DNA from: Rugalucina vietnamica | Taxonomy: Eukaryota; Mollusca; Bivalvia; Lucinida; Lucinidae | Direction: 5' to 3' | DNA: 64,000 nt | Assembly (NCBI GenBank): GCA_964017185.1 | Contig: OZ024879.1 | Span: 24,369,456-24,433,455, forward strand | Part shown: piece by piece, positions 1 through 64,000 of the stretch | Position numbering within the stretch: the first letter of the stretch is position 1 | Layout: each line of letters opens with the position of its first letter | Made by a program: the position numbers and the translations under genes | The notes under the pieces: model-generated | The model's database searches: none | What the model was told of the DNA's origin: nothing | The model's input: the letters and a program-made list of their open reading frames with translations, nothing else

Positions 1-616
1 TCATAAACACATTTTCTAGTTCACCAAAGTTCTTGTAAGCATGGTGGACAATCACATGACTAAAGTCAATGACTATGTACTAGTATTTGGACACATCCAC
101 TAAGCAAATCAGCTATAACTTTCTTAAAAGTGAATAAAACTTCATGTTTAAAGTGCACATACACCAAAATGTAATGATCTTAACTACTGTACAACATACT
201 TAAATAGATAATCCCAAGCAACTGGATTCATATTTTAACACTGAGGTTGCGCAGGGTAGTTTTTAAAACTATAGGGCACATTAAACGGTCTGAGGTTTAG
301 AGCGTTCCGGGTAATGTACACTTATTCCATGAAATTTCATTCATTGTTAAGAAAAATGTAGCTGGTTTGCTTTCTGGTTATGTCCGAACACTATTATTCA
401 AAAATCAATTTTATGTCACGTGATTGCTGACCAAGGTAAAGGTAACGCAAATTTCTTTAACACTGGAATTGCCAATAATTTTGACTATTTTGCTCTTAAA
501 ATGCAGTAAAAGATTCTTTTATATTGAATTGCTCAGAAATTTTTTTATAAACTTTCTTCAGTATCAGCTTAAATACATGCTGGACATTGGAAGTGTACTT
601 GAAGTTTTATATAATT

Positions 617-792
617 GAGCCGCCACATAAGAAAACTCAGAACAAGCACATGCAAAAAAAATGGCACAGATCAGCACCTTTGTTTTAGCTACATGTATAC
701 AGATTTTACGATTTCTCATCTTAAATCTGAAGCTGAACAGGCCTGTTTGTGTTGGACCTGCTCAAACACCCAAGTTGTTGGCTTTCTCATGT
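617..792 (+). mobile_element. MITE-G copy 1 (decayed)
   Basis: Starts with TGAGCCGCC-like sequence and ends with TTTCTCATGTG. It holds the family blocks CAGATCAGCACCTTTGTTTT and GGCCTGTTTGTGT. The central hairpin is partly deleted. It lies in the intron before NDUFV1 exon a. Non-coding. Confidence 0.75.
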
Positions 793-861
793 GAAAATCT
801 TGATTTTTTAATATAAAATTTAAGACAATGATTCCTAACAAATTTTATTGAACCTATTTAG

Positions 862-995
862 ACCGAAGTATCTGGTGGTGAATGCTGATGAGGGTGAGCC
901 GGGTACCTGTAAAGACAGAGAAATCATGAGACATGATCCCCACACACTGGTAGAGGGATGTCTCATTGCAGGGCGAGCCATGGACGCTAGAGCTG
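862..995 (+). CDS. NDUFV1: NDUFV1 exon a (FMN/NADH-site segment)
   Basis: Acceptor is CTATTTAG before 862; donor is GTACGC at 996. It encodes [20 protein letters not shown] and continues to GRAMDARA. The first base completes a codon (probably Arg) from an exon outside the window, and the last base (G) begins the Ala codon completed at 1993. The NADEGEP stretch is part of the flavin/nucleotide pocket in this family. Confidence 0.95.
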
Positions 996-3900
996 GTACG
1001 CTTTTATTATCAACCGCTGCATCAGAAAACCAGCAATCTTCATATGCAAAAACAAAAGCCCAGATCAGCTGTGCAGCTACTGCACAGCTGATAAGTGCTT
1101 TTTGTTTTTGCTTCGCAGATAGTACAATCCCTCTCTTCTTAAATCTGAAATTTCAAGCTTCTATGACTGTACAGGCCAGTTTGTGTCAGACCTCATAGGA
1201 AATCCAGTTTGTTTGTTTTCATACACAAAGGCTCATATATGGTTATTTTCTTTTGGCGATAAATGTATTCAAATATTTCATTTGTGGAGGTTTTTCTTCG
1301 GAAATGAGTTCACTTGTAAGATATCTTGTTATACAATAAAACATCGGTGGAACTGTAAAACATGATTTCCTCAAGTAGACATGACATCATACCTTCCAAA
1401 ATAACTACTTTTATTAAGGTAATATCTGTTCTAATGTTCTGTCCATTTTTACTCTGATCACAAAAAGGAAATTGCTGTGAAAAAAAAAAGAATAAAATGT
1501 TTGAGAAATCTAAAATATGACATTGACATAACTTTCATAATAACTTTCTCAGCTTTTGCCAATATAGCTGTTACTTGTCCAAAGATAACAACTGCATTAA
1601 CAAATCTTTTCAAAATACACAGCTTAATTAATAAATGCAAAAAATACTAAAATTATAGCAATCTTATGTTGTAAAGCAAAATTGCGTGCATTTGTAATAC
1701 AGTAGATTCTTATCAATAATAATAGGCCAAACAGTGGCATACCCCGAAACAGTCTCGCAAATATGCAAATTTGGATTCAGTAAATGATATCTGAACTTTC
1801 AGTCTGGCGTCCAAAGTTAATAAAAACACTTGAAATTGTTGAAAGGTTGCGAATTAACAGACCTTCCCTATCACGAAGATTGTTTACTTTTGACATTTTT
1901 CTTAGTGTACAGAGTGGTTGATATGAAATTAGATAGGCAGATACATTGTACATGTGTACTGTTGATCAAGTAAACATATTTTGTTGTTTTAGCCTACATC
2001 TACATCAGGGGTGAGTTCTACAATGAGGCCTCCAATCTACAGGTCGCCATTAATGAGGTAAGGAAATATATTCTAGAGCGACTAGTTGAGGAAAGGCTGT
2101 CGCATTGTAGTCTGACACCATGTGATCTGACACAAACTGAACAAAAGAAAACTTCAAAGTCTTTGTACACTACTGAGTGTTCTGAGTGATGTTATAAAGT
2201 GAATGTTCTGATGGTTTATTGGATGATATGACCAAATGAGTTTCCTGTGTGTGAAAACAAATTCTGCCTGAACAATGTTGAACTCACCTTGGCCACACAT
2301 TGTGTCATTTAGGTCACAGGTATACAAACAACAAATATGTGACAGTATCTGGCATTTGGGTCTTGTGGAGTCACACTCAGAAATTTACTTTTTCACATTT
2401 TTACAATGTTCAGTATGTTTAGAGTCTGTATCCAAAAGCTTTATAAATGAGCCGCCTCATGGGAAAACCAACAATCTGCATAGGCGAAAACAAAGGCGCA
2501 GATCAGCTTCGCGGTAACCGTGAAGCTGATCAGCGCCTTTGTATTCGCTACATGGATAGTACACTTCCTCTTCTTCTTAAATCTGAAATTTCATGCTTCT
2601 AGCTCTTTTCTGTGCTTGTACAGGCCTGTTTGTGTCGGACCTGTTGGTTTTCCCACGAGGCGGCTCAAATAGGGCTGACGACTAAGGAGAAAAATAGAGA
2701 AAACACCCACCACCCTCAAGTTGCATCTCTGACAGGGGTTTTAATTGGAAAGAAATTAATTGGCCTTGGAAAAACGTTTGTAACACTGAGTTATACTGCC
2801 CTTTTCTATAGTTCTTCACAGTGAATGTTGTCTAAATATTATGGAAACGGAAATTTGAAAGCTCTTGCAAGAAATTTCCAACCTTTCTTATTAGACAGCA
2901 TTTTGAAACTAGTGACTGAGTGTGCAAAAATCCATTTAACATCGATTGCAGATTTAATTTCCAACTTTAATTCATGTTTTGTGACGTCAATGTCGTACAC
3001 CCACAAGACCCCAAATTGCAGAAAACATCACATATAATCCAGACTGCCCTCACATGACCTTATCTATTGACTGTAAATTTAAAGAATGAAAGGTTCATGT
3101 AACAAGATTATCCTGTATCCTATCATGTAAAGAATCTTTTTGATCCACAGGCCTGATTTATAGCAACTGATTATATGCAGTATATCCTTGATTCTGTTCA
3201 CAGGCTTATGCAAAAGGTCTGATAGGAAAGAATGCGTGTGGCAGTGGCTACGACTTTGACGTGTATGTCCACCGCGGGGCTGGAGCTTATATCTGCGGGG
3301 AGGAGACCGCTCTGATTGAGTCTCTGGAGGGGAAGCAGGGGAAACCCCGTCTCAAGCCCCCATTCCCTGCTGATGTGGGTGTGTTCGGGTGTCCCACCAC
3401 AGTGACTAATGTAGAGACTGTGGCTGTCACTCCAGTAAGTACTGTATTAGGTATGACAGCTTGAGTGGCTGTGTGTTTGATGTGTAGAGACTGTGGCTGT
3501 CACTCCCGTAAGTACTGTATTAGGTATGACAGCTTGAGTGGCTGTGTGTTTGATGTGTAGAGACTGTGGCTGTCACTCCAGTAAGTACTGTATTAGGTAT
3601 GACAGCTTGAGTGGCTGTGTGTTTGATGTGTAGAGACTGTGGCTGTCACTCCCGTAAGTACTGTATTAGGTATAACAGCTTGAGTGGCTGTGTGTTTGAT
3701 GTGTAGAGACTGTGGCTGTCACTCCCGTAAGTACTGTATTAGGTATGACAGCTTGAGTGGCTGTGTGTTTGATGTGTAGAGACTGTGGCTGTCACTCCCG
3801 TAAGTACTGTATTAGGTATGACAGCTTGAGTGGCTGTGTGTTTGATGTGTAGAGACTGTGGCTGTCACTCCAGTAAGTACTGTATTAGGTATAACAGCTT

Positions 3901-6900
3901 GAGTGGCTGTGTGTTTGATGTGTAGAGACTGTGGCTGTCACTCCCGTAAGTACTGTATTAGGTATGACAGCTTGAGTGGCTGTGTGTTTGATGTGTAGAG
4001 ACTGTGGCTGTCACTCCCGTAAGTACTGTATTAGGTATGACAGCTTGAGTGGCTGTGTGTTTGATGTGTAGAGACTGTGGCTGTCACTCCCGTAAGTACT
4101 GTATTAGGTATGACAGCTTGAGTGGCTGTGTGTTTGATGTGTAGAGACTGTGGCTGTCACTCCAGTAAGTACTGTATTAGGCATAACAGCTTGAGTGGCT
4201 GTGTGGTTGATGTGAAGTTAAGCAGAACTAGGACGATCCTCAAGCCCAGCACATTTCTTCATTTATGAGGACTTGGTTGTAAAAATAATTCAAATTTTTT
4301 TCTATGGCCATTCCTCCTATATGAGCTGCTTGTGGGAAAACCAACAATGTGACACAAACCGGCTTGTACAGTCACAGAAGATGGCTAGAGGCTGGAAATT
4401 TTGGATTTAGAATGTAAAGGAATTGTACTATCCGAGTTTGCCAAAACAAAGGCGCTGATCAGCTTCACGGTTACTGCGAAGCTGATCTTCGCCTTTGTTT
4501 TCGCATATGCAGATTGTTGGTTTTCCCATTGGTAGGCTCATATATAGATCTCACTGATCAAAAAGGGTATCTTTGAGTGGTGAAAGAATGGTTCAGTCAG
4601 TACTGGTTAACTGCCACTGGTAGGCTTGCCCAGGAACAGTTTGGTTAGGATCACTCACTTGTGGGGTAGTGATACAGTACATGACTGGATTTGATACCTA
4701 CCTCCCCAGTTTAGTGACCTTGGACAAGACATTTGAGCAGCCTCACGAGAAAAACCAACAATCTGCATAGGAGAAAACAAAGACGCAGATCAGCTTCGCG
4801 GTAACCGCGAAGCTGATCAGTGCCTTTGTTTTCGCGACTCAGATAGTACAATTTCTCCTCTACTTAACTCCAAAAATTCAAGCTTCCAGCCTGCTTCTGT
4901 ATCTGTATGGGCAGGTTTGTGACAGACCTGTTTGGAAACCACGTTGTTGGTTTTTCCATGTGGTTCATTTTTAGTTTCCCATTAATATACCCAGGAAGCA
5001 GTGGCTTCATTCTGAAATTACTGAAAAAGTTTTGAGTAGGATGTTACGCAAAACAAACCAAAAATATTCCTTGAATATCCATTATTTTTTGTTCTATTGC
5101 AGGCTATATGTAGGAAAGGTGGAGATTGGTTTGCGTCATTTGGTCGTGACAGAAACAGAGGAACTAAGGTAGGGGAACTAACTGCTTTCATTACTAGACA
5201 GTTGAATACTGATGCATCACAGTGCTCAGTATGATATATGCCATGATGCGAGAAAATCGGTCTTTGGGCTTTATGGCCTGTCCGACACAAATTGAACTGT
5301 ACATTCATAGAAGAAGGCAAGAAGCTTGAAATTTCAGATTAAAGAAGAGGGATTGTACTATCTGTATATGCAAAAAAAACGTTTTTCTCATGATGCGGCT
5401 CATATTTCTCAGGAGCTTTTGACCACATTAACACAAACTGGGTTTCAGCAGTCAGAACAATGCCAGAAGCCTGAAATTCCATGTTTGACAGGCAGAGGGA
5501 TAGTCCCAACATAACTGAAACATTGTTGACTCGGACATATAACCACAAGGGGAGTGTGGTGGTCAAGTGCTAGAGTACCAAACTTGGAAGCAAGAGGTCA
5601 GGTATTTGATACTTTCCTCTCTCCCCATAAAACTGGTTAATGTCTAGGAGGCATTGGCTCTGTCTTATTGTCGAGGACATTAAAATACAAAATGATCAAA
5701 CAAAATTTCTTGCTTTTAGCTGTTCAACATCTCCGGCCATGTGAACAATCCGTGTACAGTTGAGGAGGAGATGTCTATACCATTGAAGGAGCTGATAGAG
5801 CGACATGCCGGGGGTGTGATAGGGGGCTGGGACAATCTCCTAGCTGTCATCCCCGGGGGATCCAGTGTACCACTTATACCTAAAGAGTAGGTAGCATTAA
5901 TTGGTGTACAAATGGAAATTTAGATAACAATACTCATCTCATCCTATCCAATAGCTTTTAAGTGTACTGGTTAAGTAATTTGTCATGTAAACTAACAGTC
6001 ACAGGTTTGTTCCTGGGCTTCTCCTGTCTTTGGGATTAGATTTTTAAACCCAGGGTTGACATAACCGTTAGTGTAACCTTAAACCCTAAGTCAATCAATC
6101 AAAATGTCCTATCCAACTAATGAATTCTTGTAGAAAATTTAATATTAGAATCAGGTTTTACACTTAAAAACAAATTTTAAACTGCAAGTTGCCTTCTAAG
6201 CAGTACAGCCAAGCTAGTGCTTGTTAGAAGCCCTAAGATAGACTTTGACCTGATGGTTCTCCTAAAATGTTGGCACTCAAATGTATCATATTGGCAGTGC
6301 AATTAGGTATGTACATGATATTCTGGAGACCTGTGACAAAGGAGCCATGACGTGAGAAAATCGGTTTTCGGGACCAGATGTGACACAAACCAGCCTGTAC
6401 AGTCACAGAAGCAGGCTAGAACATTGAAATTCCAGTTTTAAGGTAAAGAACCATAAAAACCGTGGCGCTTAAAGGTCCGTGCGTCGCGAAGAACGAAATG
6501 CCATAACGTCGCGCCAATGACATCGTTTTCAAGATGGCGTCGGCTGTATGTGTGTGGTCCGAACACAAGGTAAATATCGACAGAAGCAAAGAAACGGGTC
6601 GATTTTATTGTGAATTTACGAGCATACGCATTACAATGAGAGAGAAAAGAAAGGTCCAGAAAAAAGTAACGGCGACAGTCGAATGCCGTTTCCAATTTTA
6701 TGCATATTTCTTAATTAAAGATTACGAGCGTGTGCTTCCGGATTATAGTAGGCCTATAGAACTGGTGACATAAAGACAAAAATGAATTTATAGAATTTCC
6801 AGAAATCTGATGTAAGTTTGTATTACGCACACCCATTCATTTCCGACGGCTTTATCGTGTGGAAGGTGATGTGCGGGACTCGAGGATCGAACCCGCCAAA

Positions 6901-6980
6901 GCCTCATTATTATATTTTATTTATTCATTCTATTCATTCGCCTGATAATTATTTTATTTATCAAATTCTCTTATCAAATT

Positions 6981-7011
<31 letters not shown>

Positions 7012-10000
7012 TATATTCGTGGTGTTTTGATGACTTGTCTGATCGAGCTTTAAAGCCTCGTGGAAGGAACTTGAGCTTTTAATTTATTTGGAAATGAAAC
7101 CAACAATCGGGGTTTCTGACCAGGTCTGACTCAATCCAGATTGTACAGCCACAGAAGCAGGATTATCTTTAAATTTTGGAATTAAGTAGGAGAGGAATTG
7201 CAATATCAGAGTAACAAAAAAAAAAAAAAAAAAAAAAAACGGTGCTGATCAGCTGTGCAGTTACTGCACAGCTAATCTGCGCCTTTGGTTTCGCATAATC
7301 ATATTGTGGGTTTTCTGATACAGGGGCTCTCATATTAGTTTATATCCAGCGACCCATGGTCGATGGTCGAGTGGTTAAGAGCGCTGATTTCATTTACGCG
7401 CTTAACCATTCGATCTTCTCACCGCTGTGTCTGGTGTTGGTTCGAGCCCCACATCAGGCATGTGATACTAGCCAAATTCTGCTTGCGGGTGTGCCGCATG
7501 GATTTTCTCGTTTCTCGGGAATCTCCCGTTTTTTTTTTTTTTTGTTTTTTTTTTTGCCACACATTCGTTTGTTAGTCACGCAAGGGAAATATTAAAACTA
7601 TAACAGACACATTATATACTTTACAAGCAATGGTTTGTACAGAAAGACAGACATTATATCGCGTGCATTGCGCGTTTGATGAAATGCTATTTATGTTGAA
7701 CAATTGAATAAGTTTGATTGAATACCATCTGATTACTGGTTAACCGATCAGGTGTGAGCCTGCCCAGGAAAAGTGATTTCAAGTCAAACCATCCATATTG
7801 GCTTAGGTGGGTGGTTATATTTCAAGCCCTAATTTTGACATCCTAATTTTAGGTAAAAGTCCCAATAAAATGGAGGCAATGTCCCGGCATGATCATAGCT
7901 GTTGATTGGGATGTTAGCCTCCTGGTACCATATCTCGAACCACTTTTACAGCATTGTTACATGTAAAAATCTTCGAACATGCAATAAAAATAATTTAATC
8001 CTCAGATTTTGTAGACACAACATTGCCAATGTCACTGATCTAGTAAATTATGTGTGACGTCATATGGCGCGTGCACAGCACGGTCCATTACATCACCACT
8101 AAAAAGCATGTTTCCTTCAGTTAATGGAACCAATTCTCGAACAGACTATTTGAGATCGTTTTCAGTTGTAATCATGCGAGAGAATTAGGGACAAATAGTA
8201 TATAGTCACCCAGGAGGTATTTAAGTGCAAGAAAATATGGTAAAGTTCAAGCATGTCACCACGTAGGTCATTATGAGTAGGTCCAACCTAAACACTAGTC
8301 TCTTACTATACTTTGTTTTCATGTATTTTTGCCAGCATTACAATTGAGCAGATTTAGCCAATTTCTATTTGATTTTTTGGGATTAAACAAGTGTTCACAC
8401 AAGAGAGAGCCACTAGGAATGGGAGGTAGTACCAGTAACAAAATAAAAACGATCTTGTCGCTCATGCGATTTTCATGGGCACTGTATTTCACAGGGGTGT
8501 AAACAAACATTTGTAAAGCTAAACGACTCAAGGCATGTTTACTTCATCAAAATTTGATTTGAATACAAAGAAGAGAGCTTCTGGCATGAGACAGCATAAA
8601 AATGGAATTAAGGAATGTTTTTCAGCAGAGAATTTCTTGTCAAACAAACTGAGTATTGTATTTTTGCTTTGATTTTGGTCGATTTTCATTGTCTGCTAGG
8701 GAAATCCAAAACGAGGCTGACACCTGGCAATGTGCCAGTTTTATCGCCCATTGGCTGACGAAAGTAAACCTGCCTAAAACGTTTTAATGTGGACCAGATT
8801 TTATGTTTTATTGAGTGTAAATCAAATTATTGTTCGAGAGTTGGTCCCGTTCGAGAAATGGTACCAGGAGGCTAAGGATGTTCGCTGCTAACATTTGACA
8901 TTTCGGAACTTCCGGAATATCTCGTAAACGGTTGCATATATTTTCCTAATATTTTATACTTGAATACATATTGATGATATGCATTGAATGAGCCATGAAA
9001 ATTGTCAATCTAAGAAACTTCATTTTTTCACCCCATTTTCTGCAACTTTTCAGAAAATTTTAGTTGACAGTAAAATTTAGGGGGTAGGGTAGATTAAACT
9101 TGAATATTACACATCTTAAAATTAATTGCACTAGTTCGATGTTTATTTTAGCAGCAGTATATGTGTACATGGTCTTCTAAGTCAGTCTTTGTGTCTTTAG
9201 TGTGGTGGTTTTAAAATTTTAGGTGGTTTTATGAAATGGGCTTTTAGAAACAAAACAGCCGAAGAAAGGTTGAAAATGGCGATTTTCAAGTTGTTGGTTC
9301 TCTCTTAAATGCTCACTACCCTATATATTTCTTTCTTTTATTGGAACAATATTACCCAGTTCTATGTTGTGTGAAAATACAAGAAAAAGTTTGAATCAAC
9401 AAATATGAATTTGGCACATTTCAAAATATTGATTTTTTCCAACTTTTCAAGTATGGGGGTAGGGTTGGAAAAGGAATCGTAAAATTTTGTCATCCACTCC
9501 AAGTTGCAAATTTTTCTATGCTTTTGGTCAAAAATAGTCTGCGTTACGTAAATATTATGACTTTTGAAAGCATCCTAGGTGTATGTTTGTTCAAGACAGG
9601 TATGTTTCAAAGTATTAAAAATTTAATTAATTTTACCAAATTTAAAACAAGGTGCTCAGAGGTCTCATTCAGAGGCCTGTAGCTTGAAAAAATGCACACT
9701 ACCCTATATTTATTTTGTTTTCAAATGTCTTGTGTTGTATTTTGGAATCAAGAAAGAATGGTTAGAAAAAAAGTTTGAATACTTTTTCATTGGCAGCGAA
9801 CATCCTTAAGCATCAATTCAAACAAACAAACGCGTTAGATTAAAATTTAGGGTCAAAGATTTTAACAGTACCTCTATACATACTGTTGAACTTAGGCTGG
9901 ATTTGAACCATTCACCGTACGTGATATGACTGTTGAAAGGTCATTCGAGTTGAAAATTACTCATTGAGATACAAGCACGCGTTAATGATCTTAAATTTGC

Positions 10001-13000
10001 CAATTAAAGCTCATTCTAATAAACCAAATGCCGAACGCTTATGAAACGCCCGAAATGTCAAAATGCCCCATCCTTATGACGTCAACGTCACTTACGGAAA
10101 ATTAAGATTTTTAGCTTACCTGTCTTCATTCGTTGACAAATAGCGTCCAAACCAACCTGGTAGTCAAGGACTTTTATTTTACTTTTTGACTCACAATATA
10201 AAAACGAGACAATATTTAGTTTTTAAAAAAATTCTATGGATTAGTTCTCTTGTAAACGGCGCTCATGTGCAAAAAGCGACGCGTTTTTATTACTTTCCCA
10301 TTACGTCACGTACAAATAACGGCATTTTTAGCCATTTTAGGGGAGCGATTTGCAGGAAAACCAACCTGGTAACCATGTTTTTTTATTACACGAAACGATA
10401 GATATAAATGTTTTCTCGAAAATATCAAAAAATAAAAAAAATCTATGGATCAGCATTTTTATGGTTCTTTACCTTAAGAAGAGGGTTTGTACTATCCTTG
10501 TAGCGAAAACAAAGGCGCTGATCAGCTTCACAGTTACTGCAATGCTGATCTGCGCCCTTGTTTTCGCCTAGGCAAAAATCCGTGTTTCTCATGGCACAGC
10601 TCAAATAGTCCTTAAGCATGACCAAATACAGTAAAAACTCCATTTTATTTTCCAGCATATGTACAGATGTATTAATGGACTTTGATGCTCTCATTGATGT
10701 ACAGAGTGGTCTGGGAACAGCTGCTGTCATAGTCATGAATAAATCTGCCGATGTTGTCCGCTGCATATCACGTCTTATTGACTTCTATAAACACGAGAGT
10801 TGTGGTCAGGTACATGATAGTCATGAATAACCCTTTTTCACTGAAGATGTTTATCACTTTCCAGTTTTACTATAAATAGTCAATAACAAATCAATTGTAT
10901 TTCTACTAATGTAACATTGAAACAAAAGCCTTATATTACAATTCAATTTCTCTAAAAGAAGGTTCAAACATCTTTTTACATTCATTATCTCACCTGAGCC
11001 AAAGGCTCACAAGGTGAGCTTATAGGATGGCCATGCTCCGTCGTCCGTCCATCGTCCGTCCACAATTTCAAAGATCTTCTCCTCTGAAACCGCTTGGCCA
11101 ATCAAAGCCAAACTTCATGTGGAGCATTCTTAGGAAGGGGGAACGAAAGTTTATATAAATGGTCCAGGTCACATGACCAAGATGGCCGCCATGGCTATAA
11201 ATAGCAAAAACCTTTAAAAATCTTTTTCTCCAGAACCAGTGGGCCGATTTCCATGAAACTTGGTATGTAGCATCGGGGATGCAGGGCCATCATAGTTTAT
11301 ATAAATCATGACCCTGCGATGACCATGACCTATTTTACGACAAGGTCAACTTAGGTCACCAATGCATTTGAATGGGGAAAAATATTAAAATGCTATTAAA
11401 TGGGTAAAACTTACTTGGATTAGGCAAATAGACATAAAATTAATGTTTATGGAAGAATTTTAGCCCCTGGGGGGGGGGGTTGTCTGCCCCTGCCCCAGGG
11501 CTATATACATGTATATTTCCATAATATTGAAACATCTTCGCCTCTGAAACCGCTTGGCCAATTGAAGCCAAACTTCATATGGAGCATCCTTTGGAAGGGG
11601 GAAAGAAAGTTTATATGAATGGTCAAGGTCACATGACCAAGATGGCTGCCATGGCTTTAAATAGAAAAAACCTTTAAAGATCTTCTTCTCCAGACCCAGA
11701 AGGCCAATGATTTTGAAACTTGGTGTGAAGCATCAGTGATTGGAGCTCTACAAAGCTTAAATAAATCATGAACCTGGGATGACCTTGACCTATTTTACGG
11801 CAAGGTCAACATAGGTCGCTCATGCATTTGAATGGGGAAAAGTGTGGACTTAAGATTGATGATTCTGAAAAATTTGGACCCCAGGGGTGTGTCTGCCCCC
11901 ACCCCGGGGCAATATACATGTATATTACAGTGATATTCAAAGATCTTCTTCTCTGAAACTGCTTGGCCAGTCAAAGCTAAACTTCATGTGGAGCATTGTT
12001 AGGAAGTGGGAATGAAAGTATATATAAATGGTCAAGGTCACATTACCAAGATGGCCGCCATGGCTATAAATAGCAAAAACTTTAAAGATCTTCTTCTCCA
12101 GAACCAGAAGGCCTATGTTTTTGAAACTGGGCATGAAGCATCAGGGAGAGGAGCTCTACAAAGTTTATATAAATCATGACCCTGGGATGACCTTGACCTA
12201 TTTTATGGCAAGGTCAGCTGAGGTCGCATATCCCAGATCTCAGGTGAGCGTTTACAGGACCATTGGTCCTCTGGTTTTTATGGTCCTGAAGAAAGTATTC
12301 AAAACTGATGACAAAGCTCTAAATGGTTTTCACCTCGTTTTTGGGGACCAAGTTAGTGATTATGAATCGGATTTTGATTGCTTCTATTACATATATTTCA
12401 CCAAATCATTACTAAAAGAAAGAAAATGTTGCTATATTTTGTTAACCTCATCACATCCCTATGCATGCAAACTTTTACGACTGCTTGATTTAGATACTGT
12501 TGGATTGTCCTGTATTATCACAATGCTTTGTGTGATGCTGGGTAACAAGCATAAGCAAAAGCCATGTTTTAACAGTGCATTAACCAAAGCCATATCAGTG
12601 CATGAGTTATCAATTTCCTGAATAATACCTGGCTATTGTTTCCTTCTAACATGTCTGTTACTACTGTGTAACACTGCTGGTATTTATGCAATGCTGTTGT
12701 TTACCTTACAGTGTACACCATGCCGAGAGGGTGTTGGCTGGATGATGAAGATTATGCACAGATTTAGTACGTATCAAAACTTAACTTTGAAATATCCTTG
12801 TCAGTTTTACAAGCCCAGTTCATGAGATATGTGAGTGTTAGGTAGAAGTGAGGCAATCAGTGTCAATCTACAACATAAAATGTGTTCTTGTTGTTGTTGG
12901 ACAATACATATCGGCTGTTTTCTTTCTCAAAGGTGGTGAAAAACTACCTTAACTGAGCCTTCCAAAAACTACTTTGACTTAACCTGTTACTAATATTCAT

Positions 13001-13980
13001 CCTGACTTAATAAAGGCAAACTTTATGAGATGTAACAGTATTTTAGACCATACAGCTATGATTTATCACCTCTGTTTCAGACAAAACTCTACTTTGTATA
13101 ATCTTAGATTTCAAGCCTCTAAACACTCTACATGGCTGTAAAACCCAGTTTGAATCAAGTTTCTTTTCATTTAACAAAGCTACATTGCTGTATTCTTGGT
13201 ATGTGTCAGATCTGTTTTAAAGCAATAATCAGTGGGATATTTGGTGGTGGAATTCACGAGGTTAAAACTATGAACAATATCAAGACTTTGAATTGAGCAA
13301 CCTAACTGCCTTGAACTGAAAAAAGTCTTGATTAAAACAGCCGCTTCTAGGGCATGAATAGCACACTTAGCTTCACAGATATTCTCATTTTTCAGTGACT
13401 GGTAATGCCCGTCGTGAGGAGATAGACATGTTATATGAACTGAGTAAGCAGATAGAGGGCCACACAATCTGTGCTCTTGGTGATGGTGCTGCTTGGCCTG
13501 TACAGGTAATTATTAACTACATTAATATTGATATTTGGATGAATAAATCAGCCCGCATCATACAAATACAAAAAAACTCGGCCAATACAGAATAAGTCGG
13601 CCAATACGTGAAAAACTGGGCCAATACGAGAAAAGTCAGCCAATATGAAAATGACGTCATTAAAGAAAATGGCAGCCATGCTTTCCTCCACATAGCTGCT
13701 TATAAACCTATTGATCAGCGCCTTTGTTTTAGCTACTTGGATAGTATGAGTTGTCTTGTACTTATCTCCAAAGTTTCAAGCTTTTAGCCTTCTGTGAATG
13801 TACAGGCCAGTTTGTGTGGGACCTTGTCAGAAACCCTAAAGAGTGGTTTACTCTAATCGTGGCTCATTTGTGTATAACTGAATGTTAATCTTGTATTTCC
13901 AGGGTTTGATTCGACATTTCCGCCCCGAGTTAGAATCCAGAATGGCTCAGTTCAAAGAGAAACAAGCTGCTTCAGGATAG
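862..13980 (+). CDS. NDUFV1: NADH dehydrogenase [ubiquinone] flavoprotein 1, mitochondrial (nine 3' exons)
   Basis: This is the complex I subunit that binds FMN and NADH and carries iron-sulfur cluster N3; it takes electrons from NADH on the matrix side of the inner membrane. Exons: 862-995, 1993-2057, 3204-3434, 5103-5168, 5720-5886, 10656-10809, 12712-12766, 13396-13505, 13903-13980. All join in phase with GT-AG introns and give about 353 residues, against about 464 in the human precursor. The reading matches human NDUFV1 from memory almost block for block: [62 protein letters not shown]. The four N3 ligand cysteines are present: [12 protein letters not shown] (two) and HTICALGDG. The transit peptide, the glycine-rich FMN loop and the start codon lie upstream of the window. 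Introns are large (0.4-4.8 kb) because of inserted repeats. The protein looks intact and functional. Confidence 0.97.
1014..1208 (+). mobile_element. MITE-G copy 2
   Basis: Shows the family order: end, GCGAAAACAAAGG-type arm, hairpin GATCAGCTGTGCAG/CTGCACAGCTGATA, TAGTACAAT, AAATTTCAAGCTTCT, then CAGGCCAGTTTGTGTCAGAC. The termini are eroded. It sits in the intron between exons a and b. Confidence 0.75.
1993..2057 (+). CDS. NDUFV1: NDUFV1 exon b
   Basis: Acceptor is TTGTTTTAG; donor is GTAAGG. It encodes [22 protein letters not shown] once the split Ala codon is restored, matching the family's conserved AYIYIRGEF block. It ends in phase 0. Confidence 0.95.
2448..2668 (+). mobile_element. MITE-G copy 3 (best preserved)
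   Basis: About 220 bp with inverted ends TGAGCCGCCTCATGGGAAAA and TTTTCCCACGAGGCGGCTCA. A near-perfect internal hairpin is built from CAGATCAGCTTCGCGG and CCGTGAAGCTGATCAG, flanked by GCGAAAACAAAGGCG and its mirror. AAAT flanks both ends and may be the target duplication. It lies in the NDUFV1 intron between exons b and c. Confidence 0.85.
3204..3434 (+). CDS. NDUFV1: NDUFV1 exon c (NADH-binding core)
   Basis: 77 codons from [20 protein letters not shown] to NVETVAVTP, including [16 protein letters not shown] and [16 protein letters not shown]. Acceptor is TTCACAG; donor is GTAAGT, a perfect consensus. The last 24 exon bases together with the donor form the first unit of the 73-bp tandem array that follows directly. 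Confidence 0.96.
3411..4213 (+). repeat. 73-bp minisatellite, 11 units, each repeating the exon end plus splice donor
   Basis: Units start at 3411, 3484, 3557, 3630, 3703, 3776, 3849, 3922, 3995, 4068 and 4141, exactly 73 bp apart and nearly identical. Each unit contains the final 24 bases of NDUFV1 exon c (VETVAVTP), then GTAAGT and about 49 bases of intron. Two variable sites are visible: CCA or CCC just before the donor, and GTATGAC or GTATAAC after it. The array begins inside coding sequence and expands into the intron, so the first unit keeps the real exon junction. Intron readthrough meets a stop in the first unit. Confidence 0.97.
4321..4542 (-). mobile_element. MITE-G copy 4 (reverse)
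   Basis: The same family in the opposite orientation: GTGACACAAACCGGCTTGTA comes before the hairpin, and GGTTTTCCCATTGGTAGGCT closes it. It follows the 73-bp array directly in the same NDUFV1 intron. Confidence 0.8.
4733..4968 (+). mobile_element. MITE-G copy 5
   Basis: TGAGCAGCCTCACGAGAAAA opens the copy and a degraded TTTTTCCATGTGGTTCA closes it. The central hairpin GATCAGCTTCGCGGTAACC/GCGAAGCTGATC is intact. Confidence 0.82.
5103..5168 (+). CDS. NDUFV1: NDUFV1 exon d
   Basis: 22 codons reading [20 protein letters not shown] and then TK, between acceptor TATTGCAG and donor GTAGGG. It corresponds to human [20 protein letters not shown]. Confidence 0.95.
5239..5404 (-). mobile_element. MITE-G copy 6 (hairpin deleted)
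   Basis: Reverse copy with both ends (CATGATGCGAGAAAATCGG and TTTCTCATGATGCGGCTCA) and the GGGATTGTACTATC block, but lacking the central hairpin. It lies in the intron between exons d and e. Confidence 0.75.
5720..5886 (+). CDS. NDUFV1: NDUFV1 exon e (SLBB/ubiquitin-like region)
   Basis: Encodes [19 protein letters not shown] through [10 protein letters not shown] plus two bases of the next codon. The donor is taken as GTAGGT at 5887. The alternative GT four bases downstream would retain an in-frame TAG, so the upstream donor is preferred; it joins to give Asp before [10 protein letters not shown]. Confidence 0.94.
6973..7013. repeat. (TTTA)n microsatellite
   Basis: About ten TTTA units in a row inside the 4-kb element, just after a stretch that resembles the end of a tRNA-like sequence (GGATCGAACCCGCC near 6884). 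Confidence 0.9.
7095..7333 (-). mobile_element. MITE-G copy 8, nested in the TTAA element
   Basis: Contains GACCAGGTCTGACTC, GAATTGCAATATCAGAG, a long A run, then GCTGATCAGCTGTGCAG/CTGCACAGCTAATCTGCGCC and GGGTTTTCTGATACAGG. The family was still moving after the 4-kb element landed. Confidence 0.75.
7355..7575 (+). mobile_element. tRNA-derived SINE
   Basis: The head reads as a tRNA with an A box (GGTCGAGTGGTTAAGAGCG) and a B box (GGTTCGAGCCC). It is followed by the tail GCTTGCGGGTGTGCC and TTTCTCGGGAATCTCCCG ending in a T-rich run. The same family occurs in reverse at 31729-31946. It would be read by RNA polymerase III. Confidence 0.75.
7917..8872. mobile_element. TA-flanked MITE A
   Basis: Inverted ends GCCTCCTGGTACCAT at the left and ATGGTACCAGGAGGC at the right, continuing into TCTCGAAC/GTTCGAGA. 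TA lies at 7915-7916 and at 8873-8874. About 956 bp, no coding capacity; consistent with a Tc1/mariner-type passenger. Confidence 0.78.
8875..9806. mobile_element. TA-flanked MITE B
   Basis: Inverted ends AGGATGTTCGCTGC and GCAGCGAACATCCT, flanked by TA at 8873-8874 and 9807-9808. About 932 bp of AT-rich non-coding sequence. Its left TA is the right TA of MITE A. Confidence 0.8.
10656..10809 (+). CDS. NDUFV1: NDUFV1 exon f (first N3 cysteine)
   Basis: Encodes [20 protein letters not shown] through HESCGQ. Acceptor is TTTTCCAG and donor is GTACAT. The Cys of ESCGQ is the first ligand of cluster N3. The preceding intron is 4.8 kb because of the TTAA-flanked element at 6442-10473. Confidence 0.96.
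10988..12276 (+). mobile_element. CTCACCTGAGCC-family element, full copy
   Basis: Opens with a hairpin (CTCACCTGAGCC, then GGCTCACAAGGTGAG) and closes with CTCAGGTGAGCG and a small palindrome AGGACCATTGGTCCT. Inside are three related blocks of about 430 bp (near 11069, 11531 and 11937). Each carries CACATGACCAAGATGGC(C/T)GCC-type and GACCTTGACCTATTTTA-type motifs. No coding sequence. It lies in the NDUFV1 intron between exons f and g. The superfamily is not settled by what I can see. Confidence 0.8.
12712..12766 (+). CDS. NDUFV1: NDUFV1 exon g (CTPCREG)
   Basis: A short 55-base exon reading [18 protein letters not shown], with two N3 cluster cysteines. Acceptor is CCTTACAG; donor is GTACGT. 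The phase-1 end supplies the A of the Met codon completed at 13396. Confidence 0.95.
13396..13505 (+). CDS. NDUFV1: NDUFV1 exon h (fourth N3 cysteine)
   Basis: Encodes [20 protein letters not shown] and [16 protein letters not shown]. The Cys in HTICALGDG is the fourth N3 ligand. Acceptor is TTTTTCAG; donor is GTAATT. Confidence 0.96.
13577..13660 (+). repeat. Short degenerate tandem repeat (CGGCCAATACgAgAA)
   Basis: Four imperfect units of about 20 bp built on CGGCCAATAC, in the intron between NDUFV1 exons h and i. No function visible. Confidence 0.6.
13706..13868 (+). mobile_element. MITE-G copy 9 (3' part)
   Basis: Keeps GATCAGCGCCTTTGTTTT, GGATAGTA, AAGTTTCAAGCTTTTAG and CAGGCCAGTTTGTGTGGGAC. 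The 5' half is missing. It ends just before the last NDUFV1 exon. Confidence 0.7.
13903..13980 (+). CDS. NDUFV1: NDUFV1 terminal exon
   Basis: Encodes [20 protein letters not shown] and QAASG, then TAG at 13978-13980. Acceptor is TATTTCCAG. The short basic C-terminal tail resembles the vertebrate ending in character. Confidence 0.96.
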   Translation, partial: GLIRHFRPELESRMAQFKEKQAASG

Positions 13981-14075
13981 GACGATTAAAATGTTAATTG
14001 ACGTTAAAGCATGTGTGTAAAGTATTTGTTGGACTTCTAGACTAAGTGATTGTATGCTTCTTTGACATTCGTTTA

Positions 14076-14081
14076 AATAAA
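14076..14081 (+). promoter_or_regulatory. NDUFV1: Poly(A) signal AATAAA of NDUFV1
   Basis: A canonical AATAAA lies 96 bases after the NDUFV1 stop codon, the first such hexamer in the 3' UTR, so the transcript probably ends shortly after. Confidence 0.75.
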
Positions 14082-15489
14082 ATGGGGTTAAAGAGGTTTT
14101 ACCAGCAATGTAATTTAAATTCATATTACTGATGTTTTACCACAATGAATTGGAAATTTTCACATGACTGTTATTTCACAAATTTTCTGTATATGAATTA
14201 TTCACTCGGTTTTGAATTCGCAAACGAGTGCTCATACAGTCTTTATGGATTATAGAGAACCTTCATTAGCGAGAACCTTAATGTGGAGAAAATTAATGGC
14301 AAGTTATCGCAAACATCTTCCAACTTTCAGTATTAGTTAATAAATGTAATGAATTTATGAATGAATTGAAAAGTTGGTTTTATGGACAATTTTGACAAGA
14401 CAAGATAGCTTATCCACATGGATTTAATTTTCTTTTTGAAATGTGTAACAAGTTTTCTTAATTAAAAAACCTTGAGTCCCTTGACCAGTTTATGTTTCTG
14501 GCTGTACTATAATAACATCTAGAAAGTGAAACTATGTAATGGTGTCCAACCAAAAGGAAGTTAAAGATGTGAAACAAACTGCTTCATATACACAGTATCT
14601 CAAACTTGGATGGTTTACGGATTATTTTTTATTTGATGTATGTATGGTTTTAGTGTTAAAATATAATAAAATGCCAAGATTGAGAACGGTATTATTTATC
14701 AACATAACCCTCTTCCAGAACCAGAGAAGCATAGTGGTTAAACAACTTACTTTATAAACCAGGTTTTGCAGTTAAAAAACTTCTTTCATGCTCAACTCAG
14801 CTGAGACTCAGATTTATTCTGCAAATGCCAACAATTGTTGGCATTTTAAAATTTATGAGCAGAATAAATTACTAATTCTTTTAGTTTTGAACTTGAATTT
14901 TCCTTTAATTTTGACTATTTCAACATTTATGAGCAACTGAAATTTCATGCTCAGCTGAGCTGAGCTTGAAAAACATTTTTTAACCTCTAGCCCAGGTATC
15001 ATGGGTTGCATTCAGAGCATTTCCATTCTTTCGTATGAGACTTTCAATGCACAAAAAAGTGATAGTGTATATAAACCTGAAGTGAGTGGGGAATGCTCAC
15101 CTGACAATGGGTCTTAAATAAGATTAAAAAAGTGTTCATGACTATTCCTGTCTGTGAACATTGGTGTGAAAATAGATGATATTGATACCATCTCACAGAG
15201 AAGTTAAACAAGAGGTTCAATACTGGCAACTGCTGAGAAAGCCTGAACCTGTCCAGGAAACCATACATATACTGTAGTAAATAAATGAATACTTAAAGCG
15301 ATATATTTTCTGAGAAAAAAAAAATCACAAAAATTCACAAAAATAAAATTTTGATGTCTTACTGCACATTATTCTTGCATTCTTTAGGACAGTTCTATGT
15401 GTTAGAAAAGATTACAAAGAAAAATAAGTTTAGTTTCAGTTAAGTCATTGTAATTTACACTGAAGCTGATATGTTACAGCTCATTGAGG
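14082..15489. other. Non-genic spacer after NDUFV1
   Basis: AT-rich. Two diverged stretches around GCTCAGCTGAG (14790-14815 and 14952-14970) and a perfect short hairpin TGCCAACAATTGTTGGCA at 14827-14844 are visible. Short frames here look like chance. No gene or recognised mobile element. Confidence 0.5.
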
Positions 15490-18400
15490 TCACACTGTCA
15501 AACCCCATTATTCAGATTGTCAGTTAAGTGCACTGTCAAACCCCATTATCCAGTGATGTGGTATGTATTGTCAGTCAAGTGCAATGTCAAAACCCATTAT
15601 TCAGAGATGTGGTATGTATTGTCAGTTAAGTGCTGTCGAACCACATTATCCAGTGATGTGGTATATATTGTCAGTCAAGTGCACTGTCAAACCCCATTAT
15701 CCAGTGATGTGGTATGTAATGTCAGTTAAGTGCACTGTCAAACCCCATTATCCAGTGATGTGGTATGTATTGTCAGTTAAGTGCTGTCAAACCCCATTAT
15801 CCAGTGATGTGGTATGTATTGTCAGTTAAGTGCACTGTCAAACCCCATTATCCAGTGATGCGGTATGTATTGTCAGTTAAGTGCACTGTCAAACCCCATT
15901 ATCCAGTGATGCGGTATGTATTGTCAGTTAAGTGCACTGTCAAACCTTATTATTCAGTGATGTGTTATGTATTGTCAGTTAAGTGCACTGTCAAACCCCT
16001 TTATCCAGTGATGTGGTATGTATTGTCAGTTAAGTGCACTGTCAAACCCCATTATCCAGTGATGTGGTATGTATTGTCAGTTAAGTGCACTGTCAAACCC
16101 CATTATCCAGTGATGTGGTATGTATTGTCAGTTAAGTGCACTGTCAAACCCCATTATCCAGTGATGTGGTATGTATTGTCAGTTAAGTGCACTGTCAAAC
16201 CCAATTATCCAGTGATGTGGTATGTATTGTCAGTTAAGTGCACTGTCAAACCCCATTATCCAGTGATGTGGTATGTATTGTCAGTAAAGTGCACTGTCAA
16301 ACCCCATTATCCAGTGATGTATATATTGTCAGTCAAGTGCACTGTCAAACCCCATTATCCAGAGATGTGGTATGTATTGTCAGTTAAGTGCACTGTCAAA
16401 CCCCATTATCCAGAGATGTGGTATGTATTGTCAGTTAAGTGCACTGTCAAACCCCATTCTCCAGAGATGTGGTATGTATTGTCAGTTAAGTGCACTGTCA
16501 AACCCCATTCTCCAGAGATGTGGTATGTATTGTCAGTTAAGTGCACTGTCAAACCCCATTCTCCAGAGATGTGGTATGTATTGTCAATTAAGTTCACTGT
16601 CAAACCCCATTATCCAGTGATGTGGTATGTATTGTCAGTTAAGTGCACTGTCAAACCCCATTATCCAGTGATGTGGTATGTATTGTCAGTTAAGTGCACT
16701 GTCAAACCCCATTATCCAGTGATGTGGTATGTATTGTCAGTAAAGTGCACTGTCAAACCCCATTATCCAGTGATGTGGTATATATTGTCAGTCAAGTGCA
16801 CTGTCAAACCCCATTATCCAGAGATGTGGTATGTATTGTCAGTTAAGTGCACTGTCAAACCCCATTATCCAGAGATGTGGTATGTATTGTCAGTTAAGTG
16901 CACTGTCAAACCCCATTCTCCAGAGATGTGGTATGTATTGTCAGTTAAGTGCACTGTCAAACCCCATTATCCAGCGATGTGGTATGTATTGTCAATTAAG
17001 TTCACTGTCAAACCCCATTATCCAGTGATGTGGTATGTAGTATCAGTTAAGTGCACTGTCAAACCCCATTATCCAGTGATGTGGTATGTATTGTCAATTA
17101 AGTTCACTGTCAAACCCCATTATCCAGAGATGTGGTATGTATTGTCAATTAAGTTCACTGTCAAACCCCATTATCCAGAGATGTGGTATGTATTGTCAGT
17201 TAAGTGCTGTCAAACCCCATTATCCAGAGATGTGGTATGTATTGTCAATTAAGTGCACTGTCAAACCCCATTATCCAGTGATGTGGTATGTATTGTCAGT
17301 TAAGTGCTGTCAAACCCCATTATCCAGTGATGTGGTATGTATTGTCAATTAAGTTCACTGTCAAACCCCATTATCCAGTGATGTGGTATGTATTGTCAGT
17401 TAAGTGCACTGTCAAACCCCATTATCCAGTGATGTGGTATGTATTGTCAATTAAGTTCACTGTCAAACCCCATTATCCAGTGATGTGGTATGTATTGTCA
17501 GTTAAGTGCACTGTCAAACCCCATTATCCAGAGATGTGGTATGTATTGTCAGTTAAGTGCACTGTCAAACCCCATTATCCAGTGATGTGGTATGTATTGT
17601 CAGTTAAGTGCACTGTCAAACCCCATTATCCAGAGATGTGGTATGTATTGTCAGTTAAGTGCTGTCTAACCCCATTATCCAGTGATGTGGTATGTATTGT
17701 CAGTTAAGTGCACTGTCAAACCCATTTATCCAGTGATGTGGTATGTATTGTCAGTTAAGTGTTGTCAAACCCCATTATCCAGTGATGTGATATGTATTGT
17801 CAGTAAAGTGCACTGTCAAACCCCATTATCCAGTGATGTGATATGTATTGTCAGTTAGTTATGTGCACTGTCAAACCCCATTATCCAGTGATGTGATATG
17901 TATTGTCAGTTAGTTATGTGCACTGTCAAACCCCATTATCCAGTGATGTGGTATGTATTGTCAGTTAAGTGCTGTCAAACCCCATTATCCAGTGATGTGA
18001 TATGTATTGTCAGTTAGTTATGTGCACTGTCAAACCCCATTATCCAGTGATGTGGTATGTATTGTCAGTTAAGTGCTGTCAAACCCCATTATCCAGTGTT
18101 GTGATATGTATTGTCAGTTAGTTATGTGCACTGTCAAACCCCATTATCCAGTGATGTGATATGTATTGTCAGTTAAGTGCACTGTCAAACCCCATTATCT
18201 AGAGATGTGGTATGTATTGTCAGTTAAGTGCACTGTCAAACCCCATTATCCGGTGATGTGGTATGTATTGTCAGTTAAGTGCACTGTCAAACCCCATTAT
18301 CCAGTGATGTGGTATGTATTGTCAATTAAGTTCACTGTCAAACCCCATTATCCAGTGATGTGGTATGTATTGTCAGTTAAGTGCACTGTCAAACCCCATT

Positions 18401-19999
18401 ATCCAGTGATGTGGTATGTATTGTCAATTAAGTGCACTGTCAAACCCCATTATCCAGTGATGTGGTATGTATTGTCAGTTAAGTGCTGTCAAACTCTATT
18501 ATCCAGAGATGTGGTATGTATTGTCAGTTAAGTGCACTGTCAAACCCCATTATCCAGAGATGTGGTATGTATTGTCAGTTAAGTGCTGTCAAACCCCATT
18601 ATCCAGAGATGTGGTATGTATTGTCAGTTAAGTGCACTGTCAAACCCCATTATCCAGAGATGTGGTATGTATTGTCAGTTAAGTGCACTGTCAAACCCCA
18701 TTATCCAGTGATGTGGTATGTATTGTCAGTTAAGTGCACTGTCAAACCCCATTATCCAGTGATGTGGTATGTATTGTAAGTTAAGTGCACTGTCAAACCC
18801 CATTATCCAGAGATGTGGTATGTATTGTCAGTTAAGTGCACTGTCAAACCCCATTATCCAGAGATGTGGTATGTATTGTCAGTTAAGTGCACTGTCAAAC
18901 CCCATTATCCAGTGATGTGGTATGTATTGTCAGTTAAGTGCACTGTCAAACCCCATTATCCAGAGATGTGGTATGTATTGTCAGTTAAGTGCACTGTCAA
19001 ACCCCATTATCCAGAGATGTGGTATGTATTGTCAGTTAAGTGCACTGTCAAACCCCATTATCCAGTGATGTGGTATGTATTGTCAGTTAAGTGCACTGTC
19101 AAACCCCATTATCCAGAGATGTGGTATGTATTGTCAGTTAAGTGCTGTCAAACCCCATTATCCAGTGATGTGGTATGTATTGTCAGTTAAGTGCACTGTC
19201 AAACCCATTTATCCAGTGATGTGGTATGTATTGTCAGTTAAGTGTTGTCAAACCCCATTATCCAGTGATGTGATATGTATTGTCAGTAAAGTGCACTGTC
19301 AAACCCCATTATCCAGTGATGTGATATGTATTGTCAGTTAGTTATGTGCACTGTCAAACCCCATTATCCAGTGATGTGATATGTATTGTCAGTTAGTTAT
19401 GTGCACTGTCAAACCCCATTATCCAGTGATGTGGTATGTATTGTCAGTTAAGTGCTGTCAAACCCCATTATCCAGTGATGTGATATGTATTGTCAGTTAG
19501 TTATGTGCACTGTCAAACCCCATTATCCAGTGATGTGGTATGTATTGTCAGTTAAGTGCTGTCAAACCCCATTATCCAGTGATGTGATATGTATTGTCAG
19601 TTAGTTATGTGCACTGTCAAACCCCATTATCCAGTGATGTGATATGTATTGTCAGTTAGTTATGTGCACTGTCAAACCCCATTATCCAGTGATGTGGTAT
19701 GTATTGTCAGTTAAGTGCTGTCAAACCCCATTATCCAGTGATGTGGTATGTATTGTCAATTAAGTTCACTGTCAAACCCCATTATCCAGTGATGTGGTAT
19801 GTATTGTCAGTTAAGTGCACTGTCAAACCCCATTATCCAGAGATGTGGTATGTATTGTCAATTAAGTTCACTGTCAAACCCCATTATCCAGAGATGTGGT
19901 ATGTATTGTCAGTTAAGTGCACTGTCAAACCCATTTATCCAGTGATGTATTGTCAGTTAAGTGCACATTCAAACCCCATTATCAAGTGATGTGGTATGT
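15490..19999 (+). repeat. 51-bp satellite array, about 88 units
   Basis: Tandem 51-bp units (GCACTGTCAAACCCC, then ATTATCCAGTGATGTGG, then TATGTATTGTCAGTTAAGT). Variants are 49 bp (GTGCTGTC instead of GTGCACTGTC) and 55 bp (GTTAGTTATGTGC). Since 51 is divisible by three and lacks stops in several frames, long repetitive frames appear, including a 495-codon one reading SVKCTVKPHYPVMWYVL per unit. Frames in the other phases and on the other strand are also open, so I do not call a protein. Blocks of variant units recur: a 9-unit (459-bp) shift near 16322/16781, and a block of about 430 bp at 17701 copied at 19184. Confidence 0.95.
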
Positions 20000-21529
20000 A
20001 CACACTAGACTTATTTCATTGAACTGGTTGACATTTGAACATGAACAAGTATTGTTCAGTTTTGACCTCAGATGCATCAGAAGATAGTAGCATGTGAAAG
20101 GATATTCAGATTGAAACTGTACAAATACTCTGTGTGTAACCAAAGTGTTACGGAAAACTTGAAGTATTTCATACTGATTTACCTTGCACATGCAACTTCA
20201 TGGATTTGTCGATCTTTTGACGCATCTGAGGTAAAAATGGAGCTTTACACACATGATAAATGATGGACCCCAGTCACAAGGTCACTGATGCAGGGTTCAG
20301 CTTGGTCCTGTCAATATAGCATGAGGCTTCAGTTTAATATGTTACTGACTGACCTTACACTTTGGAGACGATGTTTGTATTCTAAAAGCCACACTCAAAC
20401 CAAAGAGAATAATTGAGAAGCTGCAATCTGCATATTCAAAAACAAATATGCAGACCAGCTGTGCAGTAACTGTACAAATGATCAGCGTAGCCTAGCGTCT
20501 TTGTTTTTGCTACATAGGTAGCACAACCTCTCTTCTTAGATCCAAAATTTCAAGCTTCTAGACTGCTTCTGAGACTGTACAGATGGGTTTGTGTGGGTCC
20601 AGATCGGAAACCCAAATTATTGGTTTTCTCATGTGTAGTCTCGTTACATGTCATTATTATATTATTTGCAAAATGCATTATATATATAAATTTTGAAACA
20701 AGAAATTTTCACCAGAATTACTTAACACGTTACAAATACATGTACCATTTATAATTTGGTGGATAAATGGAATGTAGAACACAGACCACAATTAATTTTA
20801 CTATATAGTTTTATAATTTGTTTTGCCTCCCATCTTCTTTACTGCCATTGCAAGCTTTGTTCTGAAGCTTTTCTCACAGTCTACACTGTATGCCAGTACT
20901 TTTATGTAAGATTAAAATATTGATTGACCGGCTAGTTTGGGAGATATCTGCCAATTTCTAAACATGCCGGTGTCTTCTTGAAGTATCCGCATGTGTGGGA
21001 GCAACCGCATAAGGGGTTGTTTGGTTGGCAGTCCAATACCTGAAATTACCAAGTATCTCCACTAATTTACATTTCCTGAAAACTTAGACAATATTCTAAC
21101 CAAAATGACATAAAAACCAGCAACTCAAGATGATTTGTCAACTTAACACCCCAATAAATAGGGAAACTATTTTGTGTGGAGGTATATCCGTATCGTGTTC
21201 TACCATTCAGGGCAAGTAATTGTGATCTGATGCCTATCTGTGATCTATAGCGGGCAAATGTAAACAAATTGGTTTGATTAGAATTTTGCTTTCAAGTTGA
21301 TATATACCGCATTGTGTCCCAATGTGATAGTATATACTGTGAAACGGGTAATGCAGACTGTAAATCTCTGCCCATAAACCAATGTTTAGTATCTCATGAT
21401 ATAATGTTGTGTTTATGTTGTACAAACATGAGATCACCATACTGTCCAGAGCACTAGACTGGTCTGTTCTGTTAACGAAAAGCATAAGGAAGGCATAGTG
21501 TTTGAATGAAAAAATCGCTCCATTTTTAG
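20000..21529. other. Non-genic stretch with one MITE-G copy
   Basis: Apart from the MITE-G copy at 20409-20634, I see only AT-rich single-copy-looking sequence and short chance frames. Confidence 0.45.
20409..20634 (+). mobile_element. MITE-G copy 10
   Basis: Diverged copy with CAGACCAGCTGTGCAGTAAC, GCGTCTTTGTTTTTGCTAC, AAAATTTCAAGCTTCTAG, GGGTTTGTGTGGGTCC and TTGGTTTTCTCATGTG in family order. Confidence 0.72.
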
Positions 21530-22712
21530 CTCACCTGAGCCGAAGGCTCACAAGGTGAGCTTATAGGATGGCCATGATCCGGTGCCGTTCCGTCGTCCGT
21601 CCGTCGTCGTCGTCCTCCACAATATCAAAGATCTTCTTCTGTGAAACCTATTGGCCGATCTTGTCGAAATTTTATGTGGAGCCTCCTTAGGTAGTGGCAT
21701 TGAAATTTTGTTCACGATATCTGGGTCACATGACCAAAATGGCCGCCATGCCCAAATATGGTAAAAACCCTTCAAAAATCTTGTTCTCCAGAACCTGTGG
21801 GCCGATTTCCATGAAACTTGGTATGAAGCATCGGGGACTCCAGCCCATCATAGTTTTATAAAATGATGACCCTGGGTTGACCTTGACCTATTTTACGACA
21901 AGGTCAAATTTGGAAATATAGGCTTTTATATGGGGAAAAAGTGAAACATATGGATTTTTTGAAAGCTATTGCAGCCTGAGACCTGAAAAGTGGTAGATGC
22001 AAACAGCTAATGGAATAGATGAAGGTATGTGATTAATTTAGGTCAAGGACATCTCTTACCCTTGCCCAGTCTTTTGCCCATACACACTTTTTCAAAGATC
22101 TTCTTCTCTGAAACTGCTTGGCCAACCAAAATGAAATTTTATGTGGAGCATCCATGGGTAGAGGGAGAGAAAGTCTGTTCACGAAATTGGGTCACATGAC
22201 CAAGATGGCCGCCACACCCATATATGGTAAAAACCACTCAGAACCGGCAGGCAGATTTTCATAAAACTTGGTATGTAGCATTTGGGTCTATAGCCCAACA
22301 TAGTTTGTTCAAATGATGATCCTGGGATGACCTTGACCTATTTTATGGCAAGGTCAATTTTGGAAACATAGGCTTTTACATGGGAAAAGGCGAAAACAAT
22401 GGATATTTTGGAAACTGTTGCAGCTTTAGACCTGAAAGTTGCTAAATGCAGACAACTAATGGAGTCAATGAAGGTAAGTCAATCATTTAAGGCCAAGGCT
22501 CTCTTGACCTTGACAGGTCATTTAGATATCAAAATTAAGATTATGGTTTTCTCAGAAATCACTGGGTTTGGAAGCTATTGCAGCCGGAGACCTGAAATTT
22601 GGCAGATGCACACAACTTATGGAGTCAATAAAGGTGTGCGAGTATTCAAGGTCATGTGAGGTGTGTGAGTATTCAAGGTATTTCATGATGACAATACAAT
22701 GGTCCTCTGGTT
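21530..22712 (+). mobile_element. CTCACCTGAGCC-family element, second copy
   Basis: Starts CTCACCTGAGCCGAAGGCTC and ends CAATGGTCCTCTGGTT. Two internal blocks carry the same motifs as the copy at 10988: CACATGACCAAAATGGCCGCC-type, CCAGAACC(T/G)G, TGACCTTGACCTATTTTA. Strongly diverged from that copy. No coding sequence. Confidence 0.75.
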
Positions 22713-23377
22713 CTACTCTAGTATGATAAAAAATAATTACACCCAGCATTGGATTCTTCATATGTTGTGATTTGTATATTTCCGGATTTTCAGCCACTTT
22801 AAGTGACGGTACGTATGAATCTCCTAGTGCAGCTCATGAGTATGCGAATTGTTGTTTGTACCTATCGATATCTACTCACCGTGCTAAAGGAATAGTAATT
22901 TGCCAAATATCTGTTTTAGTTTCAGTTAATAATTCAGTCTATAAGCCTAAATAACAATTTTTCTTTCTTCTCGGCTTGCTTATTAATTAATAAGTACTAA
23001 GTCAAAGTGTTTGAGTCATATCAAAGCGGGGTGGTCCGCCACTCAGTGTTATTTATCCTAAGTGGAGAAAAATCAAGATTATGGATACACGCTTCATGGG
23101 TGGCTTAATGGTAGCAGATTTGATTCATTTAACCTATCCATGAACTGGTCTTTAAATCCATCGTAAATTCCCATTCTCTGTTTTTAGATCGTGTAGACTT
23201 ACAATGGGAAAACATAAAAAAAATTCTATGAAACCACAAGGCCCAGAGCTTTCATATTTTGTGTGTAGCTATGTATAGTGGTCTTCTTTTTTAAATACTG
23301 CTAACTGTGCCCCTGGGGTCCACACAAGTCCCGCTTCGGTGGCCTCATGGGAAAAACATAAACCAATCTTCTTCTCG

Positions 23378-23586
23378 GTATGATGCTTTTTCAAGTGAAC
23401 CAAAATGGTGGACAAGAGGATACACAATCCAGACAAGAGCTATTCTGCTGATGTAAGTAGGGTTTCAAGATCACATGACAAAGATGGCCACCATATCCAT
23501 ATATGGTAAAAACCCCAACTACTTTGTCCAGTGACTGTACTTGTTGACTCTCAGGTGAGCGATCGTTGCCCTTGGGCTACTTGTTT
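23378..23586 (+). mobile_element. CTCACCTGAGCC-family fragment (3' part)
   Basis: Contains CACATGACAAAGATGGCCAC and ends CTCAGGTGAGCGATCG followed by a long T run. Truncated at the 5' side. Confidence 0.55.
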
Positions 23587-23633
23587 TTTTTTTTTTTTTT
23601 TTTTTTTTTGTTTTGTTTTTTGGTTTTTTTTGC
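23583..23633. repeat. Poly(T)-rich tract
   Basis: About 50 bases, almost all T, directly after the element terminus at 23582. It may be the tail of an inserted element on the minus strand or simple-sequence growth. Confidence 0.85.
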
Positions 23634-23849
23634 TGTTGTTGAACGAGATCCAGATGTAGCTGCCATCACAGATGTACAATTGAATAATGAAAGGACAATT
23701 TAAATTGGATTACTCAGTTGTCTACTACATCCATAATTTTTCTATAGTTATTGACAGTAGCAATGATGCACATGGTGTGTTTTTTCTAAAACTCCATGAA
23801 ACATAGTTTCACCATAGACACCCCCTCAAAGGCTGTACATTCTAGAATA

Positions 23850-25590
23850 AACCAGAGGACCATTGGTCCTGAGAACGCTCACCTGAAGCCTGTTCTTGGA
23901 GTATTAAGTCATCATGAAATGACCTTGACCTTGAATACTCACACACCTTTATTGACTTCATAAGTTGTCGCATCTGCAAAGTTTCAGGTCTCATGATCAG
24001 GCTGCAATAGTTTCCAAACCAAGTGATTTCTGAGAAAACCATAATTTTAATTTTGATATTTAAATGACCTTGGGTCAAGGTCTAAGAAATGACCTTGGCC
24101 TTCATTAATAACTTACCTTCATTGACTCCATTAGTTGTCTGCATCTAGCAACTTTCAGGTCTCAGGCTGCAACAGTTTCCAAAATATCCATTGTTTTCGC
24201 CTTTTCCCATGTAAAAACCTATGTTTCCAAAATTGACCTTGCCGTAAAATAGGTCAAGGTCATCCTATGTTCATCATTTCAACAAAGTTTGATGGGCTGG
24301 AGTCCCAAATGCTTCATACCAAGTTTTGCCTAAATCGGCCAGCCGGCTCTGGAGAAGAAGATTTTTGAGTGTTTTTACCATAGTTGGGCATGGTGGCCAT
24401 CTTGGTCATGTGACCCGAATCTCGCGATCAAACTTTCGTTCCCCCTAACCATGGACGCTCCACATAAAATTTTACTTTGATTGGCCAAGCAATTTCAGAG
24501 AAGAAGATCTTTGAAAAGTGTGTATGGACGACAGACTGGACAAGGTCAAGAGATGACCTTGACCTAAATTTATCACATACCTTCATCTACTCCATTAGTT
24601 GTTTGCATCTACCACTTTTCAGGCCTCAGGCTGCAACAGTTTTCAAAAAATCCATAGTTTTCACTTTTCCCATGTAAAAGCCTATGTTTCCAAAATTGAA
24701 TTGCCGTAAAATAAGTCAAGGTCATCCTAGGGTCATCATTTGATCAAACTATGATGGGCTGGAGTCCTAAATGCTTCATATCAAGTTTCATGAAAATCGG
24801 CCTGCCGGTTCTGGAGAAGAAGATTTTTGAGTGGTTTTTACCATATATGGGGGTGGCGGCCATCTTGGTCATGTGACCCGGATTTTGTGATCAAACTTTC
24901 ATTATCTCTACCCATGGATGCTCCACATAAAATTTCAGTTTGATTAGCCATGCAGTTTCGGGGAAGAAGATCTTTGAAAAGTGTGTATGGACGACAGACT
25001 GGCCAAGGTCAAGAGATGACCCAAATGCTACATACCAAGTTTCGTGAAAATCGGCCTTCCGGTTCATGAGAAGAAGATTTTTGAGTGGTTTTTACCATAC
25101 TAGTATGGGCGTGGCGGCCATCTTGGTCATGTGACCTGTATTTCGCGATCAAGCATTCTTCACCCCTACCCATGGATGCTCCACATAAAATTTCAGTTTG
25201 ATTGGCCAAGCGGTTTCAGAGGAGAAGATCTTTAAAAAGTGTTAATTAATCACATTCCTTCATCTACTCCATTAGTTGTTTTCATCTACCACTTTTCAGG
25301 CCTCAGGCTCCAATAGTTTTCAAAAAATCCATAGTTTTCACTTTTTCCCATGTAAAAGCCTATGATTCCAAAATTGACCTTGCCGTAAAATAGGTCAAGG
25401 TCAACCCAGGTTTATCATTTTAGCAAATTATGATGGGGTGGAGTCCTGGATGCTACATACTAAGTTTCGTTGAAATAGGCTCACCAGTTCTGGAGAAGAA
25501 GATTTTTGAAGGGTTTTTACCATATATGGGCGTGGCGGCCATCTTGGTCATGTGACCAAAATATCGCGAACAAAATTTCAATGCCACAAT
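23850..25590 (-). mobile_element. CTCACCTGAGCC-family element, inverted copy (5' truncated)
   Basis: In reverse orientation it begins with the family's 3' end (AACCAGAGGACCATTGGTCC, GCTCACCTGA) and runs through four blocks with the complements of the CAAGATGGCC and GACCTATTTTA motifs. It stops near 25590 without the opening hairpin. With the copy at 21530-22712 it forms a large inverted pair separated by about 1.1 kb. Confidence 0.75.
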
Positions 25591-25980
25591 AATAATCGGT
25601 CGCTATAAGAAAAAATAAATGATAAGCCTGTTTATTGCAACATTTTCCTTCGTTTTTACATCGTCAGACGATTATGGAAAATTGAAATAACATACGAATT
25701 GCATCGCAGTCATTTTTTTGCTACAATTTGATACCAAACACGATAGGGTTGCTAAAAAATGTGGGTGGCGAGTGGTAAGAAACCGCTGCGCTAACTCTCG
25801 CGTTTATACCTCAATTTACTTATACATTAATTCAGTTTGATTACTTCAAACATGTATGGGTTTCATTTCTTCTCTTGGCAAACATTATAATAATTATTAT
25901 TATAAAGATTAAGCAGACAAAATGCCACACAATGTACATCATTCATGTTTTGATTGAGTGTTTTTTTCACCGGTGCGTAA

Positions 25981-27155
25981 CCACCGTGTCCATTCGAAAC
26001 GCATGAAAAGAGGTCGTAACGCATGATCGGCGGCATTTTCACGTATGATTGCGGTAGTTTCCTTCGGATTCGCCGCCATTTTTGGAGGAAACTTTAGCGG
26101 TAAGTTTTTACAAACTTTTATTTGAATTATTTAAATAGACCTTTCGAATAATTCGAATAAATGCCTTCAGTTACGTACCATTGCCTACCATTACCGATCG
26201 TCCATCCGCGCATGCATTTTTGACAGTTATGAAAATTTGCCCGCGGATCAACCGCGCCCTGAGGATACGATACGTACAGTTACGGATGAGATACGAATCG
26301 TTACGGATAGGACGGACAGATACGGAACACCTATCCGCAGCGTCCGCAGCGTACGTAAGCCCTAGTGTGACCTAGGCATTACTACTTGGCTTGGAAATGG
26401 CATTGCTGACTCTAGAAAAAGAAGTCTTATAATTGTTTATTGTCTTTTCCTGTTTGTAGAGTGTTATAATAACCCTAACCCTAACCCATGCCAACAGAGC
26501 TACCGATCAACATGGTCAGCAAATTACTGTTTTACAGCAGGGATTCAGCTTTGTACAATTGACGAGCACCAAACGTGTAAACTGGAGACAAATGAGCGTT
26601 TGGCTTGCTTTTACCCCTTAAAATATGTTATTCATTGTAAATACTTGCAAAGTTCGAAAGACCAGGTTGCCGTATTATCGTGCGTTACTTTAATTTTGAC
26701 GTATTTTGTTTTAACCCGTGGTTGTTTGGGAAAAAAATCATGAGAAATTGGCTTCTTAAGTTAAAGTGTGATGTCAAAAAGCAAAATCATCCAACAGTTA
26801 GTCAAAACTTTGAAGAAAATGAGAAAAGTACGAAACGTTTTTGGGCGAATGTTATTTTCGTGTATGGCCGAACTTGCAAAACAATAATCTCCTCGAATGT
26901 TTGCGAGTCCTATCGAAGCCTATGCATCAGTAGAACACTCGGCAATTAGAGGCATGTATGTAGATCCGGATAGGCTAGATCGTTCGTTGGAAAGGTCTAT
27001 TTAAATAATTCAAATAAAAGTTTGTAAAAACTTACCGCTAAAGTTTCCTCCAAAAATGGCGGCGAATCCGAAGGAAACTACCGCAATCATACGTGAAAAT
27101 GCCGCCGATCATGCGTTACGACCTCTTTTCATGCGTTTCGAATGGACACGGTGGT
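25981..27155. mobile_element. Foldback-type element with about 167-bp terminal inverted repeats
   Basis: The left arm (25981 to about 26147) begins CCACCGTGTCCATTCG and the right arm (about 26988-27155) ends CGAATGGACACGGTGG. The arms match almost base for base, including GGCGGCATTTTCACG and TTTATTTGAATTATTTAAAT. The interior of about 840 bp has no recognised gene. Target duplication is not clear. Confidence 0.85.
26471..26487. repeat. Short telomere-like tract (CCCTAA)n
   Basis: AACCCTAACCCTAACCC, under three units, inside the foldback element. Too short to be a relic chromosome end with confidence. Confidence 0.7.
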
Positions 27156-27239
27156 AACGCTTTGAAGTTCTAGTTGGTCTTAATTGAGAATTAACATCGC
27201 CGCAACAACGATCATTTATACAGTACAAACGGCGCGATA

Positions 27240-27435
27240 GTTCTATAATACTCGCGTCTCGCGTGGATTTTGAACATTTTCCACGCAAGAAAAACAAAAA
27301 ACTCGCGCGGATTTTCCGTGAATTTCGCATGAATTTTGCGAGAAATTTTGTTGCCAGTCGCGGGACTTTTCCACGCTACGCTCGCGCGTGGCGGGGAAAT
27401 TTCACGTGTGGCGGGAAAAGTTCACGCGTGGATGG
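27240..27435. repeat. CpG-rich dispersed block, copy 1
   Basis: Dense in CGCG and CGTGG words within an AT-rich setting. The stretch 27299-27340 (ACTCGCGCGGATTT, TCGCATGAATTTTGCG) recurs at 34439-34470 without the middle TCCGTGAAT. Non-coding as far as I can see. Confidence 0.55.
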
Positions 27436-27707
27436 CACGAAAATTACATGGAACTTGAAGTATGTTTTGACAAAATGATGTGTTGCATGAAAAGTCAAAG
27501 TAACACTTACGGTCTATAAATTTCTGAATATAGTTTCAAAAAACTTGAAGTGTATATTTCCATATGTCCCTCATAACTCGTTGGTCGTTTGGTTCTTTAG
27601 ATTAGTTGAATGTTCATGTCGTGACGTCGTCCTTATGGAATGTAGTCAAGATACATGTATAATCCTGCGACATAACGTCGGAACATCGAAGTCATGAGTA
27701 ACATCGA

Positions 27708-27857
27708 TTGTGATAGGTCAGCATTGCGGTTAAACGTTACAGACGACGTACATGTTTGTTGGAAAATCATAACATGTCCAGTGGTGTGTGATAGGTCAGC
27801 ATCGCGGTTAAACGTTATATTGTTGGAAAATCATAACATGTCCAGTGGTGTGCGTAC
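27708..27857 (+). repeat. Local direct duplication of about 75 bp
   Basis: TGTGATAGGTCAGCAT, GCGGTTAAACGTTA and AAAATCATAACATGTCCAGT each occur twice in the same order. The first copy carries an extra stretch (CAGACGACGTACATG). Confidence 0.85.
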
Positions 27858-28488
27858 GTAAATTGTTGTTGTATGTACGAGTACGGTCGGAAGTCAAATT
27901 GTTAAGATTCGAAATCTATCTATCTATTTATACGACAATACTGTAAAATATAGCTCACCATTATGTATTTCGTTTTGTGCAGAATTAATGCAGTAGTAGC
28001 GATCAAAAATGATTTTGTCATTTATTAACATTCGCAAGGTCAACCTGGGAGTGTCGAAAACCGAGGGCTACGCAAATTTTAATGAAGGAAAAATCATGTT
28101 TGCCGGATTCTTATTTTGATGCAGTAAACATCACTTCTTCCGCCAAACAATGCTAAAAGGCGAGGAATTTGCTGTGTACCCACTCATGTACATGCTGTGT
28201 TAAATTACGACTTCAATGAAGACACATGCAAACGTTTTCATCTTGTCACTACGACCTCCATTGTAAACTGGGACAAACACATATAATTTCATGCATGTTT
28301 TTGCTTTTCCACTGTCGCTGAGCAGAGGTTGTGTCATGCTCTTTTGGAACCCACGTGAGTGTACAATATTTCCCCAACGTTTCTTGACCATTGTCTATGT
28401 TCTACAAAGCCTACTTACATGTACATGTAGAATCCGTAAGTCAGTTTGTACTGATTAAGAAGTTATCGCTTGTTCTCCGAAAACTGGA

Positions 28489-28682
28489 CTAAATCGATGT
28501 TAGAGAAGCCTCTGTGGTGCAGTGGTTATGTCACTCGCCTTGTAAACCAGGGGTCGCAGGTTCGATCCCGGGCTTCTCCAGTCCGTCGGATGGGACTATT
28601 AACCGAGGTCCCGTCTCCATATGACCTTAACTGTTGGTGGGACGTAAAACCCTAATCAACCAACCAACCTAAATCGATGTTA
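28489..28682 (+). mobile_element. tRNA-derived SINE with 14-bp target duplication
   Basis: The body 28503-28668 lies between two copies of CTAAATCGATGTTA (28489-28502 and 28669-28682). The tRNA-like head has GTGGTGCAGTGGTTATGTC (A box) and GGTTCGATCCC (B box). The tail is GTTGGTGGGACGTAAAACC followed by CAACCAACCAAC. A tail fragment of the same family is at 38780-38831. Confidence 0.88.
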
Positions 28683-29224
28683 AGAAGTACATGTACATGT
28701 AGACTAAGAAGTAAACACATAGTGTGCAGAACTATCTACATCGCGCATGGTCAGTGGTCAAAAATTATGCCGGCGTGGCTTACTTTGATCATCACGTTTT
28801 GTGCATGAGGAAAGCATGCTTAGCAGGTGCGTCCGTAGAAATATTATCATTCGTGTACTGTTTGGGGGATGAAAATTACATGATATCCTAAAGATATCGG
28901 GGATTTTCTTAACTAAATCAAATGAAAAAAAAAAAATAGTAAAAGATACATGCATGGTAGAGCCACCGTCGTCAAACACAACTTGAAATTTCACCGAGTT
29001 GTCCGTTGTTTAGCATCCAATTAAAAAGAAGTATGTTCGTATCTGTATTTTGCACCCCGGTGGTCTTTGGAATGAACGAACACAATGATCGAAGCACTTT
29101 TCAAGCAAGCAACATATGCATGGACGGCCAAACATAACCACTACCATGTGTCGACTAGGTTGATAATTGACTTTGTCAAAATTGTCATAAATTATTGAGA
29201 AAAAAAAATCTTTTTTTCTTTCAG

Positions 29225-29281
29225 GACTATGAGGCATCAAGTGTCCAGCAGGAGGCGGTTGCTATGTCCCGACATGACTGA
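29225..29281 (+). CDS. Possible terminal coding exon of an unknown gene
   Basis: A strong polypyrimidine tract and CTTTCAG precede 18 codons reading DYEASSVQQEAVAMSRHD and a TGA stop. Codons look ordinary, but there is no recognised family and no neighbouring exon that I could join. It could be chance. Confidence 0.2.
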   Translation, partial: DYEASSVQQEAVAMSRHD

Positions 29282-30429
29282 AAGCGTTTGACTGAGACAT
29301 GAAGCCATAACAAAATAACCTTTTTTCAAAAGATATGCATGGTCTATTACTTCCATATATTTTTCGGGAAGACAGAACTTCCCGTTTCGATTCCTGCCGA
29401 TGTGTTTACCTTTTATAAGTTCGTGTCCGCATTTGACTTGTATTACAAGCTATTGAGTCACGTACATGTAAGAATATATGCGTCACACTGACATTTCCGC
29501 TACTAACGACTGGGCAGGCTGTGGATGCTGTGATTCTACATCCAGTGGACTTCAACTACGACGATCGAAACTGGGACGACAACCGGTGTCATAAAAGCAT
29601 GCATGTCGTCGAGATCGTAGAGATCTGAACAATAGACTAAATGTTTCATCCACTTTAGAACCTGAGGACAAGGTTGGAATTTCGTTACCGGTTCCTCCCG
29701 CCCTAGCTTTCTATTTCTCACCATTTCAAGTTCAAGTTGTGGGTCTACTTTTTTATGTTTGGGTGTCGATATTTTTCTACTGTTTGAGTCTTTTGTGTGC
29801 GTATTCCTATTTTGTTAAATGCTTGACATCCTTTATGGAAATAGTTGCTATCTCGTATTACGATATCTCCTTTGAGTATCAGTAACTAATTGTCTGATTT
29901 GTGTTTTTCGCAACATGGGTTCTCATTGCCCCAGCTCCTGGTCGCTCAATCCTACCGTATCTTTATCACCACACATTGCTTCATATATTCATGTATATGT
30001 ATAAAATACAGTCTGCTGTTGACCGTAGTCGTGGACGAAAATCAATTACACAAGATTGTACAATCACAGAAGATCAATGGAGAGATCAAAACCAAACGTA
30101 AGTCTGTGCTTTTGTATTTTTACGTATGTGACGGCGACGTCAAGGTGACATTCTGTCTCCACAATCTTGCGTGGATTTTAATTATGATGCAAGATACCCT
30201 CTTGATTGTATATCGCACACATGTACATGTATATACTTATTAATATGCTTTAAAACCTGACCAACCTGTACCAACAGAACACTAAAACCAATATAGCTGT
30301 CTTTTTCTCTCTATCTTTTTATTCTAACACACCTCGCCTATATAGCAAATGATTAAAAATGTGTTATATTGTGCAACATTTCACTGGGCGAATAAGCGTG
30401 ACGTTACTTTGCGCCATGTTCGTATGTAT

Positions 30430-30650
30430 ATATGTGTTCCGCCGTTGACTTATCGGCGCACCTCGTTCTAACCCCGAGTAAGGGTAATAGAGAAGCTAGT
30501 GTTTGCCATGTGTGAATGCTGAGCGCCAAGCAAGGTAGCCACTGGTACATTGTACCATTTTTAGCGTCTTTGGTATAACGCGGCCCGGGGTCGAACCCAC
30601 GACCTCCCGTTCCCGAAGCGGATGCTCTAACCATTACGCTATCGGGACCG
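30430..30650 (-). mobile_element. tRNA-derived SINE (reverse)
   Basis: On the minus strand the head reads TAGCGTAATGGTTAGAGC (A box) and GGTTCGACCCC (B box) with tRNA-like folding around GGTCCCGATAGCG. An unrelated body follows, from GTACCAGTGGCTACC to AACGAGGTGCGCC. A different family from the other two SINEs. Confidence 0.72.
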
Positions 30651-30699
30651 GTGACGTCAGCTATCCCATCAATCATCGTTAGACGATGTAACGTAATTT

Positions 30700-30820
30700 A
30701 TATCACTGATCGTTCCAAGGCGATGCATCTGTGGTGGTTCTTATTGTTTTATGTTTTGGTGGTGTAATCTTGCTGTTAGCACATTATAAAAATGTAGGTT
30801 TTCATTTTTAGTTACGTTAG
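30700..30820 (+). mobile_element. Penelope-type long-repeat (PLTR) fragment
   Basis: Matches the repeats at 49138 and 51069: CTGATCGTTCCAAGGCGAT, CTGTGGTGGTTCTTATTG, TTTTATGTTTTGGTG, GTTTTCATTTTTAGTTA. Confidence 0.7.
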
Positions 30821-31486
30821 GGCATTTGCGTCAGAAAAAGATAGCGTTCGACACTGAGGCTCCTAAATGAGTTAAAGCGTTTGTTTCAGTTCATCTTCAT
30901 ACCACTTTGCAATTTGGAAATCAATTAACAATTGCTAATAAGTATCATAGTATAATTGCAGTGATTTTCTTTTATTATTTCAGGAGTTTAACCTTACTTT
31001 AAGAACATTACATGCTTAGGATCCAAACAGCATCACGAGCATCGCTATGATACATTGGCGGCTCTGAAATTGGTCCCTGGATAACTATTTTTAACGACCT
31101 AAAGAATATAGCTGACTTTTGTAACGGACGAACACTTTAAAAACACATAGAACGTCCATCATTACGACATCTAAGATTTAGGAGAAATCTGCACGCAATG
31201 TTTGCATCTGGGAAGTAAGAAAAGAGGGATCAAACACTAGACTGGAAAGGAAAAATATAACACATCACAAACCATATTTCCCCAACAAGACACAGGTAGA
31301 GCATGATGACTAGCTCTTTCCCAACAAGGTAGCCATTCGGTTAGTCTCAATCAAAACCAAAGACAACGAGCGCAACAGAGAGGCAGGCAGAATAAACAGA
31401 AGTTGTAGCATTCGGAGCAATCACTATTGGTTGCCCATTACCCTTTTAGTAGCATGGTGGCGTTTAAATTACTGTGGCTTTAGAAA

Positions 31487-31704
31487 TGAGCCGCGTCATG
31501 AGAAACTCCGGATTTTTGCCCATGCGAAAACAAAGGCGCAGATCAGCTGTGCAGTAATCAGCACAGTGCACAGCTGACCAGCGTCTTTGTTTTCGCTAAA
31601 CGGATAGTACAATTCTTCTTCTTACATCCGGAATATCAATCTTTTAAACATCCTCAGTGTCGGACCTGGTCGGAAATCCCGGTTTTCTCGCGTCGCGGTT
31701 CAAA
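31487..31704 (+). mobile_element. MITE-G copy 11
   Basis: TGAGCCGCGTCATGAGAAA and TTTTCTCGCGTCGCGGTTCA form the ends. The centre has GATCAGCTGTGCAGTAATC and GTGCACAGCTGACC. Confidence 0.82.
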
Positions 31705-31728
31705 TAAAGATTTTTTTAATATATATAG

Positions 31729-31946
31729 AATTCAGTTTTACGTCCCTTTCAAGATAATTTCAGCTCATATGAGACGGGCCAATCAGTAGGTTGGCGCAAA
31801 CGGGAGGACCCCGAGAAAAAACACCTGGCACACCCACAAGCAGAACTTGTCTTGTCTCACATGTGGCCAGTGCGAGGCTCGAACCCAGCGGTGAGATTAT
31901 CGAGAGATTAAGAAACAGCGCTCATAACCGCTCGGCCACCGGGGTC
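31729..31946 (-). mobile_element. tRNA-derived SINE (reverse)
   Basis: The minus strand reads GGTGGCCGAGCGGTTATGAG (A box) and GGGTTCGAGCCTCGC (B box). The tail is TGCTTGTGGGTGTGCC, CTCGGGGTCCTCCCG, ending GGGACGTAAAACTGAATTC. Same family as the nested copy at 7355; the GGGACGTAAAAC end is shared with the SINE at 28503. Confidence 0.82.
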
Positions 31947-32091
31947 GCAAATTTACTGAATACAAACAAACATTGTGTGGCCAACACATGGTTTAAAATG
32001 ATGTTTAAATTCCAAACAGGCGCACCAGGCGGGTGTTGTCGTCATATATACGTTCAAACATTTTGTCATCGTCTTCGTAAAGCAGGATTTA

Positions 32092-32170
32092 ATAGTCGAA
32101 ACCGCGGTATGGCCCATCATCTTTCTCATTAATGCGTTCACTGCTCTTAAAGGATCTCAGTTTTAATTTT
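32092..32170 (+). mobile_element. Fragment of the hammerhead-bearing repeat
   Basis: AATAGTCGAAACCGCGGTAT and GGCCCATC match the 3' half of the hammerhead units at 58794 and 59170. CACTGCTCTTAAAGGATCTC follows as in those units. The 5' core is not conserved, so this copy is unlikely to be active. Confidence 0.7.
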
Positions 32171-32426
32171 TATTTCTGACAATTTTAGTACGACGACATG
32201 TCTCCGAAAAAGAATATTTCGAAATGGTTCATCCCAATCAAACAAGTACATGCAATTCACATATCTAGATCTGCGAAATAATGGTTAATGTAGGCAATGA
32301 TCAGGAAATGGCACAATCAGAAAGAAATTCCCACTCTAAAACCAGAGGATGGAAAACCTAGACTTATAAAAAGAAAACGTATCGTACTAAGTTGAGTGAG
32401 CATGTTACCCAAACTTAACTAAAATA

Positions 32427-32640
32427 TGAGCCGCCCCATGGGAAAACCAACAATCTGTATAGGCGAAAACAAAGGCTTCGTTTCTGTCAGCGCCTTTGTT
32501 TTTGCTACTCGGATAGTAAAATTCGTCCTCTACTTAACTCCAAAATTTCAAGCTTCTAGCATGCTTCTGTAGCTGTATAGGCCGGTTTGTGTCAGACCTG
32601 TTCGGAAACCACATTGTTGGTTTTCCCACGAGGCGGCTCA
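32427..32640 (+). mobile_element. MITE-G copy 12 (shortened hairpin)
   Basis: Well-kept ends ATATGAGCCGCCCCATGGG and CCCACGAGGCGGCTCATAT. The central hairpin is trimmed to AAAGGCTTCGTTTCTGTCAG. Confidence 0.85.
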
Positions 32641-32644
32641 TATG

Positions 32645-32778
32645 TAAACGTACAAAAGGTGCAAAAACACAAAAATTCAACACCAAAACGTAAAACAATT
32701 AGAACCTACACTGAAGTATCGCCTTGGAACAACCAGTAATGTAAATTACTGGCGGGCGTAAACTAGTTTTACAGGACT
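32645..32778 (-). mobile_element. Penelope-type long-repeat (PLTR) fragment, reverse
   Basis: The minus strand reads CGCCCGCCAGTAA, TACTGGTTGTTCCAAGGCG, ATACTTCAGTG and TTTTACGTTTTGGTG, in the order of the PLTR family. Confidence 0.65.
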
Positions 32779-33210
32779 AAGGACTAGGACTCAGCTGCTG
32801 CAGTGGTTCACGACATTAAGTTAAGCGCATGTTCAATAGCTTTAGTGTCCGTCAGTAAGTGCAGATGCAGATCATGTCTTCATCAGATCACGATCTTCTT
32901 TTTGTGTCTTGCTTCGTTTCTGTTGGTGAGCAGTAGTTCCAGGTGGGTTCCCATATCTACCTGCAGCTATAGGAGAGATGACCCTGGTTAGAAGCTACAA
33001 CATAAAACAGAGTGCATGGTAAACAGTTGTTATTATTGCGAACTTTTCCACACATTTCAGCATTAAACAAGTCACTATAGACAGGATTTCGGAACATCGC
33101 ACAAGTGCGTACGATATGTTGGATTTGTGTCTGTTCAGTTCTCTATCACATTCACTTACAGGAAAATGGGTCTTTCCTAAAATCTCACCAACTTGGGTAT
33201 ACCTATTTTT

Positions 33211-33352
33211 TCTTATTTTTGATCCAAAACATAGGTTGTGGGTACTCGTTAGAACCGGCTCGGCATAGAACCACGTTAGAACCGCCTCGGCGATGCGGTT
33301 CTATGCCGAGCCGGTTCTAACGTGTACCCACAATCTATGTTTTGAACAAAAA
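33211..33352. mobile_element. Snap-back (hairpin) MITE, about 142 bp
   Basis: Two arms of about 56-62 bp (33211-33272 and 33297-33352) are near-perfect reverse complements: GGGTACTCGTTAGAACCGGC and CTCGGCATAGAACC against their mirrors. They are separated by a 24-bp loop that itself repeats ACGTTAGAACCGCCTCGG. No coding. Confidence 0.88.
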
Positions 33353-34059
33353 TAAAAAAAATCGCAAAATATTTTCCAATGATTTCTTTTTTTTTTCTAA
33401 TTTTTACAGCTGAAAAAATCTGTTAATTACATGGGCAAGTTTCCGTTATGCAACGTCTTTCCGCTATCTGAGAGGCATACAGTAGATGGCCAAATTTGTT
33501 GTAGAAAAGATATGAGTTACACTAAATTTGCTCATTTCTCAGGTGATTATCAAGCAAAGGACTTCAAGCTTTAATCTGCGATCTTTGATTGAAGAGAAAG
33601 CATATGCAATATTCCATGCAAAATAGCAGCACTCAGTGAATAAGAATGTACACGTGCACATGTATATGGGTAGTAAGTAGAATATGTTATTGGCCATGCA
33701 CTGTAGTTCGCGTGGCAACAAGTTTACACAAAGTAGCACGTGAAGTAAGTCTAAATAAAATAGCAAGGATTGCAAAAGCATGTGCATGTAGCAATACACG
33801 TGCTACTCGTGGTGCTGACTAGTGCAGGTCCAATCATATTCTACATGTCTACATATTCTATGCTACGGAGCCGACAGATCGTGGATATAATAGCGGCCGA
33901 AAATTCGTTTTATGGTGACGCGTAGCGAAACCATTAAACATTATTTCAAGCCCGTATATAAGACGATATGCATCCACTATTCTCATTCTGCAGCAACTTT
34001 TTTTTTTCTTTCAAAAAACCACAAATATCCTAATTTTCCACCGGACGTCGACATCGTCA

Positions 34060-34280
34060 GTGACCTTCACTGATAAACTACGATGTTTACAAAGCCTTCC
34101 TGGCGTCGTTCAGTCAGACGTAGCGTTGTATTCGCAAGAATCCCAGAATATTAAGGACTTGCACCTTTGGAAACTTTGTCTACTTGGGAAACGTCAAGGC
34201 AAGAAAATTCAGTCTTATCTAGCAGTGGCAAAGAAAACTAGTGATGAGGGGCGCATCCATGAAATACTCTATACTTTGTC
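34060..34280 (+). CDS. Possible coding exon, unknown protein
   Basis: An open frame reading LRCLQSLPGVVQSDVALYSQ, ESQNIKDLHLWKLCLLGKRQ, GKKIQSYLAVAKKTSDEGRI. It follows ATCGTCAG, a possible acceptor. Composition is protein-like (mixed charge, few repeats) up to about the CpG-rich block at 34355. I recognise no family and no partner exon. Confidence 0.3.
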
Positions 34281-34354
34281 ATTTGTATTGCACTTTACCG
34301 TTAACACGTATCTCACTAGGACCGATCCTAAATACAGTACACGCCACACGCTTA

Positions 34355-34545
34355 ATTCATGCGAGGAAATTCCCCGTGCTTCACGCTTCATGTGTGGAAA
34401 TTCCCCGCGCGGATTTTACCGATGCAGGGAGCTGCGAGAAACTCGCGCGGATTTCGCATGAATTTTGCGTGGATTTTACGTGAATTTTAATCCTTTCCCG
34501 GCTATTCCCCGCATCGCGCGGGGACAGGGAATATCGAACCTTCGC
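34355..34545. repeat. CpG-rich dispersed block, copy 2
   Basis: Rich in CGCGCGG and CCCCGC words. Shares AAACTCGCGCGGATTT and CGCATGAATTTTGCG with the block at 27240. Confidence 0.5.
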
Positions 34546-35837
34546 GGTGTCTATACTGTATGTCAAAAATTTATTCACTTAATTACTTTAAATAGTCCGT
34601 TAATCCTAGAAAACTCCCTTTAATTATGATGAAACAGAAAGGCCAAAATAAACAAATGTACAAAAGTACATGTAGTCGCGTACGCATTTCATTTTGTGTC
34701 ATAATGTCGTACGGAAATGATTTTCTTGATTGGGACGATGAAACATTGTAGTGTTTACCCTAGCCACTTTCACTATGGCCTTTTTCTATAGCGCCAGAAC
34801 CATGTCCTTTTTCTGAATCTACATTCTGTGCCCTTTATTTTGGTAAAAAGTTTGTCAAAATCGGACAAAAACTTAGGAAGTTACAAGACTTTTTGTTTCT
34901 GTTCTGCAGAAACGAATTTGGCAAAATTTATGATCATGACTTCCACAGTTGTTGATTGCTTTAATCCCTTGTTTATTGTCACTTAACTGCAGTGGCAAAC
35001 GTTGATAATTACACAATGACAAGTACCCATTTTGACACCAAATGAGCTGTTAATCCAGAAAAGGCGTGAAAATTAAATAAAAATGTTTCTCTTATCATTT
35101 CCATATCATGAAGTATACAAGTACTGAAAATCTAAAAAAATCACGATCTTTGTGGCTCTGGGACAGCATGTAATTTTCGACTTTCTCATTTGAAACATAC
35201 TTACTTATGTGGGAAAATATATGTACTTTATGATAAAAGTGTGAAATTAAGCGCATGTGTCATGTTTCGAATGCTTTACCCGACGCAATTTGGCTATGCA
35301 AAAATAATAAAAAAGGCGATTTTCCGCCATTTTGCCTACTTTTAGCTCATTATTACCGACAACTTGCACAGTATGCCGATAAATCAAATAGTTTCCAAAC
35401 TTCTACAACATACAAGCTTCAAATATTTGAGAGTATCAAAATCTTAAGACGCTTCGTTTAGCCGAAGTTCGGTGCACAATTGGGGCATGAAATACGACCT
35501 TTCCGCCATCTTGGAAAAACAGTCCTATGGACCGCGAAGAAGCCCCGCGAAGGCTTCATCATTGACCAAAAATTACACTAGATAATGCATTGAATATACC
35601 TTTAAAAGCAAATCGTCTATACAATAAACACTTTTTCTTTTATTTCTCATAAAAATAATAAGTTTTTACGCTAAAAATAATCAGACTCCATGTGTTAAAA
35701 TTCAACAAGATTTTAGCTTAACTGTTCATATACAAATGGCGGAATCAAATGAACTCTCACCCAAATCTCGTATCGTCCGCGAATTGACAATCACGTGACC
35801 TACATTCGTCTCCGGTGATCTTCCTTCGAGATCACTA

Positions 35838-36270
35838 TTATCATATTATCACAGAATCATCATATCAAAGCAGTCACCAAATGTCCAAGTTAATTCAATA
35901 ACCCAGGCTACACAAAATAACATCATGAGCTGCATTATTACAGATAAATGACACAATTTCATGCTTTTTTGTCATTTAGTATCGAAAAAAAATTTTTTTG
36001 TTTGCTTATCATATTATCACAGAATCATCATATCAAAGAAGTCACCAAATGTCCAAATTAATTCGATTAGGTAACACGGGTTACACACAAAAACACAATG
36101 AGCTGCATTGTTACAGATAAATGAATCAACTTCATGTTTTTTTATTTTGCATTTTTAACTATTTTTGCTTATGCTTATCATATTATCACATCATCATATC
36201 AAATAAGTCACCAAATGTTCAAGTAAATTCAATGACCAACACAAAATAACATCATGAGCTGCAATATTAT
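35838..36270 (+). repeat. Three tandem copies of a 168-bp repeat
   Basis: TTATCATATTATCAC recurs at 35838, 36006 and 36175. Each copy continues with CATATCAAA, AGTCACCAAATGT and ATGAGCTGCA. The third copy is truncated. Confidence 0.9.
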
Positions 36271-36350
36271 TTTAGCGAGTACTAGTGTTTTATACAAATT
36301 TTATCAACATAATAAAATAGAAATTGGTTGCATGGTCGTCCTTGTTGTTG

Positions 36351-36461
36351 GGTCCGAGTCGTCTCAAAACTGGGTCCGAGTTGTCTCAGGCTTGGGTCCG
36401 ATTCGTCTTGGGTCCGAAAAATACCAAGGGTCCGAGTTGTCTTGGGTCCGAGTTGTCCGGC
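36351..36461 (+). repeat. GGGTCCGAGT minisatellite
   Basis: Six irregularly spaced copies of GGGTCCGA(G/T)T(T/C)GTC-type sequence in about 110 bp. Confidence 0.8.
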
Positions 36462-36469
36462 TACCCTAT

Positions 36470-36506
36470 AGGCTCACCTGTGAGCCTTCGGCTCAGGTGA
36501 GCTAAA
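36470..36506 (-). mobile_element. Solitary terminus of the CTCACCTGAGCC family
   Basis: GGCTCACCTGTGAGCC, TTCGGCTCAGGTGAGCT: the family's opening hairpin in reverse with nothing else of the element attached. Confidence 0.65.
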
Positions 36507-37545
36507 AAAAGTATATATCTTCTTCTGCTCAGGAATAATGGTACTCCCTTAGTTACTGAGGATTATCTGCCATATCCTGTTCAATCCTACCGCATTGTGA
36601 TAAAGATCAAAACAGTTCACAAGTCCATGGTGGTTTTACTGATCCATTGACTCAATCACAGCTGTTTTTGCAACAATCACTTTGTAATACACATTGCCCG
36701 GTCAATGTCAGTTCACATCCTCTAAGGAAACCTTTGAGTAAATGAGAAACAAAAGTGTTTGAGTGAATGAGAGATAACAGTTACTGGCTGTTTGTCGAGT
36801 TTAAGATTGACTGTTTATGAACTGAAAAGAATTGTTCACAATGGTGGTTTTGTCTCATCTCTGTCTATTACAAAGGTGCGAGAAATTGTTGAACTGCTAG
36901 ATACCTTTTGATAGCAATATGATAAATTACTGAGCAAACAACTTACAGCTTTCCCATGAAAGTGGCAGTGATTTATTTACAATTTTAAGACTATGGGTCC
37001 TTGGGTCTCATTGGATTCAATATCAATGGGTCCAGCTACCATTTTATGAGTTCAAAGCACTATTTTTCATGGCAAACCTCCAAAAATCATTGCATCCTGG
37101 GACCCACTAAAATGAAAACTTTGCACCCCAGAGATCAAATTATGAGTAAAAGATGCAGGATGCGCAGGTAAAAAAACCACTGAAGTGGTTATGTCAGACA
37201 AGACATGGTTTGTCAGCCAGGCCAGCTATTATTTGAGCAAAAATGACATAGGGTTTCATTCCTTATAATTGAGAGAAGCAGCATCAATACAAACATGTTT
37301 AATGCTGCAATAAAACTTATTTTAGGCAGATTTTCTTAATGATATTGATATTGTAACCTTTTTTTCTGTAATCATGTAAGTAATCATTAATAATCATGAT
37401 TTCTAGCCTTATAAAACATGATAATGATTGAATTATGATTAAAATTACTTTGAAATTTGTAATAACTGATTATCCATGATTATTCAAAAAATTGTAACCG
37501 TTTACTGATGATTAAATTACTGATTATGATTACCCCATGTCTGTA

Positions 37546-38390
37546 GCCAAAGGCTCACTAGCTTAAACCCATGCCCCGTCTTCACCCTCGTCGTTGTTGT
37601 TGTACACAATGTGTTGTTGTTGTTTTTTTTTCCACTTTATTCTCTCACGGTCCACAACTATGGCAACATGAGATGTTCAAACATCTGCTCTTATAAAACC
37701 CACCGGCCAATCAAAGCCAAACTTCAGATTGCTGCCATGCTCAGATATAGAAATAAAAAAAGATATTCTTCTCCAGAACCAGCGCACTGATTTCAACGAA
37801 ACTTGGTTTGTAGCATGGGCCCACTATAATTCATACAATATCATGATTCATTACCTTGGGTTGACCTTGACTTATTTTACGGCAAGGTCAAAACTGGTCA
37901 CATAGTGGAAAAAGTGGAAACATTTTTAATTGCTTTATAGCAATTTATAATAGGTCATAATAGTGTGTTAAGGTACATATACGGATGAGTATTCAATATC
38001 AAGACGGCCGAATGTCATTTACATATAAAATAAAGGCTAAAGATACGGTACCGTATTCCTAGCTAGCCACTGCCTAAAATAAAACATGATTTTTTTTTTT
38101 TTTTTTCTTTTTTTTTCCTGGGCGAGACCAGTACTATAGTAGGTTGTTTTTGTGGGTTTGTTGTTCCGGGAGCACCCTAAGGCTCAACCGGGAGGTTCTC
38201 TTAAACCATTCAGCCAATCAATGCCAAACTTCATGTGAAGTATCCTTATGGGGAGTTAATGTTTATAAAAATAAACCATGTCACATGGCCGAGATGGCTG
38301 TCCTTGGCCTATTTACGACAATGTCAAATATGGTCAGATGGGCCTTGCAATGGCCAAAACGTATAAGCATTGATTGTTTCAGAAATATTT
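37546..38390 (+). mobile_element. CTCACCTGAGCC-family element, decayed copy
   Basis: Contains GCCAAAGGCTCACTAGCTTA, CCAATCAAAGCCAAACTTCA, CCAGAACCAGCGCACTGATT and TTATTTTACGGCAAGGTCA. A second diverged block is at 38215-38345. The termini are lost. Confidence 0.6.
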
Positions 38391-38567
38391 TAAAATAGGC
38401 TGTACCCTGCAATTATGCTGTTGTACAAAATAGCCTCGCTATTGATCGTATAGATTTACACCTGTAAATACTCTGAGGTATAATACAAAGGTTATACGAT
38501 AAGTCATACCTATAAATATCACGACAGTCAGCAAGTTTGAATTTGTTACACATTAGGTAGTGTTGGT

Positions 38568-39327
38568 CCCAGGGGGGGTACTCTCATTTTTTGTGGATAC
38601 ATAGGCGAGGCCCCAGCTTCTACCCCCAAACCCAAAAAATTACTGAGATTTGCTGACCACCCCAAAAAAATACCAGTCCTATCAGGCATACCCAAAAAAA
38701 TACTTGAACTTTTAGCTTACCCCAAAAAAGTACATGTATTCATCTTTTTTTATGCCTATTGGTGAAATTTTATCACACCCTTATGATCTAAGCTGTTGGT
38801 GGGACGTTAAATCCCAAATCAAGCAACCAACAGAACACGTCACAATACAGTTAGTATATGTAGGAACTAGGAAGTAAATACCAAGTTGGATAAAATTTAA
38901 AGATTTTATTTATTCTCAAAGTGTAAGTCTTATGATGGTTTTGATTCCATTTGATTTGCAATCCAAACATCATCATGATCAAGCTTCCAAAATTTCACCA
39001 AGACCAGTCATAAGGCATGGTCGCAAACAAAATTGAATCTTAAGGCCTTGTAAGACATAAGTGTAAGCCACCCTTATCTTTACAGAAATAAAGAGATTTC
39101 CCAAGAAATGTGCAAAACCCAAAAAATTACTTAGAATTATAGATGACCCCAAAAAAATAATTCAGAAAAAGGCATGACCCCAAAAAAATATCCATAAAAA
39201 GCTCACTACCCTAAAAAATAACTAGTTTTTCTGAAAACCCCAAAAAATACGGAAATTCAAAATTTTGACCCCAAAAAAGTCAGCCTCGCCTATGTATACA
39301 GAAAATTTCAGAGTACCCCCCCCTGGG
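38568..39327. mobile_element. hAT-like non-autonomous element with 8-bp target duplication
   Basis: Terminal inverted repeats of about 45 bp start CCCAGGGGGGGTACTCT and include ATACATAGGCGAGGC. GTGTTGGT flanks both sides (38560-38567 and 39328-39335). The 8-bp duplication and CAGGG-type ends fit the hAT superfamily. Both subterminal regions carry many copies of ACCCCAAAAAAATA on the same strand. A SINE tail is embedded at 38780-38831. Confidence 0.82.
38780..38831 (+). mobile_element. SINE tail fragment
   Basis: CTGTTGGTGGGACGTTAAAT, CCC, CAAGCAACCAAC: the tail of the SINE family seen whole at 28503-28668, nested in the hAT-like element. Confidence 0.7.
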
Positions 39328-39707
39328 GTGTTGGTTAAGTGGTCCGAAGATTGAAACCTCTTTAGGTAAGTAACAAAATTGCATCGCGGAATATTGCAGA
39401 GCATTTACATATATTTGTGTAAAATATGTTGTGTAGTTAATTTATTCAAAATACGTACAATTTAAGCTGTAACACTAAGTCTTTCATTTTTTTGCGAATA
39501 TCAAATAAGCGTTGTTTATGTATGCATAAAAAAGTTCGGCAAATAGGTCACTGTATGGGCGTTACCTTATGAATACGTTATTGGGTATGGTCTACTTTTG
39601 ACCTAGGTAAAAAAACTAATGGTATACAGTTGAAAGACTCAACTCACATGTTGTCCGTTAGAATGAAAATCCGAGTTTGTCTAGTTTAATGGATTGGACA
39701 AAATAGT

Positions 39708-40640
39708 AAGCTTTATAGTAGTAAGCTTTATTTCCTCCATTACTGAAGAGCATACAAACAATACATAGGAACAAAACATCGATCAAAACATATATACACA
39801 TAAACAGCAGGTAACAACATTTATACAAATAATGTGTGTGCTCATGGACCTTATGGTCTATTGTATTTGGAATAGACTTCTAAACTTCTAATAATCACCT
39901 AAGCGTTGTATTGTTGCTCGTGATAGCTTGCATTTAATGCAAAAATACCAAGCTTCAAATAATATTGTCAATAGTACTGGTGATTTTCGCAATTTATCGC
40001 CAGTCTCATATTGCCAGTCTCGCCCAAAATCCATTAAATATATATTGTAGGTAATATAAATGTAGCTTCTTATCTGCAGTCTGACGATTGCCAACTCTCC
40101 CCGCCCATATCTTATCGAAACGAAAAATAAGAATAAGATGATAAGAAAAGGTGCACAATCGCAAGACTCCAAAACACTTTATATGCTCGGATCCCAGTAT
40201 GACTAACAAACACCTTACCAATCCACATAAAGGATATCACTTAAGGCGCTCAATAGCCATGCTGAGATTCAAGTCAAGATATCACTTTTAGGTGTCATTA
40301 AAACCAATAAGTCGAAAAATAATTTGAATTAGATAATAATATTTGTCTTAGGTGGTATCTTTGTCAGTGACATTAAAAATATTTTGAGACAGTCAATGAT
40401 GTCCTTCTCCTCATTCAAAATACCCCTAGAGCCAGAAAATAGCAACTCTATTTGTCTTTCTGGTGAGCGTGACATTAGCACAATAAAATAATCAATCCCA
40501 AACCGAGTAAGTAGCTTTTGCCATAATGCATCACGAAACTGGTTTAGTTTGGTACAATATAACAGGAGATGTACAGTCTCGGATAATATAAAATCGCCAC
40601 AAAGATAGCAATTGTGAAACCACTGAGCTGAGCACATACT
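39708..40640 (-). mobile_element. LINE 3' end (C-terminal zinc-knuckle region and 3' UTR)
   Basis: The minus strand encodes CYLCGDFILSETVHLLLYC, KLNQFRDALWQKL and further residues, typical of the C-terminal cysteine-histidine segment of non-LTR retrotransposon polyproteins. A long 3' UTR ends in two copies of TAAAGCTTACTA, a usual LINE tail form. The 5' part is truncated. Clade not resolved. Confidence 0.65.
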
Positions 40641-40965
40641 TCCTAACAGTTATGACTGTAAATCTCAATAACAAAGCAATTATGAATCTCTTATTTCCAG
40701 GGCCTTCAACAGATATTTACTTAGCATCTTTGCCTGGGCCCTATTTCTTGGGTTAAGTATTAGCTTCAATGTATTAAACTCATTATCTTTACATAACTTT
40801 AATTTATCAATATCAAATTCTTTTAGTAATCTATCCCTAAATGTATCATAAGTTTTACAAAATAAAATAAAGTGTGATTCACTTTCTACTTCATTGCAAA
40901 ATTTGCATATTCTTTCTTCCCTTGGGATTTTGGGTCTAGAATACCTGCCTCTTTCAATATTTAGT
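40640..40965 (-). mobile_element. Second LINE C-terminal fragment
   Basis: The minus strand reads ERGRYSRPKIPREERICKFC, NEVESESHFILFCKTYDTFR and RDRLLKEFDIDKLKL, the same kind of C-X2-C-type domain but a different family. It abuts the previous fragment head to tail. Confidence 0.65.
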
Positions 40966-41997
40966 GTCGGAATTTAATTGAACAGATGGACTAGCCGACC
41001 ACGCCCAGATATGAATATTAAAGTTGCCGCCCATACAGTGACCCATTTGCCGAACTATTTTTTATACCAGTCATTTGTGACCAGTGGGATGGCTGAGTAT
41101 CCTAACAGGATTTTCAATGTGCATAGTCCCCGCAGTGCGGAGAAAGAAGGCATAGTGAGGCAGTGACATAACTACATACTATAAAGGATGAACATGGCTT
41201 GGTTTGACCAAGTAACAGTCCCGTTGTCTGGGGAGGAGTTGCTAGACAAATGGCAAACTACTCGCTGTTCCCGGGACTGGGCGTGATTACAAATGCATAC
41301 TACATTATTAATTGACATACTGATGGAACGGACTGTACACGCTTAAAAATATGAAATGAAAAAAATAATATGCAGCTATATTTGCTTCCCGCGAGGTCTT
41401 AAAGGTGTTCTACAGTACAACGCTGTTTCATGATTGGTTTTATGACCCCTGCGGCTACAGTGTTATCCAGAGATCGACATATCGCCAGGTCTACAACTAT
41501 CAATATTATATATTAGTTCTTTCTGTTTTGGCCCCTAGTACCTGTTTACAGCATATTTATCATTGTTCCTTGTAAAATCATTTGTTATTTGTTTGACGTA
41601 CGGTTATGGTCCGTAGAAAATTATTGTTATTTTATTTATTAATTTTGTTTGGGGTAAAATCACGTGTGCCTTTACCATTTTTATTTTATTAGCTTTAAAG
41701 AAGTCCATAGCATAGTTTTGTCGACAAATTTGGAAGATTTTTTTATGATTCAGTATTAAGTAAACAGCTAACTTAATGTTAGCTTCGTGTTGAATTCAGT
41801 TTTTATTCATTTGATTCATTTTTGTAGATTGGACAAACAAACGGAAGGGCGAAATTTAATGGACTAGTGTAGAGTTAACACATACCTTCCTCCATTATCT
41901 TTATATTTGTTCTTTATAGAAATAAATTATATTTATTTTGAATTATTTTGTAGGTGGAGAAAAACATCATGGCCTGTTTCAATGGACCAGTATCAAA

Positions 41998-43682
41998 ATG
42001 GAGATCGAAATGCATAACTTAAGAAACCTAGTTTCAAATCGGTACATGCCAGGTTTCTGTTACCGGGACAGATTTTATTCATTTAAGACTGTATTTCACA
42101 AATCGGCATATTCGTATTGTTGTTGCCCATGCGCATTTGACCATGAATACGTGGGCTATCTGAGTGACGACGGGACAGTAAATGATAACTTACTTGATCG
42201 TGTGATAAGTAACGTAATTAACGGCCAATGTCCACATGTTACTGACGTACCTGAGATGTATACAAAAGAAACAAGAATAGGAGCTATCCACATAGTTGCC
42301 GCAGTAGCCACAGAGAAGGCTATTAAAGATCATATACGAGGTACCACTATGTACTCATTGACAAGTATTTTCCACATAACACCTACTGCACTGGCTGTTA
42401 TGAGGAACCGCAGCGAAACCTTGAAAATCTTAGCTGGTTTCACTCAAGTGTATAGTTTTATGCACAGCTCTTATACTGAAATTTACATGTATGCAACACA
42501 ACCCGAGCATGGCATTTCGAACGTCACTCTTCAAAAGGTCTATCTCATAGAGTTAGCGGCCATGAAGAACACTGCCAAACTCGTGAAAAACATTCTTTGT
42601 GCAAACGGAACAATTCCAGCCGGTTTACCACACGCGTTAAAATATGCAATTAAAATGAGTTAAACGGCGTATTATCTGTTTTAATTGAGTATATACGTTC
42701 GATTGCATCTAGAGGGAAAATTGTGAATGTGTTATTTTGTTCAGAAGTAGCCATTGTATTAAATAGACCAGATATTCTAGAGACATTTATTAAAGCTATA
42801 CCCGTTAGCAAAGCAACGGGAGCTTTAAAATATTGGCTCAAGGACACATGTCGTATATTGGGAAGACAAGCTTGTCGCAAACTTCTATTCAAGTACGATA
42901 CAAGTGCTGTTGAGGACAAAAGTACAGTGGATCCACACAAGTATATACATCTTCTGGAAACATTTTATGATGATTGTAAAGACATGACAATAGACGCTCT
43001 TAGAGAAGTTGTAGATACTCAACGAACAGGTTTTAAAATCTTACATGGCATGCCAAGACTTCACCGCTACTTGGATCCAAACAAACGGTTGATAGATACT
43101 CGGGTTCTGTCTACAATGTTTGACCTGGGTCTAATGGACGTCAATTCTGTTGATGAACAAGGAAAATCAACTTTGACTCATTTTCTCGAAAATATTCGAG
43201 GCTATTCTAGGACATACAAGAATTTTGTAGCTGTTTTAAAGACACTTATCCATGAAAACCCAGTCATAGAAGAAGAAGAAACCGCCATTAAGCTGGCGCT
43301 GAAAATAGACAGTGACATATGTCAATCACATTTTAGATGGTGTCGGTTTGAAGATGACATGGAAGGAAATTATGAAATGGATCAAAAGATCCACTCAGTT
43401 TTCGATGATGGCTACGTGAAGTCTACAAATTTTGTTTCTCCAATTCTTATAGAATGTGGATTTAGAGCAAAAGGCGACCTGTTGCAAAACGTTATTAGTG
43501 GAGGAAACTTACACGAGGAAGAACTTGGATATTTGCAAAATCATCTGGGGACAGTAAGACCCCTAATGTTAAGGTGTTGTGATGCTCTTAGAAAACACTA
43601 TGTTGGACGGGCACTGAACAGGTTTCTTGACGTCCAAACACTGCCAAAGAGAATCAAAGATCTTATTCTTATTAAACCTTAA
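41998..43682 (+). CDS. SOCS-box protein with ankyrin-like repeats (one frame shift in the reading)
   Basis: Starts at the ATG giving MEIEMHNLRNLVSNRYMPGF. A likely 5' UTR acceptor (TATTTTGTAG) lies at 41953, and an upstream out-of-frame ATG is ignored. The middle shows ankyrin-like helices (TPTALAVMRNRSETLKILAG, SEVAIVLNRPDILETFI). The end RPLMLRCCDALRKHYVGRAL to LPKRIKDLILIK matches a SOCS box, which recruits elongin B/C and cullin-5, so an E3 ubiquitin-ligase adaptor is likely; the substrate is unknown. The first frame closes at 42663. The protein continues one frame over as ELNGVLSVLIEYIRSIASRG into the frame ending at 43682. This could be an assembly error, a recent mutation or a small unrecognised intron. 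Total about 560 residues. A poly(A) signal follows. Confidence 0.65.
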
Positions 43683-43725
43683 ACAGTCATAAATCGTTAT
43701 AAGTTGTCAACTTCTTATCACTAAA

Positions 43726-43731
43726 AATAAA
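43726..43731 (+). promoter_or_regulatory. Poly(A) signal AATAAA of the SOCS-box gene
   Basis: AATAAA, 44 bases after the stop codon; a normal spacing for a functional 3' end. Confidence 0.65.
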
Positions 43732-43943
43732 TAATACTTTTTTTTAATATAAGGCCCTTTGTGTTTGTGTGTGTAAAATTGCCATGGCGATTGAGGAATG
43801 TGTGCCTGTTTATCTTTCGTGATCCTTTTTTATTTATTTACAAAATATCTCAGCAGTCTCCATGACTGTCTGCAGTCTTCCTGTTACATAAAAAATATCT
43901 ACCTGCTATTTAAGAACATGAGGTGTTCAGTAAAATAACTGAA

Positions 43944-44100
43944 CCACTGCAGAAACTGAGGGTGAGGGTATGGCCATGTAAAACCGATTTAAGCCCGCCA
44001 GTAACTTTGTGTTACTGATCGTTCCAAGGCGATACTTCTGTGGTGGTTCTTTTTGTTTTATGTCTTGGTGTTTAAAATTTTTGTGCTGTTGGCGCATTAT
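43944..44100 (+). mobile_element. Penelope-type long repeat (PLTR), left half of a split copy
   Basis: GAACCACTGCAGAAACTGAG through CGTTCCAAGGCGATACTTC to TGCTGTTGGCGCATTAT. It breaks off exactly at the start of the 13-kb element and resumes at 57077. Confidence 0.85.
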
Positions 44101-44199
44101 AGTCTGGTAGATTCCGTGGTGGACCTGGATTTGCGGTGTATAGAAAATGTTTTGACTGATTATGATAGCCAACACCTTCAGGAATAAGAATCCACTTGA

Positions 44200-45660
44200 T
44201 GCCACCTTGTCACCCTTGGGCAACTCCCATAATTCAAGATGGCGTCCAAGAGGGTTCTCATCTGTTAAAATTTTAAAGTACAAGGTCTGTATAGTGCAAA
44301 AATGCAAGCTTTTCTGATCAGATTTCATCCATAAATGTTACAGATGTTTCATATTGTCAAAAACTTGTAATTTGTTTGGTCTTTTGTGAGTGTGAAACAA
44401 AAATGGCATCCAAGATGGCCGCCTAAATGAAAAAAGTTTGATTTTTCAAACAGATTTCATAGTTTTTCACATTTTTTTAATATTGTAAATGGTGTAGAAG
44501 TATTTGCAACAAATGAACACAGCTGGCGCTACCTTGTCACCCTTTGGCAATTAAAATTAATTCAATATGGAATCCAAAATGGCTGCCATCTATTACAACC
44601 ATACAGTACCAAACACTCATAGTGCAAAATCTTGTGTTTCAGTCCAGAAATATCATGTGTATCATTTTGTGCAAAAATTGCACCCATAGGGGAATTATGT
44701 CATTGTGAAATAAAAATGGCGTCCAAGATGGCTGCCAAAACTAAATAAAAATGAATTTTTTGATCAAATTTTCGTATTTTTACATACTTTTAATTCATCA
44801 GTAATGTAGAATAATGATATGCAGCTCAATAATCCAGTACATGTCATCCTTAGTCGCATCCAAGAGGGACATCATCTCTTAAGACAATACAGTTGTTGTG
44901 TATATTTACACTTTTGAAGGAAACCTTAACGTCATTGACGATGTCTGTAGCAACAATGACAGGTTGGACAAAATGACAGGGTAAACTAAACTTGTTATCA
45001 CTATAAATTATACATGTAGTGGTATGGAACAAGTAAAAATGACAGGGATCAAGAATGCCGTTTTTATATGATATGTGTATTGGTAAAATACAAATGCATG
45101 CAAAAGGATTTTCTTGATCTCGGAGATGAACAAATCACAGTCTTCCAATTAAGTGTAAAATGCTGTGATCAGAAAGACGCTTACTTTTATCTATGTACCA
45201 TAGTGTGATGAATTTGCACGCCCATGGGCCTCTTATCAGTAATAAATAATAATGGCATCGAAGATGGCCACCAAAAGTAAAAGATGTCCAACATATTTAC
45301 GCTATTCTCTTTCTATTTGCGCATTTTCCTGATCGTTGCCTACTTGTACCTTTTTATCATATCTTTACAAGTGGTGTCAAAGTTGCATGCAACATAATGA
45401 ATCTACTTGATGCCACCTTGTCACCCTTGGTTTATTTTGAAAATTTAATATCACATCCAAGAGGGTTGCGGTTTGGCACATTTAACATACTGTGTATAAC
45501 TCTATATTATTTTTTTTTAAATCTATATAATGCAAGAAGGTGTTTTCTGATTATAAACTTGCCTTTTCCTGATCTTTGCCTACTTGTACCTTTTTGGTAT
45601 GTCACACATGCATCTAGGAGTGCTTCAATGGAGTTGCAGGCCAATAGCATTTTATAAGTG
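44200..45660 (+). repeat. Subterminal repeats of the 13-kb element, left arm
   Basis: Diverged blocks each carry a (C)ACCTTGTCACCCTTGG word (near 44201, 44530 and 45411; weakly near 44840) and a CCAAGATGGC(C/T)GCC word. Non-coding. Confidence 0.65.
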
Positions 45661-47411
45661 AAATAAAATGGTATTTGATATAATATAAAAGTCTAAATTC
45701 CTTCTGGTATTGTAACCACTTCTTCTTAACCATAATTGCATATTTCTATTGATGTCATATGTCAGATGGGGTCATGAGCGATGTGTGGAATATTCTTAAC
45801 TCAAATAATATTTCCCTTTTTTCAGGTTTCGTAAGTGCTTAACATCATCACATGGGGCTTTGATACTTTTCTAAGATTGACGAATGCTTGCATGGTGAAA
45901 CCACACAACCAATAAAACATGGACCACAGAGGGTTCAAATCATTTATAAGCAATTGCAGTAGAATATACAATAATACTATATATTGTAAGCTAAAGGCAA
46001 AGACTGACAATTACTTTTCATTTCATACCCATAGATCATATGTTACAACATATAGATTTCATTCTCACATGGAACAACTTTTGAAATGTATATGATTGAC
46101 TGGGCAAATTTATCACCTATGAAAATGAATAGAAGACATCAGTCAAACACGCACAAATTTTCTTCAGGACTGATGGACTGTTCTTGAAAATGACTAAACA
46201 CATTCAGATAGGTAGCGTAATTTGTGTTTGAGAATAAAAATAAAACTGAGATCTTTTTTTAAAAAACATTACTGGTATCACTACCTACAGATGATTTGGA
46301 AGTGCTTGTTAAGGAAACATTCTATAGCTTTCTCTCATACTAAACTTCATATCTAACATATGCTGCATGCTAATCCCTACCTGTCCATGAATATTTGCAT
46401 TCACTTGTTTTGCCCATTTGTCAACTTGTTTTGTCACTTACAAAATATCCCATTGTGGGCCTTCAAAGTCTCCTTCACCATTTGACTGACACTAATATAC
46501 CTAGCACCACCTGTCTGGATGTATGTGGTCGTTTGTAATGTTTACAATTTCGCCACTAGACATACAGACAGTGGAAAAGTCATACCTAAGGGCGGTAGAT
46601 TGAGGCTTTTTCCTTTTAAATAATAAACTGGTGCAGCCAGTGGTATCTGACGTTTCAGAGGTTGTTCAACCCTCGTATGTGATGTATGAAATGTAATCTT
46701 TGGTTATAAATTGAAATGTGATGGTCAGCTTCAGTCTTTGCGTTAAGGGCATGGTATATTATATATATGTTTTTTTTTATAATATATAAGGCTTCAGTGT
46801 ATATTTTTCTACAGTATACTATGGTTTGAACTCTCTTTGGTTAGTTCCGTAGTGGTTTCAACACACTATCATCTGTCAATCTATGCGAAGAAACACCGTT
46901 CCGTAATTAGCACTTAATGAACTAAAAAAGAAATGCTATTCTACTGAAGTAAGAACAACGCACAGCAAATAGTGACCCCATATGACAGATATGATATATG
47001 CAACCAGTGGTCTTGAAAAAAAAAACAATCGATAATAATAAAGAAGTAGCAGCTGTGATATCAGAAATAATCTTGATATTGTTGCTTTAGATGTTTTGAA
47101 TTGTCTGCTGACGAATTTCAAATGGTTTTATGCTTTTTCCAGAACATGCTTAGACCATCCATCTAAGGTGTTAAGTGATAAGCTTTGTCTAGAGGCAGAA
47201 ACAGGCCATCTTTTTGTCACAGCCCTGGGTTTGATTCCGTGCCTCTCCGGTCTTTTGAATGAGACAATTTTATAATGACATAATACCCAAACGCACTGTG
47301 AACTTTCTCCACTTTGAAGAACTCGAAATCCCACTGATTTTCATTTTATCCCAACAACTCTTGCAGTTAAATTAGATCCGGTGTAAACCTAAAGCCGCTC
47401 TGCTGCTTTTA

Positions 47412-47716
47412 AAATGAGAACAATTTTATTTACAGTTTATACACAATTTTCTGTTTATCAGTCTGTCTAATACTGATTTTATTCACAACACCTGCATCAT
47501 CTAGAGAGCTACAGAAGGGGTTATGTAATTCTGACATTACTTCAAACAGTTGCTGTTATGTCATTATATGTAACTGTCTGGCTTACATAGGGATGCCTTA
47601 TCTACTTCTGTGACTGTACTGTCTATGGACCAATCAGATTATTTCTTATTCCTAGGTTCAGTGTCCTAATTGACTCAGTTGAATTAAGTTGTCTGTTTAT
47701 GCTATTATTATACGGA
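47412..47716 (+). repeat. Separate copy of part of the 1.1-kb triplicated unit
   Basis: TACAGTTTATACACAATTTT through CATCATCTAGAGAGCTACA to GACTCAGTTGAATTAAGTTG matches 52950-53320 closely, but stands alone 5 kb away. Confidence 0.8.
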
Positions 47717-48125
47717 ATATTCTAGGAATAAACTTATAGATTTATTGTTTATATAATTAACATTTGACTTAAATGCAATGTGTTTTGGACTATTCAATAT
47801 AGGATGAGAAATAATTTTGTTGTTGACTGATACTTGCGAATTTTTTATTAATATTATATTAAGAATTAGAAGAGTGTTTCATTCATTAGGCCAGTTGTAC
47901 GGAAGTTATAATTATCTGAAATGTAACAGGATTATATCACTTTAACGACACGATTCTTGGAATGAATAGAGTGGTTAGCCTTAACAGGAATGTCATTGAG
48001 ATAACAATTTATGAAACGGGCTTGAAGGCCTAACATTTCTTTTCTTTGGACATGCCTAGCTAAATATACACACTCGGACTGTACCTGAATTTATCAAGCT
48101 ATGGTGTCAATGATTACTGGTTATA

Positions 48126-48903
48126 CCCCCGGCATACGAAGTATTAGGGGGTATATAGATTTTGCTTTTTCCGTCTGTTTGTCTGTTTGTCTGTCTGTCT
48201 GTAAACTTTTTTGTGTCAAAGATTTCTCAGGAACTACTTAACCTAGAATTTTAAAATTTGGTACAAAGCTTGGGTATGTCAAGTTGTATTGTGTATTTGA
48301 GAATCAACAATCTCCGGCTTATCATTCCCTTTATTTATCCATTTTTCTCTCTCTCCGAAAAATTTTTCCATCATATCAGCTCAGTCTGTATAAGAGTTAG
48401 AGACTTCAAATTTTATATGCATGTTCAGAATGACCAAATCTATTACTGAACCAAGATTATGATTCTGTGGTTTACTTTTGTCTTTTTTTTACTTTGTTTC
48501 TTTTCCCATCTGTCACTCCTATACAAATCTGCACCTTTTTGTGTCAAAGATTTCTCATGAACTACTTAACCTAGAATTCTAAAATTTGGTGCAAAGCTTG
48601 GGTATGTCAAGTTGTATTGTGTATTTGAGAATCAACAATCTCCAGCTTATTATTCCCTTTATTTATCCATTTTTCTCTCTATCCGGGAAATTTTTCCATC
48701 ATATCAGCTCAGTCTGTATAAGAGTTAAAGATTTCAAATTTTATATGCATGTTCAGAATGACCAAATCTATTACTGAAACAAGATTATGATTCTGTGGTT
48801 TACTTTTGTCTTCGTTTTTTATTTTGTTTCTTTTCCCATCTGTCACTCCTATACAAATCTGCACCATTTTGTCCGGCAACAAAGTATTAGGGGGTATATA
48901 GTT
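48126..48903 (+). mobile_element. Repeat element with CCGGCA...AAGTATTAGGGGGTATATAG at both ends and an internal duplication
   Basis: AAGTATTAGGGGGTATATAG occurs at both ends (near 48140 and 48880). ATACCCCC at the left can pair with GGGGGTAT. Inside, a 328-bp unit (48213 and 48541) is duplicated in tandem, giving two nearly identical 63-codon frames; I regard these as non-coding. Confidence 0.7.
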
Positions 48904-49137
48904 TAAGCTTTTTTTATTTATGAATATATTTTTGTTGGATGTAACACCATGTGAGCTATGCCATGAGAAAACCTTTCTTTGAGATCTCCAATGAGGTTGG
49001 AGATAAGATGTGGCTGTTATAAGTCTTTGTTTTCACATATGCAAACAGCAGGTTTTCCTATAATACAGATCAGGTCTCGGAACTTTATTTTTATAATATT
49101 CTTAAATTTTAAACAAATCTACACCAGAAGATACTTA

Positions 49138-51441
49138 ACTAATTGTTATGAACCACTGCAGAAGCTGGGGGTGAGGTTATGGCCATGTAAAACCGGTTTA
49201 AGCCCGCCAGTAACTTTGTGTTACTGATCGTTCCAAGTCGATACTTCTGTGGTGGTTCTTTTTGTTTTATGTCTTGGTGTTTTAAAAAATTTTTCGTGCT
49301 GTTGGCGCCTTATGTATGTTTTCATATTTTTAGTTAAGTTAAGGTAACTGAGTGGCCACCTATTGGGAAAATAGCTGCTCATTCGGCTTACGATTTGTTT
49401 CATGGTATATGTACCTGATTGTTAGTTTGGTTTTTTCCCACCTCGGTTTTTGGAGTGGGAATCTTTTTCTGATTGCGCCTTTTCCTGATCTTTGCCTACT
49501 TGTACCTTTTTATATCAGAGTTCTTGTGGTTGTGCCGTGTGGCGGCCCTAAAAAGTCTCCCCGTACATCCATTTAATGCTCTTATTTTTCCAATCCTTAG
49601 GGATTGCTTGCAATCAGTTTGTATTTTCCTATCTCTACTTCAAATAAAAATTGGTTTTGGTCAATTAAAAATTCTGGTGAGGTGCTCAGTAAATTGAAGT
49701 GTAGAGGGTTCCGTGCGACAAGCTTGTCCACATATGATTTTTCTACTCTGTATACAACATTACCACATAATCTAATTAAAGAAAAACTTCTGGATTTGAT
49801 AGAGTGGACCTTCAAAAGGGCATTAAAAACTATGGTTCACTTTATTTGGCATGTAATGACAGAAAGGCTTTTTTCACTTCCTCTGACCAAAGTCGGTATA
49901 CACTTTGGTCATGTCAGAATGTATGCGACGCCTTATCCTATCTCCTTGATAATATTTATATAAGATTTGGGACCAAGTTATACAGACAAATTGTTGGAAT
50001 TCCGATGGGTACAAATTGTGCACCTCTCGTAGCTGATTTATTTTTATACTGCTACGAAAGAGATTTCATGGATTCTCTTAACCATGATAATCAAGCTGAT
50101 GTTATCGAGGCTTTTAATTCCACATCTAGGTACCTCGATGACCTTTTGAACATTGACAACCCTTATTTTGAAGGTATGGTCAATCAAACTTCAGTTGAAC
50201 AAAGCCAATATCTCAGATACTGAAGCCCCCTTTTTAGATCTACATCTTTCTGTTGTAAATGGATTAGTTTCTTCTAAAATTTATGATAAGCGCGATGACT
50301 TTGATTTTGATATAGTAAATTTTCCTTTTTTGGACGGTGACGTTCCTCGTCGTGCTTCTTATGGTGTATACATTTCGCAACTTATTAGGTTTGCTAGAGT
50401 CTGCAATCATGTTACAGACTTCAACGCTCGAAATAAATGTTTAACGGCAAAACTTCTCCAACAGGGCTATCGGTATCATAAACTTCGAAAAACATTTTCT
50501 AAATTTTATCGTAGACACTATGAATTGATTTCCAGATATAATGTTGGGTTAAAGACGCTTTTAAGTGAGGGCCTTTCGGAACCTGAATTTTATGGTGACT
50601 TGGTTTACAAATTTAAGAAACTTAAAGGAATTAATGATTTTTCTTTTCAGTTCAGAAAAATCATAACACGTTACAGACGTATAGGTTATAACTTAAATGT
50701 TATGCGACAGTCTGCATGCTTAGTTTTTAACCCAATCATGGTTGATAACTATGCTGCCTTCTTTAATTGCACGCCGGTGGGTCGGGCGTCAGACTCTTTG
50801 ATGGCCCCGACATAAAGCTATTTATTTTAGTTCGTTGGGGCCGGAGCTTCTTGTCTGTTGCTTGGCCCACCGGGGTCCAACTGGTGTTTTTCTTTTGCTC
50901 CGGAGTTAGTAGGTTATTCGGCGCCCAGGGATCTCCATCGTCGGGCAGCTTACTCAGTCTGTGAGTCCTGGTTTTTGATTCATCAGGATGTTTATCATGA
51001 TTTATTTGTTTGTTCTTGATGATTCATTGACTAGTTAGAGATTCACCACGAGGACCGAATAACTAACTAAATGTTATGAACCACTGCAGAAGCTGAGGGT
51101 GAGGTTATGGCCATGTAAAACCGGTTTAAGCCCGCCAGTAACTTTGTGTTACTGATCGTTCCAAGTCGATACTTCTGTGGTGGTTCTTTTTGTTTTATGT
51201 CTTGGTGTTTTAAAAAAATTTTCGTGCTGTTGGCGCCTTATGTATGTTTTCATATTTTTAGTTAAGTTAAGGTAACTGAGTGGCCACCTATTGGGAAAAT
51301 AGCTGCTCATTCGGCTTACGATTTGTTTCATGGTATATGTACCTGATTGTTAGTTTGGTTTTTTCCCACCTCGGTTTTTGGAGTGGGAATCTTTTTCTGA
51401 TTGCGCCTTTTCCTGATCTTTGCCTACTTGTACCTTTTGAT
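49138..51441 (+). mobile_element. Penelope-like retroelement with direct long repeats (PLTRs), broken
   Basis: Two direct repeats of about 370 bp (49138-49513 and 51069-51441), nearly identical, bracket a reverse-transcriptase region at about 49690-50815. Recognisable parts are YDFSTLYTTLPHNLIKEKL, QIVGIPMGTNCAPLVADLFL, RYLDDLLNIDNPYFEG and a C-terminal thumb-like region. These are Penelope-type RT motifs (YLDD-type catalytic box). I do not see a GIY-YIG endonuclease. The RT reading is interrupted, so this copy looks dead. The close similarity of the two direct repeats suggests a fairly young insertion into the 13-kb element. Confidence 0.82.
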
Positions 51442-51854
51442 GCTCTACCATTGTAGAAGCGGACAGTTTACCTGGGTATTCATTTGATGACCAGATGTAT
51501 ACCTTTTTCTGTAATCTGCTTTTTGTCTCAATGTGGTATGACCTCTGATGGCTACCGCCGGGGGTATGTACTCACTTTTGCTATACTTTATATAGACAGA
51601 AGAGAATCATCATTCTCTCTCAAATGCTTATAACATCACATCTGCGTATTATGCCGTAAAACTATCAATATTATGCAAGCAAAATGCAGTAATATCATAC
51701 TATAGATCTGACAGTGCAAAATTAACAAAGTTTCTAGTGCTACCACCCAATTGTATTTCTGGGACACTATACGTATATGTATATACATATCATAACAACA
51801 ATTCTCAACGTCCATGATGAAATCAACAGCGCTAAGTTTGCAGCTAGCAATATT

Positions 51855-52140
51855 CTGGGCAGTCTACTTATTCATTTCTATTCTAATGGTGGAATCAAGG
51901 AAGTGTTGAGATGAATACCAGTGTGTTTGTGTTTTTCAAAGCAGTATTTTAATTAAAAGCAGAGCATTTTCTTTCAATTTAGTGTCTAATCATTTTATTC
52001 TATTTTGAAGTATTCTGGGCAGTCCACTTATTCAATTCTTATGGTGGAATGAGATGAATGCCAGTGTGTTTGTGTTTTCAAAGCAGTGTTTTTAATTGAA
52101 GCAGAGCATTTTCTTTTGATTTAGTGTCTAATCAGTGTCA
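51855..52140 (+). repeat. Tandem duplication of about 155 bp
   Basis: TATTCTGGGCAGTC(T/C)ACTTATTC, CCAGTGTGTTTGTGTTTT, AGCAGAGCATTTTCTTT and TTTAGTGTCTAATCA each occur twice in the same order, followed by scattered GGTGGAAT copies to 52260. Confidence 0.85.
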
Positions 52141-52349
52141 GTGTTTATTCTACAATGAAGCCATTTTTTCAGTGGAATGAGTTTCATTCAAGACTCTGGT
52201 GGAATCAGTTTCATTCAATTCTTTAGTGAGATATAGTGCCTTCAATTCTTTTGGTGGAATTAGTGTCACTCTATTCTTTTGGTGGAGTTTTAGGAGAGCC
52301 TGTGATCAGATAATAGCCGGGGGGGCCTCACTTGCTACCACAAATTCGT

Positions 52350-55136
52350 TTGGCCTTCTTTACCCCCAAAATATCATGATTTTTATATCAGGTATGCAAC
52401 GTCAGGCTAACCTGAATATGGGATTTACCTAAGTTTAGCAATGTTCATGCCACATGCTGTTTCTTCTGTTCAACAATTCTGTACCAAGTCTGAGAACTGC
52501 AATCAGGAGTCGAGCCTATATGTTGGACAGGCAAGCAAGCATTACGATATAAGTGTGAATGTCCTATTCATGCCTGTTCAGACTTCAGATAACTCCATTA
52601 TGTGCCTTGTTCTTAGGCTTGGAAATACCGATTTTCATGGGCCGTTTTCATGCTTGCTGCAGCCTTCAAGAATGATTCACTTATGCTCAACTGCAGTAAC
52701 AGTTTTACCAGTCCGAATATTGGGTTGATCCCCAGGTTAGCCAAGAAACATAAGATAGTAGAAGTGAGATGCCCCGAAGAAAGAGCCAAAGTTTTATTTT
52801 TAATTTTGTGTAATTAAGAATTTATGTACATTAGTGTATTTGTAGTTATGTGTTAAGCATTATAAATAATGATCATGATTATGTTAGGTATCTGTGAATA
52901 AACTTTTTCTAATTTATCAACTTGTTTATTGTGTATAAAATGAGAATAATTTTATTTACAGTTTATACACAATTTTATGTTTATCAGTCTGTCTAATACT
53001 GATTTTATTCACAACACCTGCATCATCTAGAGAGCTAATGAAGGGGTTATGCAATTCTGACATTACTTCAAACAGTTGCTGTTATGTCATTATATGTAAC
53101 TGTCTGGCTTACATAGGGATACCTTATCTACTTTTGTGACTGTACTGTCTATGGACCAATCAGATTATTTCTTATGCACAGAGGTTCCTGATACAGTCCT
53201 AGGTTCAGTACTGTCTATGGACCAATCAGATTATTTCTTATGCACAGAGGTTCCTGATACAGTCCTAGGTTCAGTGTCCTAATTGACTCAGTTGAATTAA
53301 GTTGTCTGTTTATGCTATCCCGCCTGCCATCCCCAGCACCACCATTACTTGTTAGTACATGTAATAGAGTGTTCCTAATTTTGCTTAAATTACAAAACTT
53401 AATATAGGTCGAGAAATCCTTAGTTTTTGCTTATTATTATGTATAGCAAACTCTGATTCAGTCTTTGGGTTGGTTTTCTTCTACTGTCAGCGGCCTTCTT
53501 TACCCCCAAAATATCATGATTTTTATATCAAGTATGCAACGTCAGGCTAACCTGAATATGGGATTTACCTAAGTTTAGCAGTGTTCATGCCACATGCTGT
53601 TTCTTCTGTTCAACAATTCAGTACCATGTCTGAGAACTGCAATCAGGAGTCGAGCCTATATGTTGGACAGGCAAGCAAGCATTACGATATAAGTGTGAAT
53701 GTCCTATTCATGCCTGTTCAGACTTCAGATAACTCCATTATGTGCCTTGTTCTTAGGCTTGGAAATACCGATTTTCATGGGCCGTTTTCATGCTTGCTGC
53801 AGCCTTGAAGAATGATTCACTTATGCTCAACTGCAGTAACAGTTTTATCAGTCCGAATATTGGGTTGATCCCCAGGTTAGCCAAGAAACATAAGATAGTA
53901 GAAGTGAGCTGCCCCGAAGAAAGAGCCAAAGTTTTATTTTTAATTTTGTGTAATTAAGAATTTATGTACATTAGTGTATTTGTAGTTATGTGTTAAGCAT
54001 TAGAAATAATAATCATGATTATGTTAGGTATCTGTGAATAAACTTTTTCTAATTTATCAACTTGTTTATTGTGTATAAAATGAGAATAATTTTATTTACA
54101 GTTTATACACAATTTTATGTTTATCAGTCTGTCTAATACTGATTTTATTCACAACACCTGCATCATCTAGAGAGCTACACAAGGGGTTATGCAATTCTGA
54201 CATTACTTCAAACAGTTGCTGTTATGTCATTATATGTAACTGTCTGGCTTACATAGGGATGCCTTATCTACTTCTGTGACTGTACTGTCTATGGACCAAT
54301 CAGATTATTTCTTATGCACAGAGGTTCCTGATACAGTCCTAGGTTCAGTGTCATAATTGACTCTGTTTATGCTATCCCGCCTGCCATCCCCAGCACCACC
54401 ATTACTTGTTAGTACATGTAATAGAGTGTTCCTAATTTTGCTTAAATTACAAAACTTAATATAGGTCGAGAAATCCTTAGTTTTTGCTTATTATTATGTA
54501 TAGCAAACTCTGATTCAGTCTTTGGGTTGGTTTTCTTCTACTGTCAGCGGCCTTCTTTACCCCCAAAATATCATGATTTTTATATCAAGTATGCAACGTC
54601 AGGCTAACCTGAATATGGGATTTACCTAAGTTTAGCAATGTTCATGCCACATGCTGTTTCTTCTGTTCAACAATTCAGTACCATGTCTGAGAACTGCAAT
54701 CAGGAGTCGAGCCTATATGTTGGACAGGCAAGCAAGCATTACGATATAAGTGTGAATGTCCTATTCATGCCTATTCAGACTTCAGATAACTCCATTATGT
54801 GCCTTGTTCTTAGGCTTGGAAATACCGATTTTCATGGGCCGTTTTCATGCTTGCTGCAGCATTGAAGAATGATTCACTTATGCTCAACTGCAGTAACAGT
54901 TTTATCAGTCCGAATATTGGGTTGATCCCCAGGTTAGCCAAGAAACATAAGATAGTAGAAGTGAGCTGCCCCGAAGAAAGAGCCAAAGTTTTATTTTTAT
55001 TTTTGTGTAATTGTGAATTTATGTACATTAGTGTATTTGTAGTTATGTGTTAAGCATTAGAAATAATGATCATGATTATGTTAGGTATCTGTGAATAAAC
55101 TTTTTCTAATTTATCAGCCTGTTTATTGTGTATAAA
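52350..55136 (+). repeat. Three tandem copies of a 1.06-1.14-kb exon-like unit
   Basis: Marker GGCCTTCTTTACCCCC occurs at 52352, 53492 and 54549, so units are 1140 and 1057 bp long, very similar. Each has a frame reading MFMPHAVSSVQQF, SENCNQESSLYVGQASKHYD, ISVNVLFMPVQTSDNSIMCL and VLRLGNTDFHGPFSCLLQ, then in another frame LKNDSLMLNCSNSFISPNIG and LIPRLAKKHKIVEV, and a downstream TGTGAATAAAC signal. VNVLFMPV faintly recalls the GAF-domain strand ILCMPI, but I cannot establish homology. The last exons and 3' UTR of a host gene, copied in tandem, would fit. Copy 1 also has an internal 64-bp duplication (about 53140-53270). Confidence 0.7.
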
Positions 55137-55370
55137 ATCTCTCTAACTATCATGTAGTTGCATATAAACAAAACCGATTGCGGTTTTATGATGAGCAATT
55201 AATCAAAACAATCTTGCAGAGAAGTGTAGAGCACGAGATACGTCAAATACTTCTGAGGATGGAGAAAGTTGACTTCTGTAAGAAGGTGTGCACCATTTGT
55301 CGACTAAATCCGATCAGACACCGCAAGATTTTGCACTATAAGCCCTAGGAACTGTGTTGTTGTAACAGGT

Positions 55371-55590
55371 TTGTTTGTTCGGGTTTAACGTCGCTTTCAA
55401 CATTATCTGTCATATCACGACGGTGTCTGGTTAAGACAGGGAACACAATGCTCACTTTTATAGTGCTGCCTCACTGTGGTATCAGATCCCAGACACTTTT
55501 ACCTGATACCACCCCAGGTCACATTATACTGACACCAGGGCGACCAGTCCTGGCCTACCTCGAAAATCCGAGTGCCAAGTGTGGAAACAG
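55371..55590 (-). mobile_element. SINE-like element with 12-bp target duplication
   Basis: Flanked by GTTGTAACAGGT at 55359-55370 and 55591-55602. The minus strand ends AAAGCGACGTTAAACCCG, then AACAAACAAA, the same kind of tail as the other SINEs here. The head lacks a clear tRNA; GGATTTTCGAGG is a weak B-box. Confidence 0.8.
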
Positions 55591-55849
55591 GTTGTAACAG
55601 GTGACAACCTTCTTGGTTGGTGTCACGGAGTGTGGTCGCTAGGCCCAGTGGCTACTAACCTCCAGCTGGGCTCTTGGCGAAAACGTGAGTTCTTTAACAG
55701 GGATGGGATAGAGAGCCTGTAACAATATATTAGAACAATATATTTAATGATGATAAATGCCAAAATGTAAGGTTTACAAAATAAATGCCGATGTACAATA
55801 CAATGGCGATGTAAACAGAGTGAATCAATGATGGGAAACTTGTATAAAT

Positions 55850-56120
55850 AAAATAAAACTGAGATCCTTTAAGAGCAGTGAGCATATTTTCGAGAATAGT
55901 GATGGGCCATACCGCGGTTTCGGCTATTCAAGCCTCGTCAGTGACCCTTTAGATTTGGCAATATGGAGCCAAAGAGAGTTACAGTAATTTTTCAACTTTC
56001 AGCAGGCTAGTCGATACAAAGACTAGTATAATCAATATGGTGCCAAATATATTGAACCTTGGTTAGACCAATAGAAATTTTCTAAATTCTCAAAATATCC
56101 TCTCTGATCTTTCTGAAAAC
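55850..56120 (-). mobile_element. Hammerhead-bearing repeat unit, reverse copy
   Basis: The minus strand shares GATCAGAGAGG(A/G)TATTTTGAG, TATTTGGC(A/C)CCAT and TCTTTGGC(T/G)CCATNTTGCC with 58980-59160, then the hammerhead, then CACTGCTCTTAAAGGATCTC and AGTTTTATTTTTAT. Confidence 0.75.
55904..55947 (-). ncRNA. Hammerhead ribozyme, type I, copy 1
   Basis: The minus strand reads stem I GGGTCA, core CTGACGA, stem II GGCT-TGAAT-AGCC, core GAAA, stem III CC-GC-GG, cleavage triplet GTA, stem I TGGCCC. All invariant core bases are present and stem I pairs over six bases (one G-U). The very short stem III is the form known from Penelope-like elements and retrozymes, where two copies act together. 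Confidence 0.8.
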
Positions 56121-56179
56121 CAGTGCCTATCCGTACCTAAAGCTACGTCTACCTACTGGGTCTTTCACAAGGGACATTC

Positions 56180-56419
56180 ACTGGGCATAGATGGGACGTT
56201 TTATTGGATATGGGAATAGCCATATAGGAGTTAGCCTATGACATTGGCATATTGAATAATGTGAGTTGCCAAAGGATAACAAAGTTGAATCCGCTGGGTT
56301 TCATTTGTTGCACATTCTTCTTCTACACCACTTAAAAAGTTAGAGACAATGTAAAATTTTGAAATTCGGTTGAAAATTCAACTTATTAAATTTTGGTGGC
56401 CATCTTGGATGCTATTACA

Positions 56420-56467
<48 letters not shown>

Positions 56468-57076
56468 CATAGGTGCAACTTTTTTCAGGAAACAATGAAT
56501 ATATTACATTTGTGGAGAATATCTGAGACTGATAATGCACTATATTGCACTATAAGGGCCAAGTACTGTATGATTGTAACTGATGACAGCCCCCTTGGAT
56601 GCCATATTGAATTATTTTAATTACCCTAGGGTAACAAGGTGGAATCCACTGGGTTCATTTGTTGCATATTCTTCTTCTACACCATTTATCAAGTAAGAAA
56701 GAATGTAAGATTATGAAATTTGATTGAAAATTTAATTTTTCTTTAATTTTGGCAGCCATCTTGGATGCCATTGCTATTTTACAGTCACATAATACCAATA
56801 AGAGTGCAACTGTTCCACAATTCGATACATATGTAACATTCATGGACTTAATCTGATCAGAAAACATATGATTTTGCACTATTACTGCTTAGATCTGTAA
56901 GGTTTTAACAGATCACAACCCTCTTGGACGCCATCTTGAATTATTGGAGTTGCCCAAGGGTGACAAGGTGGCATTAAGTGGATTCTTGTTTCTGAAGGTT
57001 TTGACTATCAGTCAAAACGTTTTCTATACACCGCAAATCCAGGTCCACCAAAAATATGCTGTTTCTCTGCCGGACT
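56180..57076 (-). repeat. Subterminal repeats of the 13-kb element, right arm
   Basis: Three blocks in reverse, marked by complements of the CACCTTGTCACCC word near 56270, 56630 and 56955 (spacing 360 and 325 bp). Each includes GCCATCTTGGATGC-type words. Confidence 0.7.
56417..56465. repeat. (ATT)n microsatellite
   Basis: About 16 ATT units inside the right arm of the 13-kb element; it produces a poly-Ile chance frame. Confidence 0.95.
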
Positions 57077-57268
57077 ATTATTGTTTTCATATTTTAGTTG
57101 AGTGGCCACCTATTGGGAAAATAGCTGCTCATTCGGCTTGCGATATGTTTTTATGGTATAAGTACCTGATTGTTAGTGTTGTTTTTTCTCACCTTGGTTT
57201 TTGGAACGGGAATCTTTTTCTGATTGCGCCTTCTCCTGATCTTTGCCTACGCGTACCTTTTTACAAAA
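57077..57268 (+). mobile_element. Penelope-type long repeat (PLTR), right half of the split copy
   Basis: ATTATTGTTTTCATATTTTA, GAGTGGCCACCTATTGGGAA, GCTGCTCATTCGGCTTGCGA and TGATCTTTGCCTACGCGTAC continue the PLTR interrupted at 44100. Confidence 0.85.
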
Positions 57269-57699
57269 AACGTAATAATCTGGTGTTTTATACTTAGAAT
57301 TTATAGTGGACAAATGCAAACAAATTATACTCCTCAAAATAATTTAAAGGCCAGAAATTTTATTTAGCAGATTTTGTGAATGTCGAAATAATGCATTTTA
57401 TTTTATGATTGTATAATAAATGTTCTATGTGTACCCTAACCAATAAACCCGAATTAATAAGTAACTAACTTCCAAAATTGGCCATTTTACACATAGTGGA
57501 GCTGCTTAATGAGAAAATACTTCAGTTAATGATACAAGCATGAAATTTTCACCATATGTTCTTTACATGAAACACATTAAATTCTGATCTCTGGCCACTT
57601 GAAATTCCGCCATTTTCAAGATGGCCGCCAAAAACAAAATGGTCGGCAGTTGTGAAAGGGGTGCATGTAGCAAATTGCTCATATCTTAGTTTGTTTTCA

Positions 57700-58400
57700 T
57701 CAAAGAACAACAATATTAGTACCAAAATGAAGCTAAATGAGTGTTCTTTGAAACAAAGTTCCAATATGCAAATAACCTTATGAATATTAATGAGATCTTA
57801 CTGTTTTGCTTAAAAATTGAGAAAAAAAAAAAAACATTTTATTTTCTAGACGATGTAAAATGTTAAATGAAATGGATAACTATGGCTATGATATTGCTAG
57901 ACCATAAATTATCATAAATTAACAAAATCTAATTAGCATGTTCATGAATATTCATTTTAAAACATTTAAAGACTTTGTATGCCCTTATCTATCAGTTTAG
58001 TTTAAAAAGTCCATACAGTTAATTGCTTAATATAGCTTAGGGACTGTTCATCATAGAATATCAGTATTGATACCAAAATGAAGAATAATGATTGTTCTTT
58101 CCAATGGAGTTCAAATATGCAAATTTACTTCATTTGCATATTTATGAATATTAAAAGGTCTTATTTTGTTGCCCAAAAACTTGAAAAAAAAAAAAAAAAA
58201 CAACAACAAAAAAAAAACAACATCTCATTCTCTGAATGATGTAAAATGTTAAATGAGATTGATAACTGTGGCTTTGATATTTCTACACCATAAAGAATCA
58301 TTAATTAACAACAACCAATTAGCATATTTATGAATATTCATTTTTAAATACTTCAAGACTGTATCAGTTTAGTTAAGAAAGTCCATTCTGTAAATTGTCT
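57700..58400 (+). repeat. Two tandem copies of an AT-rich repeat of about 355 bp
   Basis: CAAATATGCAAAT, TATGAATATTAA, GATGTAAAATGTTAAATGA, GATAACT(A/G)TGGCT, TAATTAGCAT-like and TCAGTTTAGTT words recur in order in two diverged copies, each with an internal A run. Confidence 0.75.
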
Positions 58401-58793
58401 ATAAATATCACGTTCATTGTAAAATAAATGTCATTAATACAAGATATATGTCATTGTACTTTCATTCTAAGCTCGCACGTATTCACTGGCTAACTGAATA
58501 TCAAAACGTAATCATCATATAAAACGCATGTTGATCCCTAAAGTGCATACCTATGCATATATGGAAGCTAAAAATTGACAATTTATGTTTGTAGTGGGCT
58601 TCCCACGACTAAATTAGTCCCCATCAATTATCTGCTTGCATCTACTAAGTCTGTCGACTGATCATATCATAATCATATCCTTTTTATAGTCCTTTGTCCT
58701 CATCTGAGGGTTGGACTTGTTTGACTAGTCTCCTTCTGATAACAGTTGCAAAATTACAGCATTTCTCTTTGGCTCCATGTTCCCAAATCTAAA

Positions 58794-58837
58794 GGGTCAC
58801 TGAAGAGGCTTGAATAGCCGAAACCGCGGTATGGCCC
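58794..58837 (+). ncRNA. Hammerhead ribozyme, type I, copy 2
   Basis: Stem I GGGTCA (58794-58799), CTGAAGA (58800-58806), stem II GGCT/AGCC with loop TGAAT (58807-58819), GAAA (58820-58823), stem III CC-GC-GG (58824-58829), T and A (58830-58831; cleavage after A58831), stem I TGGCCC (58832-58837). The variable core position is A instead of the commoner T, which the CTGANGA consensus allows. Confidence 0.85.
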
Positions 58838-59169
58838 ATTACTTTTCTCACAAATATACTCACTGCTCTTAAAGGGTCTCAGTTTTATTTTTATTTGCTA
58901 TTACTGCAGCTGGTGTTGTGCCGTGTGGCGGCCCTAAAAGTATCCCCGTACATCATTAATAGTGTAGATTATATTTTCCTTTTGGTACTTTGAGATCAGA
59001 GAGGGTATTTTGAGAAATCAGAAAATTATTATTGGTTAAGATTCATTTCCCAACCAACGTTTACTGTATTTGGCCCCATTTTGATTAAACAAGTCTTTAT
59101 TATTGACTACCCTGTTAAATGTTGCAAATTTACAGCAATTTTCTTTGGCGCCATGTTGCCAATTCTAAA

Positions 59170-59213
59170 GGGTCACTGAAGAGGCTTGAATAGTCGAAAC
59201 CGCGGTATGGCCC
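59170..59213 (+). ncRNA. Hammerhead ribozyme, type I, copy 3
   Basis: Same layout as copy 2, 376 bp downstream in the same direction: GGGTCA, CTGAAGA, GGCT-TGAAT-AGTC (one G-U pair kept in stem II), GAAA, CCGCGG, GTA, TGGCCC. Conservation of every core base alongside a pairing-preserving change supports a functional RNA. Confidence 0.85.
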
Positions 59214-59274
59214 ATCACCTTTCTCACAAATATACTCACTGCTCTTAAAGGATCTCAGTTTTATTATTATTCTT

Positions 59275-60480
59275 TGACGACCTCTCCACTCTGAGCGATT
59301 CTTCTACACTTCATCCCATGATTTTCTTAGCTTGCCGGATCTATTCTGTGCAACTACATTTAGCTTGCGTACTTGAGAAATAAAGCCTTTAATGCGCTCT
59401 ACATGTCCATACCATCTCATCTTGCTGGAGCGAAGCACTACATCTATATCCTGAAGTCCAAGCTTTGAGAGAAGGGAGTCTGAGCTTACTTCATCATTCG
59501 CCTTGAAATTACAGATCCAGCACATCATTGCACGGTCATTGCGCTGCAGGCGACAAAGTGTAGCCTGTCATTGCCCAAGTTTCTGCTGCGTGTGGCAGTA
59601 CATAAGTTGAATACACTCTACCTCTGGCCAAACGTGGCAGATTGCGATTTGTGTGGAAATGGAGTAGTTGGTGGAACTTGCCCTAAGCCGATTTGCAGTA
59701 CGTGACTGCAGCCAGATCACAACCTCCGCCAGCAGAAAGCATGTCTCCCAGATAACACAACTCTGGTACAGCCTCAACTTTTTCGTCATCAACTAGGACC
59801 TCCTTCACAAGCCTTCCATCTATGAGACACGCCTTTCCTAGGCAGCCAGCACATCTGCAGCTGAAATCGAGATCACGGCGCGTGGAGCATTTGATTCCAC
59901 TGCATTTCTTGTGGATCCAGGACAAGCATCCATCACAGAAGACGGCATTTCTTCCTACACCTGTCTGACAGACGCCACAGGGATTCTTTCCAGATTTTTT
60001 TCAGAAGGTTCAGATTGAGGCCAGAGATCATGAACTTTGTATTCCCCATGTTCACTCAAAGAACTTTCCTCTCCATCTCTGCTGTCCAAGTCTTCAACTT
60101 AACGGGTAGTTCTTCCATGGACTCGACAATGTCATATGATAAGTCATCTGCATACAGCAGAACCCAAGGGCAGCCTGTGCGGAACTCCCTGGATAAAGCC
60201 TATAGAACAATGATGAAGAGTAGCGGGCTAAGGACAGAGTCTTGATGAACACCTACTTTGACACCAAACTCCTCACTGTATCCACTGCCCTCTCTAACCC
60301 TGATTCTCATGATCTTATACATGGACGGGAGCAGACGCACTAGTCATTCGTCATTTCTTAGTTTCGCATTGCCAACCAGATTACATCCCTCAGGACTCCA
60401 TTAATTGCTTTCTTCAGATCAACGACGGCCATGTAAGGCAGCTTGTTAGTGCCCAAGTGCTTCTCTTGTATATGATAAAC
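59275..60480 (-). mobile_element. LINE fragment (RT, PHD-like zinc finger, C-terminal region), decayed
   Basis: On the minus strand, from 60480 down: YMAVVDLKKAINGVLRDVIW, GVHQDSVLSPLLFIIVL, then WVLLYADDLSYDIVESMEEL (the YADD catalytic box of reverse transcriptase). A cysteine-rich PHD-like segment follows (CGVCQTGVGRNAVFCDGC, SWIHKKCSGIK), then VEAVPELCYLGDMLSAGGG and finally IDVVLRSSKMRWYGHVERIK with GKLRKSWDEV. This order is common in one group of invertebrate LINEs. Several stop codons interrupt it, it lacks the 5' end, and its 3' end abuts the hammerhead repeat. Confidence 0.78.
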
Positions 60481-61753
60481 ACATCAATCAGTTAAATAAA
60501 AAAATATAATAATTTGTATTTACCAGTACGGCTCATTTCAAGCATACCAGAATTGGCGACAACATACAGCTCCGTTTCATTAATAACATACCCCTGCAAT
60601 GTCGCAAAATAAATTGACCCCGCACCCTACATTGCATGGCTCATTGCTGGATGGTTATTAGTCTGGCCTGGATGAAACTTCTACAATTTGTGTATATATT
60701 TATGTGTGTTAAACTGGTAGTTTGTTTATATTGATCGTGAGCAGTCCGATTGGACAGGAAGCTGCTTTCGGCGTGTATCAAAATTCTGGTAGATTTCATG
60801 TCAAGTTTTCAACTTTCGGCGATTGGTATTATGTAAGTACTGTGAATATTGCCAGTTTCTGACATGAATGTTGTTCATTGGCATCTATTGTAGATACCTT
60901 AAACACTGCTGGGAATCACGTGATACGCTATGTTTATGATATGTGCAAATTGTAAACAAGAAGCCGCCATTTTCCACCGGGTCTAGGTAAGTCTATCGAG
61001 TTTTCTTTCAAATGCTGAGGGATAATGATGGATGAATATGCCCAGTCCATGCAGATACATCAGATATATTTAACTATGTGCGAGCTAATCTTTCAAAGTG
61101 TTTTGTTTGTGTAAACACCTCATTCCCATCATCAAAATTGTTTGTTGCCATGTACACCAAATATTTATTTTGGGCCTTATTCATTCTTCCAGCAACAATG
61201 CGTCCTTTCTTAGAGGTAAAATAACATTTTTTTTCAAAGGACAATTACCTCCATTTTACAGAAATATGCTAAGTGCCACATGAAAAAAGATAATCAACAT
61301 CATTGACATTGCATCCCTATACACATGCAATGTGGATTGATACCCTCCACACTAAAACAAAAGTCATCATGTTTCTATTCTTTCGTCAGCCTGTATTGAT
61401 TGCTAATGCACCAGTCCTTTGTAACCATTGCCCCCCCCCCCTCACACATACCTACGGTGAAGGGTGGGGGATAGCCGGGCTTAAGTGCAGAGCAATTACT
61501 TGTCGAGTGTATCCGCAGTGCAGGGGGGATTACGAGGTTTTTTATGCATTAGGATCCTTACTCCAGGGCAATTTTCTATTTCTAAGGTGAGGCCAAAGAG
61601 CAAAATTTTGACCCCCCCCCCCCAGTTTGCCCCCTGTGTGTGAGGCTTATAGCAGGGCACTGAAAGCAGAAATGCCACAATCACCGCCCTTCCCCGTAGG
61701 TGGATGAGCAGTGGTTACAAATGACTTGTGCATAATTGCAGCTAAAATATGAT

Positions 61754-61804
<51 letters not shown>

Positions 61805-61890
61805 AAAGAAAGAAAGAAAGAAAAAATAGCCATTCTCGGTTTTGTTCAATATTGAGAACGAATCTTTGAATGCTTTCCTGGCTTTATTAT
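60481..61890. other. Non-genic stretch
   Basis: AT-rich, with C runs at 61430 and 61612 and a long A/GAAA tract at 61754-61825. At 60960-60992 CCGCCATTTTCCACCGGG followed by TCTAG and GTAAGT could be a non-coding first exon with a perfect donor, but nothing downstream in the window supports a gene. Confidence 0.4.
61754..61825. repeat. Poly(A) and (GAAA)n tract
   Basis: More than 40 A residues, then GAAA/GAAAG units. It may be the tail of a retroposed sequence on the plus strand, but no body is recognisable. Confidence 0.9.
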
Positions 61891-62745
61891 GTATCAGCAG
61901 TCACACATTAGCGTATAACCCAAACGCGCGTCTGGCGTATGAATACTCTCAACATGCTTTAGATTTTGGACGTATAAAAATAATTTGTTCCTTTAACTCG
62001 CTTTAGCAGTCACACATTAGCGCCTGACTGAGATGTGTGCCGGACGTACAAAAATCTCAAAGTGTTGAAGTACGTTTGTGTTACTTCCCGGACGCGCTAA
62101 GCATGTGCTACAGGCGCACAGCAAACGTTCAACGCGCGTCTCACAAACGCTTAGGGCACGCTACGGAAGCAATATCTCATTAAATCTGAAAACGCATGTG
62201 GCGTACACTAGCGTGCATAACACGTGCGCCAGATGCGTTCATAGCGCATTCAACGCGCCTTTAACGCGCATGGAACTTATTCAAAACGTAAAAGACATTC
62301 GCACAAGACACGCCCAGCTTCTGGAAAAATTTTAAGCATTATTAACACAAACGTGCCTAGAGCGCGCACCGACCTTTAGCGACGTATATCAACGTACACC
62401 CAGCGTACACCAAGCGTACACCAAAAACACACATGTAGCGCGTTTCTAATGTGTCTCCGACGTGCTCCTGACGTAGGTTGAATCATTCAAAGTTTACATT
62501 TTTGTCAACACGCCCGGCGCGCGTTGGCTTATTCTGCTATTTTAAACAGCAGTCACACACTAGCGTATAATCCAAACGCGCACCGGGCGTGTCGACAAAA
62601 ATGTAAAATTAAAAAAAACGCCTGAGGAGCACGTTGGAGATACGTTAGAAGCGCGTTAAACGCGCGTTTTTTTACGCTTGGTGTACGCTTGTTGCACGTC
62701 GATATACGTCGCTGTAAGTCGCTGCGCGCTCAAGGCGCGTTTGGC
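61890..62745. repeat. CpG-rich block with a large inverted repeat
   Basis: Dense in ACGCGC, GCGTAC and similar words in an AT-rich setting. Arms at about 62350-62548 and 62550-62745 are diverged reverse complements (for example CGACGTATATCAACGTACAC against its mirror near 62700, and ACACGCCCGGCGCGCG against CGCGCACCGGGCGTGT). AGCAGTCACACATTAGCG occurs near 61897 and 62005, with a CACTAGCG form at 62549. No gene. Confidence 0.78.
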
Positions 62746-63419
62746 CCCCCACCCCCCACCCCAAAAAAAATCAAACATGCTTAAAAACTTTCTAGAAGTT
62801 CGGTGTGTCCCGGGTGTGTGTCTTATACGTTTCGAATAACTTCCATGCGCGTAACATGCAAATTAAGCATGACCTGAAACAGACAAGCTACTTTCAAACT
62901 AGATGCACTGCGACAGGTAAAATGCAGGTTTGTCGGACACGCACATTTAACATATCGCAAATTTTACACGCATGTACACCACATTATTTTTGAGAAATGT
63001 GACATTAATTTTGCGTATGCCAGTTTCGATAAGTTTTTGGGTATCATGTATGCTCCAATTTAATACGTTTTTATCATTGTCGTGTGAAGAATTTGTACGT
63101 ATTCATCACGTCTGTGAAGAACTTTTTTTTTAATATATAAAAACGGTACCAAGATTCACGTGTGTATTTTGACATGTGAAGAATTGGTGCGTATTCTGCA
63201 AACTTTCTGTCAAGAACTGTTGAATTAAACTGTGCGTATGTTCATTTTCTGGGGCACATGGCGCTCTTGACGGTAGAAAAGTCTATGCTTTTACATGTCA
63301 AAAGTGAGTATAAAAAGGTAAGGAGAAGTTTTTGATATGTGTAAAAAGCTAACTGATACTTTTTGCATACTTTTTGCATTAATTTAGAAGCGTGTGAACT
63401 TGTCTTTGAGAGACTCTAA

Positions 63420-63615
63420 AAACTGGTTTAAGGCCCCAGCATTTTTTTGTATTACTGATTGTTCCAAGGCGATACTTCTGTTGTGGTTCTATTTGTTTTA
63501 TGTTTTGGAGTCGAATTTTCGTGCTGTTTGAACCTTATGTACGTTTTCATAGTTTTGGTTAAGTTCGGGTTACTGTTTTGCACTTATTGGGAAATAGCTG
63601 CTCATTCGGCTTAAA
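63420..63615 (+). mobile_element. Penelope-type long-repeat (PLTR) copy, diverged
   Basis: ACTGGTTTAAGGCCCCAGC, TACTGATTGTTCCAAGGCGA, TACTTCTGTTGTGGTTC, TTTTATGTTTTGGAG and AAATAGCTGCTCATTCGGCT are in PLTR order. It ends before the distal part of the repeat. Confidence 0.75.
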
Positions 63616-64000
63616 GGGAAACATAATTATTAAACTCCCGCATATGTTTTTCATGAAACTTCACATGCTTCAAGATAATTGTATCCTTGGACTAAAATCG
63701 AAATAAAAGTGGGATGTCACCGGCCTCGTTTCCATGGTATCAGAACTTTTTTAATGTTTCTCAGAAAATCGCTTTCGTAGCGGACATGTGTTTTAATATA
63801 TGTGTTATTTTTGCATAAACACTTTAAACATACGATCAGTGTTATTTTCTTAAATTTTGATACTATTTGCTTTTAAACTGAGGAGATTACAAGCAAAATT
63901 AACTTTCCCGCCATGTTTTCAAACCTGGAAAAACTATGTATTTTTGCGATATCTCCTAAACTACGCATATGATTTTAATTAAATCAAACCAACAGATATG
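63616..64000. other. Non-genic end of window
   Basis: AT-rich, no repeat family or coding frame recognised. Confidence 0.4.

Follow-up and report, generated by a model that had tools for sequence, protein, structure and literature searches.

The window analysed here, a stretch of 64,000 nucleotides of the genome of the lucinid bivalve Rugalucina vietnamica, contains a pair of hammerhead motifs which, in our judgement, probably belong to a self-cutting retrozyme that is copied from an internal start, likely by a Penelope-like reverse transcriptase (RT), and that has been captured by a DNA transposon with terminal inverted repeats (TIR). We infer cleavage, circles and the use of this enzyme as parts of one life cycle. 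The retrozyme would be a non-autonomous retroelement without coding capacity. Its transcript is predicted to undergo self-cleavage at the two hammerheads and, judging from published animal retrozymes, to yield an RNA circle of about 376 nt. Reverse transcription would make new copies from a fixed internal point, some 64 nt downstream of the cleavage site, and the mapped ends and homogenised repeats suggest that the template is circular or otherwise monomeric and that copying proceeds around it to a varying extent. The enzyme would most likely be supplied by an abundant Penelope-like element that shares a 41-nt block with the retrozyme. At this place one insertion was captured by the TIR transposon.

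Both motifs of the pair (Table 1) contain GAAA, the palindrome ACCGCGGT and a GTA ahead of the expected cut, and in both the palindrome is followed by an A at the expected cut. Their stem I is GGGTCA/TGGCCC, with six pairs, and their stem II has four pairs, GGCT/AGCC in copy 1 and GGCT/AGTC, with one G-U, in copy 2. A first-pass annotation of this DNA had described two type-I motifs of 44 nt in the same direction, 376 bp apart and with intact cores, a G-U replacing a G-C in stem II of the second copy, a palindromic stem III in both copies and no encoded protein. All of this is found again on the + strand, where no open reading frame of at least 100 aa is listed in 58736-59271. Its retrozyme-like reading also holds in kind, for the unit size, the palindromic stem III, the copies and the stem II covariation, but it had missed the enclosing transposon, as well as the third motif and the copies at 32084-32175 and 46233-46257. 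The window pair amounts to 1.4 units, and its two repeats today show 91.2% identity over 160 bp. GC content is 34-41% in the window stretches, the cut-to-cut unit being AT-rich by sight; a GC content below 50% without coding capacity is as in known retrozymes. Elsewhere in the window, a 51-bp tandem repeat is present about 88 times (15516-20000) and a 73-bp one eleven times, with 98% matches (3410-4214).

Table 1. Features of the window discussed in the text
Feature	Position	Strand	Remarks
Hammerhead motif, copy 1	58794..58837	+	44 nt; predicted cut after 58831; CTGA-GA from 58800; from the sequence
Hammerhead motif, copy 2	59170..59213	+	44 nt; predicted cut after 59207; CTGA-GA from 59176; from the sequence
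Predicted monomer or circle, cut-to-cut unit	58832..59207	+	376 nt; putative product
First 160-bp repeat (R1) of the retrozyme	58736..58895	+	3' boundary from comparison with other insertions
Second 160-bp repeat (R2) of the retrozyme	59112..59271	+	59271 is the retrozyme 3' end
41-nt block in the retrozyme (40 nt there)	58915..58954	+	19 nt beyond R1 end
Third hammerhead motif, CTGACGA variant	55904..55947	-	inside a retrozyme copy spanning 55846-56110
5'-truncated retrozyme copy	32084..32175	+	ends at the family 3' end
25-bp fragment resembling the retrozyme 3' end	46233..46257	-	weak
TIR DNA transposon carrying the retrozyme	57494..60567	+	3' part missing in the window copy, lost after 60567
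Shortened Penelope-like element	49136..51441	+	family assigned from architecture and RT motifs
Pseudo-LTRs of the Penelope-like element	49136-49513 and 51064-51441	+	378 bp, 98.9% alike
RT fragment of the Penelope-like element	49780..50223	+	Pfam RVT_1
41-nt block in the Penelope-like element	49529..49569	+	15 nt beyond the element's 3'-end point

Among the checks proposed in the first-pass annotation were a scoring with the Rfam covariance models and a search for other genomic copies with conserved cores. The former came out negative, with hammerhead scores below threshold: no Rfam family reached its gathering score in the window, and no Rfam hammerhead family was returned for 58400-59500 even at E up to 10. 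This miss is presumably explained by the short palindromic stem III. In the predicted monomer folds, stem II and part of stem I are formed and the core bases are paired elsewhere; in amphibians, hammerheads whose stem III is weak are more efficient at cleavage in the dimeric form (PMC7229834). The loose core pattern is by itself unconvincing as evidence against chance, with four matches in the window versus 1.68 expected in shuffles, 9 of 100 of which reach four. As to the second check, copies are abundant. Indeed, the stricter pattern CTGANGAN{8,24}GAAACCGCGGTA has 6,640 exact matches in the genome (3,307 + 3,333; 1.09 Gb, 47 contigs), compared to 0 + 1 for its reversed control.

The stricter pattern leaves stem II free, so that this stem is open to testing. 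The first motif and block listings were drawn from contig C1 only, and pairs were counted in 95 of the 100 listed motifs, five with another spacer length being left out. The second pair of stem II is A-T in 46 motifs, G-C in 41, G-T in three and non-standard in five, and 356 of 380 cells are paired, versus a mean of 335 and a maximum of 343 in 1,000 shuffles; since the sequences are related, this apparent covariation counts as support and gives no probability. Neighbouring motifs on the same strand lie 361-382 bp apart in 14 cases, the other close spacings being 90 and 596 bp. The sequences thus point to a type-I hammerhead with an intact core, in many copies and in tandem repeats within the 150-450 bp range, with Rfam negative. 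The open helix is stem I, in which the motif starts and finishes, and a plant LTR retrozyme, with a type III hammerhead in its LTRs, was rejected on this ground.

Insertion ends were mapped on copies chosen by motif alone. In 23 of 25 independent insertions (seven of eight motif-sampled copies, nine of ten arrays, four window places and three further insertions) the family sequence ends 59-69 nt past the cleavage site, and the departure from the family follows a stretch like CTCAGTTTTAATTTTTATT. The two exceptions are L050 and L075; the tally excludes the L032 row, which ends at 108 and lies in a transposon-borne array, as well as the second copy in each of L056 and L057. The 5' ends are variable: among ten arrays compared by eye, seven extend past the fetched stretch and three start at differing points. 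A fixed 3' end away from the cut site, together with variable 5' ends, is expected from target-primed copying that starts internally. The template must have been closed or multimeric, because nearly all copies cross the cleavage site, whereas no more than about 64 nt could be copied in this way from a linear monomer released by self-cleavage. The pattern is in keeping with reverse transcription that begins at a fixed internal site, on a template either circular or monomeric in some other way.

The likeness of repeats bears on the nature of this template. R1 and R2 are 97.5-98.8% alike within one insertion, versus a mean of 84.3% and a maximum of 93.8% between repeats of different insertions (88 comparisons); both repeats were available from no more than three insertions, which limits the evidence for homogenisation. 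Of 14 pairs of neighbouring motifs, 11 are identical, the shuffle mean being 3.1. Such homogenised repeats favour one monomeric, hence circular, template, although homogenisation could have come about by other means.

The context of the window pair was established from the 30 best-matching copies of a 546-bp stretch. The window copy and most of these copies have long flanks in common, often of more than 3 kb. Comparison of 10-kb stretches delimits, in the copies with both ends, an element of about 4.2-4.6 kb, roughly 4.3 kb, that starts with TAGTGG and finishes with CCACTA (ACACTA in one copy), and whose inverted ends extend over about 740 bp with 87% identity. Matching 3-bp flanks, taken as target duplications, were found in all nine copies tested. 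The shared flanks and the duplications imply that the pair arrived at 57494-60567 with the transposon, and show that it is cargo which the TIR transposon captured and multiplied along with itself. Also carried is a LINE-like fragment in antisense orientation, whose match to a PHD finger falls slightly short of the Pfam cut-off. The transposon at this place is non-autonomous. In another copy (L033:3892-4982) two retrozymes lie head to head, the second inverted beside the first and bordered on either side by TGTC, a probable 4-bp duplication.

Alignment of 28 of the 30 copies (all but L022 and L028, which overlap within one array) gives a mean difference of 5.9% in the retrozyme part. Both hammerhead cores are kept in 16 copies, one in 11 and none in one. 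The 22 core sites have five changes, whereas sets drawn at random from the other sites average 18.1; a value as low occurs in 255 of 20,000 random sets and in 393 of 20,000 composition-matched ones. Core sites are therefore less changed than other sites, and the effect is modest.

The second retroelement that concerns us, at 49.1-51.4 kb, is assigned to the Penelope-like elements from its architecture and from motifs of the RT fragment that we take to be Penelope-like. The fragment matches RVT_1 with E 0.011 and 15.8 bits, below the curated 29.6, and a search of solved structures with it gave nothing significant (best E 0.32). Head-to-tail copies are indicated by five neighbouring junction pairs 4,223-4,279 bp apart, so that an apparent RT, with RVT_1 below its cut-off, and a head-to-tail arrangement with pseudo-LTRs are both found in this putative Penelope-like element. 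The junction pattern has 379 matches in the genome and two in the control. Among the best 40 of 2,306 candidates, 39 are junction copies from elsewhere, which align with 178-181 of the 241 query bases at 99% identity, and the best 150 of 13,344 candidates for the RT fragment are all at least 94% identical; these near-identical copies indicate that the family has recently been active. Eleven of 13 copies share a single 3'-end point, a count that leaves out the intact junction 49394-49600; of the two misses, W32290 stops 14 nt earlier and L045 continues, by eye, to the same end. No GIY-YIG match lies near the junctions on C1 and C2 that were compared by eye (best 150 of 451 candidates). Head-to-tail GIY-YIG matches found at C15:425918-437860, 3,893 bp apart and in open frames of 964 aa, are probably canonical Penelope-like elements of another family. 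Each pseudo-LTR has a weak twister-P1 match (49195-49259 and 51123-51187; 20.8 bits, E 0.099 and 0.028). We did not accept a twister ribozyme there and treat the match as a lead, the score being far under the gathering value of 67.2 and three pairs of one helix being non-standard. The twister-like hairpins vary in diverged copies, yet remain paired by eye.

The link between the two elements is the 41-nt block, which is 95% alike between the window retrozyme and the Penelope-like element and 100% alike in several retrozyme copies. It has 7,275 genome matches with at most two mismatches, and its control none. Of 42 exact blocks listed for an initial part of C1, 11 are accompanied, at the retrozyme spacing, by an exact hammerhead motif. 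Fourteen exact blocks were fetched, namely 13 without a motif at this spacing and one from a tandem Penelope-like array; ten of the fourteen belong to the retrozyme and four to the Penelope-like element, and none falls outside these two element types. Between retrozyme subfamilies (six versus two copies) the conservation of the block is 0.950, versus 0.839 elsewhere in the internal part, and the only 40-base windows that reach 0.950 overlap the block (20 of 496). From the matched place of the block beside the 3' insertion point of both elements, we infer that the Penelope-like RT mobilises the retrozyme. At L090, one of the four fetched Penelope-like cases, the Penelope-like sequence starts with the block, its usual upstream part being replaced. 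A basal stem shared around the block was rejected because it did not pass the flank-shuffle control (306 and 237 of 1,000 shuffles were as good), and four matches to the block core in viral contigs, with 22-27 of 41 positions alike, were taken as chance.

An internal start of this kind is known from a Penelope protein of anole (Frangieh 2024, PMC11167929), which begins copying 111-118 nt into the ORF, the hammerhead cut being at 26, and which requires RNA up to 172 nt. The start thus lies 85-92 nt past the cut in anole and about 64 nt past it in the retrozyme, and beyond the start the RNA needed in anole reaches another 54-61 nt, while the retrozyme block runs to a point some 59 nt away. This makes a close parallel, as an analogy between different elements: like the anole element, the retrozyme would have an internal start downstream of a hammerhead, required RNA past this start and tandem copies, but the anole element is autonomous and codes for RT and endonuclease, whereas the retrozyme is non-autonomous.

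Several other readings of these data have to be weighed. That the tandem copies derive from uncut multimeric transcripts of tandem loci, cleavage and circles being uninvolved in the copying, seems to us unlikely. In the anole system, insertion persists when the hammerhead is mutated, and in vitro the protein works mainly on uncleaved RNA (PMC11167929), which speaks against a need for circles, and gene conversion, or a recent multimeric source that was already homogenised, could account for the likeness of repeats. However, repeats are much more alike within than between insertions, for which a single monomeric template is the better explanation, and neighbouring motifs have variants in common. 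We consider it highly improbable that the motifs are simply the hammerheads of a Penelope-like pseudo-LTR, with no separate retrozyme. Hammerheads with a short stem III do occur in Penelope-like elements, and two of the eight motif-sampled copies, L052 and L056, adjoin Penelope-like sequence. Nevertheless, the window pseudo-LTRs have neither a CTGANGA...GAAA core by eye nor an Rfam hammerhead match, the retrozyme has its own unit and its own 3' end, and Penelope-like fragments are so common that the adjacency may be chance.

The block could be a promoter or a captured fragment that has no role in reverse transcription, as the failure to demonstrate a shared fold around it would allow. We find this rather doubtful, given that its position relative to the 3' insertion end is matched in both elements and that its conservation is the highest in the unit. 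As for the window pair itself, the chances seem even that the TIR transposon simply carries it along as a dead passenger from which no functional RNA circle arises. It is common to the transposon copies along with their flanks, and just over half of the aligned copies retain both cores; on the other hand, the window copy has both cores intact, and the lower rate of change at core sites gives modest support to function.

The self-cutting, internally copied retrozyme that we favour is of a known kind. Like the non-LTR retrozymes of the mussel Mytilus galloprovincialis, as described by Cervera and de la Pena 2020 (PMC7229834), it has a type I hammerhead, a low GC content, thousands of copies and no coding capacity, and its family spacing of 361-382 bp compares with tandem repeats of 350-390 bp in the mussel. 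Cleavage and circles have been demonstrated in the mussel and are predicted for the Rugalucina vietnamica retrozyme. It differs from the mussel retrozymes, as they are described there, in its mapped fixed 3' ends, in the block in common with one Penelope-like family and in its amplification inside a DNA transposon. With the plant LTR retrozymes described in the same source it shares a non-autonomous, hammerhead-bearing nature; the plant ones, with type III hammerheads in LTRs and circles of 600-800 nt, spread through circular RNA.

What is new is the link to one retroelement family. Penelope-like elements have been proposed as strong helper candidates on general grounds (PMC7229834, PMC7761336). 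In titles and abstract beginnings, subscription papers being outside the scope of the search, we found no report of such a shared site; the same literature gave no match to an RT motif or to bivalve hammerhead satellite DNA. A broader proposal, which we hold at about even odds, is that animal retrozymes owe their mobility to a specific Penelope-like element acting in trans, through an RT-recognition RNA beside the start, and that the circularity given by the hammerhead is functional. If true, circularity would have a function in the life cycle, because the block, lying beyond the 3' end, survives only when copying goes on for more than one round. Capture by a DNA transposon is a second way for a retrozyme to spread. 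On the question of which enzyme spreads animal retrozymes, the block points to a concrete partner family and to an RNA site open to in vitro assay.
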